From Sipunculus nudus (Eukaryota; Annelida; Sipuncula; Golfingiida; Sipunculidae): a DNA stretch of 64,000 bases. The position numbers were made by a program, and so were the translations under genes. The DNA is taken from NCBI GenBank assembly GCA_026874595.1, contig CM049317.1, positions 23,921,901 through 23,985,900 of the forward strand. Reading direction: 5' to 3'. Below, in pieces: positions 1 to 64,000 of the stretch (the stretch's first letter is position 1; every line of letters starts with the position of its first letter). Below the pieces are notes generated by a model. The model saw only the letters and a program-made list of their open reading frames with translations. It was not told the origin of the DNA and did not search any database.

Positions 1-892
1 ATTTGTTAGCCTAGCCGAGGGTATGAATATAGCTATGATCAATGGGGGGGGGGGGATAGTTAAAGGGTGTTTCTTCCTTATGACTGGCGTTACAACACGA
101 TTATAAATGCCTGCGTTTCGGGTGTTCTCGGCCAGAAACCAATCTTTTTCTGTCAGTGAGGGGCATATAAAACCCGTGCATATAAAAACATGAAATCCAG
201 AAGGCTAAATAATAACATATCATTCTTATTATATGGATACCTTTGTCCTCATTCAATCGACAGTGCAACAACAGGCCATGGACTTATCCATAAAAAAGAG
301 GTTTGTCTGAAAAAAATGAATCCTTTGGGTAAACGATGCGAAATGACAACCCTTGGAATGCCGTAATACTTGTTTATAAATATGAAGGGTCCGTTATTAT
401 GTTACACGATGGTTAATACGCTAACTTGATGTACACTGAAGGATGGGATACTCACTTATTCGGTCAATATTCCTAGGTTTGTTCGTGCATAAATGACTGG
501 ACATTTATGAATTTCCTTGATTCCTGAATTCGGACCATGGACCGTATCCACACCAAAATTATTAATTGATTTTTCCATGACCCTTTCTTGAAGTGCTCTT
601 AAATTTTCATGAGATTCTAAGTAAGACTGCGTCAGTCAAACACACACGTACAAACAGAAACACGCACACGGACAGGAATAAACACACACCCCTCCTGGAG
701 AAGGCAAAAATTAACTATATCCCCTTGATTTACATTGGAGACTCGATAAAATAGATTCGTTTTTGCTGCCCATATACCACAGTCAGGGGGTTCATTTGAA
801 TTTTCCTAAAGATTGGAAGATAATTTCTTTTATAAACATTGAACATTCGACAATTTAGTCACATATAGATTGCGTATATATTATTTCTAATT
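1..892. other. Non-coding stretch, no gene seen
   Basis: No open frame of convincing length or composition on either strand. It holds a run of about ten G near 45-55 and a CA-rich stretch near 640-690. I see no splice-flanked coding block and no recognisable element. Confidence 0.5.
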
Positions 893-922
893 GTATCCGC
901 CAAAACAGAGTTTTGCGGATAC
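893..922. repeat. Inverted repeat at the edge of the tandem-repeat element
   Basis: GTATCCGCCAAAAC, a short spacer, then GTTTTGCGGATAC: a near-perfect hairpin. GCGGATAC recurs at about 2660, just past the far end of the 280-bp array, and is followed by a second hairpin (GTAGTCG and CGACTAC arms). The two may mark the ends of one composite element of about 1.8 kb. That is inference. Confidence 0.5.
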
Positions 923-935
923 TATGTTTTCAGCT

Positions 936-984
936 GGCCGCCGCCGCCGCCGCCGACGCCGCCGCCGCCGCGGCCGCCGCCGCG
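936..984. repeat. (GCC)n trinucleotide tract
   Basis: An almost pure GCC/CCG run interrupted by GAC and GCGG, strongly GC-rich in an AT-rich neighbourhood. In one minus-strand frame it reads as a glycine run, but that is a by-product of the repeat and not a gene. Confidence 0.8.
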
Positions 985-1149
985 TAGGTGTCCGGAGAAC
1001 TCCTCCGTAACCGCTGGGCGGAATTTTCCGAAACCCGGGATTATGTTCGGGTCACATGTGAACTGCTGCGCCCCGATTTTGTTTTGACCTCTGACCTTTC
1101 CTTTGCGCTCTGCGTCCGTTTGTGCGTCTGTTTCCACACATAAACCCAC

Positions 1150-2640
1150 ATATCTCGGGAACCGTTTGACCGATCAGGAAATTTTTTTTGCACAAATGTA
1201 GCCCTCGGAGAGCTTTATAACATACACCAAAAATGGTGGCGCCACCTGCAACCATGTTTGCACAGTGTCCATCTGTTCGTCTGCCTTGGGTTAAAATCAC
1301 TCATATCTCTGCAGTGACTTGACTAATTCACCTGAAATTCGGCATGCGTAAACATCCTGGATAGCTTTTCTGATTTTATGACAGGTGGCGCCACCTTCAT
1401 TCACGTTTACGCTGCAGACATCCAAGCTCATATCTCGGGAACCGTTTGACCGATCAGGAAAATTCTTTTGCACAAATGTAGCCCTTGGAGAGCTTTATAA
1501 CATACACCAAAAATGGTGGCGCCACCTGCAACCATGTTTGCACAGTGTCCATTTGTTCGTCTGCCTTGGGTTAAAATCAGTCATATCTCTGCAGTGACTT
1601 GACTAATTCACCTGAAATTTGGCATGCGTATACATCCTGGATAGCTTTTCTGATTTTGTGACAGGTGGCGCCACCTACATTCACGTTTAAGCTGCAGACA
1701 TCCAAGCTCATAACTCGGAAACCGTTTGACGGATCAGGAAAATTCTTTTGCACAAATGTAGCCCTTAGAGAGCTTTATAACATACACCAAAAATGGTGGC
1801 GCAACCTGCAACCATGTTTGCACAGTGTCCATCTGTTTGTCTGCCTTGGGTTAAAATCACTCATATCTCTGCAGTGACTTGACTAATTCACCTGAAATTT
1901 GGCATGCGCATACATCCTGGATAGCTTTTCTGATTTTATGACAGGTGGCGCCACCTACATTCACGTTTACGCTGCAGACATCCAAGCTCATATCTCAGGA
2001 ACCGTTTGACCGATCAGGAAAATTTTTTTTGCACAAATGTAGCCCTTGGAGAGCTTTATAACATACACCGAAAATGGTGGCACCCCCTGCAACCATGTTT
2101 GCACAGTGTCCATCTGTTCGTCTGCCTTGGGTTAAAATTCGGCATGCTTATACATCCTGGATAGCTTTTCTGATTTTATGACAGGTGGCGCCACCTACAA
2201 TCAAGTTTACGCTGCAGACATCCAAGCTCATATCTAGGGAACCGTTTGACCGATTGGGCCAAAATTTTGCATGTGTATAAATCTCACATAGCTCTTTATC
2301 ATACGCAAAACTGGTGGCGCCACCTGCAGCCATGTTTGCACAGCTCCCATCTGTTTGTCTGCCATGGGATAAAATCACTCATATCTCGGCAGTGGTTTGA
2401 CATATCTGCCTAAAATTTTGCAAGTTTATACATCCTTGACAGCTCTCTTGATTTTATGACAGGTGGCGCCACCTGCATTCTAGTTTATGCAGCAGATATC
2501 CAAGCTCATATCTTGGGAACTGTTTGACCGATTGGGCCAAAGTTTTGCATGTGTATAGAGCTTTCTGGAAATTTTGGTAGGTAGCGCAACCTACATACAC
2601 AATTTGGCTGCAGACATCCATGCTAATATGCAACACTTCA
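1150..2640. repeat. Tandem array of ~280-bp units with GGTGGCGCCACC palindromes
   Basis: The landmark ACCGTTTGAC recurs at 1161, 1441, 1721 and 2001 (exactly 280 apart), then at 2241 (a unit shortened by about 40) and, diverged, near 2519. That makes about six copies. Each unit carries two sites of the 12-bp palindrome GGTGGCGCCACC about 150 bp apart, some mutated (near 1796 and 2077). Divergence grows towards the right end. Short open frames across the array repeat with the unit and are not genes. Confidence 0.9.
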
Positions 2641-2689
2641 CCCGTTCCACTCTGATTAAGGCGGATACAAGTAGTCGCTTGTCGACTAC

Positions 2690-3240
2690 CCGTATTCTAG
2701 TTTTGTATTGACATGTCAAGACAACCCGTTTATTAATTTTGCTCCTATATCTTGTCAATGCCACAGTGGGCTTATTATTTCACTGCTAAGATAGGTTAAT
2801 AAGAGATAACCTATCATGATTATTAATAACCTATCAGCAATATACCTTTGATATCAAACTGGTATTTAGTATGAATTCTGTAAAATAAAATAATGTGACG
2901 AATTTTTTAACTTTACATTTCCCACTTTCTGTTAACATCTGATGCTCCTAAACGGCCTATTGATCAGGTGGGATTGGAGCATATAAGTCTATTAAGAAAC
3001 CAATTTTCGGAAAGAGCAAGAAGCGCTGCGTAAACGGGAAAGGCAAGTTTTCAAATTAATCTACCGCTCGCGGACCATAACAGAGATAATTATGATTCTT
3101 ACGGCAATACATATAAAAACATATTCCAACTTCTTCCGTAACTGCCTCCGCTGAAGAACACGTTCTCGCCTCCACGCCTTTTTAAATTAAGACACCATTC
3201 AAATACATCTCATAAGGAAGTGTTGCGTAAATATGAAATA
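2690..3240. other. Non-coding stretch, no gene seen
   Basis: AT-rich sequence. AACCTATCA recurs around 2800-2840 as a short local repeat. Nothing else is recognised. Confidence 0.45.
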
Positions 3241-3656
3241 CTATGTGCCTCTGATTCCGTCCTCACATCCGGCCGTGATATGATAACCTTTATGATTGTT
3301 ATTTGATATCTTGTTGAGTTTTTTCCACATTTCTTGAACGCAACTATACTGTCCTTGGTTAAATCCAGTATGATTTTTCGGGTCTCTTGCGGTGTTTGCC
3401 AGTTTTGCCCATTTCTGCCTGATACGTGCCCTAAATGTCACCCTAGGCCAGCCAACCCTGGAATAAAAACTACTGTTTCGATGGTGTTCCCGCGTGATTT
3501 GGACGTGTACATCACAGTGCCATTCGTCATCATTGGTACTCCAAATAAGTAACCACACACGTTCACCCATACCAAAAGTTCTTCATTTCGAGGCAATCGC
3601 CATATTGTTCTCAAACTTTTTGTGAATACTAAACATTTTTTGGTCATTGGCGTCAA
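3241..3656 (-). pseudogene. Possible broken Myb/SANT-like DNA-binding gene (transposon relic)
   Basis: Two minus-strand frames together look like one Myb/SANT-like trihelix domain of the kind carried by PIF/Harbinger-type elements. Towards the 5' side one frame reads RNEELLVWVNVCGYLFG and TNGTV. After a shift near 3450-3550, the other reads IRQKWAKLANTARD and VQEMWKKLNKISNN. Both the spacing of tryptophans (QKW, EMW) and the alternation of charged and hydrophobic residues fit helix 2 and helix 3 of such domains. No start, no transposase partner and no terminal repeats were found nearby. The match is by pattern only; an unrelated decayed open frame is possible. Confidence 0.3.
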
Positions 3657-3659
3657 TTA

Positions 3660-4780
3660 ATCTACAAAGGTGGGTATGGCGTGGGCGGGCGGGCGATGCC
3701 CCGTCTGTGTGACACTTTTTTTTAAATACATTACAATTACGTTATAGGTTTAAGAAAACAAGATATTATCTTTCCAGTATAGAATAACGCAAGTTTAGAT
3801 ATAAAATATCTCTTAGTAAACACAGAAACAGAACAAAAGTCTCTGGTTTTGGTTATTTATACATATTTAAATATCATTCTCTGAAAATTAGGATGAATGA
3901 TCACAATGACCACCCCCTGTTATAAAGCCCCCATATTAACGCCCCTGGTCATGTAGCTATTCCGCTGTCAAATTTGACACGTAACCTTAGTAATGATACT
4001 GACCGGTTGACCGATTTATTTAACCAAATTTAACGTTTCATTAAAAAAATTCTGATTCAGTTTGACACAACAGACAGAAAGACATTTTTCAATTTTACTA
4101 TGGAAGCATTTTATCTGAACGATTACTAGTTAATTTAAGGCAGGAGTTCAATGTGTCGCCCATGACGGAAATTTGAACCAATCACCGCTTTTTGCTGTCG
4201 GTTCCTCCAAACCAAGACACTAAAAGTAGACGTATTTCAATCGTAACGGTTACAGATTAACTTCTCTTCAATATGGTCATAGTGATAGTCTACCCCCTTC
4301 TATCACCATGACAACTAGTAGGTTTTCTGCTTGATTTTATCTAAGTTTTCAAAATTCAAATCAATGTTTGATTCTGTAGAATGATATTCTGTTTTGAAAT
4401 TCTACTCTCCTTTTAAACAAATCTTTTTCTACGGTAGTTGAGTAAGACTCTTATGAGAAAAAGAAATGGTGAAATGACTTATAACAGAGCTGTTTCTTTA
4501 AATTGATATATCTTCAAATAAAACACAGTCATTTGAAGTTTTGCAACAAATAAATCATGTGACGCATTGATTCTATGGAGGGGATAATAAATACTTCGAA
4601 TACAGTACCGCCGTACTGCTCAAGTCTTGAAACACGTTTACCTTTTAATCTGCTCTTTTCTGCTTTGTTAACAAATTTTCAGATAACACCTTCCACAGCT
4701 TTACACTTTAAGGTCCCCTCGCTTTATTGCTGCTTTTTTTAATCAGTATTTCCTTGGCCCTTTAACACCATTTCTGACTC
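3660..4780. other. Non-coding stretch, no gene seen
   Basis: AT-rich, with stops in all frames at short intervals. A small GGGCGGGCGGGCGATGCCC block lies near 3684. No element is recognised. Confidence 0.45.
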
Positions 4781-4794
4781 AGTTTCAAGATTAA

Positions 4795-4925
4795 GACCAA
4801 CGGAAGCGGGTGTAGCGTGTTCAAAAATTGGAGCTGGATGCAAAATGCGATACCACGCTCTCATTGGTCTGATTACAATTTATTGCCCGGTGGCAGCCGT
4901 GTGGTGGGACCCAGAAATTCAGTCA
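4795..4925. mobile_element. MITE arm (palindromic family M, single arm)
   Basis: Carries the family hallmark: GAGCTGGATGC, then a GCGATACCACGCTCTCATTGG-like core and GTCTGATTACAA. It matches the right arm of the complete palindromic copy at 57225-57578 and is the reverse complement of the single arm at 25440-25590. Confidence 0.6.
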
Positions 4926-4959
4926 TTTGTTAGCGAAGGAGATAAAGAAAGACTGTAGT

Positions 4960-6180
4960 GTAAAACCGCTGTAAAGGGTTTCAGGTAATGTGCTCATGTG
5001 ATGCTCTCAATGATGATTGAAGCTTTATACTTTCTGTACTCACTGTAGGCGGTGGTTGCCCACTTTTTTATAGAGAGGTTTCTACTTAACCTCTTTTCTT
5101 TTGAGACAAAATCAGGCCAATTATTTAAACATGTGTTTCAAATAATAATCTATATGTCCTCATAGGTCGAGTAAACTTAACGCCATTTCGGCATTTTTAC
5201 TTCAGGTATAAAGTAAATATCGCAAAAACCTCAAGAAAGATAGAAGATCATAGGCACAGATAAAAGACAAAGAGAGATTTGATACGAGAGACAGAGAGAG
5301 TTGAATAAATCCATAAATTACGGAGGTTGACGATCTATGGTTTTCTTATATTTTATGATGAAATCAGGTTTACAATTTTTCGGAATTGGGCATGCAGCTA
5401 TATTACTTAAACAAGAAGCCCAATCCCAATATGATTTCGAATTTTAGTGAACAGTTACAATGGTAATATATATATATATATATATATATTATATTTAAGT
5501 TCAACATCCCTCATTTACTGGCTGTGAGCTTTCACTATCATCCTATTTTTCGGCATTTTACTTATAAAAAGATCAATATATTTCTGTCAGCTATTTTGAC
5601 GGGAGAAGGGAACAAACTACAACCTGCCCTCAACCCAGTCAGCCGCCCTCCCATTACTTCGCCGCTGTATGCTATACGTGTACTTGTGGTAAGCTATCAG
5701 ACAGGTATTCTTTCTGCCGCCATTGAAGCATGAGACTCTAAAATGAAACCAATAATTGCCTCCCCAATGTGATGAACGCCGGAGGTAGTATACCAACCCG
5801 TGTTTTTTTTTTGTGTCAGTCTCATACTTTTGATGTGTCTGTTTGTCATATATTATTGTGATTTTTTATGAATTACAAAGACATTCTTTTAAGAGTCGAT
5901 TACTAAACCGAGAAGCTGTAGCTAGTAAATGGCTTTTTCCGGCACTGGGATGAACAGATATCTCTTTCTTAGAATGGAGAAGAACAAAACACGCTATAGT
6001 GATCTAGTTTACTTCCAAAGTTTAACGGATTCTTTTTTTTTGGTATCATCCTAAACTTTCACAATATTTCCTTTAAATCCGCTTAAACAATTTGAGTGAA
6101 AGCTACTTAAACAAATAACACACGACGATAAAATATATCTTATATTGCATTCGCCAAGTTGACCAGCAAACATCATATAT
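4960..6180. other. Region upstream of the first peptide gene, no gene seen
   Basis: Contains a (TA)n tract at about 5465-5489 and otherwise unstructured AT-rich sequence. No convincing exon. A promoter for the plus-strand gene at 6324 should lie in its last few hundred bases, but I cannot place a TATA box or start site with confidence. Confidence 0.4.
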
Positions 6181-6188
6181 TGACTAAA

Positions 6189-6235
6189 ACATGGCAGCAT
6201 TTAAGGAGAGGTTGTCTAAAGTTACAGACGATACC
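6189..6235 (+). other. Possible 5' leader exon of the four-cysteine peptide gene
   Basis: The block ends in ACC|GTAAGC, a good donor, and a TTACAG|G acceptor follows at 6299. This would make a 64-bp intron with the leader resuming at 6300, 24 nt before the signal-peptide ATG. It also contains an ATG in frame with that start, but using it would bury the signal peptide behind 23 residues, so I read it as untranslated. The short intron is unusual for an animal of this type and the splice may not be real. Confidence 0.3.
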
Positions 6236-6323
6236 GTAAGCAACATGCAGTACAGAAACGTCGTGCCTCTATAGTACATGTTAACCCTTTGTATTACAGG
6301 TCACCAACATCAACCAATTAACC

Positions 6324-6463
6324 ATGAAGTCCTTACAAGTCGTATTCTGCAGCCTTGTGGCACTGCTGATTGTGACGTCATCGGTGGCCAAGCCTTCAAA
6401 GAGAGACTTCGGCCAAATTAGCAGCCTGGCAGAATGGAAATCTATTTGTAGCAACATATGCGG
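6324..6463 (+). CDS. Secreted four-cysteine peptide precursor, exon 1 (signal peptide and mature N-terminus)
   Basis: The frame opens with a classic signal peptide: MKS, then hydrophobic residues 5-18, then a small-residue end SSVA at 19-22. Next comes KPSKR (23-27), a dibasic processing site, and a mature start DFGQISSLAEWKSICSNIC. C42 and C46 are three residues apart after a tryptophan. The exon ends in a split glycine codon at GG|GTATGT, a good donor; reading past it gives an unconvincing 58-residue tail, so I end the exon here. I chose the ATG at 6324 because it directly begins the signal peptide. Seen: signal peptide, dibasic site, cysteines, donor. Inferred: a secreted neuropeptide-like or defence peptide. 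I cannot name the family. Confidence 0.6.
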
Positions 6464-8289
6464 GTATGTCCATCTTCCTTTCTGTTCTTTCTTAAAGGGA
6501 CATAATCAGGAGCAACAGAATGCATTTCTTTCACAATATGAGTTCAGTTTTTCCTTATACAAACATTTCCAAACAAAACCATCCCAGCACACCATTTATA
6601 GCTGTTTAACGTCTTGTCATGGTTCTTTGTGTGAATAAACACGATCCACGTGTGTCAGTTAAGATAAAAAAGCAGTATGACCGGAGGTCCGATTTTGTTC
6701 ATGTGCGACAGATCCCAAACTAGGTGTATTCCAAACATCAACATACATGGTTGTGAAATATCGGTACCTGAAAAAACGGAAACACAGGTGGCGTTCACGC
6801 TTTGTTTATATTGGCGCCAGTGATCGCCCCCGGTCAATTTTTTTTTAACACTATTACATTATACCAATATATCTCAAAGAGAAAACGCTATTTTACGTGT
6901 TAATTCAACCTGCATTGTACGTGATTGGGTCTCTAAAATAACAACTAGAAATCTGCATGCTAACCTATGCAAGCATCCGCCGTGTTGGGTGGTCCTCTTA
7001 GATGCTTGAGTTTGTTTTTCGGGGGAATGCCGAGGAAATCATGCTTGATTTAGATTAGATTATATGATCTACTTATGCCGGGTTCGTAGGGGATGGGATT
7101 CCTTTAGAAATGAAGTAAGTTTATGAAAGATTGTTCTTCGACATACTCTTCACGAAAGTTCCAAAATTATATATTTAATAATCCCTTATAATAAAAGGGA
7201 AACTAGGGGGAATGGCCCCCATTAGGATAAAATGTGCAATTGTGGCCGACGCTTTAACCAAAAAACGTACATTTTTAAGGTGGGGCTCCAGAGGAGTTGC
7301 GTAAGAACAAATGTGCCGCCGTCAATTACTATATAAAACTGTTAAGATTTGTTTCAATATTTATTAATTCTTTTTACTTTATATTTGGTGGCCATCGTTT
7401 CCATAACTGTGAGAAAACATAGGTCAAATTTATGGGAATCATTCCGTGATATATGTTGCAAGAATAGGTGCAGTGTATGGAATTCGATTGTGTTGAAGTA
7501 CTATTGTGAAGGTATGTTTGCGTGATCGGGATTGGCAGCGCCGTTACATATAGCACCAAAACAAGCTGCCGTATGCAGCCCAGAGAGTGGGTCCCCTTGG
7601 TTTGCTACATTGGTAGGTTTAACAGCTGTACCGCACTGATTTCCCACATGAACAAGTGTCCATACTGTACAGGGTACCGTTGATTAAAGCCAACGTACAT
7701 TTTAATATCGTAATTGAAAGACAGTTGAAACACATTGATCTAACGACCGTCCAACAACCTCCTTATGTCCTAATACTTGTACACTGATAGCATGTATATA
7801 GACAGACGGTGAATATCATATCCTTTGGTATGTCAGTTGCAGAGCGGATTTCTTGCTGTCATCTCAGTCTTGTGAAACTTCGAGCTCCAATATACATTTT
7901 GGTCAGCACACATACATATTAACATTGTCATTAACCACACATGAAAACTTTAAAAGTTGTCTCGATCGATTATTACTATGTTTTCTCTCACTGTTTTGCT
8001 GTTGCATTGTAACGTAGGGCTTGGTTCAAGCCACTCCTGCAACTGTTCTTCATTGTAGCAAATTAATACGGCAAACCAAATACATTTTAGATATATCATA
8101 ATCGGCAGCATAAGGAAAAATACAAAATCCTATTTCAGATTTCTGATTTAAGATTAGGAAAGTCCATCTATAGTTTTAATACATATTTCAAGGCATAATA
8201 TATGCGGAAACCTGTAGTCTTTCATTTTACTTCAACCATGCAATATTATACTTATGTTCCGGAGAAAAATATATCCACTCTCTTTTAAT

Positions 8290-8540
8290 AAGATAATCTC
8301 AAGCCGGATATAGGATAATCTCGTGCCGGCTATTAGAATATCTTATGCCGGTTAAAGACTAATATCATTTTACTTATAGAATTTTAGAATAACCTCATGC
8401 CGGTTAAAGGTTAACCCCATGCCGGCTATTGGATAATCCCATTCCGATAATAGAATGCTCTCATAAAGGTTACACGATAAAAGAATTATTAACTGCGGTT
8501 AATACGAAAATTTCGTGCTGGTTATCGGATAATCTCTTGT
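8290..8540. repeat. Degenerate ~22-bp minisatellite, block 1
   Basis: Irregular copies of a unit close to ATAATCTCGTGCCGGTTATA, varying as CTCATGCCGGTTAAAGG, CTTATGCCGGTTAAAG and CCCATGCCGGCTATTGG. The GCCGG core is the most constant part. Divergence is high, so the block is old. Confidence 0.7.
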
Positions 8541-9624
8541 TGAATTTTGGAGAATCTCAAGGGTTCTCAGCAGTCAGAGAACAATCTGGGAAATTATTAT
8601 TTGTTCAAGGTCAGGGTATAGTCCGGGAATTTCTTATGGCTATGGCGGTCGCAGTTGATTATCAGGTTGGAAGGGTTTGGCGGTTCTTGTCAAGTTGTCA
8701 CATGAGTGCAGATTTAATCTTGTTTTCTGAAAAGTTTGTATTCAGATACAGATGTTGAAGATGCAGAGCATGAATACACAGCATTTGCTGCCAATGGTAT
8801 TGATGGGCCAAACTGTTTCTTTAAAATTTTACTTTTAAATAACTAGTAAAATTCCTTAACAAGGACATTGGCCTACTCAAATTACTACAAAGGCAGTTCA
8901 CAGTGCAGTTACACTGGAAAATTTAAGCCACTTATTGTTATTTGTGATAAAACTGTATGTGATAAATGCTAGTGCATTAAAACTGTCTAAAATACTTTTT
9001 TTAAGTTTGTTGACATGTATAAGTATTATTATAAGTCTAAAAGATGTACCTATTGCAGTAACTTATAAGCTATTTAAGTTATCAAATTCATATTTTATAT
9101 ATGTTATGTATTTATGTAGCATACTCCTTGTGCCATTTTATTTAACAATAACATCAAGATCCTTTATGAAGCACAATTTCTGGTTACGTTTCCATTTAGA
9201 AAAGCTGAAAGTTGGTGACAATATAACATTCAGAATTAGGAATGTATTAGAAAATATGGTGCAATTACCCCCTTCCCTTCTTACCAGTGTCCAGATAAGT
9301 AAGATTGAGATAGCATTTACCACTCATTGCAGAATGTTAGCCAGGACATTCATTGACCCTGTAATTAACGTGTTGCTTTAGAATATATTTTTCATATATT
9401 TGTACTGAGAAACAGGATCTGATGTAAGGATTTTGTGTTACATTTTTTTTCTAGCAAAGGTTTGGTTGAGAGGCGCCCTAAAATAATGTTTTTCAGACTA
9501 AATATGAAATTTGCGTGTTGTAAATTAATGCTTGAAAACCAGATGAAAGTCACGGAATAGTTAGATAACAGTCAGGGAATATTTCTGAGTTGGCTGCTTG
9601 CAATTCTGACCTTGTGCTTGGCTA
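8541..9624. other. AT-rich segment between the two minisatellite blocks
   Basis: A 148-codon open frame runs through it (8935-9381), rich in Leu, Ile, Phe and Lys as expected of AT-rich DNA. It has no motif, no signal peptide I trust and no splice context. GTCAGGGAAT-like strings occur near both ends (about 8610-8630 and 9570-9582). It could be an insertion into, or the interior of, one repeat element. I do not call a gene. Confidence 0.35.
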
Positions 9625-9860
9625 TAGGATAATCTCGTGTCGGTCTTAGGATAACCAAGGACCGGTTATGGGGTAAAATACTCCCATGCCGCTTACAAGA
9701 TAACCCAGTACTGTTTAAAGGATAATCCAGTTTTGGATCATGTAAATAGATGCCGATTTACTACGGTTTATCAGAACATGACGTGCTTGTTATAGCGAAC
9801 CTTTTATTGGTTTTAGGCTTATCTCGCGCCGGTTATAGGGAGATCTCGTGCATTTTTAGG
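9625..9860. repeat. Degenerate ~22-bp minisatellite, block 2
   Basis: Same unit and orientation as the block at 8290-8540: GGATAATCTCGTGTCGG, AGGATAACCAAGGACCGG, CTTATCTCGCGCCGGTTATAGG and similar. More diverged than block 1. Confidence 0.65.
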
Positions 9861-11631
9861 ATTAGTCGATATAATAACGCCTTGCTTAACATAATGTAAT
9901 ATATTAAATGCATGTGAGAGGTCACTCCCTATCCGCATACTTTGAAACAAAGTGTACATATAACGTATATGATTCGTCAGAGTTTTCAATTTATACCCAT
10001 GTCATAAAATTTATACAAGTGACTGTTATTCCACACGACGTCACTTGCCCTTGGCGTATTTAAAACGCAGGCATATAAGGGAGAACTGCGTTCAAAATAA
10101 TAAGATATACATTTCTGAGGAACATATGAAGCATTTAAACTAGACAATCCCTTCTGGTAACCAAATTGCATGGATTCTAAAAAAATTGAAAGGTAAGTAG
10201 AACTCCAAGAAGAGATGCGAATCAGCAATACTGTTTGATACAGCTCATATAATACAAGCAGCAGAGTTACCCCACGAAAATAATAAACATCGTATGTTTT
10301 CCTACCAGAAACCCTCGGTATTACTACAACAATCCTCGGTTTTAATTATTTTGGAGTATACCCTCTTACCGCCATTATGGAAAACGAGTTATTAATATGC
10401 CTGGTAAAAATATGACTTTTAGGAAATTCGAATACTATATGATGGAAATATATTATTACTTATATTGGACTATTAAATATTTGCTATATATTATGGATAA
10501 AATAAGAATATTATACGTTCGTTTGAAATGCTTCAAATGCCGCATGATTTAAGCCATTCTAGGCTGGATTTGACTGTAGAGATTTTTCTGTTAGTAAATG
10601 CCTTATCAAGTTCACTGTGAAAGGTTTTAAGGTAGACTATTCTCTTAATATAAGTGACTCTTTTAAGTATTCTCTTATAACTCATGCGTTCATTGTCAAA
10701 TTTTGAACTTTGTAAAGGAGAGTACAGTTTTGAGAATTGATGTCGCCAGGCATCTAAAAGATCCAGTCGATTATGATTCCATCGTGAAGTATAGTTGGGT
10801 TGGTTGTGAGGATTTCCTGATGGTTCTGCACCCCTAAAAGTTATGTTCTCACGAAAAAAAATTGTAGTAGCCGTTTAAACAGGTGACGTCATACTGACCA
10901 TATATTATCTTGCAAATGCTGTTCTATATTATAGCTAGAGTTATCTCTCTATATGGTTTATGTGAGAATTTCCAGGGGAAGCGCAAAGAATTCAATGTGG
11001 CGAATAGATAATTGGCCTATAGTGTTATCCATGTACAGGACCCGCCATTTTGATAATCAGATTAACAGTAATGATGTTAAACGTGTTAATCTTATTTCTG
11101 TGATACAATCTTATAATCTCACAATTTCTCGCGCAGTGCCGTGTGTAAAATTAGGAGTAAACTTTTCTTGTAACCACACTCATCATTTAAACTGCAATTT
11201 TAGAGTCTAAATATATAAAGACTGGAGACACTCAGAAATATATGCTCTCAGCGAATAATGAGACGTGGCTTATGTTTCAGAGCACTACTTTGCTGCAAAA
11301 AAAACGGATCAGAGATCGAAAAACGCACAAGCACTAAAGACAAGAAAACATCAGAAATCACCTAATACACTATTCACTTAAATCCTGAAGCTTGTCTGTA
11401 AGCCTGACACTCGATAATGTGCTTAACGAGGTGTTTTCACTTCACCATATATTATCGGGGGGATTTTTATTTTTTCTCCCCCCAGTATTTTACACCTTCT
11501 CTTAGTGGTTTTATTGAAATATAGGTTTCTCGGTGACGGGTGGTGAAGCGAGTCTCACATCCTCATTGTGGCGTCCTCTGCCGGGCGTCTGCCTTTTCTT
11601 TGAATATCTTTTGATGACAAACAGCTTTCAG

Positions 11632-11656
11632 TCCCGGGCAATGCTACTGTGTCTAA
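11632..11656 (+). CDS. Secreted four-cysteine peptide precursor, exon 2 (C-terminus)
   Basis: After a CTTTCAG acceptor the 25 nt read, in the phase left by exon 1, G-P-G-Q-C-Y-C-V-stop. Joined on paper this gives 54 residues with cysteines at 42, 46, 51 and 53 (C-X3-C-X4-C-X-C), two possible disulfides. 140 + 25 nt is an exact multiple of three. The choice rests on phase, acceptor and completion of an even cysteine count, not on homology I could run. The intron is long and other acceptors exist, so this is plausible but unproven. No AATAAA was found close downstream. Confidence 0.4.
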
Positions 11657-11820
11657 TAACGTTGGATGGGCCATCAAGTTAAGGTGCGCCACATTAACTG
11701 TCTGAGGATGACGCCCGCACAAAGAAACCCGGCACCTGTGAAGTGTCTGTCTGAGCAAATCACCATGAAATGGGAGCATGAGGAGTGATCAACCTTAACA
11801 ATGTTATCAACGGCATGCCT
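11657..11820. other. Possible 3' UTR of the four-cysteine peptide gene
   Basis: Follows the proposed stop. GC content is higher than in the surroundings (ACGCCCGCACAAAGAAACC near 11710). No poly(A) signal is recognised before the CA/TA repeats that begin near 11830. Confidence 0.2.
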
Positions 11821-11829
11821 TGTTTATAC

Positions 11830-11835
11830 ACACAT

Positions 11836-11866
<31 letters not shown>

Positions 11867-11925
11867 GTTAACATATATATATATAGTTAAAGTTCTTCAC
11901 TTCAAACAGTATTTCATTTACAAGC

Positions 11926-12014
<89 letters not shown>
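11830..12014. repeat. (CA)n and (TA)n microsatellites
   Basis: A CA run at about 11832-11858 grades into TA repeats, followed by a longer pure (TA)n from 11928 to about 12013. TYR-ILE open frames over it are artefacts of the dinucleotide. Confidence 0.9.
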
Positions 12015-12018
<4 letters not shown>

Positions 12019-13130
12019 CCTTCTTACAGGTTCATAAAAGTAGGGTTTTTTAGTTTTTTTTTTCAAATATTCAATCATCAACATAATATACAAATGGTTA
12101 AACATTGCAGTTTTTATCTATAACCTTATTGCTTTACCACTGCTTACTTTACCAGAGTTTGAAGAGTTTCGCTATTAGGCACTGGCACAGGGCCAATAAT
12201 TGTGACAGACCAATGAGGGTCTGGTATGATATTGTGCATACAACAAGTTTTGAGAACGTGATTTAGAACTTTATATATTGAATAACAACTGCGGAAGGAT
12301 TGTTCAAATAACCATAAAATTATTCGTAGAATCGTTTTCCGTGCGATATAAAAGAACAATCTCAAACCTTGTATGGTTTTCTGCGCTAGTTTTGAAGTTT
12401 ATACTTACTTTCGACATTGGTTTCTTGTCAGAGCCGTATCATACGGTAATACATGCTAAAGCCTCATACAAGTTGGAATTTTAGAAATTTACTTTGGAGT
12501 TTCGGTAAGGTTATCAAACTCCGAGGCCAGACACAATAGGCCATTCGGAGTTCTATTTCCCGGAAAGTCTCAAATATCTCTTCTGACTGTTTCTTATTAT
12601 CAGTCGTCGTGGGGGCATCTCTAGTTTTCATTGCTGCTACCTGCTCGGTGATGATGGAGATCTCAATCCCCGCTGTACCTCCCATTAGTGGGAGTTGATG
12701 GTCAGTAACCATCTGTCGTGGGTCTATTATCATAAAGGATATTGAATTATCAAGCAAAGTAACTGGCTGGCCACAGCCTTCAGTATTTTAGCTAATTGGT
12801 TTGTGGGTCTGAGTGCAGGAGCATTAAAGAATTAAGTTAATTCGTACATCAACAAATTGTTACCTTCACTTTATTCCAACAGTTTAATGTCCTAACGTAT
12901 TCTAAGCGGTATAAAAGTTTATTAATTTATAATTAAGTTCAATTCTCTATTATTATTATTATTATTCTTGCACGTGCTTATGGATATATAAATTAATATG
13001 TCTATATGTTAGATCCATGTGCGTGATGCCTTAATTTCCACAATAAATGCTTTCATTCATTCATTCATTCATTTACGGCTTACTTATATCCATATAAGTA
13101 TATACTTATTCTATAGGTATATGTACAGTA
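12015..13130. other. Non-coding stretch, no gene seen
   Basis: Includes an (ATT)n tract near 12946-12964 and an ATTC tetranucleotide run near 13052-13074. A minus-strand frame at 12464-12757 has mixed composition but no motif I recognise. Confidence 0.4.
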
Positions 13131-13330
13131 GAACCTGTGAATAATGGACACTGACGTGACCGGACATTTTGTAAAATATAGGAGATGTATATTCTAGCGT
13201 AAACTGTAGTGATCCAAACAGAGGACACATTTTAAGGTAAAAGCGGTAGTCGCATTCCGACCACTACGATTTCTGGTTCACTAATGCCCTCCTTTTGCCA
13301 GGGGAACGGGGATTTTTTTATTTGTGTATC
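13130..13330. repeat. Dispersed repeat of the 'AATGGACAC...GGACATTTT' type
   Basis: Reads CAGTAGAACCTGTGAATAAT, then GGACACTGACGTGACCGGACA, in the style of the receptor-gap repeats common in mollusc DNA. A similarly styled block lies near 45140-45260 (GGTCGCTTTAATGAAGTGGTCG). The family assignment is tentative. Confidence 0.35.
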
Positions 13331-13799
13331 ATGTGGTCTTAAATTAAATTTGATGTTCAATGTGGGGGGGGGGGGCTCCTGGTTTTTATGTTTGCATGAG
13401 TGGTTTATTCATTGGACCATATTCCGATATGGAATATCTATCAATTAAAGTTAGTTACTTGAACCTTTCACTTTCAGAAATCCTAACCATCGTGTGAATA
13501 TGCGGGTTCCCTTTCCGTACATGTCAGGGCAGACGCAGTAGCTTTCTGCCATTAATATACTGTTGTACGCGAGGCCTTGTTACTACCGGTCCCGGGTGTG
13601 TAATCTTCCCCATTGCTTTGTCATAAAACAGAAGAATTCCCAATATCCGCACTCGCTTGTGAGTAACAAACGGTCGTGGGGCATAGCTTTCTTGTTATGC
13701 AGAACGCTTATCCTGGATAGTGGCCAACATAATAGGGCCCACTGAAGCATTTCCGTGACCGTGGACAGCGACGTTTGATTTCTCAGTAAATTAGTCTTT

Positions 13800-14170
13800 T
13801 TTGAAGGTTTAGTATAAATTTTAGCGAGGGTGTCCCTCGTGAAAGTGTGGGCGGAATCCGGAAGGCCCAAAATCCAAAATTGCCGCCATCCGCCATTTTG
13901 AAATTTGTTATTCAATGGTTTGGCCCACATACTGTTCAGTATTTAGATTATAGGGTTGTGAAAGTCGAGTAATTCATATTTGATTTCAAAATTGCTATTT
14001 GACCTGACCTTTTTAACCTTAAAATCTTAGATAACTGCCGATAGTTAGTAAAGAAATTCTTTTCTTTCAAACTTTTCAAATGACATTCATAATGAGGTCT
14101 AGAGATTTGTTCTCTGAATGTCAATTTGAGAATCTGGTGAGGTTGTGTCTCCCAATAGTGAGAGTGGAAG
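13800..14170 (-). repeat. Dispersed repeat family P, copy 1
   Basis: Reverse-complement match to parts of 16790-17430. Shared strings include the GGCGGCCATATTGGATTTTGG-like block with GCGGATGGCGG, the ATTCATATTTGAT stretch, and the end block GAGAATCTGGTGAGG...GTGTCTC. The two copies face each other about 3 kb apart. Confidence 0.6.
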
Positions 14171-16489
14171 CTGGAAAAGCACGAAATACAAGATAGCTAG
14201 TACATAATAATAATCTAATACATAATAATAATAATCTAATACATAATGACAATTACTGTTTCAATGTTGTAGCTTGAAGTATTGTTCAGTATATGGACCG
14301 CTATACAACCTAAGATGACCGATGATTTTAGCCCAAGGTTACTTTAGCCCAAGGTCATTTAGTCTTTAATCCTCCTTTGCTGGAAGTTCTAATCATGTCA
14401 AATTTTATAATATGCAGTAGAACCATACTAGAAATAGAGTGGTTATCTCAAAGGTGAAAAGGTTTTAAAAATTAGTCTTTCGGAAAAATTTTAGAAAAAT
14501 CTACTCCACGGCGAAGTAATTGCAATCCATCATATGTAAGCTGGGACCAGGCTGATTTAGTCAATTTAAGACACTCGAGTTCAAGTCTGTTTCCTACCAG
14601 TCCTAGTCTTTTGCAACCCGTGATGGAACCAGAATCTGAGTTCGAGCATGATCCTTTGGAATAGATGAAATGAATACAAATATATCAACATGGAAAACTG
14701 AAATGCCAATGTTTACTTCTACGTTTCTTAATGCATTCTATAAACTTTAATGTTTAATTATATATATAGCTTCATACAAACATATAAAGCTGGGTAAAGA
14801 CTAAACATAAGTGTTTTAGAAGAAATGCCTATTTTTGTACTTATCGTCTGAGGAAAATTATATCTGATTTCATTTAAACAAGAGACAGTATTTCTCAACC
14901 TTCGTTGAATAAAATTAATGCCATTATTTTAATCAAATGAAATACGATGGATATTTATTTTTAAGATAGGTGTTGTGTGTGGTGATGGTTTCTATGGGAA
15001 TTCTGATAAAAAATGTTTCAAAATCAATAAAAGTGATTTATATGCATACATGTTCAAGAAATAAGATGAACTTAACCTGCTTCTAAATCATAAAATAAAT
15101 CGAGATACGGAAATGTTCTCGGCTTGTAATTAGTGTTGGGGGGGGGGGTAAAAAGAGTGAATATACTGATATAAAAAAGAAATCATAGTATTATCTTATT
15201 GTTTATGTATTGTGGAATATGTCGCTGCAAAATAAAAATTATTATCAGAACCAGAATATAGATAGATGGACTGTTTGATGGTTGTGTGTCTGTACGGATT
15301 GAATAGAAAGACAGCTAAGGCCTCAGATTTATGCCACTGAACATTCTTTAAAGTATTTCCTTTTCCTCTCTTAATGGCTGTAACGCAAGGAACCCTTTGT
15401 TATGATTGATTGTGTTTCTATACCGGTCCATAAATGATCTTCCCTTATAAATGATACGATGTGAAAAAGGACAGTTTTAAATTAGATGTATACGACACTT
15501 GTATTACATTTAGGTTTGAATCTTTAAAATATTTTATATCCAATTTATTTTTTTGGAGGCCTCTTTATGACTTTGTACCACCATAATTTAAACTTTACAA
15601 ATAATACTTATGCACCTTCAGTTATTCTACAGCTTAGGAGCAGGATCCTTGAAAAGTATGATAAAATAGACACATTTCTAAATAGATTTGAATTAAAATC
15701 GCTGTAAAACTCAAGTGAAATTTTGCCAGTTGTATATCTCAATACTGAAAAACTATCTGTGTGAAATATTTGTGTGAATCTCAAATCAAATGTAAAGGAG
15801 CCTCGGGGTTTTCCTGAAAAATCACAATTCCGGAAAATTAGGGATGGGCAGGCAACTAGGTCGGTTTCCGGAATTTCAATCACATGAATAAGGCTGGTAT
15901 AAAAGCAACGAGTTTGCCGGAACTTCATCTCAGTATAGAACCTCAGCTACCGAAGGTAATGGGATAGTCTTTTGTGATTTAACCGGAAGTGACGCAGGTA
16001 CTTGAGGCGCGGCCGCCAGGTTCAAGAACAACATTAATTATACGTAGTTTAAATCTAGGGGAGTGACAATTGGAGTTCATGTGTAAGAATAACATTCAAA
16101 CTTTGACCCGGATTTCGATGAGTATGCTTTGTAAAAGGACTATGTTTCGAAACTTAAGGACTGAGACTTGGAACTGGATTCGATCGGCCTGGACTCCGAC
16201 TTTTACCTGACATTGCCGTAATAGACTAGGCGGCCATGACAGTCACCGATTATTTTCATATTAAATTCACCGAACAAATTCCACTGAGAAACGAACCATT
16301 TGCACCTATAGTGAAGCCATTTCATCAAATTGCAGAATTGCAGGTTAAACTATGAAAAACGAATATTTTTTTTATAATATTAGACAGTGTAATTTTTTTA
16401 TTTAAATTCAGGCTTTTATACTTTCCATACGCATTTCTTTATAATTTTTAAACTTTAATTATTTTTACATATATTGTGCATATACAGGT
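14171..16489. other. Non-coding stretch, no gene seen
   Basis: Contains an (AAT)n patch near 14202-14240 and a G run near 15136-15147. A 106-codon minus-strand frame at 15608-15928 (with the string GKPRGSFTFDLRF) has no signal peptide, known motif or splice borders I can defend; I leave it uncalled. Confidence 0.35.
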
Positions 16490-16655
16490 ACTTACAGGAA
16501 CTTATTTATGCTATTCTCCAAGGCCCATAAGATGGCGTCCGGTAGTGTGAACATGTGGAGAAAACCGGGAAAAAAAATGAACCACAAAAACCCAATCTCA
16601 TTGGCGTGCCAGGAATCGAACCCGGGTCGCCAGCGTTAAACCACTATTTTTTGTA
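16490..16655 (-). mobile_element. tRNA-derived SINE
   Basis: On the minus strand there is a tRNA-like part with a B-box GGGTTCGATTCC, preceded by a GTTTAACGCTGGCGACCC stretch. A conserved tail follows: GGGTTTTTGTGGTTC and CCCGGTTTTCTCC. A SINE is far more likely than a functional tRNA because no cloverleaf closes around it. Confidence 0.7.
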
Positions 16656-16789
16656 GGGATTTCCCAACTTAAACACAAGTCACATTTATAGTACACCGAT
16701 TTACTCCGATATGGAAAATAAACCTATTGTGGAGGCTCTACGACCGAATTAAAAAATAATAACCATTCTAAGCTAAAAATGGATGGCTA

Positions 16790-17430
16790 TCTTTGTTTGT
16801 ATGAATTACTCGACCAAAGAAACCCAGGAATCCACATACTGCACATGATCGCAGGTAAAACTATTGATACAGTAATTTTGAAAATGGAGCACAGGGCCAT
16901 CTTGGATTTCCTTATATTACGTTAACCGCCCTCACAAATATTTTAGAGAGACACCCTTACCAGATTCTCAATTTATAATTCAGAGAAACAAAATCCATTG
17001 ATACGCAATCACTAAACCTCATTTCGGAGGTCTTCCGTCAGGTTTGAAAAGAAATGGCCTTTTTGAACAAAAAATCGTCAGCCATCTTATGATTTGAGGT
17101 CAAAAGAGGTCAAATCACAAAGTTGACATCAAATATGAATTTCTAGAATGCGAAAACCTCACAATCTCTATATTGAACAATACTGTTCAAAAAATACTGG
17201 ACAAAAAATCGTCAGCCATCTTATGATTTGAGGTCAAAAGAGGTCAAATCACAAAGTTGACATCAAATATGAATTTCTAGAATGCGAAAACCTCACAATC
17301 TCTATATTTAACAATACTGTTGTTCAAACCATTGAAATAATACATTTCAAAATAGCGGATGGCGGCCATATTGGATTTTGGGCTCTCACGGAATACTCCC
17401 ACACTTTCACGGGGACACCATCGCTATTTT
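16790..17430 (+). repeat. Dispersed repeat family P, copy 2, with internal tandem duplication
   Basis: Longer copy of the family at 13800-14170. It contains a nearly identical tandem duplication of 134 bp (GTCAGCCATCTTATG begins at 17077 and again at 17211). The two units differ by only a few bases, so the duplication is much younger than the repeat itself. Confidence 0.7.
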
Positions 17431-17524
17431 TTTTTAAATTAACCTTCATAGAAGACAAATTTTCTGAGAACCAACTATCGGTGTACACGGTCATGGAATC
17501 CCTCCAGATGACCAAACTAAACAG

Positions 17525-17650
17525 TGAAAAATCTCACCTCGACTGAGATTCGAACTCATTGTCTCCCGTCTTTTTGCCCTATGTTATGTTCCTAGCCCAT
17601 TGAAGCCGGCGATGTCACATTGTTCTATCAATATATTTACATTTTGATTA
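17525..17650 (-). mobile_element. Possible tRNA-like SINE fragment
   Basis: On the minus strand, GGGAGACAATGAGTTCGAATC carries a good B-box (GTTCGAATC). Sequence upstream of it includes GGGCTAGG. No cloverleaf can be drawn, so it is not a tRNA gene. Confidence 0.4.
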
Positions 17651-18210
17651 AACCATATAATAGTAATGTTGTAATTGCCATACGGAGAACACATAGGGGT
17701 TAATTAAGAAGATAAGCGTAGTGTTATTTTTTTCTGTCACATATACTCTACATGCTGAATAGACGACTTAGAAATAAAACAATAAACACCAGACATTATG
17801 GTTTACATCAATGAGAAATTTTTTTGGTTGCTTTTTAATTTTGCAGCGACCTTTCAGAGGAGGCTCTTCAAAAATGAATTTATAGAGTTGTTTTCTGCCT
17901 TTCATTCTGCTAAGGCAGCTATTTCGCTGGCAAATGGTGCAGTTAATATTTAACAGTTAATTGATGTTCTACTCTAGGAACAGTGACTTTTGCCCACCGA
18001 GCTGTCCGGAGAGTGTATTTCATCATGAATGGAAAAGGACAGCCCCGTTCAATGACAGACCGGGCAACCTCAGGTAAGATGGCGTTTCTGTCACTTCCGG
18101 TGTAGTCACTGCAGCCTACCCCTACCCCCTTTCTGGTTAAACCCGGTAATCTGAAGTCGATTTTAGATATCCTTGGAGGCATTCAGAATCTGAATTATTC
18201 TTTTTGAATA

Positions 18211-18212
<2 letters not shown>
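17651..18212. other. Non-coding stretch, no gene seen
   Basis: No convincing exon or element. The minus-strand frame at 17943-18182 has no recognisable domain. Confidence 0.4.

Positions 18213-18284
<72 letters not shown>
18213..18284. repeat. (TA)n microsatellite
   Basis: A pure TA tract of about 72 bp. Confidence 0.95.
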
Positions 18285-18287
<3 letters not shown>

Positions 18288-18633
18288 GCCACGAAATCAT
18301 ATAGATGCTTTCCCCTGTAAAGTTGATACAGTCTGGTGTAATTAACAATGCTGACCTCTGGCGGCGATCATTACTATCTATTGCTCGCAATTTTAAGTGT
18401 CCTATTTCCTAAAATCGACAATTGGTTCGACATGAATATAAATCCGCCCTGTGCTATTTTAATAGTAATTTCAGGTCATGTTTATTCAGTGAAGTTGCTT
18501 AAATTAATGCGTATTTATTGGCAAATCTAACTTTATTTTTTTTTATTTTGAGAAATCGCAATCGCTTATGATATAAAGAAACGGATGTACTTGAGTTGTT
18601 TGTCTGTATTTTCAAACGTGTTTCTTGTTGCAG

Positions 18634-18710
18634 TTTTGAGGACTATATGTTTCTGCGCATGCTCGGGAGAATCCGACGATAAAAGACACATGATCGGATC
18701 TGCGATCCAG
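18634..18710 (+). other. Exon-like block, function unknown
   Basis: A 77-nt block sits between a good acceptor (GTTTCTTGTTGCAG) and a good donor (CCAG|GTAAAG). One frame is open throughout and reads ICFCACSGESDDKRHMIGSAIQ-like sequence, including a Lys-Arg pair. Another phase gives FEDYMFLRMLGRIRR then a stop. I found no neighbouring exon that joins to it, so it may be chance. Confidence 0.2.
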
Positions 18711-18869
18711 GTAAAGAATAGTCTGATTGATTTTTTTTGGAAGACCAAAAAAGAGAAGAAAAAAATGGTTCTCAGGTACTTTTTTTCGAAAACCAATGCG
18801 GGCGGGCGATGTTTTTTTTTTATCGTTTTGAAAGTTTCGATAAAAATGTCCTATGATCAGGAAAAAGCG

Positions 18870-20160
18870 TGAAAATGTAGAATTTTATGGCTAAATTCTT
18901 AAAAAACAACTATTCTGATAATGTGATTAATATTAACATCATTATGCTTAATTATTGAGTTAATGGTAGGAACAATATCGCTGTATGTTTATTCATGTTT
19001 GATATATTTTAATTTAAGTGTTGTACGTTATGACATAAATATGAATAACATCTTTTCAGTAAAATTAGAGTGAAACATTCTAAACATTATGATCAAATGG
19101 ATTGTAAAAAAATGGTTAGTTTTTACTAGTTTTTTATATAGAGGTCATTAATCATTTGAATCAGCATGACCATGTAATCATACCATTGTTTTGTGACACA
19201 GTGTTTATAAAATGTGTGAACCTATTTTTGTCTATTTATGATACAGACATGAAGATCTGTGTGTGTCAAATTCATCGGGAGTTCTTCAACAAACGAAGAA
19301 TATTAAACTAATCTTGCCGTGTAATCGTCTACCTCTCATCCTTCCTCTACCACCAATAGCAAAGAAAATCCAACCGAGACGCCGAGGATGTCTTTAGAAA
19401 TACCATCACCCCACTTAGGAATGGAAGTAAAGCCTAAATGGACATTTACGTGGGATATGTTGCAACTTTCAATCTTATTATAAAATATATTCCTTGTGTA
19501 AGGGACATGAATTGGACACCAAACCCGATAAAATAAAGTGATATGTAACTTTTACGCTGGCATTTATCTCAGAAAGTATCTTAAAGACTGCCGCAATGTC
19601 TGGACTGTAATTTAGTATACATTAAAAGCTCTAAAATCAATATATTTGCTAAGGCTGGCATTGCCAAATTGATGAAAACCAGTGATTGTTTTTCGGCTGG
19701 TCGGTGTTAATTAACAAATATTTATACAGTACGTATTTCTCTTTGTTGCTAAGTTCTGTCGGTGTTGCCATGGACACAGACTATATTCATATTACATACT
19801 TCTTAATTTGGTCAGTATAAATCTCCTTTATTCCCTCATCTTCGAATTGAAATTAAACAAATTATCTTTAGTTGTTTGTCTTTGTGTGTAATCTTTATAC
19901 CTGCAAATATGCTGGAACGAATGTTAAATTGCTGAGAGTGCTCGGAATAATGAAGTTTATTGTTTTTATTATATTTATCAGACAAGATATGTATATCTAT
20001 ATGAATTGTAATCATTTTTTTCAAGTGTCGATTCGTTTATAAATACAAAGGTAGGTAAGGTAGTGCTTTATAGACTGATATCAGTGACGTCACTCTCATC
20101 CGATTGTATACTCTGGTCTTTCGGGCGTGTCTATTCTTGTAGACTTTCTTAGCTCCACCG
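18870..20160. other. Non-coding stretch, no gene seen
   Basis: AT-rich sequence with only short open frames. No repeat family is recognised. Confidence 0.45.
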
Positions 20161-20229
20161 GAACCACACAACAAAGCAGCCACACACGATGTTAGAAAAG
20201 TTGTTTTATTCTACATTTGCCTGTCGCCC

Positions 20230-20400
20230 ATGTTTGACCAGGACCCATTCACTCCTGGGTGGAGAGGGCCCACCCTTGTGGTAAAGACTTTGGCAAGGAG
20301 TCTAAGCGCAGAAGGCAGTCAGATCGGGAGACGTACCCACAACCGAGCGGTCACGGGTCCAGTGCCCTAACCATTACGCCACCACGATCCACAAATATAA
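20230..20400 (-). mobile_element. tRNA-derived SINE
   Basis: On the minus strand, GTGGCGTAATGGTTAGGGC looks like a tRNA A-box region. It is followed by ACTGGACCCGTGACCGCTCG and a GGTACGTCTCCC stretch where the B-box region should be. It sits next to a G run at 20408-20419. Plus-strand open frames over it are spurious. Confidence 0.6.
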
Positions 20401-20419
20401 AGGTCCCGGGGGGGGGGGG

Positions 20420-21515
20420 ATTTTGTCATCATGCATTGTATACGAAATAATATATTTGATTTTTATTAAAGACCACATGTCAGACGTGTTTTGGACAAAT
20501 CATCCAAAATTGTACCTGCTCCATGCAAAGCGATCTTCGTGAAAGTTGATTATGTTCATTCTTCACCCGTATATATTTCGGAACTTGCTGACAATAGTGA
20601 AATATTCCTCTAGGAAAAATGTTTGAATAAGAGAACTTTTCAACATAAGTTGGCCGGGGTTTTCCCTGAAAAATAAACAATAGTTTATAAATATGTATAT
20701 GCAGAACCGAAATTCATGATAAATTTCAACAGCTTGCACATTCGAAGGAATAACATTGATTTCATCAATGTTTTATGACGGTTTATTTAAATTTTCTCAA
20801 AACACTTCTGATACTGTGCCCGGCTTTATATTCGCGAGGTTAAAATTTCTTGATTTTCAGGTTTTTATTAGTTTAGCGATAATTCACTCTTAACGAGGGA
20901 ATTTGAAATCCTCACAAACAAAAAGACAACAGTAACTGGAGCCTTAGACACCTAAGCTTTAAATCCTAGTAGAATATTGGTGGACGTGGATGGTTTACCA
21001 TCGAATTGTGACATGGGAGGGCAAGATATTTCGGAAATAAAATAAAAGTAGTAAAATAAAATATTTCATCCACAATTAGGTCACTGGCCAAGTATGGAGT
21101 TTCGTGTTCAACTAGACAAAATGGATTTGAGCTGGTTATCACTATGAAATAGTATCAGATCTAAAGATGCAAGATGGGGTCACATGACTTAATACTATAT
21201 AAATAAATCAATAGACGGAAAAGAACTATCCCAGTGAGTGAAATTTTGGATAAGGAAAGGAAGATTACATGTTCAATCCTCGCATGTGCTTCAAAGGCAG
21301 AAGGATGATTTAAATGATTTTAATAAACTCTCGTGTTTTAAACACAAGCCAGGATTTCTGGATTAATACAAAACCTGAAATCCTGAAGTATGAATAACAT
21401 TAAAGCAAGCTATACGCCTGTCTTGTGTGTATTTTTAATACGGTTTAAGGCTTGCTCTGTGTACATACACTTGAATTGTTGGTGATTTCCGCCGAGAAAG
21501 ATTTTTGATAACTTC
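20420..21515. other. Non-coding stretch, no gene seen
   Basis: AT-rich, without a convincing exon. No element is recognised. Confidence 0.45.
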
Positions 21516-21519
21516 TCTG

Positions 21520-21892
21520 TGACGGATGTATGAGCTGGTTTATCTACAAGCTCGTTAGTAAACAAAGTACACGCGTCTATGGTGACAAACAAATAAAAAA
21601 AACACAGATTAAAAAAAAAAAATAACACGTAAGCAAAGGTGTGCACATGTAATGGCATATGGGTGGAAGATGGAAAGGCACTAGTTGTAAAACGGCATTT
21701 GCAAACTTTGCAGTCAGTTGTCTTTATTTACTGTGTTTTGATAATGTTGGCGCCCCTCACATGTTATAAACACGTGGATATATACAAAACGAACATGCAG
21801 CCTGTGCACTGTTGGACTGGTGTTTTCGGGCCTATTTTATCATATGTTCGAGGGATAACCTTATGCAGACGTCAAATATAGGAATAAGCCCT
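21520..21892 (+). repeat. Dispersed repeat family R, copy 1
   Basis: Landmarks in order: GACGGATGTATGAGCTGG, TTTATCTACAAGC, AGTAAACA, ACATGTTATAAACACGTGGA, ACAAAACGAACATGCAGCC, and the end ATATAGGAATAAG. At least seven copies lie in the window in both orientations. It has no coding capacity that is shared between copies. Confidence 0.75.
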
Positions 21893-22217
21893 TTTAAACC
21901 CTCGAGCCATGGACCTTTCTTTACAAAATATGAGTTGCACGTGGGAGTTGGAATGTATAATGCGGCATTCACATTAAATTCACATCCTTTTAGCATAGTT
22001 TAACAAATTAAAGTGTGTGTACAAGAAACCTCTCTCCACTTAATCTTGGCAACATTAACGTGGGACGGATTGAGTTTTTTTTAATATCAACTGTCTGTCC
22101 AGGTTCCAGGTGAAATATCTTGAAGTACACGGTCTGGGTTAACATTTATTCTCACGCCAAAGCCGTAGCTCATTTTTTCCTTCACACTTAATGTATCTCC
22201 ACGGTTTCCGTTTAGAG

Positions 22218-22243
22218 CTTTAAAGTCTTTAAAGACTTTAAAG
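22218..22243. repeat. Perfect 26-bp palindrome
   Basis: Built from CTTTAAAGTC, TTTAAA and GACTTTAAAG; the whole 26 bp equals its own reverse complement. Confidence 0.9.
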
Positions 22244-22337
22244 TCAACTTTACAAACATTCTGACCCACTAAGATTGTTCCCTCACACAAAAAAGGAAAA
22301 CCTAGCAAGTTACCTGCAATATTTCGCGCGAAAATCT

Positions 22338-22384
22338 TTTGATCTCTTTTTTTCTCTCTTTCTCTCTCTCTCCCTCTCTCCACT
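22338..22384. repeat. CT-rich low-complexity tract
   Basis: Runs of CTCTCT and TTTCTC. The arginine/glutamate-rich minus-strand frame across it (22087-22395) derives from this tract. Confidence 0.8.
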
Positions 22385-22389
22385 TTTAA

Positions 22390-25300
22390 GGACATTGCTT
22401 GTTAACAGCAGGCATTAATGCTAGATCAATGAGCCATAAAATGAAGAAAAAAATAGGTGAATGGCACATTAAATGTTAAATTTTAAGATCATTTTCAAGG
22501 TCAAACCGAAAACTGGGCCAGAAAAAGATGGACTTTCAATCTTTCACCTACGTGGACACTGCTTTTTAGTATCAAGCATCCATGCCAGATCAACTACTAA
22601 ACGGTAATGGAAAATTGTGTAGGTTGATGCCATCCTTACATTTAAATCACACTATACCAAGCTCTCACCGTGTACAAAGGGGACAGAAAGGACACAGGTG
22701 CCAATGTATATCTCTTCCTATATGGGTTTGTGTGGCTGACTTATTATGTATCCTTTTTCTAATTATTATACGGCAATATTACTTTCACCAGGCGTTAATT
22801 TATTTAAGCAACTGACGGGTCCTAGCCTTTCATGTAAGTGATTACCATGCTCCTTGCCTGGCTCAAGAATCATTTTTTATGAACATGTAAATTATTAGAA
22901 GACCGTCTTTCATGTGACATAACCTTCACCCTGACCTAAAAATATTCCTACAGGTGTTTTAGCAACTAAAGAGAATATTTAAATAATTAAAATGATATGA
23001 AATAATACATTAATTGGAAATTAGGTTCGAGTCAGGAATTTTAAGAACGGCTATCATTGCGATATATCATTAAAGCTAAAAATTAGATTTGCACCAAGAT
23101 TTGCAAATCAAGAACTCTTGTATAAATAGCAAACAGATCGTATAGAAAACAATAGGCTTCTTATGTGGCCCATGCGTGATAAACTGGCCAAGTGTGAAGT
23201 CCGTGCATTCAGACATCTCAGAGGAGAGTGAGAGATAAACACACAAACCATCGGACAGGATGATTAGACTGTATGAACAGTTCATTGTAGTTTTATCAGT
23301 TTGTAATACAACATTTCCGCTTTTAATCAACAAAACATTTTAATAATATGGGAGCTTAAATAAAAAAATTTGTTCATATAACACTTAATAAGAAAAAATT
23401 AAGAAATTTTAAACATTGTGACCTTGATTACCTTAATGTATATAAAAGAAATTTGCAGTATTTGATGACCTTCAACGTGATTTTACATTCAAATTTCGCG
23501 ATGGCTTCTACCCACATCATTATCACGTCCCACCACTGGACAGATCCCGCAATTGCTATTAAGAAGCGATGCCGTAATAAATATGGGGCCACAGTAAACA
23601 TTACTTGAAACTCGTGTAGTTGTTTTAATTTTCAATTAATTGCGTATCCTGGTTTTAGCATGGTGCTGCAAGTAATTTTTCCTCTTTCTGCATATTATTT
23701 AGATTAAGTTAAATGTTAAAATGGGATGTTATAAAAATATTTTACACTTATATGCTATATTCCGACTGATTATATACCTATTTTTAGATCGAATGTCATT
23801 GCCCTGATTGTCAAAATATATTATTATTAATAAAATGACAATGATTTTTTTTACAGTGACGATAGTAACATTTTAAGCCTTCAAAGTTCAACGCTTATTA
23901 GTAAATACCTCTTCCATTTTTAACAGTACATTATTAAATGAAAGCAAAATATTTCAACAAATTAGTATAAGATTTAAAAGTATTCTATATCTTACACTTA
24001 CAAAAAAAATATTCAATACAAGTTTGTTTCATCTTGAGCAAATTGGTGGAATTTTCAATGCGTCTTCAAATTTGAGACTAATTAATGCCATGAAAAGTAT
24101 CATTCTGTTATAGATTGGTAATATTACAACCTCTCTGGAACAATATACATGTGGGTTAACGTCGAGAAAAAGTCAGTGCCTTGTAAATAATTTGACTTTT
24201 GTGAAAAAAAAAGTTTTTAAATGTCCAGGTGTAAAAGGAAGAGAATTTCGACCTGCGTCATAAAATTTATTACAGTCTCTACACAGCTGATGAATTTGCA
24301 TTGGAACTGCACGTATTTCGAAACCATTTTTTCCATATTGATAAAATGTCCAATGAACACGTATTTATAATTTCTTTTTATATTTGTAGGTCCATGCAGT
24401 TGTTTTCATTGATAGGTATGGCTTGGTTAGTTACTTGTTTTACCTACAGATGGCGCATTTGTATATAATACTCCCTGAAACTGTTCCGCTTGAGAAGCAG
24501 CCATTCATTAAAAGTGTGGACTTTTTAGGCAGTTTTATTGCCCTTTTTTCTTTTTTTTTTTGGAAGGGAGGGTGAGGCGAAAGGGGAATAATAATTAAAT
24601 TTCTTAAAATCGCTTAACCGACTTGTGAACTCAAACTCCTGCCAGAAATATAAAACACGGCTTAAACAGGCAAAAAAATACATAAATTTCAAAATATACA
24701 GCGGTCGGCAAGGATCCTGGTTGAGCAAATAAATGTTCTTCTGCAGTCATTATAGCCAACGTTAATTCCCCAATTAAAATGTATGTACGACGACGGGCGG
24801 GTACAGAATATTGAAAAGGACACTGGTAAACAAACGTGCAAAAAGTACTAGAACATGCATGCAGAAGCAGAGGGACGAAAAATACATCGCTGCTGTTCGG
24901 TATTAAGCGTACATTATTCTATTAATAAAATACTTTGGTTCCAAAATAGTGGGCACTCGCCATCTGCGTGCAAAGGCACTTATCTCAGAGGCAATAATCC
25001 CACTTAGAGGCATCGAGAGGCATTGCGTATATTTAGCATAGCTATTCATGGACAGACGTACGTGTACATTTAATCAGTCAACTAGGACAGTATGCGCGAC
25101 AAAAACAACGCAAGCGTTTTAATAAACGGTATCGTTTCACTATGGGTACATGCATTGCCAACGCTGACACAATAATATAAGTTTCGTCATAGGCCTTGTT
25201 GGCTGGCCCAAATGTAAGACGAACAGTATAAATTTTAAGAACTTTCATCAGAACCCTCTACCCCCGACATGTTATAAGGACACCCGCTCTAAATCTCCAT

Positions 25301-25430
25301 GCTATAAAATCTCCAGACCCCCCTCCCCCCTCCTCAACTCCCTTTAAAAATAAAAACAAACTCGACAAAATCACTTCCATAGTATATCATAATTTCTTCT
25401 TGCATGTGTTTTTTTTCCAGCGACTCACTG
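22390..25430. other. Non-coding stretch, no gene seen
   Basis: About 3 kb of AT-rich sequence with no exon or element I can name. Short open frames (for example 22582-22815 plus and 23076-23333 minus) have no motif. Confidence 0.4.
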
Positions 25431-25439
25431 CAATCGTTA

Positions 25440-25590
25440 AAGGCCTCATGTGTTCATTACTGCTTTATATAGCCAGGTTCTCTTGGGGACACCACCAGGG
25501 CTGGCAGAGAGCAAAGAATCGTAATCAGACCAATGAGAGCGTGGTATGGCATTGTGCATCCAGCTCCAAATTTTAAGTATGTGACACCCG
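25440..25590. mobile_element. MITE arm (palindromic family M, single arm)
   Basis: Left-type arm: CCAGGTTCTCTTGGGGACACC, then CAGACCAATGAGAGCGTGG, GCATTGTGCATCCAGCTCC and AAATTTTAAG. It is the reverse complement of the arm at 4795-4925 and corresponds to the left arm of the copy at 57225-57578. Confidence 0.65.
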
Positions 25591-25689
25591 CTGTCAGTGG
25601 CCAGATATCACCCAAGGATCAGAATCAGAACCACGAGGGTGCAATCATTAGTAACAAGAGCACTTCAAACGTCCATAATACGCCCGTCG

Positions 25690-26210
25690 TTTATCTGGTG
25701 ACCTTTGACCTCATTAAATATGGGTGAATTTTGATGAGAACCTAATTCAGATAGAAACTCTAATATGTATAATTAGTTTCAAGAAAGTCCATAGTTTTTA
25801 GGTAAATCAAGGTGTCTCCAAAGTGTGGTGACCTCTGACCTCTTGAATATATGATCGGAGTTAGCAGAAAATCGAAATTAAGCGAGATATTTTATTGATA
25901 AACAGTTCTGATAAATGTCACTTTTATCAAATTCCTTCATATTCTTCGGACGTTATCGCGGCGAAACCACAAAACAGCCTTGTGACCCGTGACCTAATTG
26001 AATATGCGTGGATGTTGCCGATAATCGAAATCTGGCGAGATAATCTGTTTGTAAGTAGTTATGATGAGTTCTTAAAAATCCATCAAAGTCATGGTAATTT
26101 ATCGGGGCGACACTTAAAGGTAACGGACGGACAGACGGACGGACGAACGGATGGACGGTGGGTATATCATGTACCATAATACTCTCGTAATATGACGGGC
26201 GTATAAAAAA
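25690..26210 (+). repeat. Dispersed element T with internal subrepeats and ACGG tract
   Basis: Subrepeats begin with GTGACCTTTGACCTC or GTGACCTCTGACCTC followed by ATTAAATATG, at about 25697, 25829 and 25980. The element ends in a GGACGGACAGACGGACGG tract and GACGGGCGTATA. The same element lies in reverse orientation at 63480-64000. Confidence 0.75.
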
Positions 26211-26270
26211 CAAAGGAGTCCTGGTACAACTGAGGTGAATAACCGCTGCATTAGGAGCGTATGCTTTTCC
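26211..26270. mobile_element. Possible end fragment of MITE family M
   Basis: The string GTGAATAACCGCTG resembles GTGAATAACCACTGAGG just outside the right arm of the full palindromic copy near 57595. This is a short match only. Confidence 0.3.
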
Positions 26271-26789
26271 AAGTACTAGCATATTAATTCGCACTTTAAT
26301 TTCATTCCAAATACAACAGATGACGCTGCACACCCCCGGATTCAGTGGCGTAGTTTCTGATAAATGGCGCTGCGATAAACCCCTTCGCAAAATGTTAATC
26401 CTCCGTGATTTATAGGAAAATATAGAAAATTACCCATCTTAGGACACTTGGCATCGTTCAAGACTTCCAATCCAAACTAAGTTATTGCTGAGGCGTTGCC
26501 ACAAAGGAGTTGTCTGAATACGGTGTCTGTCACCGTCGTCAGTTATAATATAGATATAAATCATGTTATTCTCTTCCTGTCTTTACTTGGTCCTTTATAT
26601 CATGCAAAGCTTTTATATAGCCGCTTTGATATCGTCAGCTCGCAGCAGTAGTGTTCTTTTTTATATACACTGTGACCTCACGTATATTATTTTTTGTTAA
26701 AATAATCGGGGTATTTGATTGCTGACAGATCCTAGCAGGTCTATACGCCCATGTCGCTATTCATCCGATTACTATTCGCTCATCTGTTA

Positions 26790-27165
26790 AAAATGAAGCA
26801 AAAGAACCAGACAAGATCCAACAGTGCTGCACTGAGAACCATTTCATGCTGCCAAAAGGTGTCAAACCAATCCAATTAAACTAAAAAAAAAAAAATAAAA
26901 TAACACGACCAGATCAAACATGGATGTATTAAAATCCCCTTCCGATGACAAAAGGTGTCCAACTTATCCGATCATAATGAAAAACTTGAACCAAAACAGA
27001 TCTAACAAGGCTATACTGAGAACCATTTTCCAATGACAAACGTTGTCCAGCGAATCCGATCAAAATTGAAATAAAATGAAACCAAGCAGATCCAACATGG
27101 CTGCATTGAGAACCCTTTCCCGCCGTAAAAAGGTGGAGCTAATCCCATCAAACTGAAAACAAATT
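26790..27165. repeat. Four-copy tandem repeat, unit ~92 bp
   Basis: Units carry CAGATCCAACATGGCTGCA-like, GAGAACC, CCGATGACAAAAGGTGTCC and AATCCGATCA strings. Landmarks are spaced about 90-95 bp apart (GAGAACC near 26834, 27018 and 27109; the second unit lost it). Copies differ from each other moderately. Confidence 0.7.
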
Positions 27166-27245
27166 AGCCCCACCATTTCCAACTGTCAGGTTTGAAAGCG
27201 AATTAAGCGGACAAGTTTCTGCAAGCTATAGGCAGAGTGGTATCC

Positions 27246-27300
27246 GGGGAGGGGGGGGGGGGGGGAGGGACGCAGGGGACCATGCCCCCGCCCCCCCTCT
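27246..27300. repeat. Poly-G and poly-C low-complexity block
   Basis: A run of about 14 G followed within 30 bp by C-rich runs. The two could pair into a hairpin. Confidence 0.8.
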
Positions 27301-27519
27301 CAAGCATCCAAAACACATGACAAATAGGCTGAGTTAAAAACTCTATCATACATTGTCAATTTTTTTTTATTGTTATGGGAACTGTTTCTTATATTTACGA
27401 TTTTAAAAGAATGGTTGACTTCTAGGCTGCTCTTTTCGATATAAAACTATCTTGGATTCAACTTTGACTCCTTCATCCAAACACATTAATCTTACATATA
27501 AGCACGCATATTAACATAG

Positions 27520-27620
27520 TCACAGATCTACGGTTACTTATGCACGAACGAACCTGGGAATATCGGCCGAATCAGTGAAAGGCAGAGGCTTACATTCATT
27601 AGAATGCAGATTTCTAGTTG
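27520..27620 (+). repeat. Dispersed repeat family S, partial copy
   Basis: Shares CCTGGGAATAT, GGCCGAATCAGTGAA, and GAATGCAGATTTCTAG with copies at 41148-41430 and 53517-53895. Confidence 0.5.
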
Positions 27621-27984
27621 CTGAATAATACATTTCGATCAAGCGACTGTGTTTTATTAAGGTCTGTTATTCAATTCTGAGATAACTCTTAATAACACTA
27701 CTTCTATTTTAATCCCTGAGACAAGAAAAAGGTTCATATGTGTTGTCCACAATAGCTATGTTTTATCTGGCACAAACAAACTTAATAGGCTAGTGTCCCG
27801 GCGATTGAAACTTCATTTTAGAGTAATTAACTATAGGAAAAGTACGAAATATACAACTATAAATTTTCGGCAGAATATAACATTATCTTGCATTACATCC
27901 TCAACTTTCTTACCCATAAATATCATTTTATACACACACATTGTGGTTGCATATCTGAGGCAAATGAACCCTCACTAATTTCAA

Positions 27985-28105
27985 AACAGCTTTTTCAAAA
28001 CCCAGGTTTGTCTGACCTGCCGCTAAATGTTCTTGCTGAATGTGTTTTGACGTTTTTGGCATGTTATAAGCATGAGGATTTGAGCAACACGATGTGCAGT
28101 ATGAT
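27985..28105 (+). repeat. Dispersed repeat family R, partial copy 2
   Basis: Matches the middle of the family: GGTTTGTCTGACCTGCCG, TTGCTGAATGTGTTTTGACG, GCATGTTATAAGCATGAGG. Diverged. Confidence 0.55.
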
Positions 28106-28109
28106 CGTC

Positions 28110-28870
28110 ACTTTCTAATTTCAAGAACTGAATTGATAGTTCAAGTGTCCTTAGACTTTGAGGACGCCTGTGTCCTTCCGTGTCCTAAGCTTGATTAATT
28201 TTGCTTATATATCTGAAGGTCTGTGAAAATACTTCATCCTTATAAAAAATTGCCATTGAAGCTGCCTGGAGAAAGACGATCGTATAATACTGTATAGCGT
28301 CTTGTTTTTCCGGAAAGTTCATGCCAACCTACACTGAAGCCCTGGTATGATCCATTTTGCCAAGGGCAGCTTTCTATATGTACATATAGGATTGTTAAGG
28401 TGAGTTTATGATTATTGGACCATATATTCTAGGGTTAACTATGGCAGACATGCCCTTAAAAGCTTCGGTTACAAATCAAACATACCGAGACCGGCTAGGT
28501 TCCAGGTGCGAGTTTAATAATTTATCATAAGGCAGGTGGCACCACCGCCAAGAACAGCGGAGAATGCAGCTGCCCGTAATATTGTGGACAAGACAATGAG
28601 AAAACGGCCGACTTCAAAGTGGTTGCCTGATATCGTATTTACAACCTTTAAATATGTTGCAGAATGTTAAGACCCCCCAAATGAGGCTTTATCACCATAA
28701 CTAAAATTAATGGGTAATATTTCTGTCATATATCTCTTACCAGAAACACAAAAACAATTTAACCGACGATTTATATTTAATCGACAAACAATAGTTGTTC
28801 TAGGCTTTAAGATGTCCGAACCTATCGGTAATACAAATACCCTTGGTAAACAGCGGAAACCATAAATTAA
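28110..28870. other. Non-coding stretch, no gene seen
   Basis: No exon or repeat family is recognised between the family R fragment and the solo LTR. Confidence 0.4.
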
Positions 28871-28873
28871 TAA

Positions 28874-29663
28874 TGTTACGGAAACTTATATCAACAGATC
28901 ACGTATGCGTGATGATAATAAATGTTGGCAAGGAGATAAAAAAAATCAGATTCTGTAACACTAGGCAGCGTGAAATGTCTAGGGGAATGAATAAAGAAAG
29001 TCAGCGTTTTTTTTTAACGAATAACTATAATTTATTCTTAAAACAACCCTAACTTTACAATACACTAAATCAATACAATTATACAGTAAAACAGCGGTAT
29101 TAGAACAAATCAATACAATCACACAGAAAAATAATGTGCACAGTACCTGGATACAAACATTGTCACAACGATAACGATTCTTTTAACGGAGAATGACAGT
29201 CCAGTGTAAAGCTCTTGTAACAATCCTGAAAGTAAACTGAAGTCCAAATGCTTAAAATCCAGGAGAAAGTCTTCGAAAATCTATAATTGCCGCATTCGTC
29301 GGATAAGGTCCCAGAAACCGACACACACGCCTCTGCGTCCGCTGGAATCTTCTCTGCTCTCTGCCCTCTCTCGGCTCATAAACACAGCCCCTTTATATAC
29401 TTTCACACCCCAAGCCGAGAATTTTCCTCTTCTCGAAAAGTCTTAAGGATCCTACATAACACAGTAAACACGCGTTCCAGGAATTCTCTAGAAAACATCG
29501 CTGTCTGTATCTCTACATACCAGGGTCATCATGTGACCTAGGCCAGGCGTGAAAACCCCCAGCCAGCATGACAACGAGAGTTCAACTAGCACGGATTAAA
29601 CATAAAGTGCAACAACAACACGAGTTACGCCCGTGTCACACAATAAAAGGAGCACCTATAACA
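28874..29663 (-). mobile_element. Solo LTR of the Gmr1-like retrotransposon family
   Basis: Reverse complement of the LTRs at 30669 and 36660: begins TGTTACGGAA, ends CACCTATAACA, and contains the TTTATTCTT (poly(A) signal) and TTTATATAC (TATA) regions. It keeps the roughly 110-bp section that the nearby 5' LTR has lost. I see no internal region and no target-site duplication at the ends. Short open frames inside it are not genes. Confidence 0.85.
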
Positions 29664-30305
29664 ACAGTTTATTAACATCTTGTAATTTGTAAAATCACTT
29701 AGGGTTGTCAGGGTTGTTATGGTTGTTACCCACTTACCTGGATGACACGATTACAATATGGTGCACAAGGAACAGAATATTTTAACAACCACAACTCCCT
29801 CTAAAATTCAGTTAGTTGTCTTCATTTTTGTTCCAGATGTTACCCCAATGATTTTTAGTAAATAAGATGGCAGCCCGACAAATATTCCCTCATAAATAAG
29901 ATGTCATCACATCCGATAATGTCACTTGCATTTCCTCATATGAAATGGAAATATAAATTTCATAAGTTAAACATCTTGAGAACTGCGACAACTTTGAAAA
30001 AAAAAATCATTTTATTTTCCTGTATCGCACGCAGCAGTAGAAGTAAAGATTAAGAGGGGTAAAATACAATATACTTGTTCAAATAATAACGGCATTTCTC
30101 TACAGGCGGGAGCTTACAATCAGTCTCTTCCGACCTTAAACTATGCCTTACTTGTAGCTCTGAGAAGCATACAGCACAAACAGCAACATTAGTCGTTAGA
30201 AGGTGATCTGTTATACAATATCCTGGCCCATGTGACCATGCATTCACTATGCTTCGGCTTTTTTAAACAGTTCGGCAAAGTCAAAACAAAAGGACTCACT
30301 CGAAT
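29664..30305. other. Non-coding stretch, no gene seen
   Basis: Lies between the solo LTR and the hairpin. No exon or known element is recognised. Confidence 0.4.
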
Positions 30306-30398
30306 TAGACTGGTACCCTGCTCTATTATGGCCCTCAGCCAAGCAAAGATTGGTTGGCCTATAGCAGCGGTGCCATAATAGAGCGGGGTACCAGTCTA
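30306..30398. repeat. Long hairpin: 27-bp arms with 39-bp loop
   Basis: The left arm at 30306-30332 begins TAGACTGGTACCCTG. The right arm at 30372-30398 is its reverse complement with one mismatch, which would be a G-U pair if transcribed. The loop carries a smaller GCCAA/TTGGC stem. It could be a tiny palindromic MITE or a small-RNA precursor; nothing else identifies it. Confidence 0.85.
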
Positions 30399-30845
30399 TA
30401 CTCGGATCTCCTTTAGGGTCTTCCGTTGCTGGCCTAAAAACACGGAACGGAACGGAAAGCAGGACAGGGGCCTATTTTATGGAACGTTCACTGACTTAAA
30501 TACACACAAAGACGATGGGTTTTTACTTGTGATCCGGTCCAGTATCTGAATATCGGGTTTTGGTGGTCAAGGAATTCATACATGTCAGTTTGTGATTTGA
30601 TTTAATGTGACCTTAATATCCATGATGGCCGCTGATTTCGGCTTAGAAAGGTTAATTTCTCTCAACACTAGTACAGGTGCTCTTTTTATTATGTGACACG
30701 GGCGTGACTCCTTTTGTGATGAGCCTGGTATGTGTAGATACACAGCGATGTCTTTCTAGAGAATTCCTAAAACGCGTGTTTACTGTTGAGTAGGGTCCTT
30801 ATGGGCTGTTCGAGAAGTGGAAAATTCCCGGTTTGGGGTGGGAAG

Positions 30846-30853
30846 GTATATAA
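30846..30853 (+). promoter_or_regulatory. TATA box of the 5' LTR
   Basis: TATATAAA about 50 nt upstream of CAGACAGCAGAG; the same string is kept in the 3' LTR near 36943. It would start retroelement transcription at the U3/R boundary. Confidence 0.6.
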
Positions 30854-31211
30854 AGGGGCTGTTTTTTAGAACCAGGGGACAGACAGCAGAGGAGATTCCA
30901 GCGGACGCAGAAGCGTGTGTCAGATTCTAAGACCTTATCCAACGGATGCGGCAATTATACATTTTCAAAGACTTTCTCCTGGATTTAATACATTTGGACT
31001 TCAGTTTACTTTCTGGGTTGTTGCAAGAACTTTCCACTGGACTGTCATTATCCGAGAGTTTACATTTAAAGGACTTATCGTTGTGATGGTGGTGGTATCC
31101 AGGTACTGTACCATTATCTCTCTGTGTGATTGTATTGACTTGTTGCTATAACGCTGTTTTACTGAATAATTGTATTGATTTAGTGTATTGTATTGTTAGG
31201 GTTGTTTTAAG

Positions 31212-31217
31212 AATAAA
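31212..31217 (+). terminator. LTR poly(A) signal
   Basis: AATAAA in GAATAAATTATAG; the 3' LTR has the same at 37308-37313, the copy that would act on the element's transcript. Confidence 0.55.
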
Positions 31218-31382
31218 TTATAGTTATTTGTTAACATAAAACCACTGACTTCTTTATTCATTCCCCTCGACATTTCACGCTGCCTAGTGTTACAGAATCT
31301 GATTTGTTTTTTATCTCAATTACAAAATTGGTGTTCATCACGCATACGTGATCTGTTTATATCAGGTTCCGTAACATAAAAT

Positions 31383-31400
31383 TGGGGGCTCGTCCGGGAT
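31383..31400 (+). other. Primer-binding site, complementary to tRNA-Pro
   Basis: TGGGGGCTCGTCCGGGAT, six bases after the end of the 5' LTR. This 18-nt string is the well-known proline tRNA primer-binding site of gammaretroviruses such as MLV, here in a Ty3/gypsy-class element. Confidence 0.85.
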
Positions 31401-31541
31401 GCTTAATAGTTTTCAAATTTATTAGGCCTTGACCTGGACACGTTGTTTTATCATAAATTGTTTACAAGATAACATTGTTTACAGTACATTGTTAACAGGA
31501 TTTATCTTTGTGGTTTTTGCTATTGTTTTAACATCTTAACA

Positions 31542-32730
31542 TGGCAGAATTCAAACCTGAAACATTTGTTGACGATCCCGACCCTGATCAACTTGAACAG
31601 TTGTCAAAAGAACAGTTGTTGCGTTTGGGACAACACTTAGGGCTAAGTGTGAAAAAAAGCTTTGAGAAAGCCTGATATCATTGCTAAAATCATGCAAGAT
31701 CTTATTAGCAAGGGTGTAATTGAAAAGACTGAAGTTGAAACATCAAAAAATGACAGCCTTGCTATGCAATTAGAATTAAAAATGTTGGAAATGCAACACG
31801 AGCTAGCATTAAAAGAGAGGGAAGAAAGGTTAGAAAGAGAAAGACTAGAAAAAGAAAAAAAGAAATTGAGTTAAAACGACTGGAGTTAGAAAGACTTAAA
31901 CTAGAACATAGTCTACGTGCCGCCCTAACTCACAGTTTTGATGTTACTAAACACATTAGACTTGCCCCACCATTTAAAAAAAAGAGGTTGATAAATATTT
32001 CACACACTTTGAGAAGGTAGCTGAAAATTGAAAATGGCCTAAGGCAAATTGGACTATGCTGTTACAAAGTGTATTGACTGGCAAGGCCAGAGAAATTTAT
32101 ACAGAGCCTTCAGTAGAAGCTGCTGCTGACTATGACCTGGTAAAACGGTTAATCCTAAAAGGTTATGAGTTAGTTCCAGAGGCTTACCGTCAGAAATTTA
32201 GAAATAGGGAAAAGCGCAAAAATCAGACCTACGTTGAATTTGCTAGGACAAAAGAGCAGTTGTTTGATCGCTGGTGTAGTTCTAAAAATGTAATGAAAGA
32301 TTATGACAATTTGCGCTAGTTGATTTTGCTTGAAGAATTCAAGCGCTGCATTAACGCAGCTGTTAAAACTTTTCTCGATGAGAAAAGTCCTGAAACACTT
32401 GACATTGCTGCTCAATTAGCTGACGATTATTCACTGACACACAAAATGTCCTTTACTAGCAAATCAAACCAGTCATTCACACATAAGAATTTAAAACAGT
32501 ATGGTCAAAAGAAGTTTACAGCGCAGTCTCCCAGTACTAGTAGTCCTGATAGTTCAGCAAAGCCCATAGCTACATCTCAATCCACGACCACTGTGTCTAA
32601 GTCCAACAAAGACCAGTCATTTTCATAGAAAATCTGTAATTACTGCAAGAAGGAAGGTCATCTAATATTTGACTGCTAGAAACTTGCGAATAGACCAAAT
32701 AGCAAACCTTCTGGGTTTGTTTCAAAACCT
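31542..32730 (+). pseudogene. gag (SCAN-like capsid and CCHC zinc knuckle), broken
   Basis: Begins with ATG at 31542 (MAEFKPETFVDDPDPDQLEQ). A frame change occurs near 31660 and another near 31870, after a charged coiled-coil stretch of Glu, Arg, Lys and Leu. The capsid part includes DKYFTHFEKVAEN, GKAREIYTEPSVE, AYRQKFRNREKRKNQTYVEF and ADDYSLTHK. This is the pattern of the SCAN domain, which is derived from Gmr1-like capsids. In-frame stops lie near 32028 (TGA), 32317 (TAG), 32626 (TAG) and 32677 (TAG). A CCHC knuckle (C-X2-C-X4-H-X4-C, CNYCKKEGHLIFDC) sits at 32635-32676. Gag would package the element RNA. With these breaks no full protein can be made. Confidence 0.8.
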
Positions 32731-33759
32731 ATGCATAGCATAGTACAAGAGCCAGGCTCTTTGCATGTAAATAAGGGGTACAACTCCTTTGTTGACTCAA
32801 ATAAAGACTTTGATGCTACGGAGGTCCAAGTGCCGTCTAAATCCAAAGAAGAATCCGTAGATTGCGGGGTTAAAGCCTCAGTTGATTCCTGCGAGGAATT
32901 AAATAAGGCTAGGTTCTTTTTTTTTGAAGACTTCTTCGAGGAGTATTCTCTAAATGAGGCTAGGTCCTTTTATGACTCTTGCGAGAGTGTTTTAAATGAG
33001 GCCAGGTTCTCTTATGACAAACAAAAGTTTGTTTCTGCTGAGGAAAATTCCTCTGTTGACTCCCATGAGGAGTTTGATGATAAAAAGGATGTAGATTCCT
33101 TGGATGACTCTGAAACTGAGTTTATGACTGACACTGTCAATGTCAGTTCTTTGTTTGATGAGGTTGAGGTAGTCGATTCCTCTCCTGACTCTGAAATGGA
33201 GTTATTTGATCCATTCATACATGATGGTTTTGTATCACTTTCAAGTAATTTTTCAGATTCTACCCCTATTAGAATTTTGAGGGACACTGGTTCGGACCAG
33301 AATCTCATGTTAGGAAACACTTTGCCATTTTCTGGAAGGTCCTTTACTGGTTCACATGCACTTGTTAATGGTGTGTTTTCCGACAGGCACACTTCAGTTC
33401 CGCTTCACAGTATCCATTTAAAGTCAGATATGATTTCTGGGCATATTACTGTGGGTATAAGAACTACTTTACCCTTTAAGAGAATTCAGCTGCTACCAGG
33501 CAATGACGTTGCAGGTGATAAAGTACAGCCTGTACCAATAGTGACAGAAAAGCCGTCACTTGATCAGGACACTGATCCGGAAAGTCAGGAAATTCCCGGT
33601 TTGTATCCTTCATGTGCTGTAACTAGATCTATGGCCAAGAAAAACACACATGAGGATAATGGTCCAGATAATAACACTCTGGGAGTTACTAGTGACTCGT
33701 CTAATGACTTGCCCGTACAGGATGCAGCATTTTCAAGGTCAGAACTTATCGCGGAATAG
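32731..33759 (+). CDS. Protease region of pol (aspartic protease), open but flanked by stops
   Basis: 342 codons, the longest open frame in the window, continuing the frame of the zinc knuckle. Residues 1-170 are an acidic, serine-rich linker with an imperfect repeat (NEARFFFFEDF, NEARSFYDSCE, NEARFSYDKQ). The catalytic motif RDTGSDQN has its Asp at residue 185, and a hydrophobic LPFKRIQLLPG-like stretch follows near residues 250-262. The single-DTG form dimerises to act, and would cleave Gag-Pol. An in-frame TAG at 33757 separates it from integrase. I call it the remnant of a larger Gag-Pol frame and not an independent gene. Confidence 0.8.
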   Translation: MHSIVQEPGSLHVNKGYNSFVDSNKDFDATEVQVPSKSKEESVDCGVKASVDSCEELNKARFFFFEDFFEEYSLNEARSFYDSCESVLNEARFSYDKQKFVSAEENSSVDSHEEFDDKKDVDSLDDSETEFMTDTVNVSSLFDEVEVVDSSPDSEMELFDPFIHDGFVSLSSNFSDSTPIRILRDTGSDQNLMLGNTLPFSGRSFTGSHALVNGVFSDRHTSVPLHSIHLKSDMISGHITVGIRTTLPFKRIQLLPGNDVAGDKVQPVPIVTEKPSLDQDTDPESQEIPGLYPSCAVTRSMAKKNTHEDNGPDNNTLGVTSDSSNDLPVQDAAFSRSELIAE

Positions 33760-34977
33760 CATAAGGACCCTGATATTTCATGTTTGTTTCCCAGGGCAGT
33801 TTCCAAAGATGAACTGTCACAGAACCTAGATTGTTTCTATGTTAAAAATGAAGTACTTATGCGTAAATGGCGACAACCTGATGTATGCGCTGATGATGAG
33901 TGGGCCATCAAACATCAAATAGTAATGCCCAAAAGCTTCCGCAGTGAGGTTCTAAGCATGGCACATAAGGCTCTTTTGTCTGGCCATTTAGGTATAAATA
34001 AAACTTATCAGATAGTTAGTTCACACTTCTATTGACCTAACCTCAGGAAAGATGTAGTACAATATTGTAAATCATGCCATACATGCCAGATGGTAGGCAA
34101 GCCCAATCGAATCCTCCTAAGGCCCCATTTAGGCCTATTCCTGCTTTCGAGGAACCATTCAGTAGGATTATTGTTGATTGTGTTGGACCACTGCCCAAAA
34201 CAAAATCTGGACATGAATTCTTGCTAACAATCATGTGCGCAGCTACCAGGTTCCCTGAGGCAATACCATTGCGCAAAATTAATGCCGAAAGTGTTGTCAA
34301 AGCTCTGACCAACTTTTTTACAACTTTTGGATTGCCAAAATCCGTCCAGTCTGACCAAGGGTCTAATTTTATGTCTGGCCTTATTCCAACAAGTTATGCT
34401 TGAGCTAGATATAAAACAGTACAGCTCTTCGCCATACCATCCTAAAAGTCAGGGCGCCCTCGAGCGTTCTCGCCAGACATTAAAAAACATGATCAGCACC
34501 AATTGCTATGGCACACAGAAAGACTGGGATGAAGGAATCCACCTATTGCTGTTTGCTGTCCGAGAATCCTTTCAAGAGTCCCTGGATTTCTGTCTGTCTG
34601 AACTAATTTTCGGACATGGACCTCGAATGGAACTTCCATTGAAACTGCTTAAAGAAAAACTCTTGTATGAAAATCCTGATTATCTTAGTTTAATGCAGTA
34701 TGTCTCAGACTTTCGCACTAAACTACACAATGCTTGTGAGATTGCAAAGTCAAATCTAAAATCTGAACAAAGTGAAATGAAAACAAAGTATGACAAGCAC
34801 ACTGTAAGTAGGACGTTTGAGCCTGGTGAAAAGGTCCTTGCCTTACTTCCCATCCCTGGCAGACCTCTGCAAGCTAGGTATTTTGGTCCTTACATTGTTG
34901 ACAAGAAAGTCAGTGATTTAAATTACATACTGTTGACACCAGATAGACGTAAGAAGAAATAACTGTGCCATGTTAAC
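33760..34977 (+). pseudogene. Integrase of the Gmr1-like element, frameshifted
   Basis: An HHCC zinc module (HKALLSGH, then YCKSCHTC) lies at about 33960-34092, broken by a TGA at 34033. After a frame change near 34105 comes the catalytic core: first Asp in IIVDCVGPLP (codon 34176), second in VQSDQGSNF (34353). A second frame change lies near 34380, and the catalytic Glu is in GALERSRQ (34462). The C-terminal GPY/F module (ARYFGPYIVDKK) ends near 34950, then a TAA at 34960 before LCHVNMLKPYYDR. It would insert the cDNA. The three acidic residues are kept, but the frame is not. Its position before reverse transcriptase is the feature of note. Confidence 0.88.
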
Positions 34978-36527
34978 ATGTTGAAACCATATTATGACAG
35001 AAATAGCACATCAGATGTTCCACAAAATGTTACTGTTGTAAATTGTTTAAACACTTTCCCTGACCCAGTTAAAGTAGCTACTGATGTAAACATTCAGAGT
35101 GGTACAGTACCATTAAAAAACTCAGATGTGCTTAAAAACCTGGATGCCAAACTGTCACACCTTACCGCACAACAACAACAAGACCTCAAGAACCTGCTGC
35201 GGAATTATGAACATTTGTTTAGTGACATTCCAACGCGAACTAACATGTTGTGCCATGACGTCGATTTGGCGAGGCAAGCGCTGTCAAGCAACATCCAAAT
35301 AGACTGAATCCAGAAAAGCAAAGGTATCTACAGGATGAGATTCAATATTTGCTGGACAATGATTTTATTGAACCTAGTAACAGTAACTGGAGTTCTCCAT
35401 GTATTCTTGTGCCAATACCTAATGGAAGTTACCGTATGTGCACAGATTATCGAAAACTGAACTCTGTCACCAAGACTGACACGTTCCCAATTCCGAGGAT
35501 CGTTGATTGTATTGATAGAGTCGGTAGCTCCAGATATGTCTCCAGGTTTGACTTGCGAAAAGGATTCTGGCAAGTTCCGCTGACAGAACGAGCGAAAGAA
35601 GTGTCCGCATTTGTGACGCCGCAAGGACTGTACCAGTATAAAGTTATGCCGTTTGGCATGAAGAACTCACCAGCCACGTCCCAGCGCCTCATCCATATGG
35701 TTGTCAAGGACATTCATGGCTGTGACGCATATATTGATGATCTTATCGTGTACAGCGACACCTGGGAGAAACATCTGCAAATTCTTCGCGACCTCTTCGA
35801 AAGACTCAGTGAAGCACGTCTGACCGTCAACTTAGTGAAATCTGAGTTTTGTCATGCACAAGTAACTTTTTTGGGTCATATTGTAAGGCAGGGTCAGGAA
35901 AAACCTGTTGATGCTAAGATAAGTGCTATTTCTGCATTTCCTAGACCAGCGAACAAAAAGCAAATAATGCGTTTTCTTGGAATGGCTGGATACTACCGGA
36001 AGTTTTGTCCAAATTTTGCTGCTGTTGCTAAACCTTTGACTAATTTGTTAAAGAAGAAACAAAAGTTTTTATGGAATGTTCAGTGTGAAAATGCATTTCA
36101 GAATTTGAAAGCAATTCTGCAAAGTTCACCAGTTTTAGCAGCTCCAGACTTTTCTGTACCTTTTAAGTTAGCTGTAGATGCTAGTGATACTGCTGCTGGT
36201 GCTGTGTTGTTACAAGAAGGCAATGATGGCATAGATCATCCAATTTGTTATTTCTAAAAAAATTAATGCAAACCAGATTAACTACTCCACCATTGAAAAA
36301 CAATGTTTGGCTTTGACTTTGGCGTTGCAACATTTTGAAGTTTATGTTACTTCATCAGTCAGGCCTATCATTGTCTTCAGTGATCACAGTCCCCTTACGT
36401 TCATGAACAAGTTGAAAATCAAAGATTGTTGAGATGGAGTTTGTTCTTACAGGATTGCATTCTTGATATCATACACATTAAAGGGAAAGACAATATACTT
36501 GCTGATTGCTTATCGAGATGTTTATGA
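34978..36527 (+). pseudogene. Reverse transcriptase and RNase H, frameshifted
   Basis: The linker ends in QQQDLKNLLRNYEHLFSDIP and CHDVDLARQA. A frame change near 35300 leads to the palm: DNDFIEPSNSNWSSPC, RMCTDYRKLN, SRFDLRKGFWQVPL, FGMKNSPATSQRL and the catalytic AYIDDLIVYSD (Y-I-D-D at 35730-35741). The connection reads FLGMAGYYRKFCPNF, and RNase H starts at FKLAVDASDTAAGAVLLQ. A frame change near 36255 and another near 36430 break RNase H, whose end reads [11 protein letters not shown] before a TGA at about 36525. All motifs are Ty3/gypsy type. The protein would copy the element RNA into DNA; it cannot be made whole here. Confidence 0.9.
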
Positions 36528-36647
36528 AATGTTGTAAACAAGATGTTTATGTCATGTTGTAAATAAGATGATTTTTGAGATGTTGTAAGGATTTCGTGAT
36601 TGTGATCGCTAAAAGAAAGTTTTCCGTGAAAACTTTCTTTTTTCTTA

Positions 36648-36659
36648 CAGGAGGGGCAG
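36648..36659 (+). other. Polypurine tract
   Basis: AGGAGGGGCAG immediately before the TGTTACAGG start of the 3' LTR; it primes plus-strand DNA synthesis in this class of element. Confidence 0.75.
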
Positions 36660-37476
36660 TGTTACAGGTGATCTTTTATTATGTGACACGGGCGCGACTC
36701 CTGTTGTGTCGCTCGTGTCTGGCCGCGTATTGTGTTCTATGTTTAAATCGTACTGGTTGAACTCTCGTTGTCATGTTTAGCATTGGGTTTTCACGCTTGG
36801 TTTTGGGTCACGTGATGAGCCTGGTATGTGTAGATACACAGCGAAGTCTTTCTAGAGAATTCCTGAAACGCGTGTTTACTGTTGAGTAGGGTCCTTATGG
36901 ACTGTTCGAGAAGTGGAAAATTCCCGGCTTGGGGTGTGAAGGTATATAAAGGGGCTGTTTTTTAGAACCAGGGGGCAGACAGCAGAGCAGATTCCAGCGG
37001 AACCAGATGTGTGTGTCAGATTCTAAGACCTTATCCGACGGATGCGGCAATTATACATTTTCAAAGACTTTCTCCTAGATTTTATACATTTGGACTTCAG
37101 TTTACTTTTTGGGTTGTTGCAAGAACTTTCCACTGGACTGTCATTATCCGAGAGTTTACATTTAAAGGACTTATCGTTGTGATGGTGTTGGTATCCAGGT
37201 ACTGTACCATTATCTTTCTGTGTGATTGTATTGACTTGTTGCTATAACGCTGTTATACTGTATAATTGTATTGATTTAGTGTATTGTATTGTTAGGGTTG
37301 TTTTAAGAATAAATTATATTTATTTGTTAACAAAAAAACACTGACTTCTTCATTCATTCCCCTAGACATTTCACGCTGCCTAGTGTTACAGAATCTGATT
37401 TGTTTTTTATCTCCATTACAAAATTTGTGTTCATCACGATCTGTTTGATGATCTGTTTATACTAGGTTCCGTAACA
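36660..37476 (+). repeat. 3' LTR (817 bp)
   Basis: Begins TGTTACAGGTG and ends TTCCGTAACA. It is the most complete LTR of the family here, with TATATAAA near 36943 and AATAAA at 37308-37313. It retains the GTGTCGCTCGTG to GGGTCACGTG section missing from the 5' LTR. The following four bases ACAC match those before the 5' LTR. Confidence 0.92.
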
Positions 37477-38560
37477 ACACTCTCATGCCATTTTCATAAT
37501 AAGCTCTAAAGTACATCTGGTTTCTATGAAGGTTCATTTGAAAATGTAAGGGGGTTGCTCTCGCAAAAGTGAGAGAAGAAACGATAAGAGGCCGAAATTA
37601 ATCCAAGATGGCCGCTGACCTCCATTTTAAAAATTATTTTTTCTTTGGTTTGGTCTAAATATTGTTTTGATGACCGAACTATACGCTGACCTTAACTCTG
37701 GATGAACCATTTTCTCCATGTAATTCACCCTCAAAATATTAAAGTTTTTATAACTGTATCGGCTAAAGACTTTGTAAGTAAAAGTGCAAATATGTAATAA
37801 TTTTCTTAAATAACCTCAAATTCTTTAGGACTTGCTTGCCATTAGGTGTCAGTATTCATTAATTTTTGGTAAAATTTTTACGTTTTTATAAGAATGATAA
37901 GTTAATATTTGTTCTTATATATTGTAGTATGGGGAATAAATTTAGGTCCTGAGTCGACTAATAACTCAGTTTAATATACATTGTTGTACTTTGGGATGCT
38001 GAGACTAGGCTATTGAGATGAATAGGGGAGAGCAGACAAGTTAAGCGAGTTCTTTACTTTGTTGAAGAGCTGCACTAAATATAACCAATACTTCCTATGC
38101 GATCAGACCGTCCAATATAGATGCCCCAAAGTAGCCGTCTCCTTGACGTATGGCCCATCTTGTCTCTGTCTGAATTGTTTAAACGCCAAATCATTTATTA
38201 AGAACTATTTTACCGCATGCTTTAATAAAAACGGACCAACTTGATTCTCATTATATTGATTGAACGCTTTATTAGAAAGGATCCAATTATGAAGAGAGAT
38301 TTGACAATTTTTAACATGTTGAAATGGCTGCCTTGCAGTCGGCCTTCGGTTTTTATGTGTGTGTTCCAATTTAGGTGGTTTCCATAAGGACGTAGTCTAA
38401 ATCCGTAGTCTGCATGCGTATTCCGTATATGCGTAGTCCTTATCCACGAAGTTCAATTTCTATATAATGTGTACATATATGCGTATTCAACACTACGTGT
38501 AAACAGGTACTCGATAATATATTCGCCAGATATGTTTGCCACCTATCTAAATCCTGGCTA
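37477..38560. other. Non-coding stretch, no gene seen
   Basis: The part next to the LTR (CCAAGATGGCCGCTGACC near 37605) resembles sequence left of the element (CCATGATGGCCGCTGA near 30622). This suggests the retroelement landed in, or beside, an older repeat. The rest is plain AT-rich DNA. Confidence 0.4.
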
Positions 38561-38564
38561 GGCC

Positions 38565-38567
<3 letters not shown>

Positions 38568-38623
<56 letters not shown>
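38568..38623. repeat. (TA)n microsatellite
   Basis: A pure TA tract of about 56 bp. Confidence 0.95.
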
Positions 38624-38626
<3 letters not shown>

Positions 38627-39107
38627 TTTGTTCATATACATTTACTGTTAACGGACCATATATTTTGTCTCAAATGCTTACCTATGTTCGGCGACCAATT
38701 ACAATATTGATATTCTTATGTTTGAGTAAAGTGTAGGTAGAATTAATTATGAGTAAATGATAAAAAACGGTGAAATAGTAATCTGGAAGGCATGTAATTA
38801 TTTGTTTTCAATTTGTCACATGAATTGACTTAGATAATAAAATCAACCTTATTTTAGTTTCTCAATGTTAGCTTAATATGGCAAATAAAGGTTAGCTCCT
38901 GACGTTCCATATTTTCACTAGCACTTATGAATGTTACAATATAGTCGTGCATATTGTATATGATAACTTTAATAATGAATAGCACATTCTAGATTTAATT
39001 TCAGCTATTCAACCTCCATTTGTAGATTTTATGTGATAACTGGCTCATTCAGCGTACATGTTATTGAGTGCTAGGTAATTTATGTTAAAATTTCTTACCC
39101 AGACTCA

Positions 39108-39368
39108 ATGACGGATGCTTGAACTTGTTTATCTACAAGCGTTCAGTAAACACAGCATATGTAGACAAACGGAAAACCCATGATATCTAAGGTGATTGGT
39201 TGTGTTTAGATTTTTTGGGGCCATCACATGTAATAAACATGTGGATATAAACAAAAACGAACAGCCCGTGTGATGTTGGACCTGCATCTTTTGCTATATG
39301 CTTTTTAATGAAAGGTTCAAGGTTTATCTTTTGTTAATGGATGTTAGATATCGGAATAGGTCCCTTAA
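39108..39368 (+). repeat. Dispersed repeat family R, copy 3
   Basis: GACGGATGCTTGAACTTG, TTTATCTACAAGC, AATAAACATGTGGATATAAAC, ACGAACAGCCCGTGTG, ending ATATCGGAATAGGTCCC. It is joined head-to-head with copy 4. Confidence 0.75.
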
Positions 39369-39371
39369 ATA

Positions 39372-39705
39372 ATACGAATTTAAACTAAATGTTAAAGGGG
39401 CCCAATCACCTATCTGGCCTCTATAAAGTAAAGGTATTCCCCTTGAGCTTTTATGAAAAAATAGGCCAGAAAACGTTGATATCACCGCACACTGGCTTCT
39501 TGGTTTGTTTATATCAACATGTTCATTATATGTGGGGCGCGCCAAAAGAATCAAACTAAATTCAACAAAGGCATCTAGCGACAAGTCTGATAATCCAGAG
39601 CTTTGCAAATGGCATTTTGCAACATGTGACCTTTCTACCTCCTCATATATGCAACCCACCACCTTAGGTAACATGTTTTCCTTGTTTGTCAACATTGCTG
39701 TGTTT
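39372..39705 (-). repeat. Dispersed repeat family R, copy 4 (inverted)
   Basis: Same family in the opposite orientation: GTTTATATCAACATGTTC, GCGACAAGTCTGATAATCC, TGTCAACATTGCTGTGTTTAC. With copy 3 it forms an imperfect inverted pair of about 600 bp. Open frames on either strand over this block are by-products. Confidence 0.75.
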
Positions 39706-41140
39706 ACAATGCCCTGAAAATTTCATGAGATTCCGTTCACGATTGCTTGAGTTATATGCTGTGAACAAACACAAACACGCGTGCACATACATAAACAAAC
39801 CTACACACACAAGCACACACACGAACGGGGATGAACGCATTCCCTCCTAGCGAGATCCAACAAAGTCAAGGCAAAGCTGGCGCCATCTTGTTCCAGAAAG
39901 ACTTTAAAATCATTCTTGAATAAATCTGAAGTTGACACCACGAGACGGCCCTGGGACCCAGGCAGTACCGGTCTTGGTGCCTAACCTTTAAATCTGACGT
40001 CACCGCGAGTAAAACCTGACTGCTTTTGAATGTCGTATCTTATTTTTATTATTTTTACGTCGACGCCGGACTTAGGTTGCAGCAGCTCCAGTTCCTATGA
40101 CGAAAGAAGGGTCCCCTGGATTCCCAGGGCATCTTGCTAATTTCCTGTGAGCCCTAGACACGGCGCCGCGCACTACTCAAGCCCTTAAGAAATCGTAACA
40201 CATTTATATACCGAGTGCTCATTAACTTATTACTATAGGGTGACACTCAGTTCTACAGACGTTTGAACTTCGTCACTTATCGGAAAGGACCTAGAAAGTC
40301 CTAGGTTTCCTGAGTATAACTGATACAATTTATATGATATCTACAGTAAGTAAAGGGGGAAAATCTCCATTGTGCTTTCTGACAAATTCCAAAGCTGAGG
40401 GGAATTCGATTTGAGGAATCCCTTTGTGTATGGTTTTAAGTTGGAAATACCCGTATAGGGTTGCCTGATGTTATGTTGATTTCATATTATGTCACCGTGT
40501 TGAGGGGCACTTTTTTTTCCATTTCCATAGTATGGTATGTTGACACTTCCGTTTGTTTATGATTAACTTAACTGAAAGAATCGACGTTAGTAGATTATAG
40601 TAGTTTTTATATGCAGTGATGTATGTATATAGCAAACAAAATGTTATAGATGTTAGGTGAAAAGGACAATCACGATAAATATAGAACTTTGTTTCATTTA
40701 AAACATATGAAAGCCAATTCATAGTCACATTAAAATAAAAGAGGCTACTGGAGTCCTTTTGAAGATCTAAGTCTTTAACAAGTCTTTCCCGCTTGCACAT
40801 GTATGTGTTATATAATCGTTTTATGATGAACGGAAGAGCCTTTCATGTTATGTAATGGACGGACCTAGGCATTACAGTTGGCTTGCCTCCTACCCCTCCT
40901 CCAAGAAGGATTGTCATTTGAATGATTGGTAGTATGATTTGCGTTAGAGTGTTTTCACGGGTTGCCGAGTCGTCTGATTCCAAGAGCAAAGAGATAGCTG
41001 TAAGATTCATCTCAAACCAGAGAACATAGAAAACTTTCAAAATCATATGGCATTCGTGAACCAGAGCGTAAAATGAACTTTGCATGTATTGTGCACAAAA
41101 ATAATATAAGAGCACTAATATGTATCCATCACGATGTAAA
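39706..41140. other. Non-coding stretch, no gene seen
   Basis: Contains a CA-rich patch at about 39765-39825. A minus-strand frame at 40843-41115 has no motif. Confidence 0.4.
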
Positions 41141-41147
41141 TGAGTTA

Positions 41148-41430
41148 TTCCCTCTGCCAGAAGGGTATGCTATCATTCCCGTTCGTGTGTTTGTCTATCC
41201 AAAACATAACTCACTTTAGCATGAGCAGAATCAACTGATTTTTTTAGGCATCTCAGGAGTTGGCTATGAGAGAATGGATTGTTTCGGTGTGGATCCGGCA
41301 CAGGGTCCAGATATGGGGGGGGTCTTCAAGGAATATTCACAATTGTACAGTCACCTATGCACGAATCATATTCGGAGTATGGGCCGAATAAGTGAATGGC
41401 GATGGTTTGTTTATCAGACTGCTGATTTCT
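41148..41430 (+). repeat. Dispersed repeat family S, copy
   Basis: CCCTCTGCCAGAAGGG, CATTCCCGTTCGTGTGTTTG, GGAATATTCACAATTGTACA, GTATGGGCCGAATAAGTGAA, CTGATTTCTAG; matches 53517-53895 block by block. Confidence 0.6.
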
Positions 41431-41439
41431 AGTTTCATT

Positions 41440-42890
41440 TAGTTTTTTTGTCATCGTGAACATAATTATGTAGTTGTAATCAGTATAAATCGAGAAATCA
41501 TGAATGCTTTTGTATAAATATCCCCATGTGCCATGAAGAATCAAATCGAACGAATTACAATAGGATACCGTAATTTTAAAATCCCACACATATAATTTAT
41601 CCACAAGGCTTTATCATACCATATTTAAAGATTCAAATATATTTACAAATCAGGACTTTCCTACTTTTGTCAAAATCCCATAACTATTTAAATTTAGTTT
41701 GCCTGTGTGTTTCTACATTTTTTGCATTACTCCGGTTTCATTGGATGCTACAAATATGTCAAAATAAAATGGCTCTCAATGAAGTGCAATTCCTCCGACA
41801 AGGTCAAAACAGCCCTCTAGTATCTCAATTCATTCTGATCTTTATAGACACTGATATGCAATACGATCCAACGTGGCTTATATTACACCCCTCCAAAAAA
41901 ACGTAATGGAATTCGATCAAGCATTGTAAGCTTTAAAGTGGTAACAATCAAATTAACAAAGAAATGAAAAACGGATGAAAACATTACCTCCACGTTGGAT
42001 TGAACAAAACTAGCCTTATTTCATCAAAGTGTCGGCTCTTATGTCTGCAAGATTTCAGGGTCAGATTAAGGCGTGCTTTCGCCACCTGCCGGTTGGTCAC
42101 AGTATTATTTTATTTTTATTAGGAGCATCCACCGCTGTTCAACATGGTTTAACGTTTCACGTCTGGGCCAGGAAAATGCATATACCCTTTCAACATGAAA
42201 TTCCTTAATTTAATTCTTAGTTACAGATCAGGCCCAGCCACACTGGTATATTAAATTTGCTTGTTCCTGACGTTACGCCGTTGTTGCTTTGATGTATTGT
42301 ATCACACATCTCTGCTCACTATATGAAAGTGGACCTCATACGACTGGGGTTATTTTATACTTAAGTGAAGCGTACAGTTAATCATGATTATACAGTCGGG
42401 ACATAAATGGTATTGTCGGCCAGCAGACAGCGTGCAACATGTTCATCAGAATGCAGTACAGAACCATCAAGTTCCATAATGTTTTAATACCTACTTATGG
42501 AAATCAATAATTTCCATTTAAAACCAAGGTTTAAATATTTAATCAGCCGCAAGCATACTGTTAAGAGTCCCCGGGATACTTGCTAATTGCGGCCACTTTA
42601 GGAAGGTACTTTATCGCCCTAATTGTTACCTACAGATGGCTTCATGGAACTCTGATTTCGCTCAATACCAGGTTTGAATAGATTATTTATGTTGGCCCCC
42701 GCAGCGTCTGACTTACACCCTTTTCCACATGTTCGTGTGGCTAATGGTAGTGTCCTATCACTGATTTAAGTGTATATTTGTGCAATTTCTTGAAGTTTCT
42801 TTTAATATTTTGACCATTGACCTTTTTTGCACTACACAAATCCAGAACAGAATGTATGCAATATACGTTTTATGGTGTATTTTATATTAT
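41440..42890. other. Non-coding stretch, no gene seen
   Basis: No convincing exon, RNA gene or recognised element. Confidence 0.4.
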
Positions 42891-42899
42891 ATCAGGCTA

Positions 42900-43105
42900 G
42901 AGGAAGAGGGTTTAAGAGCCCTGGGCCAATTGTCTATTCAACTTTTGCCAAAAACTGAAAAAAAAACCATTGTTTTGATATGTCTCTTTTCTCATACGCT
43001 ACTAGTGCTTATACAAGGGGGTAAACGTCTGGGGTATTTATCTGTAGGTAACTGCCTCAGGGTAATTGTCTGGGGATACCTCTCCTGTGTCCATTTGAGT
43101 AAAAT
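42900..43105. repeat. Degenerate minisatellite of the TCTGGGGTA type
   Basis: Strings such as GTCTGGGGTATTTATCTGTA, GGTAACTGCCTCAGGGTAA and TTGTCTGGGGATACC repeat irregularly. The plus-strand open frame at 42780-43157 runs through it and is probably not a gene. Confidence 0.4.
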
Positions 43106-43199
43106 ACTACGCTCTTTACACAGCACTTTAACTATAGGCCTACTCCCTATATCTTAACTTTTTTTTCTTTAGAAGCGCAAGATTTCCGCTGCCTTGGGA

Positions 43200-44330
43200 G
43201 CGTAGTTAAATACGTTACTAATGCTGACTAGTAATAAAGGTATATTTTCTCACAGGAATCATTACAGTTACAAACAATCTTAATTTTTCTAATGGCATAA
43301 ATTAATCTAAAATTGAATCAGATCGAAACACTTTTAAATTTCGCGAATAACTAATATTTTGACATAAATAAAAATCGCTAAACAACCCTAAATTTAAATC
43401 CAATGGTACTCATTGAATCTACTACTGTAATAAACAAAATGTCGTGGTGTTTCAGTTTCACACATTAGGGGTCTCCGATTTCTCTTAACCTTTAAAATTA
43501 CACCCCGGGTTTATATACTGTTGATGTAATATTGAAGCATACATGTGGTTCTTCTCTCCCCAAGCGAAACATTGTAAATACTCTCTTACTGCATGAAACA
43601 GTGATGGGATATTAAAATCTAATAAATGCTTAATATTAATATCAGAAATATATAATATATATACAAAATGTTCAGCATAAATTCGATCACGTGTTAGTTT
43701 GTTGGTGTGATGTCTCTCTGTTACAAAATGGAGGATATTGATTGTAATGAAAAAAATGCTTAATTAGCTTAGTGGATTTAATGTAGCATCCCTGGCTAAA
43801 ACCCGCGAATAACCACAAATTTCAAATCCATATAAGACCCTTTAAACAGTTACATAGCTTTTTCTAATGGTATATGTATTTATGAATTTCACATTCATTT
43901 TCTTACGAAATTTTAACATTTTTTAAACCTTTTTTTTCAATAGAACAAGATTTTATACAACCAGTAACAGCAAATTACTTTTTAGTGGACCTATATCATA
44001 CCACATGAAAATATCTCAAAATAGTTTTCCCGCTATCATGTTTCTTTCTAACATGTGATATTGCTGATACATATTGCTTAAAATCGTATACCATTTAAAC
44101 ATTTTATATTTTCAAACATATTAAGATGTCATATGAAGTTTAATGTGAATTTCATTAACAGGCTTAAAATGATATATACATCAAAGAACTAATATAAATT
44201 TTTAATGTATTTTGGGCTGACCTTTATTTAAGGGGATTTGGCCAGAGACCCTAACTTAAATATTACATATTCCATCTCTCATTCCACATAGGAATTGATT
44301 AAGGCTGAAACCCTCTGTTACGTTGTACAC
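43200..44330. other. Non-coding stretch, no gene seen
   Basis: Strongly AT-rich with dense stops. It lies downstream of the minus-strand peptide gene. Confidence 0.45.
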
Positions 44331-44333
44331 CAC

Positions 44334-44339
44334 TTTATT
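44334..44339 (-). terminator. Poly(A) signal of the multi-copy peptide gene
   Basis: AATAAA on the minus strand, followed by GTGGTGTACAACG. It lies about 270 nt past the proposed stop at 44611, a reasonable 3' UTR length. Confidence 0.45.
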
Positions 44340-44610
44340 GCGTTGCCACTATACAATGACATATTGACCGTAACCAGACAGAGGCGGACATAAGTTGAAA
44401 ACATAACGACAGAACAAAGACTGTATGGATACGTAAACGTACACTAATGTCTATTATTGCTATACATAACTAGACTGCAAAAATGCAGTTTCTGTTTATG
44501 CAGCAGTAAATCCCGGTGAAAGCTGTCGTGCATAATATTTAAAATTGTTTGGTATTTCTGCAGGAATAAGTCTCTCATTAGAATTGGTGGAATATCCAGT
44601 TCCATGGGGT

Positions 44611-44632
44611 CTACAGCAAAGGTTTGACACAT
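44611..44632 (-). CDS. Multi-copy peptide precursor, proposed last exon
   Basis: After a TTTATGTAG acceptor, 22 nt read in the phase left by the previous exon: the A completes a proline codon, then C-V-K-P-L-L-stop. With a start at 58839 the five exons total 480 nt, exactly 160 codons, so the frame closes. Support beyond phase is weak: the upstream tract is only moderately pyrimidine-rich, and other acceptors nearby (for example before AAATACC) would also reach a stop soon. The poly(A) signal at 44334 favours a last exon in this area. Confidence 0.35.
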
Positions 44633-45139
44633 CTACATAAACACAACAGTATAAATGTATGAAGGTAAATAGTTAAATACATACTGCGTGTAAAAGTGAC
44701 TGAAAATTCAAAGAAAATCAACCGCCTGTTTGTAGACTGCATAGCAAGCAGCGGGCTCTGATACAATCTAGTGCAGCAATCTACGTCTAATTGACACGGA
44801 GAAGTTAACATAATGTAAGCAAGTGGGTAGACATAGTTCCCGTATGAGCCTCGCTTTGAATCCGACTCTTGCTGTGCTACACAACCTCTGGTGACGTCAC
44901 ATGTCCACGGGTTCTGATGACTTGATTAGCGTACAGCTTTTGATGACGTCAATGTTTATTGGGGCTGGGGAGTCTCTCTCTTGTGGAGAATGGTCCTTTT
45001 AACGAAATAACAGAATAGCACGTGAACAAATAAATGCAAAAATGTATAATTAGAAACAACAGTAATGTCGATTGAAGAAATGTTATTAGAGTCAAACTTC
45101 GATATTAAAAAATCCTCGATACGATGGTTGCATTTGCGA

Positions 45140-45260
45140 GGTAGTCGTCTAAGCAGGGCCTTTTGTAAAGAGCGGACAAGAATCGGGACCTCAATAAAAT
45201 GGTCTTTGTTTTGAGGTGGTCGCTTTAATGAAGTGGTCGTTAAGTGAGGTTTTAGTGTTA
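45140..45260. repeat. Dispersed repeat of the GTGGTCGTTAAGTGAGG type
   Basis: GCGAGGTAGTCG, GGTCTTTGTTTTGAGGTGG and GGTCGCTTTAATGAAGTGG, internally repetitive. It lies in the last intron of the peptide gene. Confidence 0.4.
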
Positions 45261-45405
45261 TACTCTTATTGAGTACTTTTATATGATCACTTTTTTTAAT
45301 TAACATCGAGAGAATTATCTTTGCGGGTTTTTACTTTTGAATACAAAATAGTTTAATAGCTCAAATGATGGCGAGAGAAGGATATATTTTTTTTAGTATA
45401 CTTAC

Positions 45406-45471
45406 GGTTCTTTTGTGTACCTCTTGCGGATGAATCCCATGACGTCATCGTAACCCTTGTAACGCTTGCCG
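45406..45471 (-). CDS. Multi-copy peptide precursor, exon 4 (diverged copy)
   Basis: A 66-nt exon between TTTGTTACAG and CC|GTAAGT. It reads GKRYKGYDDVMGFIRKRYTKE, with split codons at both ends. The peptide YKGYDDVMGFI lies between KR and RKR. It is the most diverged copy: FMSFL has become VMGFI. Entry and exit phases equal those of the other copies, so the exon can be added or lost without breaking the frame. It is separated from exon 3 by about 7 kb that contains a solo LTR and a GC-rich palindromic island. Confidence 0.78.
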
Positions 45472-45929
45472 CTGTAACAAAGAAAAGATAATCGAATTAT
45501 ACAGCACATTCACGCATTATGTGTGGCGTCACAGGCAGTACATATTATATTTATCATAAATAGCTTGTAACACGTAAAGCAAGTGCAAAGTGGTCCCTAA
45601 TATCTCATATCTTAGTGGACAGTCGCCTGACTGGGATACAATCACAACAGATGGTATATTACTAGAGATATGAATAACTAGAAAAATGCATTGTTAGTAA
45701 TGCAGGCCTCCGCTATTTCGGCTGTCCTTGTTGTGGGATCCTCCGGAAAACGTGTTTGCATTCTCTTATCTAATCATTCTTCCAGGTCCAGTTTGCTGAA
45801 GTTCGAATCAAACCGTGTTTGCGGCGTCCGTAGGGTTAGCTTACTTTTACCGTGCGAAGGCCGTGAGAATGGGGAAGACACCTTGCCGTTCCCGCACTTC
45901 AGCCGCTTAAGTATTCCTGCGGTTTTAAC

Positions 45930-46680
45930 AACCTAATGATGATCTGCGGTTTGCGGTGACCGCAGCGGGTTGTGACCGAGGCTTAAACCGCATGTACACC
46001 GTGCGTCTCTCGGGTAGCCGAGAAGACGTTGAAAATCGCACGGGCATCCTACGACATCCGTACGTCTGCTGTGCGGTCTGCGCCTTAAGCCTCGGTCACA
46101 ACCCGCTGCGGTCACCGCACACCGTAGTGTACCTAACGGTTTCTGGGACCGCAGGAATACTTAAGCCTCGGTCACAACCCGCTGCGGCCACCCCACAACG
46201 TAGATCACCGTTCGGTTTTTGAAACCGCAGGAATACCTATGCGGCCGACATGCGGGAACGGCACGGTGTCTTTCTCATTCTCACGGTTCTCACACGGTGA
46301 AGAAAGCTAACCCTGCGGACGCCGCAAGCTGACCTTGCGGAAGCAGCAAAGACCCCTTACGACAGTCGCAGGTACGCCGTACTTCTCTCGAGTAGCCGAG
46401 TTTGCGATAAAAATCGCAACGGTATCCTACGACCTCCCTACGTCTACTGTACGGTGCCCCTACGGAGCCCGCACGTGGCTGCCTGACGCACGGCCGCCGC
46501 AACAACTTAAGCGCTTGCGCTAATGTCAGTTACGGTCGTTGCAGAGTCCCTGCGGCCTTTGAAAAACGCACGGTTGCAGTGCGTCTGCCGCACGGAATAG
46601 CCCAAAACTCTCGCCGTACGGCGACCGTATCCCGGTTGTGACCGAGGCTTACGCAACTCGCTGAATAAAGGTCTATGAAC
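45930..46680. repeat. GC-rich palindromic repeat island
   Basis: 33-bp arms at 45953-45985 and 46086-46118 are perfect reverse complements; a third copy of the arm (CCTCGGTCACAACCCGCTGC) lies at about 46162-46195 and a fourth part at about 46631-46652. Blocks such as CTCTCGGGTAGCCGAG and CATCCTACGACATCCGTACG recur about 350 bp later in altered form. The whole island is much more GC-rich than its surroundings. Open frames across it on both strands are by-products. Confidence 0.85.
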
Positions 46681-46689
46681 GCGTAGATA

Positions 46690-48480
46690 ACTGCCACTGA
46701 CATGAAAGAATGACGATGCACCACAAACACAACACTTATATAGTTAGAATGGCCAATGAATATGAAAAAAAAGTGAAATATAAAACATGACCAAGTTTTA
46801 TAGTAAATCTAATAATCAGTACGATTAAGTAACATTCCAAAACAATAAGGAACCCAAAATCAAATATCCGATGGCGATTGGTTCAACACCCTGCAACCAC
46901 CTGCCGAAAGCGGGTGTTCACATGATGACTTAAAAAAATCTCGATATTAACTTTAACCCTGAAATATCCCACACTTCGCAAAATCGGATTAATAAGATAC
47001 CTCACAGTCTGGCCCCCACAATGCACTGCGGCTACTAAATACACCGATGGCGTAGGTTAAATGTAAAAAAAAATGTAATGTAGTCCCTTAGATATCGTTG
47101 GGGAATTTTTTATCAAGGCTACTAACATAAACCTGAGTGTGACTTCACGGAATAAGTAATCTTTTGCAAGCATGCGCAATCGAAATGTTAACATAGTGTT
47201 TCCTTGAAATGTAACACATTGTTATTTTTAAGTTTGACAGTTGAGACAAGTAGTGCCGTTTATCCCACAATGCTCATCAGGAAAAGGTTGGTTCGAGAAG
47301 AAACGACCTCTAGTGGAAGGTTGAAAGTATCCATGAAACGGGGTTTATCAGGGCCTTGTTGTTCCAATGCTTTATTTCCTTCCAACTCTGTCGAGCTCTG
47401 TTTCCTTCAAATGGTTCACGTTTTTACAGAAATCTTTTTTTTCACTTGGTAGACATGTGAAAATGTGAGTCCTTCAGTGACATTTATTTCACCAAACCCG
47501 CCACTCACTCTGTCCCGTGGCGTAATTCTAGAGAGAACAAGTCTGCGCCGTCAGCGCCTGACTATAACGGGATGGTTAAAAAACAAATCGCGCAGCTGGT
47601 GTGAACAGACAGCCCTAAACACAATCGTTAATATTTAATGCTACGCTGAAGAAATAGACGACGGAAATCGAACAGGTTACTCAATTATATATCTGATAAC
47701 CAGAAGCTGTGAAGTCCAGCCAAGCAGACACTACTGTCAGCACAGGGGGCATAACTGACAGCATTGCATGTGTGACCCGTGGGGCTAGATTCGGAAGCAT
47801 GACGCTGGCTGTCTTGTTTGCCGTGACACTCGTTCTATTAGTGAATCACGCACAGCGGGTTTTGTCACCTGGTTCTTCGTACGGCCCCGTCATGCAACCG
47901 TTACCTTACATCTCGTTGCCATGGAAACCGTCCTCCAAAAAGACAATATGATGGATTGTGAATGGCTAATATGAATATTGTTAATAAATGCAAACCAACC
48001 GCGGGGATATAAAGAAGAAAATATTAGAATAATCAGAGATTAGTTTCCCCGTTTCTATGCATCGCACAGTCGTCACTCATTCCCTATGCCACTGCTGGCA
48101 TATAGGCAGATTTTACCGTATGTGGCCGCGAGGGTCCTTGCACATGACTTCTTACATGGCAATAACTTTGAACATTTAGGGAAACATTCCTAAAAACGCT
48201 AATGGGCAAGACAGTCTCATAACGATTAAGAAAATTGTTTTAATAATCCGGTCGGAACACAAAGTCCTTCAGTTTGATAATAAAACCGTCAATAGTCATT
48301 TCAGTATTTCCGCAATCCATATGTTATACAGACTGACCTTGCCCCAATCAAAATGAGCAAAGAAAATCAGGAACCTTAATCTTTCATGAATTAAAACAGA
48401 TGACTCGTCCTTGGAAGTTGGACGCAAGGACAAAAAGCAATAATTGAAACGTCCAGTGTTCTGTGCGAGTCTCTCAGTCT
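46690..48480. other. Intronic stretch of the peptide gene, no exon seen
   Basis: No further copy of the FMSFL exon was found on the minus strand. The plus-strand frames at 47204-47452 and 47709-47951 have no recognisable motif. Confidence 0.4.
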
Positions 48481-48483
48481 TTG

Positions 48484-48581
48484 GCTGAGAGAGAGAGAGA
48501 GAATGTGAGAGGGAGAGCAAAGTCATATATTTACACTAGCAATTAGAGTACACAGGCAGTGAGCCCACGACAGTAAAACAA

Positions 48582-48646
<65 letters not shown>
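48484..48646. repeat. GA-rich tract and (TA)n microsatellite
   Basis: (GA)n at about 48487-48502 and a pure TA tract at 48584-48646. Confidence 0.9.
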
Positions 48647-48649
48647 GCT

Positions 48650-50700
48650 TCGCTACCATCGAATTTAAATTTACTTAAGTGTCTCAGTTAACTTCTGATT
48701 TGTTTGCCGGCCGTCCCACTTCTAGAGTTTTGTTTTCTATCAGCAAAGCGTCTTAGTTTAACTTCGTAACTTCGTAAAGTTATTCGGAAAAGCCAGGGAA
48801 CCGAGGGACCTGGTGGTCGGGACATGTCCAGTCTGCGGTGTGTCGCTCCTTGTATTTCCTTTACAAAGCCGTATATCTCCCCGTCCTATCGGAGTTTGTT
48901 TATTTGCAATTCCTCAGGAGAAACTGAATCCTTTCTAATGCTGTCCACAGTAGGACAACGTAGACATAGAGATAAGAATTCAGCTACCCCGGAGAGACAC
49001 CATCAATTGTTTCATCCTCAAGCACTCTTAGATTTACCGTTGGGTGAATTAATTTTCCAGGCACTTTTCTGTGTTCAACAACAAACTTGCAATGTATACC
49101 AGGTCTGTTTGTCAATTGCTTGGAAATATACAGGAACCGGCAATACCCGGGCAACGTGGTTCCCTTGGTAACGATGTATGTTTCAATAAAAAGTATTAAA
49201 CAATGTATAAGTATTGGAAACTGACGACCTTACCTCGAAAGATCGGATGAAAAATTTCCCTATATCCCCCTATTTATTTTAGATATTCCGAAATAATGAT
49301 TTCGTCTTTTTAAGATGATCGATTGTGCCGTTTTCCTTGAACCCAAAGCTTGCATTTATCGTTAGAATAAAATGCAGGATCGCAAATTCCAGCTCCAAAC
49401 GGTAATTAAGCTCTACCTTCATCCATTATGGAAAAAGTGAAAAAATATGACGAAAATACATATTTTCATGCCGAATTTAATTATGAAATTTTCGATGTTT
49501 TATTAAATGTTATACTAATGTGAATTGGCGATAATAAGTACGTACATTTTTCAATGCGCATGGAAGTTGAATGGATTTAATAGCGCTTTCAATCAAGGTG
49601 ACCTTGTAATTGCAAGGTTAGTTTAATTATCTTGTCAAAGAGGAATTAAGAAACGCCGCGAGATCTTTAAAGGAGAAATGGAGAGACCTCGATAGAATCT
49701 AGGAGACTCGCTTTTATATCTTAACTACATGTGATACGTGTCTGACATTCTAAGACTCCATTCATGACGAACCTGAAGTCCGAAACACCTCATAATTGTA
49801 TATCATTCTTATATTATGTTTCCCTTCATTATTATTCATTAGATAATTTCATTCACAGATTGTATACATTTTCATAAAAGCATCATGGGTATTTCAGTTC
49901 ATTATATGGTATGACATAACTTTTGAATTCCTTTTAATGTTCAGGATTTTTATTAATTTCCAAAATAAGTAATAGTTTAGATATCGAGGTAGTTATGCTT
50001 TGATTTCTTTTCAAGTAACAATTTTACGACTTGGCGGATCGTGTCTTGATGACTTAGAGCGAATTTGACCAGATATGGTTTTGTTTTGTTAGGATGCAAA
50101 GATGCCATTTTAAAACACAACACAGATTTGACGATAGTAAAAGTAAGTATAGTGCAGAAGGACACATTTCATAGGTTTCGACAACTGGAATAAGACAAGC
50201 AGAGAGATTAACGAAACCAAATGCTCGTTAAAAAGCTTCACATCTTATGGAAGCCTCACCCCGAAATTATTAATTTCAGGTCGTGTCTCTGGAGGCCAAT
50301 GTATTTTGAATGAAACTTGTCTTTATCAGAGTAAAACTCCGGTTTAACTATCTTCTACAGTATCTTAAGGACCAAGCGTTCATCAGGAACATCTGGTCCC
50401 CCATGACCATAAACTGTACATCGGAGTACTCCAATAACATCAAAACACGAACTGACGACGAGGAATCGAATTATATGAAAAGTACTTCGGGCTCAGCTGA
50501 GCTCCTAATGCAAAAAACCATCAGAGATCTTATGGTCTATCCAGGGACGTGCGGGACTTTTTTTTCTGATTTGAGCCTCTTAAAGGGGACTAACGAGTCC
50601 CTAGACGTGAACCCAGTGACACATTTAATGTACAATTTATTATGTCCTTGGGTTATATGATACAGTTGATGATGTAAGAAAATGCAAAGAGTTCACATCT
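48650..50700. other. Intronic stretch of the peptide gene, no exon seen
   Basis: Open frames at 48824-49171 and 50310-50660 on the plus strand show no domain, signal peptide or repeat of the peptide motif. Confidence 0.4.
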
Positions 50701-50707
50701 TACACTG

Positions 50708-51572
50708 TGTTACGGAACCTAATATCAACAGATCACGTATGCATGACGAACATAAATTTTGTCAAGGAGATTAAAAAATCAGATTCTGTAACACTAGGCA
50801 GCGTGGAATGTCCAGGGGAATGAACAAAGAAGTCAGCGGTTTTTCGTTAACAAATAACTATAATTTACTCTTAAAACAGCCCTAACATTACAATACACTA
50901 AATCAATACAATTACACAGTATAACAGCGGTACAACAACAATCAATACAATCACACAGTAAAATAAACAAAGTGCACAGTACCTGGATACCACTGTCACA
51001 GCGATAAGTCCTTTAAAATGTATAAGCCGGATGAAAAGTTCACTCGGAGAATAACAGTCCAATGTAAAGCTCTTGTAACAATCCAGAAACTAAACTTGAG
51101 ACAGTCAGCACTAAATTGTAAAGTGTTAGCAATAGTAGAATCCCTGAAATTACTAGATAATCGGATAAGTCCAACTGACTCACACGCTTCCGTGTCCGCT
51201 GGAATATTCTCTCACCTCTCTCTCTCTCGGTTCTAAAACACAGCCCCCTATTTATAACTTTTCATCTCCAGCCGAGAACCTTCCATTGCTCGTACATTCT
51301 AAAGAATCTAACACAGTACACACGTTCAAAGAACATACCAGAACAACGAATGCCGTGTCTCAACATATTAGGGTTCACACGTGAGCTCGCCCGGCTCGGC
51401 CAGGCGAGAAAGCCCCAAGCTAGCATGACAACGAGCGTTCAACCAGTACGGATTAAACTGAGAGTGCAACACCCGGCCAGGCGAGGCAGCCACAACACGA
51501 GTTACGCCCGTGTCACACAACAAAAAGACATCTGTAAGACTTGTGCACACAATAAAAAGGACACCTGTAACA
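50708..51572 (-). mobile_element. Solo LTR with CACTG target-site duplication
   Basis: Begins TGTTACGGAACC and ends CACCTGTAACA, the reverse complement of the family LTR. CACTG lies directly on both sides (50703-50707 and 51573-51577), a 5-bp target-site duplication. The outer end is extended by a partial duplication (GACATCTGTAAGACTTGTG before GGACACCTGTAACA). It lies in the third intron of the peptide gene, in the same orientation as that gene, so its poly(A) signal is in sense. Confidence 0.92.
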
Positions 51573-51894
51573 CACTGTCACGGAACTTGTTTCTTTTTCA
51601 AACAATACATGTGAGCATTCTTTGTTGTGATTCTTGTCAGCTGTTTCCAACACTGGTTTATGTAATAGAAACAGAGATAATTTCAAGATTTTTTGTTAAC
51701 CAATGTAGGGTGGGTTTCGCATTAAAAAGATCTGTGCCTAGTTATTCTGAAAGTGTTTGCCTCAGGGGAAATTTTAGATGAAAAGAATAACACTTTCTTA
51801 TTTTAATTATTATTTTTTTGTTGGAGTTAATTGCCTTCATCTTGTAATGCTAGCTTAACTTACTTTAATGTATTTACATCTGCCGATTTTTCCG

Positions 51895-52095
51895 ACTAAA
51901 TGCATGGCAGGGCAGTAGCACACGCTTCATCCTGGTGTTAACCAGGCTAGGTGACTACTGCACCTGCGGGTCCTTGCCATGCCACCGAGTAAACCAGCGA
52001 AAGGCTCACTCGTTTGTGATTGAAACACGGTCATGGGGTACAGCCTTCCCATTAGGCATACAGAGCCCTAGCCCTAAGTGGGGTCTGACCATGAA
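51895..52095. repeat. Possible short interspersed element with internal pairing
   Basis: GGCAGGGCAGTAG and CTACTGCACC can pair, and GCATGGCAGGGC pairs in part with CTTGCCATGCC. It has the look of a folded SINE head or small palindromic element, but there is no clear A- or B-box. Confidence 0.3.
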
Positions 52096-52334
52096 AAACT
52101 GACTTATCTGAATTTATTTCGAACCCGCTTTCTCCCGGCTTTGAATCCTGGGCTTAACGGGAAACACTTTCGCAAGACGACCAAAGCTGACACAAAGCAA
52201 AGTATCGAAATTAATACCACAAACATGATACCGATGTTTTGAAACCTGACAAATTATCTGCACCACTATAAGAAATAAAACAATCTCCAATGTTCCCATG
52301 CATTACGGAAGCAAGCAGTGTCAGTAAAAGAGGA

Positions 52335-52445
52335 GTAAAACGTTCCCCGCTGTTCGAATCCCGGACTGGCTATGAGACTGGTTCGGTAGGTTTCTCCGGA
52401 TTCTCCTGTTGCCTCCACCTCCTAGTTATTATAACTTTTTGTACA
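52335..52445 (+). mobile_element. tRNA-derived SINE fragment
   Basis: The B-box GTTCGAATCCC is followed by GGTTTCTCCGGATTCTCCTG, the tail type seen in the SINE at 16490-16655. It ends about 60 nt before exon 3 of the peptide gene. Confidence 0.6.
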
Positions 52446-52502
52446 ATCCATGCAAAATGAACAAAATTGATAGTAGAGACACAGGGGACACAGCTTCCCT
52501 AC

Positions 52503-52577
52503 CTGCTCTCTGGAAGTCTCTTACGAAGGAAAGACATGAATGAGTCGTATCCGGAGTGGTCCCTCTTCTCAGTGTTA
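52503..52577 (-). CDS. Multi-copy peptide precursor, exon 3
   Basis: A 75-nt exon between TATTTTTTTCCAG and AGCAG|GTAGGG. It reads NTEKRDHSGYDSFMSFLRKR followed by LPES and a split codon. The peptide DHSGYDSFMSFL is released by KR before and RKR after. A single nucleotide finishes the first codon and two begin the last, exactly as in exons 2 and 4. Compared with exon 2, ten of the twelve peptide positions are identical or similar, but codon choice differs, as expected of an old duplication under selection on the protein. Confidence 0.85.
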
Positions 52578-53104
52578 CTGGAAAAAAATATTCCTCAGAT
52601 AAACGGAATTTTGATTTCGTTGAAAAAAAAACGTGACTATATTAATGTCTATTTTATACTATTAAATGATTAGGACATTTGGTAAACACCTTGGACCAGT
52701 TGGAATATGTACGTATCTTAACGTAAAATTAAAATCCAGGATGTCTAATTAAGACATATCATTCTTGTCATATGGACATATTCCACATAATCATTATTTG
52801 TTACACATTAAACAACAAGTGCCAGAAAATGCTGTATCCCTTTAGCAAAACTGCATCCGCCACTACTGTAGCCTTAACACCTTTTTGTTCATGACGCCAG
52901 ATAATTCGGTTAAAGCCTCGTATCCGTGTGAAGCAATAACATTTAAAGATCCCATTTTAATTTTTTCACCTAAAGGGACCAAAACCGTCTTTATAAGTGT
53001 TGACAACGTTTTGATATATCTGCATAGTATAGCATTTATATGTAAGAATTCAACGAGACAAAAGCCTGAAGCCACAGCAGAAAAGGATCCAGACAGGCAT
53101 ATTG

Positions 53105-53268
53105 TAACCCGTACCCCTCCGGCCGTGTTACTTGAAAGGGCCCTATTTCCATATTTGACGTCAACCAATTACAGATAACCCCTTACACATTTTATAAGGA
53201 AAAGGCCAAAACACGCCGATCGAATCGTATACAGGCTGCTCGTTTTGTTTGTATCCACGTGGGGGGGG
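53105..53268 (-). repeat. Dispersed repeat family R, partial copy 5
   Basis: TTTATAAGGAAAAGGCCAAA, AGGCTGCTCGTTTTGTTTG and TATCCACGTGG match the family in reverse orientation, ending at a G run (53261-53274). Confidence 0.55.
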
Positions 53269-53400
53269 GGGGGCAAAATAGTCTAAAAAAATTCAACAAG
53301 ACACGGATACTGCGATACGTATCGTAATACGCTACCGCTTGTCGCAAAATATTGCAATTCGATATTTGTAGGCGATTACCAATACTGCTTCTTTGCCTAC

Positions 53401-53472
53401 CTGTCTTCTGGCACACGTTTCTTCAGGAAGGACATGAAATCGTCGTAGCCGCCGTTATCACGCTTCTCAGCA
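53401..53472 (-). CDS. Multi-copy peptide precursor, exon 2
   Basis: A 72-nt exon between CTTTTTTCAG and GACAG|GTAGGC. It reads AEKRDNGGYDDFMSFLKKR then VPED, with split codons at both ends. The peptide DNGGYDDFMSFL lies between KR and KKR. The core GYD-x-FMSFL is shared with exon 3. No glycine precedes the basic site, so the peptide would not be amidated. The exon joins in frame to exon 1 (split serine) and exon 3 (split serine). Intron lengths on either side are about 5.1 kb and 0.8 kb. Confidence 0.85.
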
Positions 53473-53516
53473 CTGAAAAAAGAGACAGAAATAATGGTCA
53501 GGTCAACGCCTGGCTG

Positions 53517-53895
53517 CCTCTGCCAGGAGGGCACGTGTTCATTCTCGTTCGTGTGTGTGTGTGTTTGTTTGTTCACAACAAATCTCACGCAGTCTTGTAC
53601 GGAATTCCATGAAATTTTCAGGGCACCTCGGGAATGGGCAAATGACGAAACGGTTCTCCTCGTAATCAGGATCCAGGATGGACTTTCATGAATATTCACA
53701 AATGTGCAGTCACATATGAATGATTGAAATGGGTATATGGGCCGGATGAGTGAATGCACACAATTGTTTGGGAAAAGATGCACGAATGGGCCTGGGAATA
53801 TGGGTCAATGAGTGAAAAGAGCACGGGTTCTGCGTATCCCACATTACAAAACGCCCAGATGGCGGAGGCCTGCATTCATGAGAATGCATGTTTCT
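53517..53895 (+). repeat. Dispersed repeat family S, longest copy
   Basis: CTGCCTCTGCCAGGAGGG, CATTCTCGTTCGTGTG, GAATATTCACAAATGTGCAG, GGGCCTGGGAATATGGG, GAATGCATGTTTCTAG. It contains a GT microsatellite near 53551-53562. Confidence 0.6.
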
Positions 53896-53899
53896 AGTT

Positions 53900-56800
53900 T
53901 ATGCCTTTTTTTCTAGTTTTGCTTGTATGCCTGTTAGTATATCTATATGTCCATGAAGAGTCCCGACCGGTGGTGCTGCTATTCTCATATGTAAACTTTA
54001 ATTACTGTTGGAGCCTTCCAAGAGTTCGCAACTTAATGCTGTAGACTCACAGAACCTTTTTCGGCAAATGGCTAGTTCCAGAGATACTAAAATATATGTT
54101 TCCCACCAATTCCCTGAAAAAGTATGTTTTCTTTTGGTTCCTTATATATAGTTACTGGAGTAACTGGTTCGTTCAGTAGAAGTTCATCAATAGGAAGTTT
54201 CCATAAACAAAATTAAAAAAAAACTTCCCATGTCCCCTCAAACCCTGTTCTAGGAAAACAGATTATTGAAGGTGATTTTCCCTGATTATTGCAGACTACT
54301 CTGAGACAGATGAAAGCCTACGTTCTACTAAGGTACGCGTTTTTCTTATTGTTGACATTATGTATCACCAATTCTTAAAAGGAATGGGCGGTTAAAAGCA
54401 AACATATATTTTAAAAGACTGTCAGCTAGTAAGGGATACTGGCTAGAGTTGATTCCGCGCCTGTGATATAGAGAACCTGTATGAGAGCGGTCACCGACCT
54501 CTACAGTGAAATGCTTCATTGAGCGGTGTCGTAATAGAATTGTCTGAGAGAAGCGATTTCCCTGTGCAGGTAAGAACACAATGTAATCGGTTTCAGCGCC
54601 AGCATTACTTTTATTGATTTCCAACAGCAGCTACTATGGTCAAACTGCCAGTATTTTGGCCAAACAGTTAGAAAGTGTAGACGCAATAAATAATTTTATT
54701 ATTTTATATAAGTACCCATGGAAGTGGTTAGGAAATTGATAACCAGCCGGTTTTACAATGTCGGTATTTGCCACCGATTGGATGGAGGGGATAATAGTGA
54801 GCCAGCTTTTTTTCATATTATAATATATTTTATATGTCACATATTTATATATATATATATTAAATTATATGCATATATAATTAATTAATAACTACTTAAA
54901 CTATGACTGACAGGACACTACAAAATGACATAATATAATTAAGCGTTCATTAGGAGAAAAGTTTCTCTTTATGCAGTAAGCACAGTGAAACAATTCTGAT
55001 AGTATTATGTAATTGAAACAAAACATCATAGTCCTAATTGATGTTTTTCTAGGTCACGATAAAAGAATTAATAAATCTTCAAAAGAACAAATATCGACCT
55101 TTTGTCTGCTAAATATTTCATTGCTCGTTCACGTTTCATTGGGAGGCCGCTATTGAGTAAATCTTGATTGCAGCTTCCGCAAATGAAGTTTGTCTGAAGG
55201 AACGGAAGGGCAGATTTATCGGGCAGGAATCGCCATAAGGGCCGCAATGTATCAATCATTGCTATTTGACCTACTATTAGGCTTATGAATAAACAATAGG
55301 CTTAATGACAATACATCCACTTATCACGACTGCAATCACTATTGTAGAGCCGCTGTAGTTAAAGAAACATGCCGCCAGTGAAGATAATAACATTATGGAA
55401 AAAATACACCGGTAAAAAACGACGGCGGCTTGTTTGTTATTTTCAGCATATGGTCTCTAATGCAGCAGCTGCAAGAGTCTGGGTGACCTTTCTCGACTCA
55501 TAACAGTGACATGTTGAGTGAATGTAAAGATAACGGAGCTGGCGTTCTCTGAATTAAGCCCGCGCCTAGTCCAGATGTGATAATATCCGCTCGCAGGAAT
55601 ATGAAAATGATTCAGATTCCAAACTAATCAGTTTTTTAAAAGTTATATCCTTTGAGATTGCAACAATAAAGAAAACTCCTATACTGTAGCGGCTAACACC
55701 AGTTGTTAAGGCCTGATACGTACTCTATTCCAGGGTATTAAATCCCTGTAAGCTAGCCTAGGTACAAATTGATGGAGTCTTAACCGCTGAAGAATTCGCA
55801 ATTTAAGGCATAGAAGGCGTTTTTAAAAAATACAAATGTCTGCTTGGTATCTCGTTTAAAGTGTTTACTATCCCTCTTGTGATCATTGTCCGACTAATTA
55901 TGAAAATGTGTACCTCTACTCAGAAAGGTCACTTCGGCGTTTTCCGCTTTTCTGATATTGACACTTCGAAGAATGTTCCATCTGAACGCGATTAAGACAA
56001 AGTTTAAATTTTGAGAATGAACCTTCGGAATAATTATCTTGATTATACATTTTGATTTCCATTCTGCATCTCAAACTGTTTCTTCCCATTCTGAAATATG
56101 CAAAACGAATGCATTGAAATACTTTGATTGCCAAGAATAATGTTTAACTCATGGCATTTCTTCGTCTCCTAAGACACTTCAGGAACGGTTTAAAGTACAT
56201 TAACACTGTAGATTAAGACATTTATATGGCTCAATGTGACAGAGTACGGCCCAACTACTAGATATTAACTATATTTATTCTCTAGTGATAGTAAATATAT
56301 TGGGAATGGCCACTGAGTGGGTTGACAGGCACCCATGGAAGGCAATGAAGGAGAAAGATTAAAGAATTTTGCATATTCCGAAAGTCAAGTATAATCTAGT
56401 GTAAACCCAATAATGTTTCGCCCTAGTTCTCATTTTATAAACTTAATTGAAATCTGAGGAACCTGAACATTTTCTTTTCATGCGTTATAAGCAGCCTTAA
56501 ACAGTCTTGAAGACTGACAGGTTGACACTTTCAGCATTTTATTCCGTCCGTATAAAATCCGAAGTGGTAGCATTAATACACACTCAAAGAATAATAATAA
56601 GATGGACATGCGCTCTTTAGCTTAATGATGCACTATTAACCTCTGGGTGATATGATAATTACGAATTGAAAGTAGCGTCTGACACGTGGTCCCAGTGGTA
56701 TTTACTACTTGCGAACTATTGTCCCGCTTGGCGAACTCCGCCTTTAACTACGGTAATTACAGCATCCAATGAGCAAATTATGAAACCAGGATTTTATTAG

Positions 56801-57220
56801 TGAAAATAAAAGTTTTAAGTGTCAAATGAAATTGAACAAAAGTGACATGAAACATATATTAAAAATCAGTTCCTGTTTGGTTACTATGGCAACCGAACCA
56901 GCCTGTCATTTGGCCTTTTGTTCTGTTAATTTGGTTAGGGAAGGTTGCAATCTGTTTACACGACTTGACATCTGGTGATCAGCATAATAACTGAGGAAAC
57001 GGATGTAGCATAAGACAGAGCTCACTGTCAGGAGGGGGACGTATGACGTCACAAGTTAATCTGAGGAATATTCATCAAGACCGTGATTGTCTGCGTGTTG
57101 GTCCCTCCGTTAAACGTCTAGACTGGAATTCCTCCAGTGCTGAATCCACGTGGAACGGTTAGAGATACTAAGGGAACACATGCATATGCGGAACAAGCAT
57201 TGCTATACTCCCCAGGCAGC
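53900..57220. other. Intron 1 of the peptide gene, no exon seen
   Basis: No FM-x-FL copy found on the minus strand. A minus-strand frame at 55068-55259 contains FICGSCNQDLLNSGLPMKR, a C-X2-C string loosely like those in transposon helper proteins, without further support. A TA-rich patch lies near 54843-54890. Confidence 0.35.
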
Positions 57221-57224
57221 ATCT

Positions 57225-57578
57225 CTTATCTCCTTTATTTTTCACCGCTGCTCAGCCAGGTTGTATTAGTTTCACCACCAGGGCATGCACAGAGCTATAA
57301 TCTGACCAATGAGAGCCTGGTATCGCATTGTGCATCCAGAACCTAAATTTCAAACACGCGACACCCGTTCTCATTTGTCTGATTCTGAGCAATATGCAAG
57401 AACCGATGTTATCAGATCTACAAAAGCAGATGTCGCATGCTTAAAATTTGGAGCTGGATGCATAACAATGCGAAACCACGCTCTCATTGGTCTGATACAA
57501 ATCCTTGCTCCGTGTTCCCCCTAACGGGAAAACCCAGAGAACCTTGCTAAACAAAGCAGCGGTACAAATCAAAAGGAG
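57225..57578. mobile_element. Complete palindromic MITE (family M, both arms)
   Basis: The left arm (57225-57362: TTTTTCACCGCTGCTCAGCC, CTGACCAATGAGAGCCTGG, GCATTGTGCATCCAG) and right arm (57431-57578: GAGCTGGATGCATAACAATG, ACCACGCTCTCATTGGTCTG, AAAGCAGCGGTACAAATC) are imperfect reverse complements of each other. About 70 bp lies between them. No coding capacity. It sits in the first intron of the peptide gene. Confidence 0.75.
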
Positions 57579-57599
57579 ATCTGGAATTACTGCAGTGAA

Positions 57600-58520
57600 T
57601 AACCACTGAGGATCGTATTAAACTTTTTTTTTTTTTGCGTTTCCTTCAAGAATCCTATAGTGTTATTAGAATTCATAAAGTATAAAAATTGCATTGTTGC
57701 ACTTAAACGGACATACGTATCATTTTTTTCCCTTCCAAATCACAGTTTGTTTAGCATCACACTAACATTCCCACAGCTGTTATTGTTATGTAGAACTTCT
57801 GTCACATTAGCACCCTTCACACGTTTGGGTGATGACTATGGGACAATCCATAAAAGGGGAGGTCCATGGTCCGTTAATGACACTGATTACAGATTAAGAG
57901 TGAAAGATACTAACGATGCCAGTGGCACGTTCATATTAAGCTGACTTGGTGCTTGGCACAGAGCACAGAGCTATGAATAATTCAGTATAGTCATGATCTG
58001 TGTTAAGACTTTCGGTGAATCTCTGAGGTGGTATCGATATTTCGCCGTTTTCCTTGTGAAATACCTAAATGATGAAATCAAAGATATCATGCACTGACTA
58101 AGGAATCTTTATTTGCAGTTATCATACTTGCAAGGGGGACTTAGAGTTAAAACATGACAAACGGAAGTGAAAACAGAGAAAACAAAGAAGTTTCTCTGCA
58201 GGTATAATTTCTATTATGTTACTCTATATAACCAACGATGCATTGATGGCAGTGTTTTGGATTGTAATGTAATTAAGATTAATTTATTTCAGTCATTATC
58301 TGAAGCTTTATTCCAGTAATTTTGATTAAGCGATGGATATTCTACTTTACTAATGAAGGTTATATTTTGTTTTCTGTCGTTGTAATTTTAGTAACGATTG
58401 TTGATATACTCCATAATGCAAAACAGATTTGATTAATGTTTGACATCTTATCTAATACCTCTTTTTGCTCCATTTACATTGGCTGTTACCGTTAATAGTA
58501 TTGATGGACCAACGGCGTTC
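57600..58520. other. Intronic stretch, no gene seen
   Basis: Between the MITE and exon 1 of the peptide gene. The plus-strand frame at 57660-57944 has no recognisable domain. Confidence 0.4.
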
Positions 58521-58594
58521 AGGGTCAGACGTTTGTAAAGGGTTGAATGCAGCTCACGTAGAACTTAAACAGGCTGTGGGAAAATTGATCTAAC

Positions 58595-58839
58595 CTTTCG
58601 GAGAAAGCCCGCTTGAGGAATTCCATGAAGTTGTGAAAGCGGCCATTTTCGGAGCGCTTGTTCGTCAAGTGACCGTAGTATTCCGCGCAGCATTCGGCGT
58701 GCTCCGGCGTGTGGCACTTGTGCTGGGCAGAACAGGTCCCACAGCTGTCGCAGCCTGACCGCTTCTGGTCCGCCAGTGCCAGACCCAGCATCGATAACAG
58801 GCAAAGAGCTGAAAGAAAAAAAGAGAAAATGAGTTCCAT
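58595..58839 (-). CDS. Multi-copy peptide precursor, exon 1: signal peptide, trissin-like six-cysteine peptide, first FM-x-FL copy
   Basis: Residues 1-23 form a signal peptide (hydrophobic core FSFFLSALCLL, end ALA), then DQKR. Residues 28-60 are a peptide with cysteines at 30, 33, 36, 42, 50 and 51 (C-X2-C-X2-C-X5-C-X7-CC), starting SGCDSCGTC and ending in CCAEYYGHLTN before KR. The CD-S-CG start, the X7-CC end and the following tyrosine resemble the insect neuropeptide trissin, though middle spacing differs by one or two. Residues 63-75 (SENGRFHNFMEFL) are the first copy of the repeated peptide, followed by KR. The exon ends at GAAAG|GTTAGA. The start is uncertain: TTTCTTTCAG at 58809 could be an acceptor, with the true start in an upstream exon not seen. 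Confidence 0.72.
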
Positions 58840-58935
58840 ATAATATATAAATAATATAAAATACGATAGTATGTATTCATGTAAATCAAAAGACTGAGTA
58901 TGGTTAAATACCGTGTATATTGTTAATCCGTATAT
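58840..58935. other. Upstream flank of the peptide precursor
   Basis: AT-rich. If the ATG at 58839 is the true start this is the 5' UTR or promoter; otherwise it is intron. No TATA box is placed. Confidence 0.3.
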
Positions 58936-58939
58936 TGCT

Positions 58940-59215
58940 GTTAAAGGAGCCTATTCCGATATCTGGCATCTATTAACTAAAGATAATCCCTTAACTGTTT
59001 GTTTTGTTTATATCCACGCAATTATAACATGTGTGGGGTCACCAAAATAATCCTTATATATTAAACATGGTCATCTGGTGGTAAGTCAGACGAAACCGAG
59101 ATTTGCAAAGGGCGTTTTAAAACTAAGGACCTTTCAACTTCTGCAAATATGCACCCAACCACCTAAGGTTACATTTATGTTCCTTATGTCAACATTGCCG
59201 TGTTTACTAACAACT
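58940..59215 (-). repeat. Dispersed repeat family R, copy 6
   Basis: CCTATTCCGATATCTGGCA, TTGTTTATATCCACGCAATT, GGTAAGTCAGACGAAACC, CAACATTGCCGTGTTTACTAA: reverse orientation. Confidence 0.7.
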
Positions 59216-59219
59216 TGTA

Positions 59220-61430
59220 GATGAAAAAGCCCAAACATCTGCCATAGGGGCATTATAAGAACGTCTCTTAACAATTACCAAGAGTAAATATGTAATATTG
59301 ATATCAATATGTACGCAGGTTAGGCTAAAATCACATAAATTCTATAGAAATGTTAGGTGATTAGCTGGTTTTAAGGAAGCCCGATAAACATGAAAATATA
59401 GGACACGTGTTAAAATAGAAAGCAGTGAGAAACTGCATAATATAGCTCCCCCAACATTCTGGATTTTAAGATCCGTAATAAATCCAGGATGATCCGGAAA
59501 TGTATGAGACATATGGGCATCTCTAGCCATCAACTCTATGGTGGCATCACAGGTTAGTTCTATTCGGCAGAAAAGGCCAATACAAGGGAATGTCTCGCTC
59601 TCGCCCTAAGTCGGGTTGCCCTCTATACAAATATCCACTTATGCATGAAATCTCGATTATGTGATTTTGTAACTGTGGTGTTTCCATGTGTTCGTCAGCG
59701 TATGGGCATATATCGCTCCGCCGGCGATGTTCATGCACAGGGTAGGGGGGGGGGTCTCAGGGATTCCAGGTAAAATATCGTCACCCAATCATTTTTTTAG
59801 CAAGACCTGCTAGATCCGCATATCATGTATTATTCTGTCAGTTAACGCATTCACGCATACACGCCCATATAGAAAAACAACTTTTGTACGCATATACGCA
59901 CATACGCGCACATGGTAACGTATCTTTACACTCTGTGACAGTTATGATCTAGGAATACACGGAAGACCTGCCATTTGGCAAGGCCTTTATATATGTCAGC
60001 AGAAAGCCTGAAACAAAACGCAACACTTGATCTAAAAAGGCCTCACGAAACATTGAGTGCTTCTACCAGCGAATGAGTTGCTTGTTAATGGGGAAACCCT
60101 GATATTTACATGTTATCACACCATATAACAGTTAAGGGATCCATGACATACCATTCTGCAGATAAGTACGTTAGACGACAAGCGATATTTAAGATGGTTT
60201 GCCTTTTGGTGCATTTAGGGCATCGTTTCATCACTAAACTTGATATATTCATAAAGTCATTGTGACTTATTATGAGATTCGTAAAGGGGCGCTAGGTGGC
60301 TCCGTATATACCGCCTTATTGATCCGTGCCAGATAGTTTTCTAGTGCATCACGTATGGTTTTATATGTAAAATGTTAATGTATGACTTGCTAGACCAGTT
60401 TGCAAACATTATGCTTACATCAAAATCCATACCTGCAATTATTTAATGCGTTAATGACGCGCATATATTGCATATATTTTTTTTAATCTTAAAAACGTAA
60501 CAGCATAATTGAACACACATTCACGGCTGCCTGTAAACCAAATTAATGACGCATTGGCATATTAAACCTATTCTAGTAAGATAGATAAATAATTCAAGAG
60601 CAGTAAAAGTGATTTTACCAAATGAGGTGAAGACTTAACAAACACTTGTTTGCCAACAATACATGATCAGCACAGACCTCAGTCGTGTATGCTGGTGTAG
60701 GGAAAATGAAACGGCGTACGATATAGCAATGCCCCAAGGAGTACCAGCAACATAACTAGTCATGGAAAGGAGGGGAGTACGGACTGCACACCGTCGTATG
60801 GTAACGTTAGTACTTTCGATGACGAGGTAATTGATCATTCTTTGTTGTCAGCTATGAATATGCATGTTTTGGCTGTTCCGTCAATAACAAACTATAAAAG
60901 CAGGGGTATGATAAATGTCTCATTATTGTCTGTTCCTAAAACATCTAAATTAGTCAACAAGCGATGTTGATTTTTCAAATATTTCCCATGGGTACTATTC
61001 CAAAATACGTTGTCACAAGCTTATTTCAAAACACGTTTATCTACTTCAAACATATCGAATGCTAGTGTCGAATGTATTTCATTCAGCGACAGTATTACTA
61101 GTGTAAAGCTTTCAAGCTCAATCGATTTCTTTATGTTCTAGGCTAAGCTGAGCGCGACTTTCAAGTTTCAGGGGGGTAATATAAAGCGGGGGTCAGTATT
61201 CGCGACACCGGGAGCTCCTGTTTAAACTAGTCACCCCAAAACGATGCGCCCTTATTCACTCTCCAATACCAAGGGTGTCTTCTAGGGGGAGGGGCAACGT
61301 TTTCGATCAATAAATCTGAGACGCTTAAAGGCAGCTATCCACCTTCCTCTTCTATAGAATTTACGTGATATCTGGCTTACCGTGCGTGTATATTAAAGAA
61401 CATTAGGTAATTCCTGTTAGGAAAACTTCG
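59220..61430. other. Non-coding stretch, no gene seen
   Basis: Includes a G run near 59743-59753 and an alternating CATACG-type stretch near 59880-59915. No exon upstream of the peptide precursor could be identified. Confidence 0.4.
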
Positions 61431-61437
61431 TATACCT

Positions 61438-61790
61438 CCTTTGTGATGGATATATGAGCTTGTTTATTTACAAGCTGTTAGTAAACACAGCAATGTTGAC
61501 AAACAAATAATCTTATAACCTAAGGTGAATGGTAGCATGTATACGGAATTTTAACCAGTTGCAAAACGCCCATTTGCAAAACTCTGGTACGTCTGACTTG
61601 CCATCAGAGCTCCTTATTGAATGAGTTTGGATTATGTTTGAGGCTCCCACATGTTATAAACACGTGAATATCAACAAAATGAACAGTCTGTGTGTGGTAG
61701 GATCCGTGTGCTCTGGCCTAATTTTATTAAAGGCTTAAGGGATGATCTCAAGTTGATAAACATCTGATATAGGAATAAGGTCCTTTAATA
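61438..61790 (+). repeat. Dispersed repeat family R, copy 7
   Basis: GTGATGGATATATGAGCTTG, TTTATTTACAAGC, GTACGTCTGACTTGCC, ACATGTTATAAACACGTGAA, ATATAGGAATAAGGTCC. With copy 1 it is one of the two longest members. Confidence 0.75.
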
Positions 61791-62280
61791 CCGGACAGCA
61801 GCGCCAGAATTGGTCTGGTACTGTTTGCTACTCTATATTTTTGCAGGCGAGACTTATGTATAACGTTCACTGCCACTCTGACACACTCGTTCACCTGTGC
61901 CGAGGTGTTTAACCCTTTTTTCTAAGGTCCTGTATCCGTCCCTGAACACTGCATAACAGTCGGCTAGCAATCGGAAGCCGTTCGTGTATTCCCGAACTTC
62001 AATTCACGTGTTGCACGCGCCCTCGTCATTTATATCTAATGACGGATGTCAGTTTTATTTCTCAGATAGTATTTACATTTTCGCTTAAATACAACCCCTG
62101 TCCTTAGGCATTCGGGGTGTCATGACTTCACACTCTGCATTATATTTGAATTGAACTTTCTCCCTTTGAGTACAACTGTTTGCTTAATGTTAAACTTTAA
62201 CTTTTAATACCTTAATTTATTGATATACTGAATGTATATACCCCGCCACATTTATCCAGACGTCAAACTTCAGCTGCGTA
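61791..62280. other. Non-coding stretch, no gene seen
   Basis: No exon or element is recognised. Confidence 0.4.
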
Positions 62281-62449
62281 TACTAGGCGCTCATTAAGCG
62301 GTGTGTGGATTGCGGCAGCGTTCACAATATATCATCGTACGGGCTATTTAATTGTCGGGCGGTAAAACACTGCGATCTGAGCCCGATGACGTCAAACTCC
62401 GCTAAATCTTGCTGCATCCGTAAAGGCCACGCATATGGAAACCAGAGCC

Positions 62450-62645
62450 CCTGGGCGCTATACCGCGCGCGGTATGCGATTGCAATTCTCAAATGAGAAT
62501 TCCATTTTTCCGCGTGCCTCATACCGCATTCCGCATACCGCATACCGCGGGCCTGGCAAACGGTTCATGATAAAGAAACTAGAGCATATAAATATCGTGT
62601 TCGCATGCCGCTAACCGCTTACCACATACTGCGCGCCCGGTAAAC
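62450..62645. repeat. GCATACCGC short-repeat block
   Basis: Contains GCTATACCGCGCGCGGTATGC (an inverted pair) and then CATACCGCATTCCGCATACC, with further related CGCTAACCGCTTACC copies near 62605. AATTCTCAAATGAGAATT is a nearby palindrome. Confidence 0.6.
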
Positions 62646-62699
62646 GCAGCTTAAGTCGGCCTCGTTCTCCCACAGCCCGATGGAATAGTAAATATATAG

Positions 62700-63470
62700 T
62701 TTTATTATCATATGTTATAAATTCTGCTTTGCATAGACATCTTAGATACAGATACTGCATATCATTAACACATCAGGCAAAGTCATGTTTGGCTACTAAA
62801 ATGCATACTAAAAACTCCTCATGAAACGGTTTGTGAGAATATCGAGGTGCGTTTACAATGGAATAGACAATTATAAGTGATCCCGTAAATTTCTTTGCTT
62901 CCAGAGGAGTTAGTTGTGAGATGACATATGACACATAAACAGTGATTTCAATCAGGCCTGAAGGACTGCATCTGGTTTGAGGCGGCTAAACATTAAACAT
63001 AACGCCATCTATCTATCTAATCTACAAAGTCATCATGTCTTGTGAGACACCTTGTAATAAACTAGAACCTGGCGTTTAGTTATACAGATATGCATGCATA
63101 TGCATGCCTTCAATTTCAACAAGACCAACTTTACGCATTTATTAGGGATTCATACTTTGCCTATACTTGTTGTGAGGAAGATCTATCGTCAAAGGTCATT
63201 TTCAACCACCGCTATGAAAGCGAAACTTCTGTTTATGATATGTGAAGATTAATCATTACAGCCTGGTCCGATATTACATGAGAGCATAAACTTATGAAAA
63301 CATACTAAATGTTTTTTTTTATGCCAATGCATTTATGCAAAGGTTGTTTTCTAGAAGACTTAAGAATACACGCTATTCATTGAATTTATCTTGTCTTCTT
63401 CCTAAAATATATGCAAATAAAATCATACTTTTCCATATATCGTTGTAAAGAAGACGTCCAGTTTTGGACG
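62700..63470. other. Non-coding stretch, no gene seen
   Basis: An ATGCATGCATATGCATGC patch lies near 63091-63108. Nothing else is recognised. Confidence 0.4.
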
Positions 63471-63479
63471 AAGTTGGTT

Positions 63480-64000
63480 TCTATACGCCCGTATATGACG
63501 GGACGTATTACGGTATACTCACGGTCCGTCCGTCCGTCCGTCCATTGTCCGTACATTAATATTGAGTGTCGCCGCGATAACTGACCAGGGATCTGACGGA
63601 TTTTTCACGAAACTCGCGATAACTTCTAATCAAGATTATCTGGCCGATTATCTAGGTCGATTATAGGCAAAGTCTCCCTTTATTTAATGAGGTCAGAGAT
63701 CATCAAACTATTTGTGCTGTCGCCGCGATAACTCACTAGGAATATGATTGATTTTTTTATGAAACGCAAAAGGAATGTAAACCATATAATATCGAATATA
63801 ATATCTCGCCTAAGTTAAAATCACGGCAAAAACCGTGCATATTTAATGAGTTCAGAGGTCATCATACTACGGTGGCGCCGTGATGGCTTACTAAAAATCT
63901 CGTTGATTTTCAATAATCTGTTTATAAATATTAACAAATGCTGTTTCTCCTCTGCAAAACTCATGCATATTTAATGAGGTCAGAGGTCACAGTCATACAA
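63480..64000 (-). repeat. Dispersed element T, second copy (cut by the window end)
   Basis: Reverse complement of the element at 25690-26210: CGCCCGTATATGACGGG, a (CCGT)n tract, then subrepeats with TGTCGCCGCGATAACT and ATTTAATGAGGTCAGAG at about 63680, 63840 and 63970, a spacing of roughly 130-160 bp. It continues past the right edge. Confidence 0.75.

Follow-up and report, generated by a model that had tools for sequence, protein, structure and literature searches.

Does a string of short open exons on the minus strand encode a single secreted precursor, and is the six-cysteine peptide at its head a trissin? These questions are raised by a locus in the window of 64,000 nucleotides, the whole stretch of DNA analysed here. 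The four minus-strand exons proposed in an earlier note were found at 58839–58595 (exon 1), 53472–53401 (exon 2), 52577–52503 (exon 3) and 45471–45402 (exon 4), with AG and GT borders at the joints, and the single open frame claimed for them was borne out, the phase being compatible at all joints. Exons 2 (72 nt) and 3 (75 nt) are both of phase 2-2, and exon 4 was taken as the last coding exon. If ended at 45402, the coding sequence is 462 nt long and specifies a precursor of 153 amino acids; its GC content is 0.52 and its GC3 0.66, against a GC content of 0.38 for the window. Splice sites were scored with approximate matrices, with percentiles taken against 6191 GTs and 5687 AGs; the donors of exons 1 (AAG/GTTAGA), 2 and 3 score 2.2, 5.9 and 6.2, and the acceptor of exon 3 is mediocre, at the 88th percentile of AGs only. 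Overall, the precursor gene looks real.

All four of the dibasic-flanked linear peptides described earlier are present in these exons, namely SENGRFHNFMEFL in exon 1 (58615–58653, KR on both sides), DNGGYDDFMSFL in exon 2 (53424–53459, flanked by KR and KKR), DHSGYDSFMSFL in exon 3 (52526–52561, flanked by KR and RKR) and YKGYDDVMGFI in exon 4 (45429–45461, flanked by KR and RKR), all on the minus strand. With the six-cysteine peptide, this makes five candidate peptides flanked on both sides by KR or [KR]KR. A strict form of the linear-peptide motif matched four times in 113.5 kb searched on both strands, each time in one of the four exons, and never in 100 Markov sequences of 108.5 kb, a control that speaks for rarity but, since the motif was derived from the data, falls short of an unbiased test; a relaxed form gave five matches, the extra one at 63811, and the 100 Markov sequences together gave 42. 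Between exons 2 and 3, pS is 0.87 and pN 0.25 in an alignment of 16 codons anchored on the conserved core, a choice that lowers pN. When the peptides of exons 2–4 were compared with the 1.43-Gb genome, only these three exons and one further hit were listed; that hit, with an E value of 4.5, was treated as chance rather than as a paralogue. Pedal peptide and orcokinin precursors contain many non-amidated, dibasic-flanked peptides of 11–15 residues, and the linear peptides here are similar in flanks, length and lack of amidation; to our knowledge, the core [YF]D..[FV]MxF[LI] is not the motif of that family. The phoronid LKFL peptide and the nemertean DMF peptide, lineage-specific lophotrochozoan peptides according to PMC8557429, can be likened to them by name only, the names being vaguely similar.

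These features are very probably explained by a functional gene, from a protostome and probably a lophotrochozoan, for a precursor of several neuropeptides (or peptide hormones). Muscle myosin exons of the same genome are consistent with a lophotrochozoan: they score best against PDB chain 3i5f, next against the group 1dfk/2ec6/2os8, these chains being from squid and scallop, and then against vertebrate and arthropod chains. In one comparison this order was clear (441, 421–404 and 395 bits), whereas in another less than one bit separated the second group from vertebrate chains. The molluscan haemocyanin domain PF14830 had no match, an uninformative outcome because control genomes gave none as well. 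The proposal of one gene for a secreted precursor that yields a disulfide peptide together with a linear family is supported by the single frame and by exon 1, which carries both kinds of peptide. The signal peptide would route the 153-residue precursor to the regulated secretory pathway, where, judging from the sites, prohormone convertases would cut at KR, KKR and RKR and a carboxypeptidase would trim the basic residues. The predicted products are a 33-residue peptide with three disulfides, whose pairing is presumed, and four non-amidated peptides of 11–13 residues ending in [FV]-M-x-F-[LI], separated by short, mostly acidic spacers. Disulfide and linear peptides would be co-released, presumably from neural tissue, and would act on G-protein-coupled receptors. 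The linear peptides probably go back to duplication of a phase-2 exon similar to the last part of exon 1, and purifying selection would have retained them.

The gene is apparently undescribed. When 5.8 billion proteins were searched twice by a method that depends on shared 5-residue words, no relative emerged (8 candidates, none with E ≤ 1; 99 candidates, none with E ≤ 10). The database does hold animal proteins, because a padded 30-residue query returned 65 trissin-type proteins from it. The best Pfam match to the precursor, Synapsin_N (E 0.009), was rejected, its 16 bits lying under the cut-off of 27, and Rfam had no match in the window. Neither a lophotrochozoan trissin ligand nor these peptide motifs were evident in the titles and opening parts of abstracts, a scope that excludes subscription journals, preprints and supplements. 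The earlier note, which knew of no described precursor with this combination, agrees with these searches, but the plan itself has a precedent in the molluscan FYFY and GWE precursors, each of which carries short linear peptides alongside one that is rich in cysteines (PMC8398477). In the limpet FYFY precursor the linear peptide is repeated many times; compared by description only (same source), FYFY differs in having ten cysteines, and the FYFY and GWE motifs and the order of the peptides differ as well. A proneuropeptide for which the protein searches gave no relative would be an added candidate signalling system.

The predicted mature six-cysteine peptide, SGCDSCGTCSAQHKCHTPEHAECCAEYYGHLTN (58660–58758, minus strand), lies between KR sites and is not amidated. 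Its likeness to trissin, as claimed in the note, held for the CDSCG start and the X7-CC end, but not for the middle cysteine spacings or the C-terminus. The peptide starts with CDSCG and ends in C-HTPEHAE-CC, following the CxxCG/X7-CC pattern of trissins, whereas its spacing is C-x2-C-x2-C-x5-C-x7-CC against the C-x2-C-x3-C-x3-C-x7-CC of trissins, and its C-terminus reads CCAEYYGHLTN in place of CCFNYL. The block GTxxFRTCC-FNYL, near-invariant in the trissins compared, is absent. As in arthropod trissin precursors, a six-cysteine, non-amidated peptide comes first after the leader and is followed by a basic cleavage site; unlike in those precursors, a KR site parts the leader from the peptide. 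A trissin profile, built from 28 distinct cores of 64 of the 65 proteins with an extraction pattern that itself required x3/x3, gave the peptide 17.5 bits; among cysteine-matched peptides, 9 of 4000 random and 45 of 4000 shuffled ones reach this score, as do 2 of 4000 random-spacing peptides. The resulting 0.2–1.1% is optimistic, since trissin was chosen by eye as the comparison family, and the profile gives a weak separation of the peptide from cysteine-matched random ones. The PDB had no match to the peptide at E ≤ 10, and AlphaFold, given exon 1 and 11 insect trissins, yielded a result (mean pLDDT 68, pTM 0.31) that was too weak to use.

We regard the trissin link as suggestive. In its stronger form, the six-cysteine peptide would be orthologous to arthropod trissin and serve as ligand for the lophotrochozoan trissin-type receptors, listed as orphan in PMC8557429, with the linear peptides as a lineage-specific addition by exon duplication. 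Besides the weakly discriminating profile score, the features shared with trissins (the basic end included) favour this orthology; CDSCG is identical to the start of the proposed ancestral insect trissin, and single insertions are known in some insect trissins (PMC7179676). A search of the rest of the genome for a canonical trissin, which had no positive control, yielded no candidates, and this would fit orthology too. Against it stand the x2/x5 spacing, the missing block and the absence of such linear repeats from the nine trissin-type precursors examined out of the 65 found, and we consider orthology possible but doubtful. That the gene provides the missing lophotrochozoan trissin, a ligand for the trissin-type receptors that are orphan in molluscs and related animals, and encodes it together with a new FM-x-FL family so that one gene would serve two receptor systems, is a slightly more tentative and rather unlikely proposition. 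The peptide was not filed as trissin; it is trissin-like in overall plan and could be a divergent lophotrochozoan counterpart. If it is trissin-type, it would offer a testable ligand for receptors that are orphan in lophotrochozoans, as given in PMC8557429, and the ligand side of trissin signalling would date to the protostome ancestor. The predicted mature sequences and masses render both the candidate signalling system and the trissin-type ligand testable; the calculated [M+H]+ values are 1380.541, 1405.573, 1307.598 and 1627.732 for the linear peptides and 3536.291 for the six-cysteine peptide with three disulfides.

A repeated array of peptides is the typical plan of neuropeptide precursors, and the array found here matches it. 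It is very unlikely that the locus is a gene for a secreted cysteine-rich peptide of defence or venom type, with the linear segments as processed propeptide pieces lacking a signalling role: molluscan cysteine-rich secreted peptides have at times been suspected of an antimicrobial role (PMC8398477), but the four linear peptides are related, have convertase sites around each and have stayed alike despite near-saturated synonymous sites. That the exons are real and belong to more than one transcript, exon 1 with its six-cysteine peptide coming from one gene or splice form and the exons for linear peptides from another, is highly improbable. In favour of it, the introns measure 5.1, 0.8 and 7.0 kb, the donor of exon 1 scores below those of exons 2 and 3, and these two exons are symmetric so that the frame survives skipping; against it, exon 1 by itself encodes the six-cysteine peptide as well as a member of the linear family, and the phase agrees at every joint.

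At the 5' end of the precursor gene, the ATG at 58839 gives the signal peptide MELIFSFFLSALCLLSMLGLALA, by inspection a hydrophobic leader ending in AxA; exon 1 does contain the leader and the six-cysteine peptide ascribed to it. However, the first exon is uncertain, because this leader partly coincides with an acceptor of very high score, TTTCTCTTTTTTTCTTTCAG/CTC at 58808 (99.98th percentile among the 5687 AGs), which is the other possible 5' end of exon 1; an intron may therefore interrupt the signal peptide, and an additional first exon may lie upstream. In the window and a further 49.5 kb, 5,000 bases of which read N, 40 ATG-to-donor segments with a donor score of at least 1 lie upstream of exon 1. 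Candidate first exons picked by eye are 83007–82977, 84711–84687 and 112151–112130 (window numbering continued beyond 64000), and the choice among them needs cDNA.

At the 3' end, the earlier note had proposed a fifth exon and 480 nt to the stop. The total fits as 458 nt plus the 22 nt of that exon (44631–44610, minus strand), which would add CVKPLL and a stop, but the coding sequence can end in exon 4 itself: read-through gives CCG TAA, with the stop right at the supposed donor, and the protein ends in YTKEP. Since this TAA closes the frame directly after exon 4, the fifth exon, whose acceptor is weak (83rd percentile of AGs only), was set aside as unnecessary. The putative donor of exon 4, ACC/GTAAGT, scores 1.6, just over the 95th percentile of the 6191 GTs (1.46) and near the accepted donor of exon 1; its strength is compatible with a fifth exon, and the donor alone is therefore insufficient as an argument against one. 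The first AATAAA 3' of the stop, at 44955–44960 on the minus strand, is a possible polyadenylation signal; closer to the stop are three copies of ATTAAA, at 45357, 45300 and 45229.

Four exons on the minus strand form a real, constrained gene for a multi-peptide precursor with no relative detected in our searches, as judged from exons, frame, cleavage-site layout, coding composition and conservation among the peptide copies. Exon A (58808, or 58839, to 58595), exon B (53472–53401, 72 nt, symmetric), exon C (52577–52503, 75 nt, symmetric) and exon D (45471–45406) lie on contig C12 of the 1.43-Gb, 153-contig genome, each with AG before and GT after. Spliced together, they keep a single frame throughout, which confirmed the minus-strand exons proposed in the earlier note. 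Starting with the ATG at 58839 and ending with the TAA at 45404–45402, the coding sequence measures 462 nt (153 residues). The predicted six-cysteine peptide and four dibasic-flanked linear peptides were likewise recovered in conceptual translation: a hydrophobic leader ending in ALA is followed by DQ, KR and a 33-residue six-cysteine peptide, then by SENGRFHNFMEFL between KR and KR, DNGGYDDFMSFL between KR and KKR and DHSGYDSFMSFL between KR and RKR, each trailed by a spacer, and finally by YKGYDDVMGFI between KR and RKR, with YTKEP closing the precursor. Such a precursor would presumably be processed at these sites, its peptides co-released to act on receptors.

Both ends of the gene admit a second reading. 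The F, S and L codons of the leader also form a polypyrimidine tract, and among 5687 AGs scored the one immediately before 58808 reaches the 99.98th percentile; given this strong acceptor, the true leader start may be in an exon farther upstream. Forty candidate first-exon segments were found in 55 kb, part of which is filled with N bases, none being preferred, and the same residues end the leader under either start. At the 3' end, the proposed five-exon, 480-nt structure was reproduced in length when a fifth exon (44631–44610) was added, but that exon is not required, since exon D read through its own frame gives CCG TAA exactly at the supposed donor. By the approximate splice-site matrices used at both ends, the fifth-exon acceptor ranks at the 83rd percentile of AGs. 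Its donor scores 1.6, a value that slightly exceeds the 95th percentile for GTs and approaches the accepted donor of exon A (2.2); the gene thus does not need a fifth exon, although one may exist.

The linear peptides are rare against random sequence. A strict motif (two basic residues, 4–12 residues, [FV]MxF[LI], two basic residues), derived from the finding itself so that the control shows rarity and is no unbiased test, had 4 matches when all six frames of 113.5 kb were scanned, every one in exons A–D on a single strand. The control, 100 third-order Markov sequences each 108.5 kb long, contained none. With a relaxed motif the counts were 5 (the extra one at 63811) and, across the 100 random sequences, 42. 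Independently of the motif, the coding sequence has a GC3 of 0.66 and a GC of 0.52, against 0.38 for the window. Between exons B and C, 0.87 of synonymous and 0.25 of nonsynonymous sites differ over 16 aligned codons, and all six exon pairs point in the same direction over 10 core codons (pS 0.60–1.07, pN 0.19–0.43), in a small sample whose pN is lowered by the choice of a conserved-core alignment. Saturation of the synonymous sites speaks for old exon duplications, and the low pN suggests purifying selection on the linear-peptide copies.

The introns behind exons A, B and C each interrupt a serine codon following its second base, and the tail of exon A matches the B/C layout of KR, linear peptide, KR, short spacer and Ser. 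We infer that an ancestral precursor would have combined a single cysteine peptide with a single linear one, the present anatomy arising by tandem duplication of the phase-2 exon. Isoforms with fewer linear-peptide copies are possible because skipping exon B or C preserves the frame. Genome searches with the exon B–D peptides returned only exons B–D and one chance-level match, and the exon A protein found exon A alone at E ≤ 0.001; thus no second gene of this type was seen in these searches. The extra match (G000:C15:34046732-34046842, E 4.5) reads EEDSNKRDSSGYDAFPNIKESDLPEH, resembling the exon C unit without its MxFL core, and is probably due to chance.

The protein database contains animal sequences, a trissin query returning 65 proteins, mostly named insect ones. 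It yielded no relative of the precursor or of a broadened artificial query when shared five-residue words were required, a search that can miss distant or unannotated relatives. In the open-licence literature searched, none of the papers brought up by the motifs FMSFL, FMGFL, FMEFL and VMGFI had the title of a neuropeptide paper, and no lophotrochozoan trissin ligand was found, mostly at the level of article listings. Like the earlier note, which knew of no described precursor with this combination, these searches brought up none. For the mixed plan there are precedents among molluscs, the FYFY and GWE precursors, which combine cysteine-rich with linear peptides (PMC8398477). Lophotrochozoan trissin-type receptors are called orphan in a study with molluscan query sequences only (PMC8557429).

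According to PMC7179676, the proposed ancestral insect trissin is LSCDSCGRECXXXCGTRNFRTCCFNYL, not amidated, and insect trissin lies directly behind the signal peptide and ahead of a basic site. The suggested likeness to trissin holds for the CDSCG start, the number of cysteines (six), the X7-CC element and an end that is flanked by basic residues and not amidated; however, the two middle cysteine spacings differ, and GTxxFRT and FNYL are missing. A trissin profile of 28 distinct cores from 64 of 65 database proteins (insects wherever a species was named), extracted with a pattern demanding canonical spacing, scored the six-cysteine peptide at 17.5 bits, a score reached by 9/4000 random peptides with the same cysteines, 45/4000 self-shuffles and 2/4000 random-spacing peptides. 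The resemblance is suggestive only, because the family was picked by eye. Linear repeats like those of exons A–D were absent from the nine trissin-type precursors examined of the 65 found. Trissin orthology of the six-cysteine peptide is possible but rather less likely than not.

Elsewhere in the window, a possible second secreted-peptide gene (6300–6463, plus strand) has an acceptor-like site, an ATG at 6324 and a GTATGT donor at 6464. The frame from this ATG yields MKSLQVVFCSLVALLIVTSSVAKPSKRDFGQISSLAEWKSICSNIC, comprising a leader, a KR site and the beginning of a cysteine-containing peptide; this candidate gave no Pfam match and no convincing next exon. Retroelement pieces occupy about 34071–36257 (plus strand), with a reverse transcriptase/RNase H frame at 35259–36257 preceded by a frame with a sub-threshold integrase match (34309–34962) and another resembling an integrase core by eye (34071–34403), an integrase-then-RT order that may resemble that of Gmr1-type elements. 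At a muscle myosin gene elsewhere in the genome (G000:C2:44849337-44852248), one head-domain exon (Q-IVQANPVLEAYGNAKT) is present in four versions, apparently alternative exons in tandem. Its exons scored best against PDB 3i5f, then 1dfk, 2ec6, 2os8 and relatives (squid and scallop chains), then vertebrate and arthropod chains, an order that fits a lophotrochozoan but points to no one phylum; the margin was wide for the exon set and very small for a single exon, where the second group led vertebrate chains by less than 1 bit.
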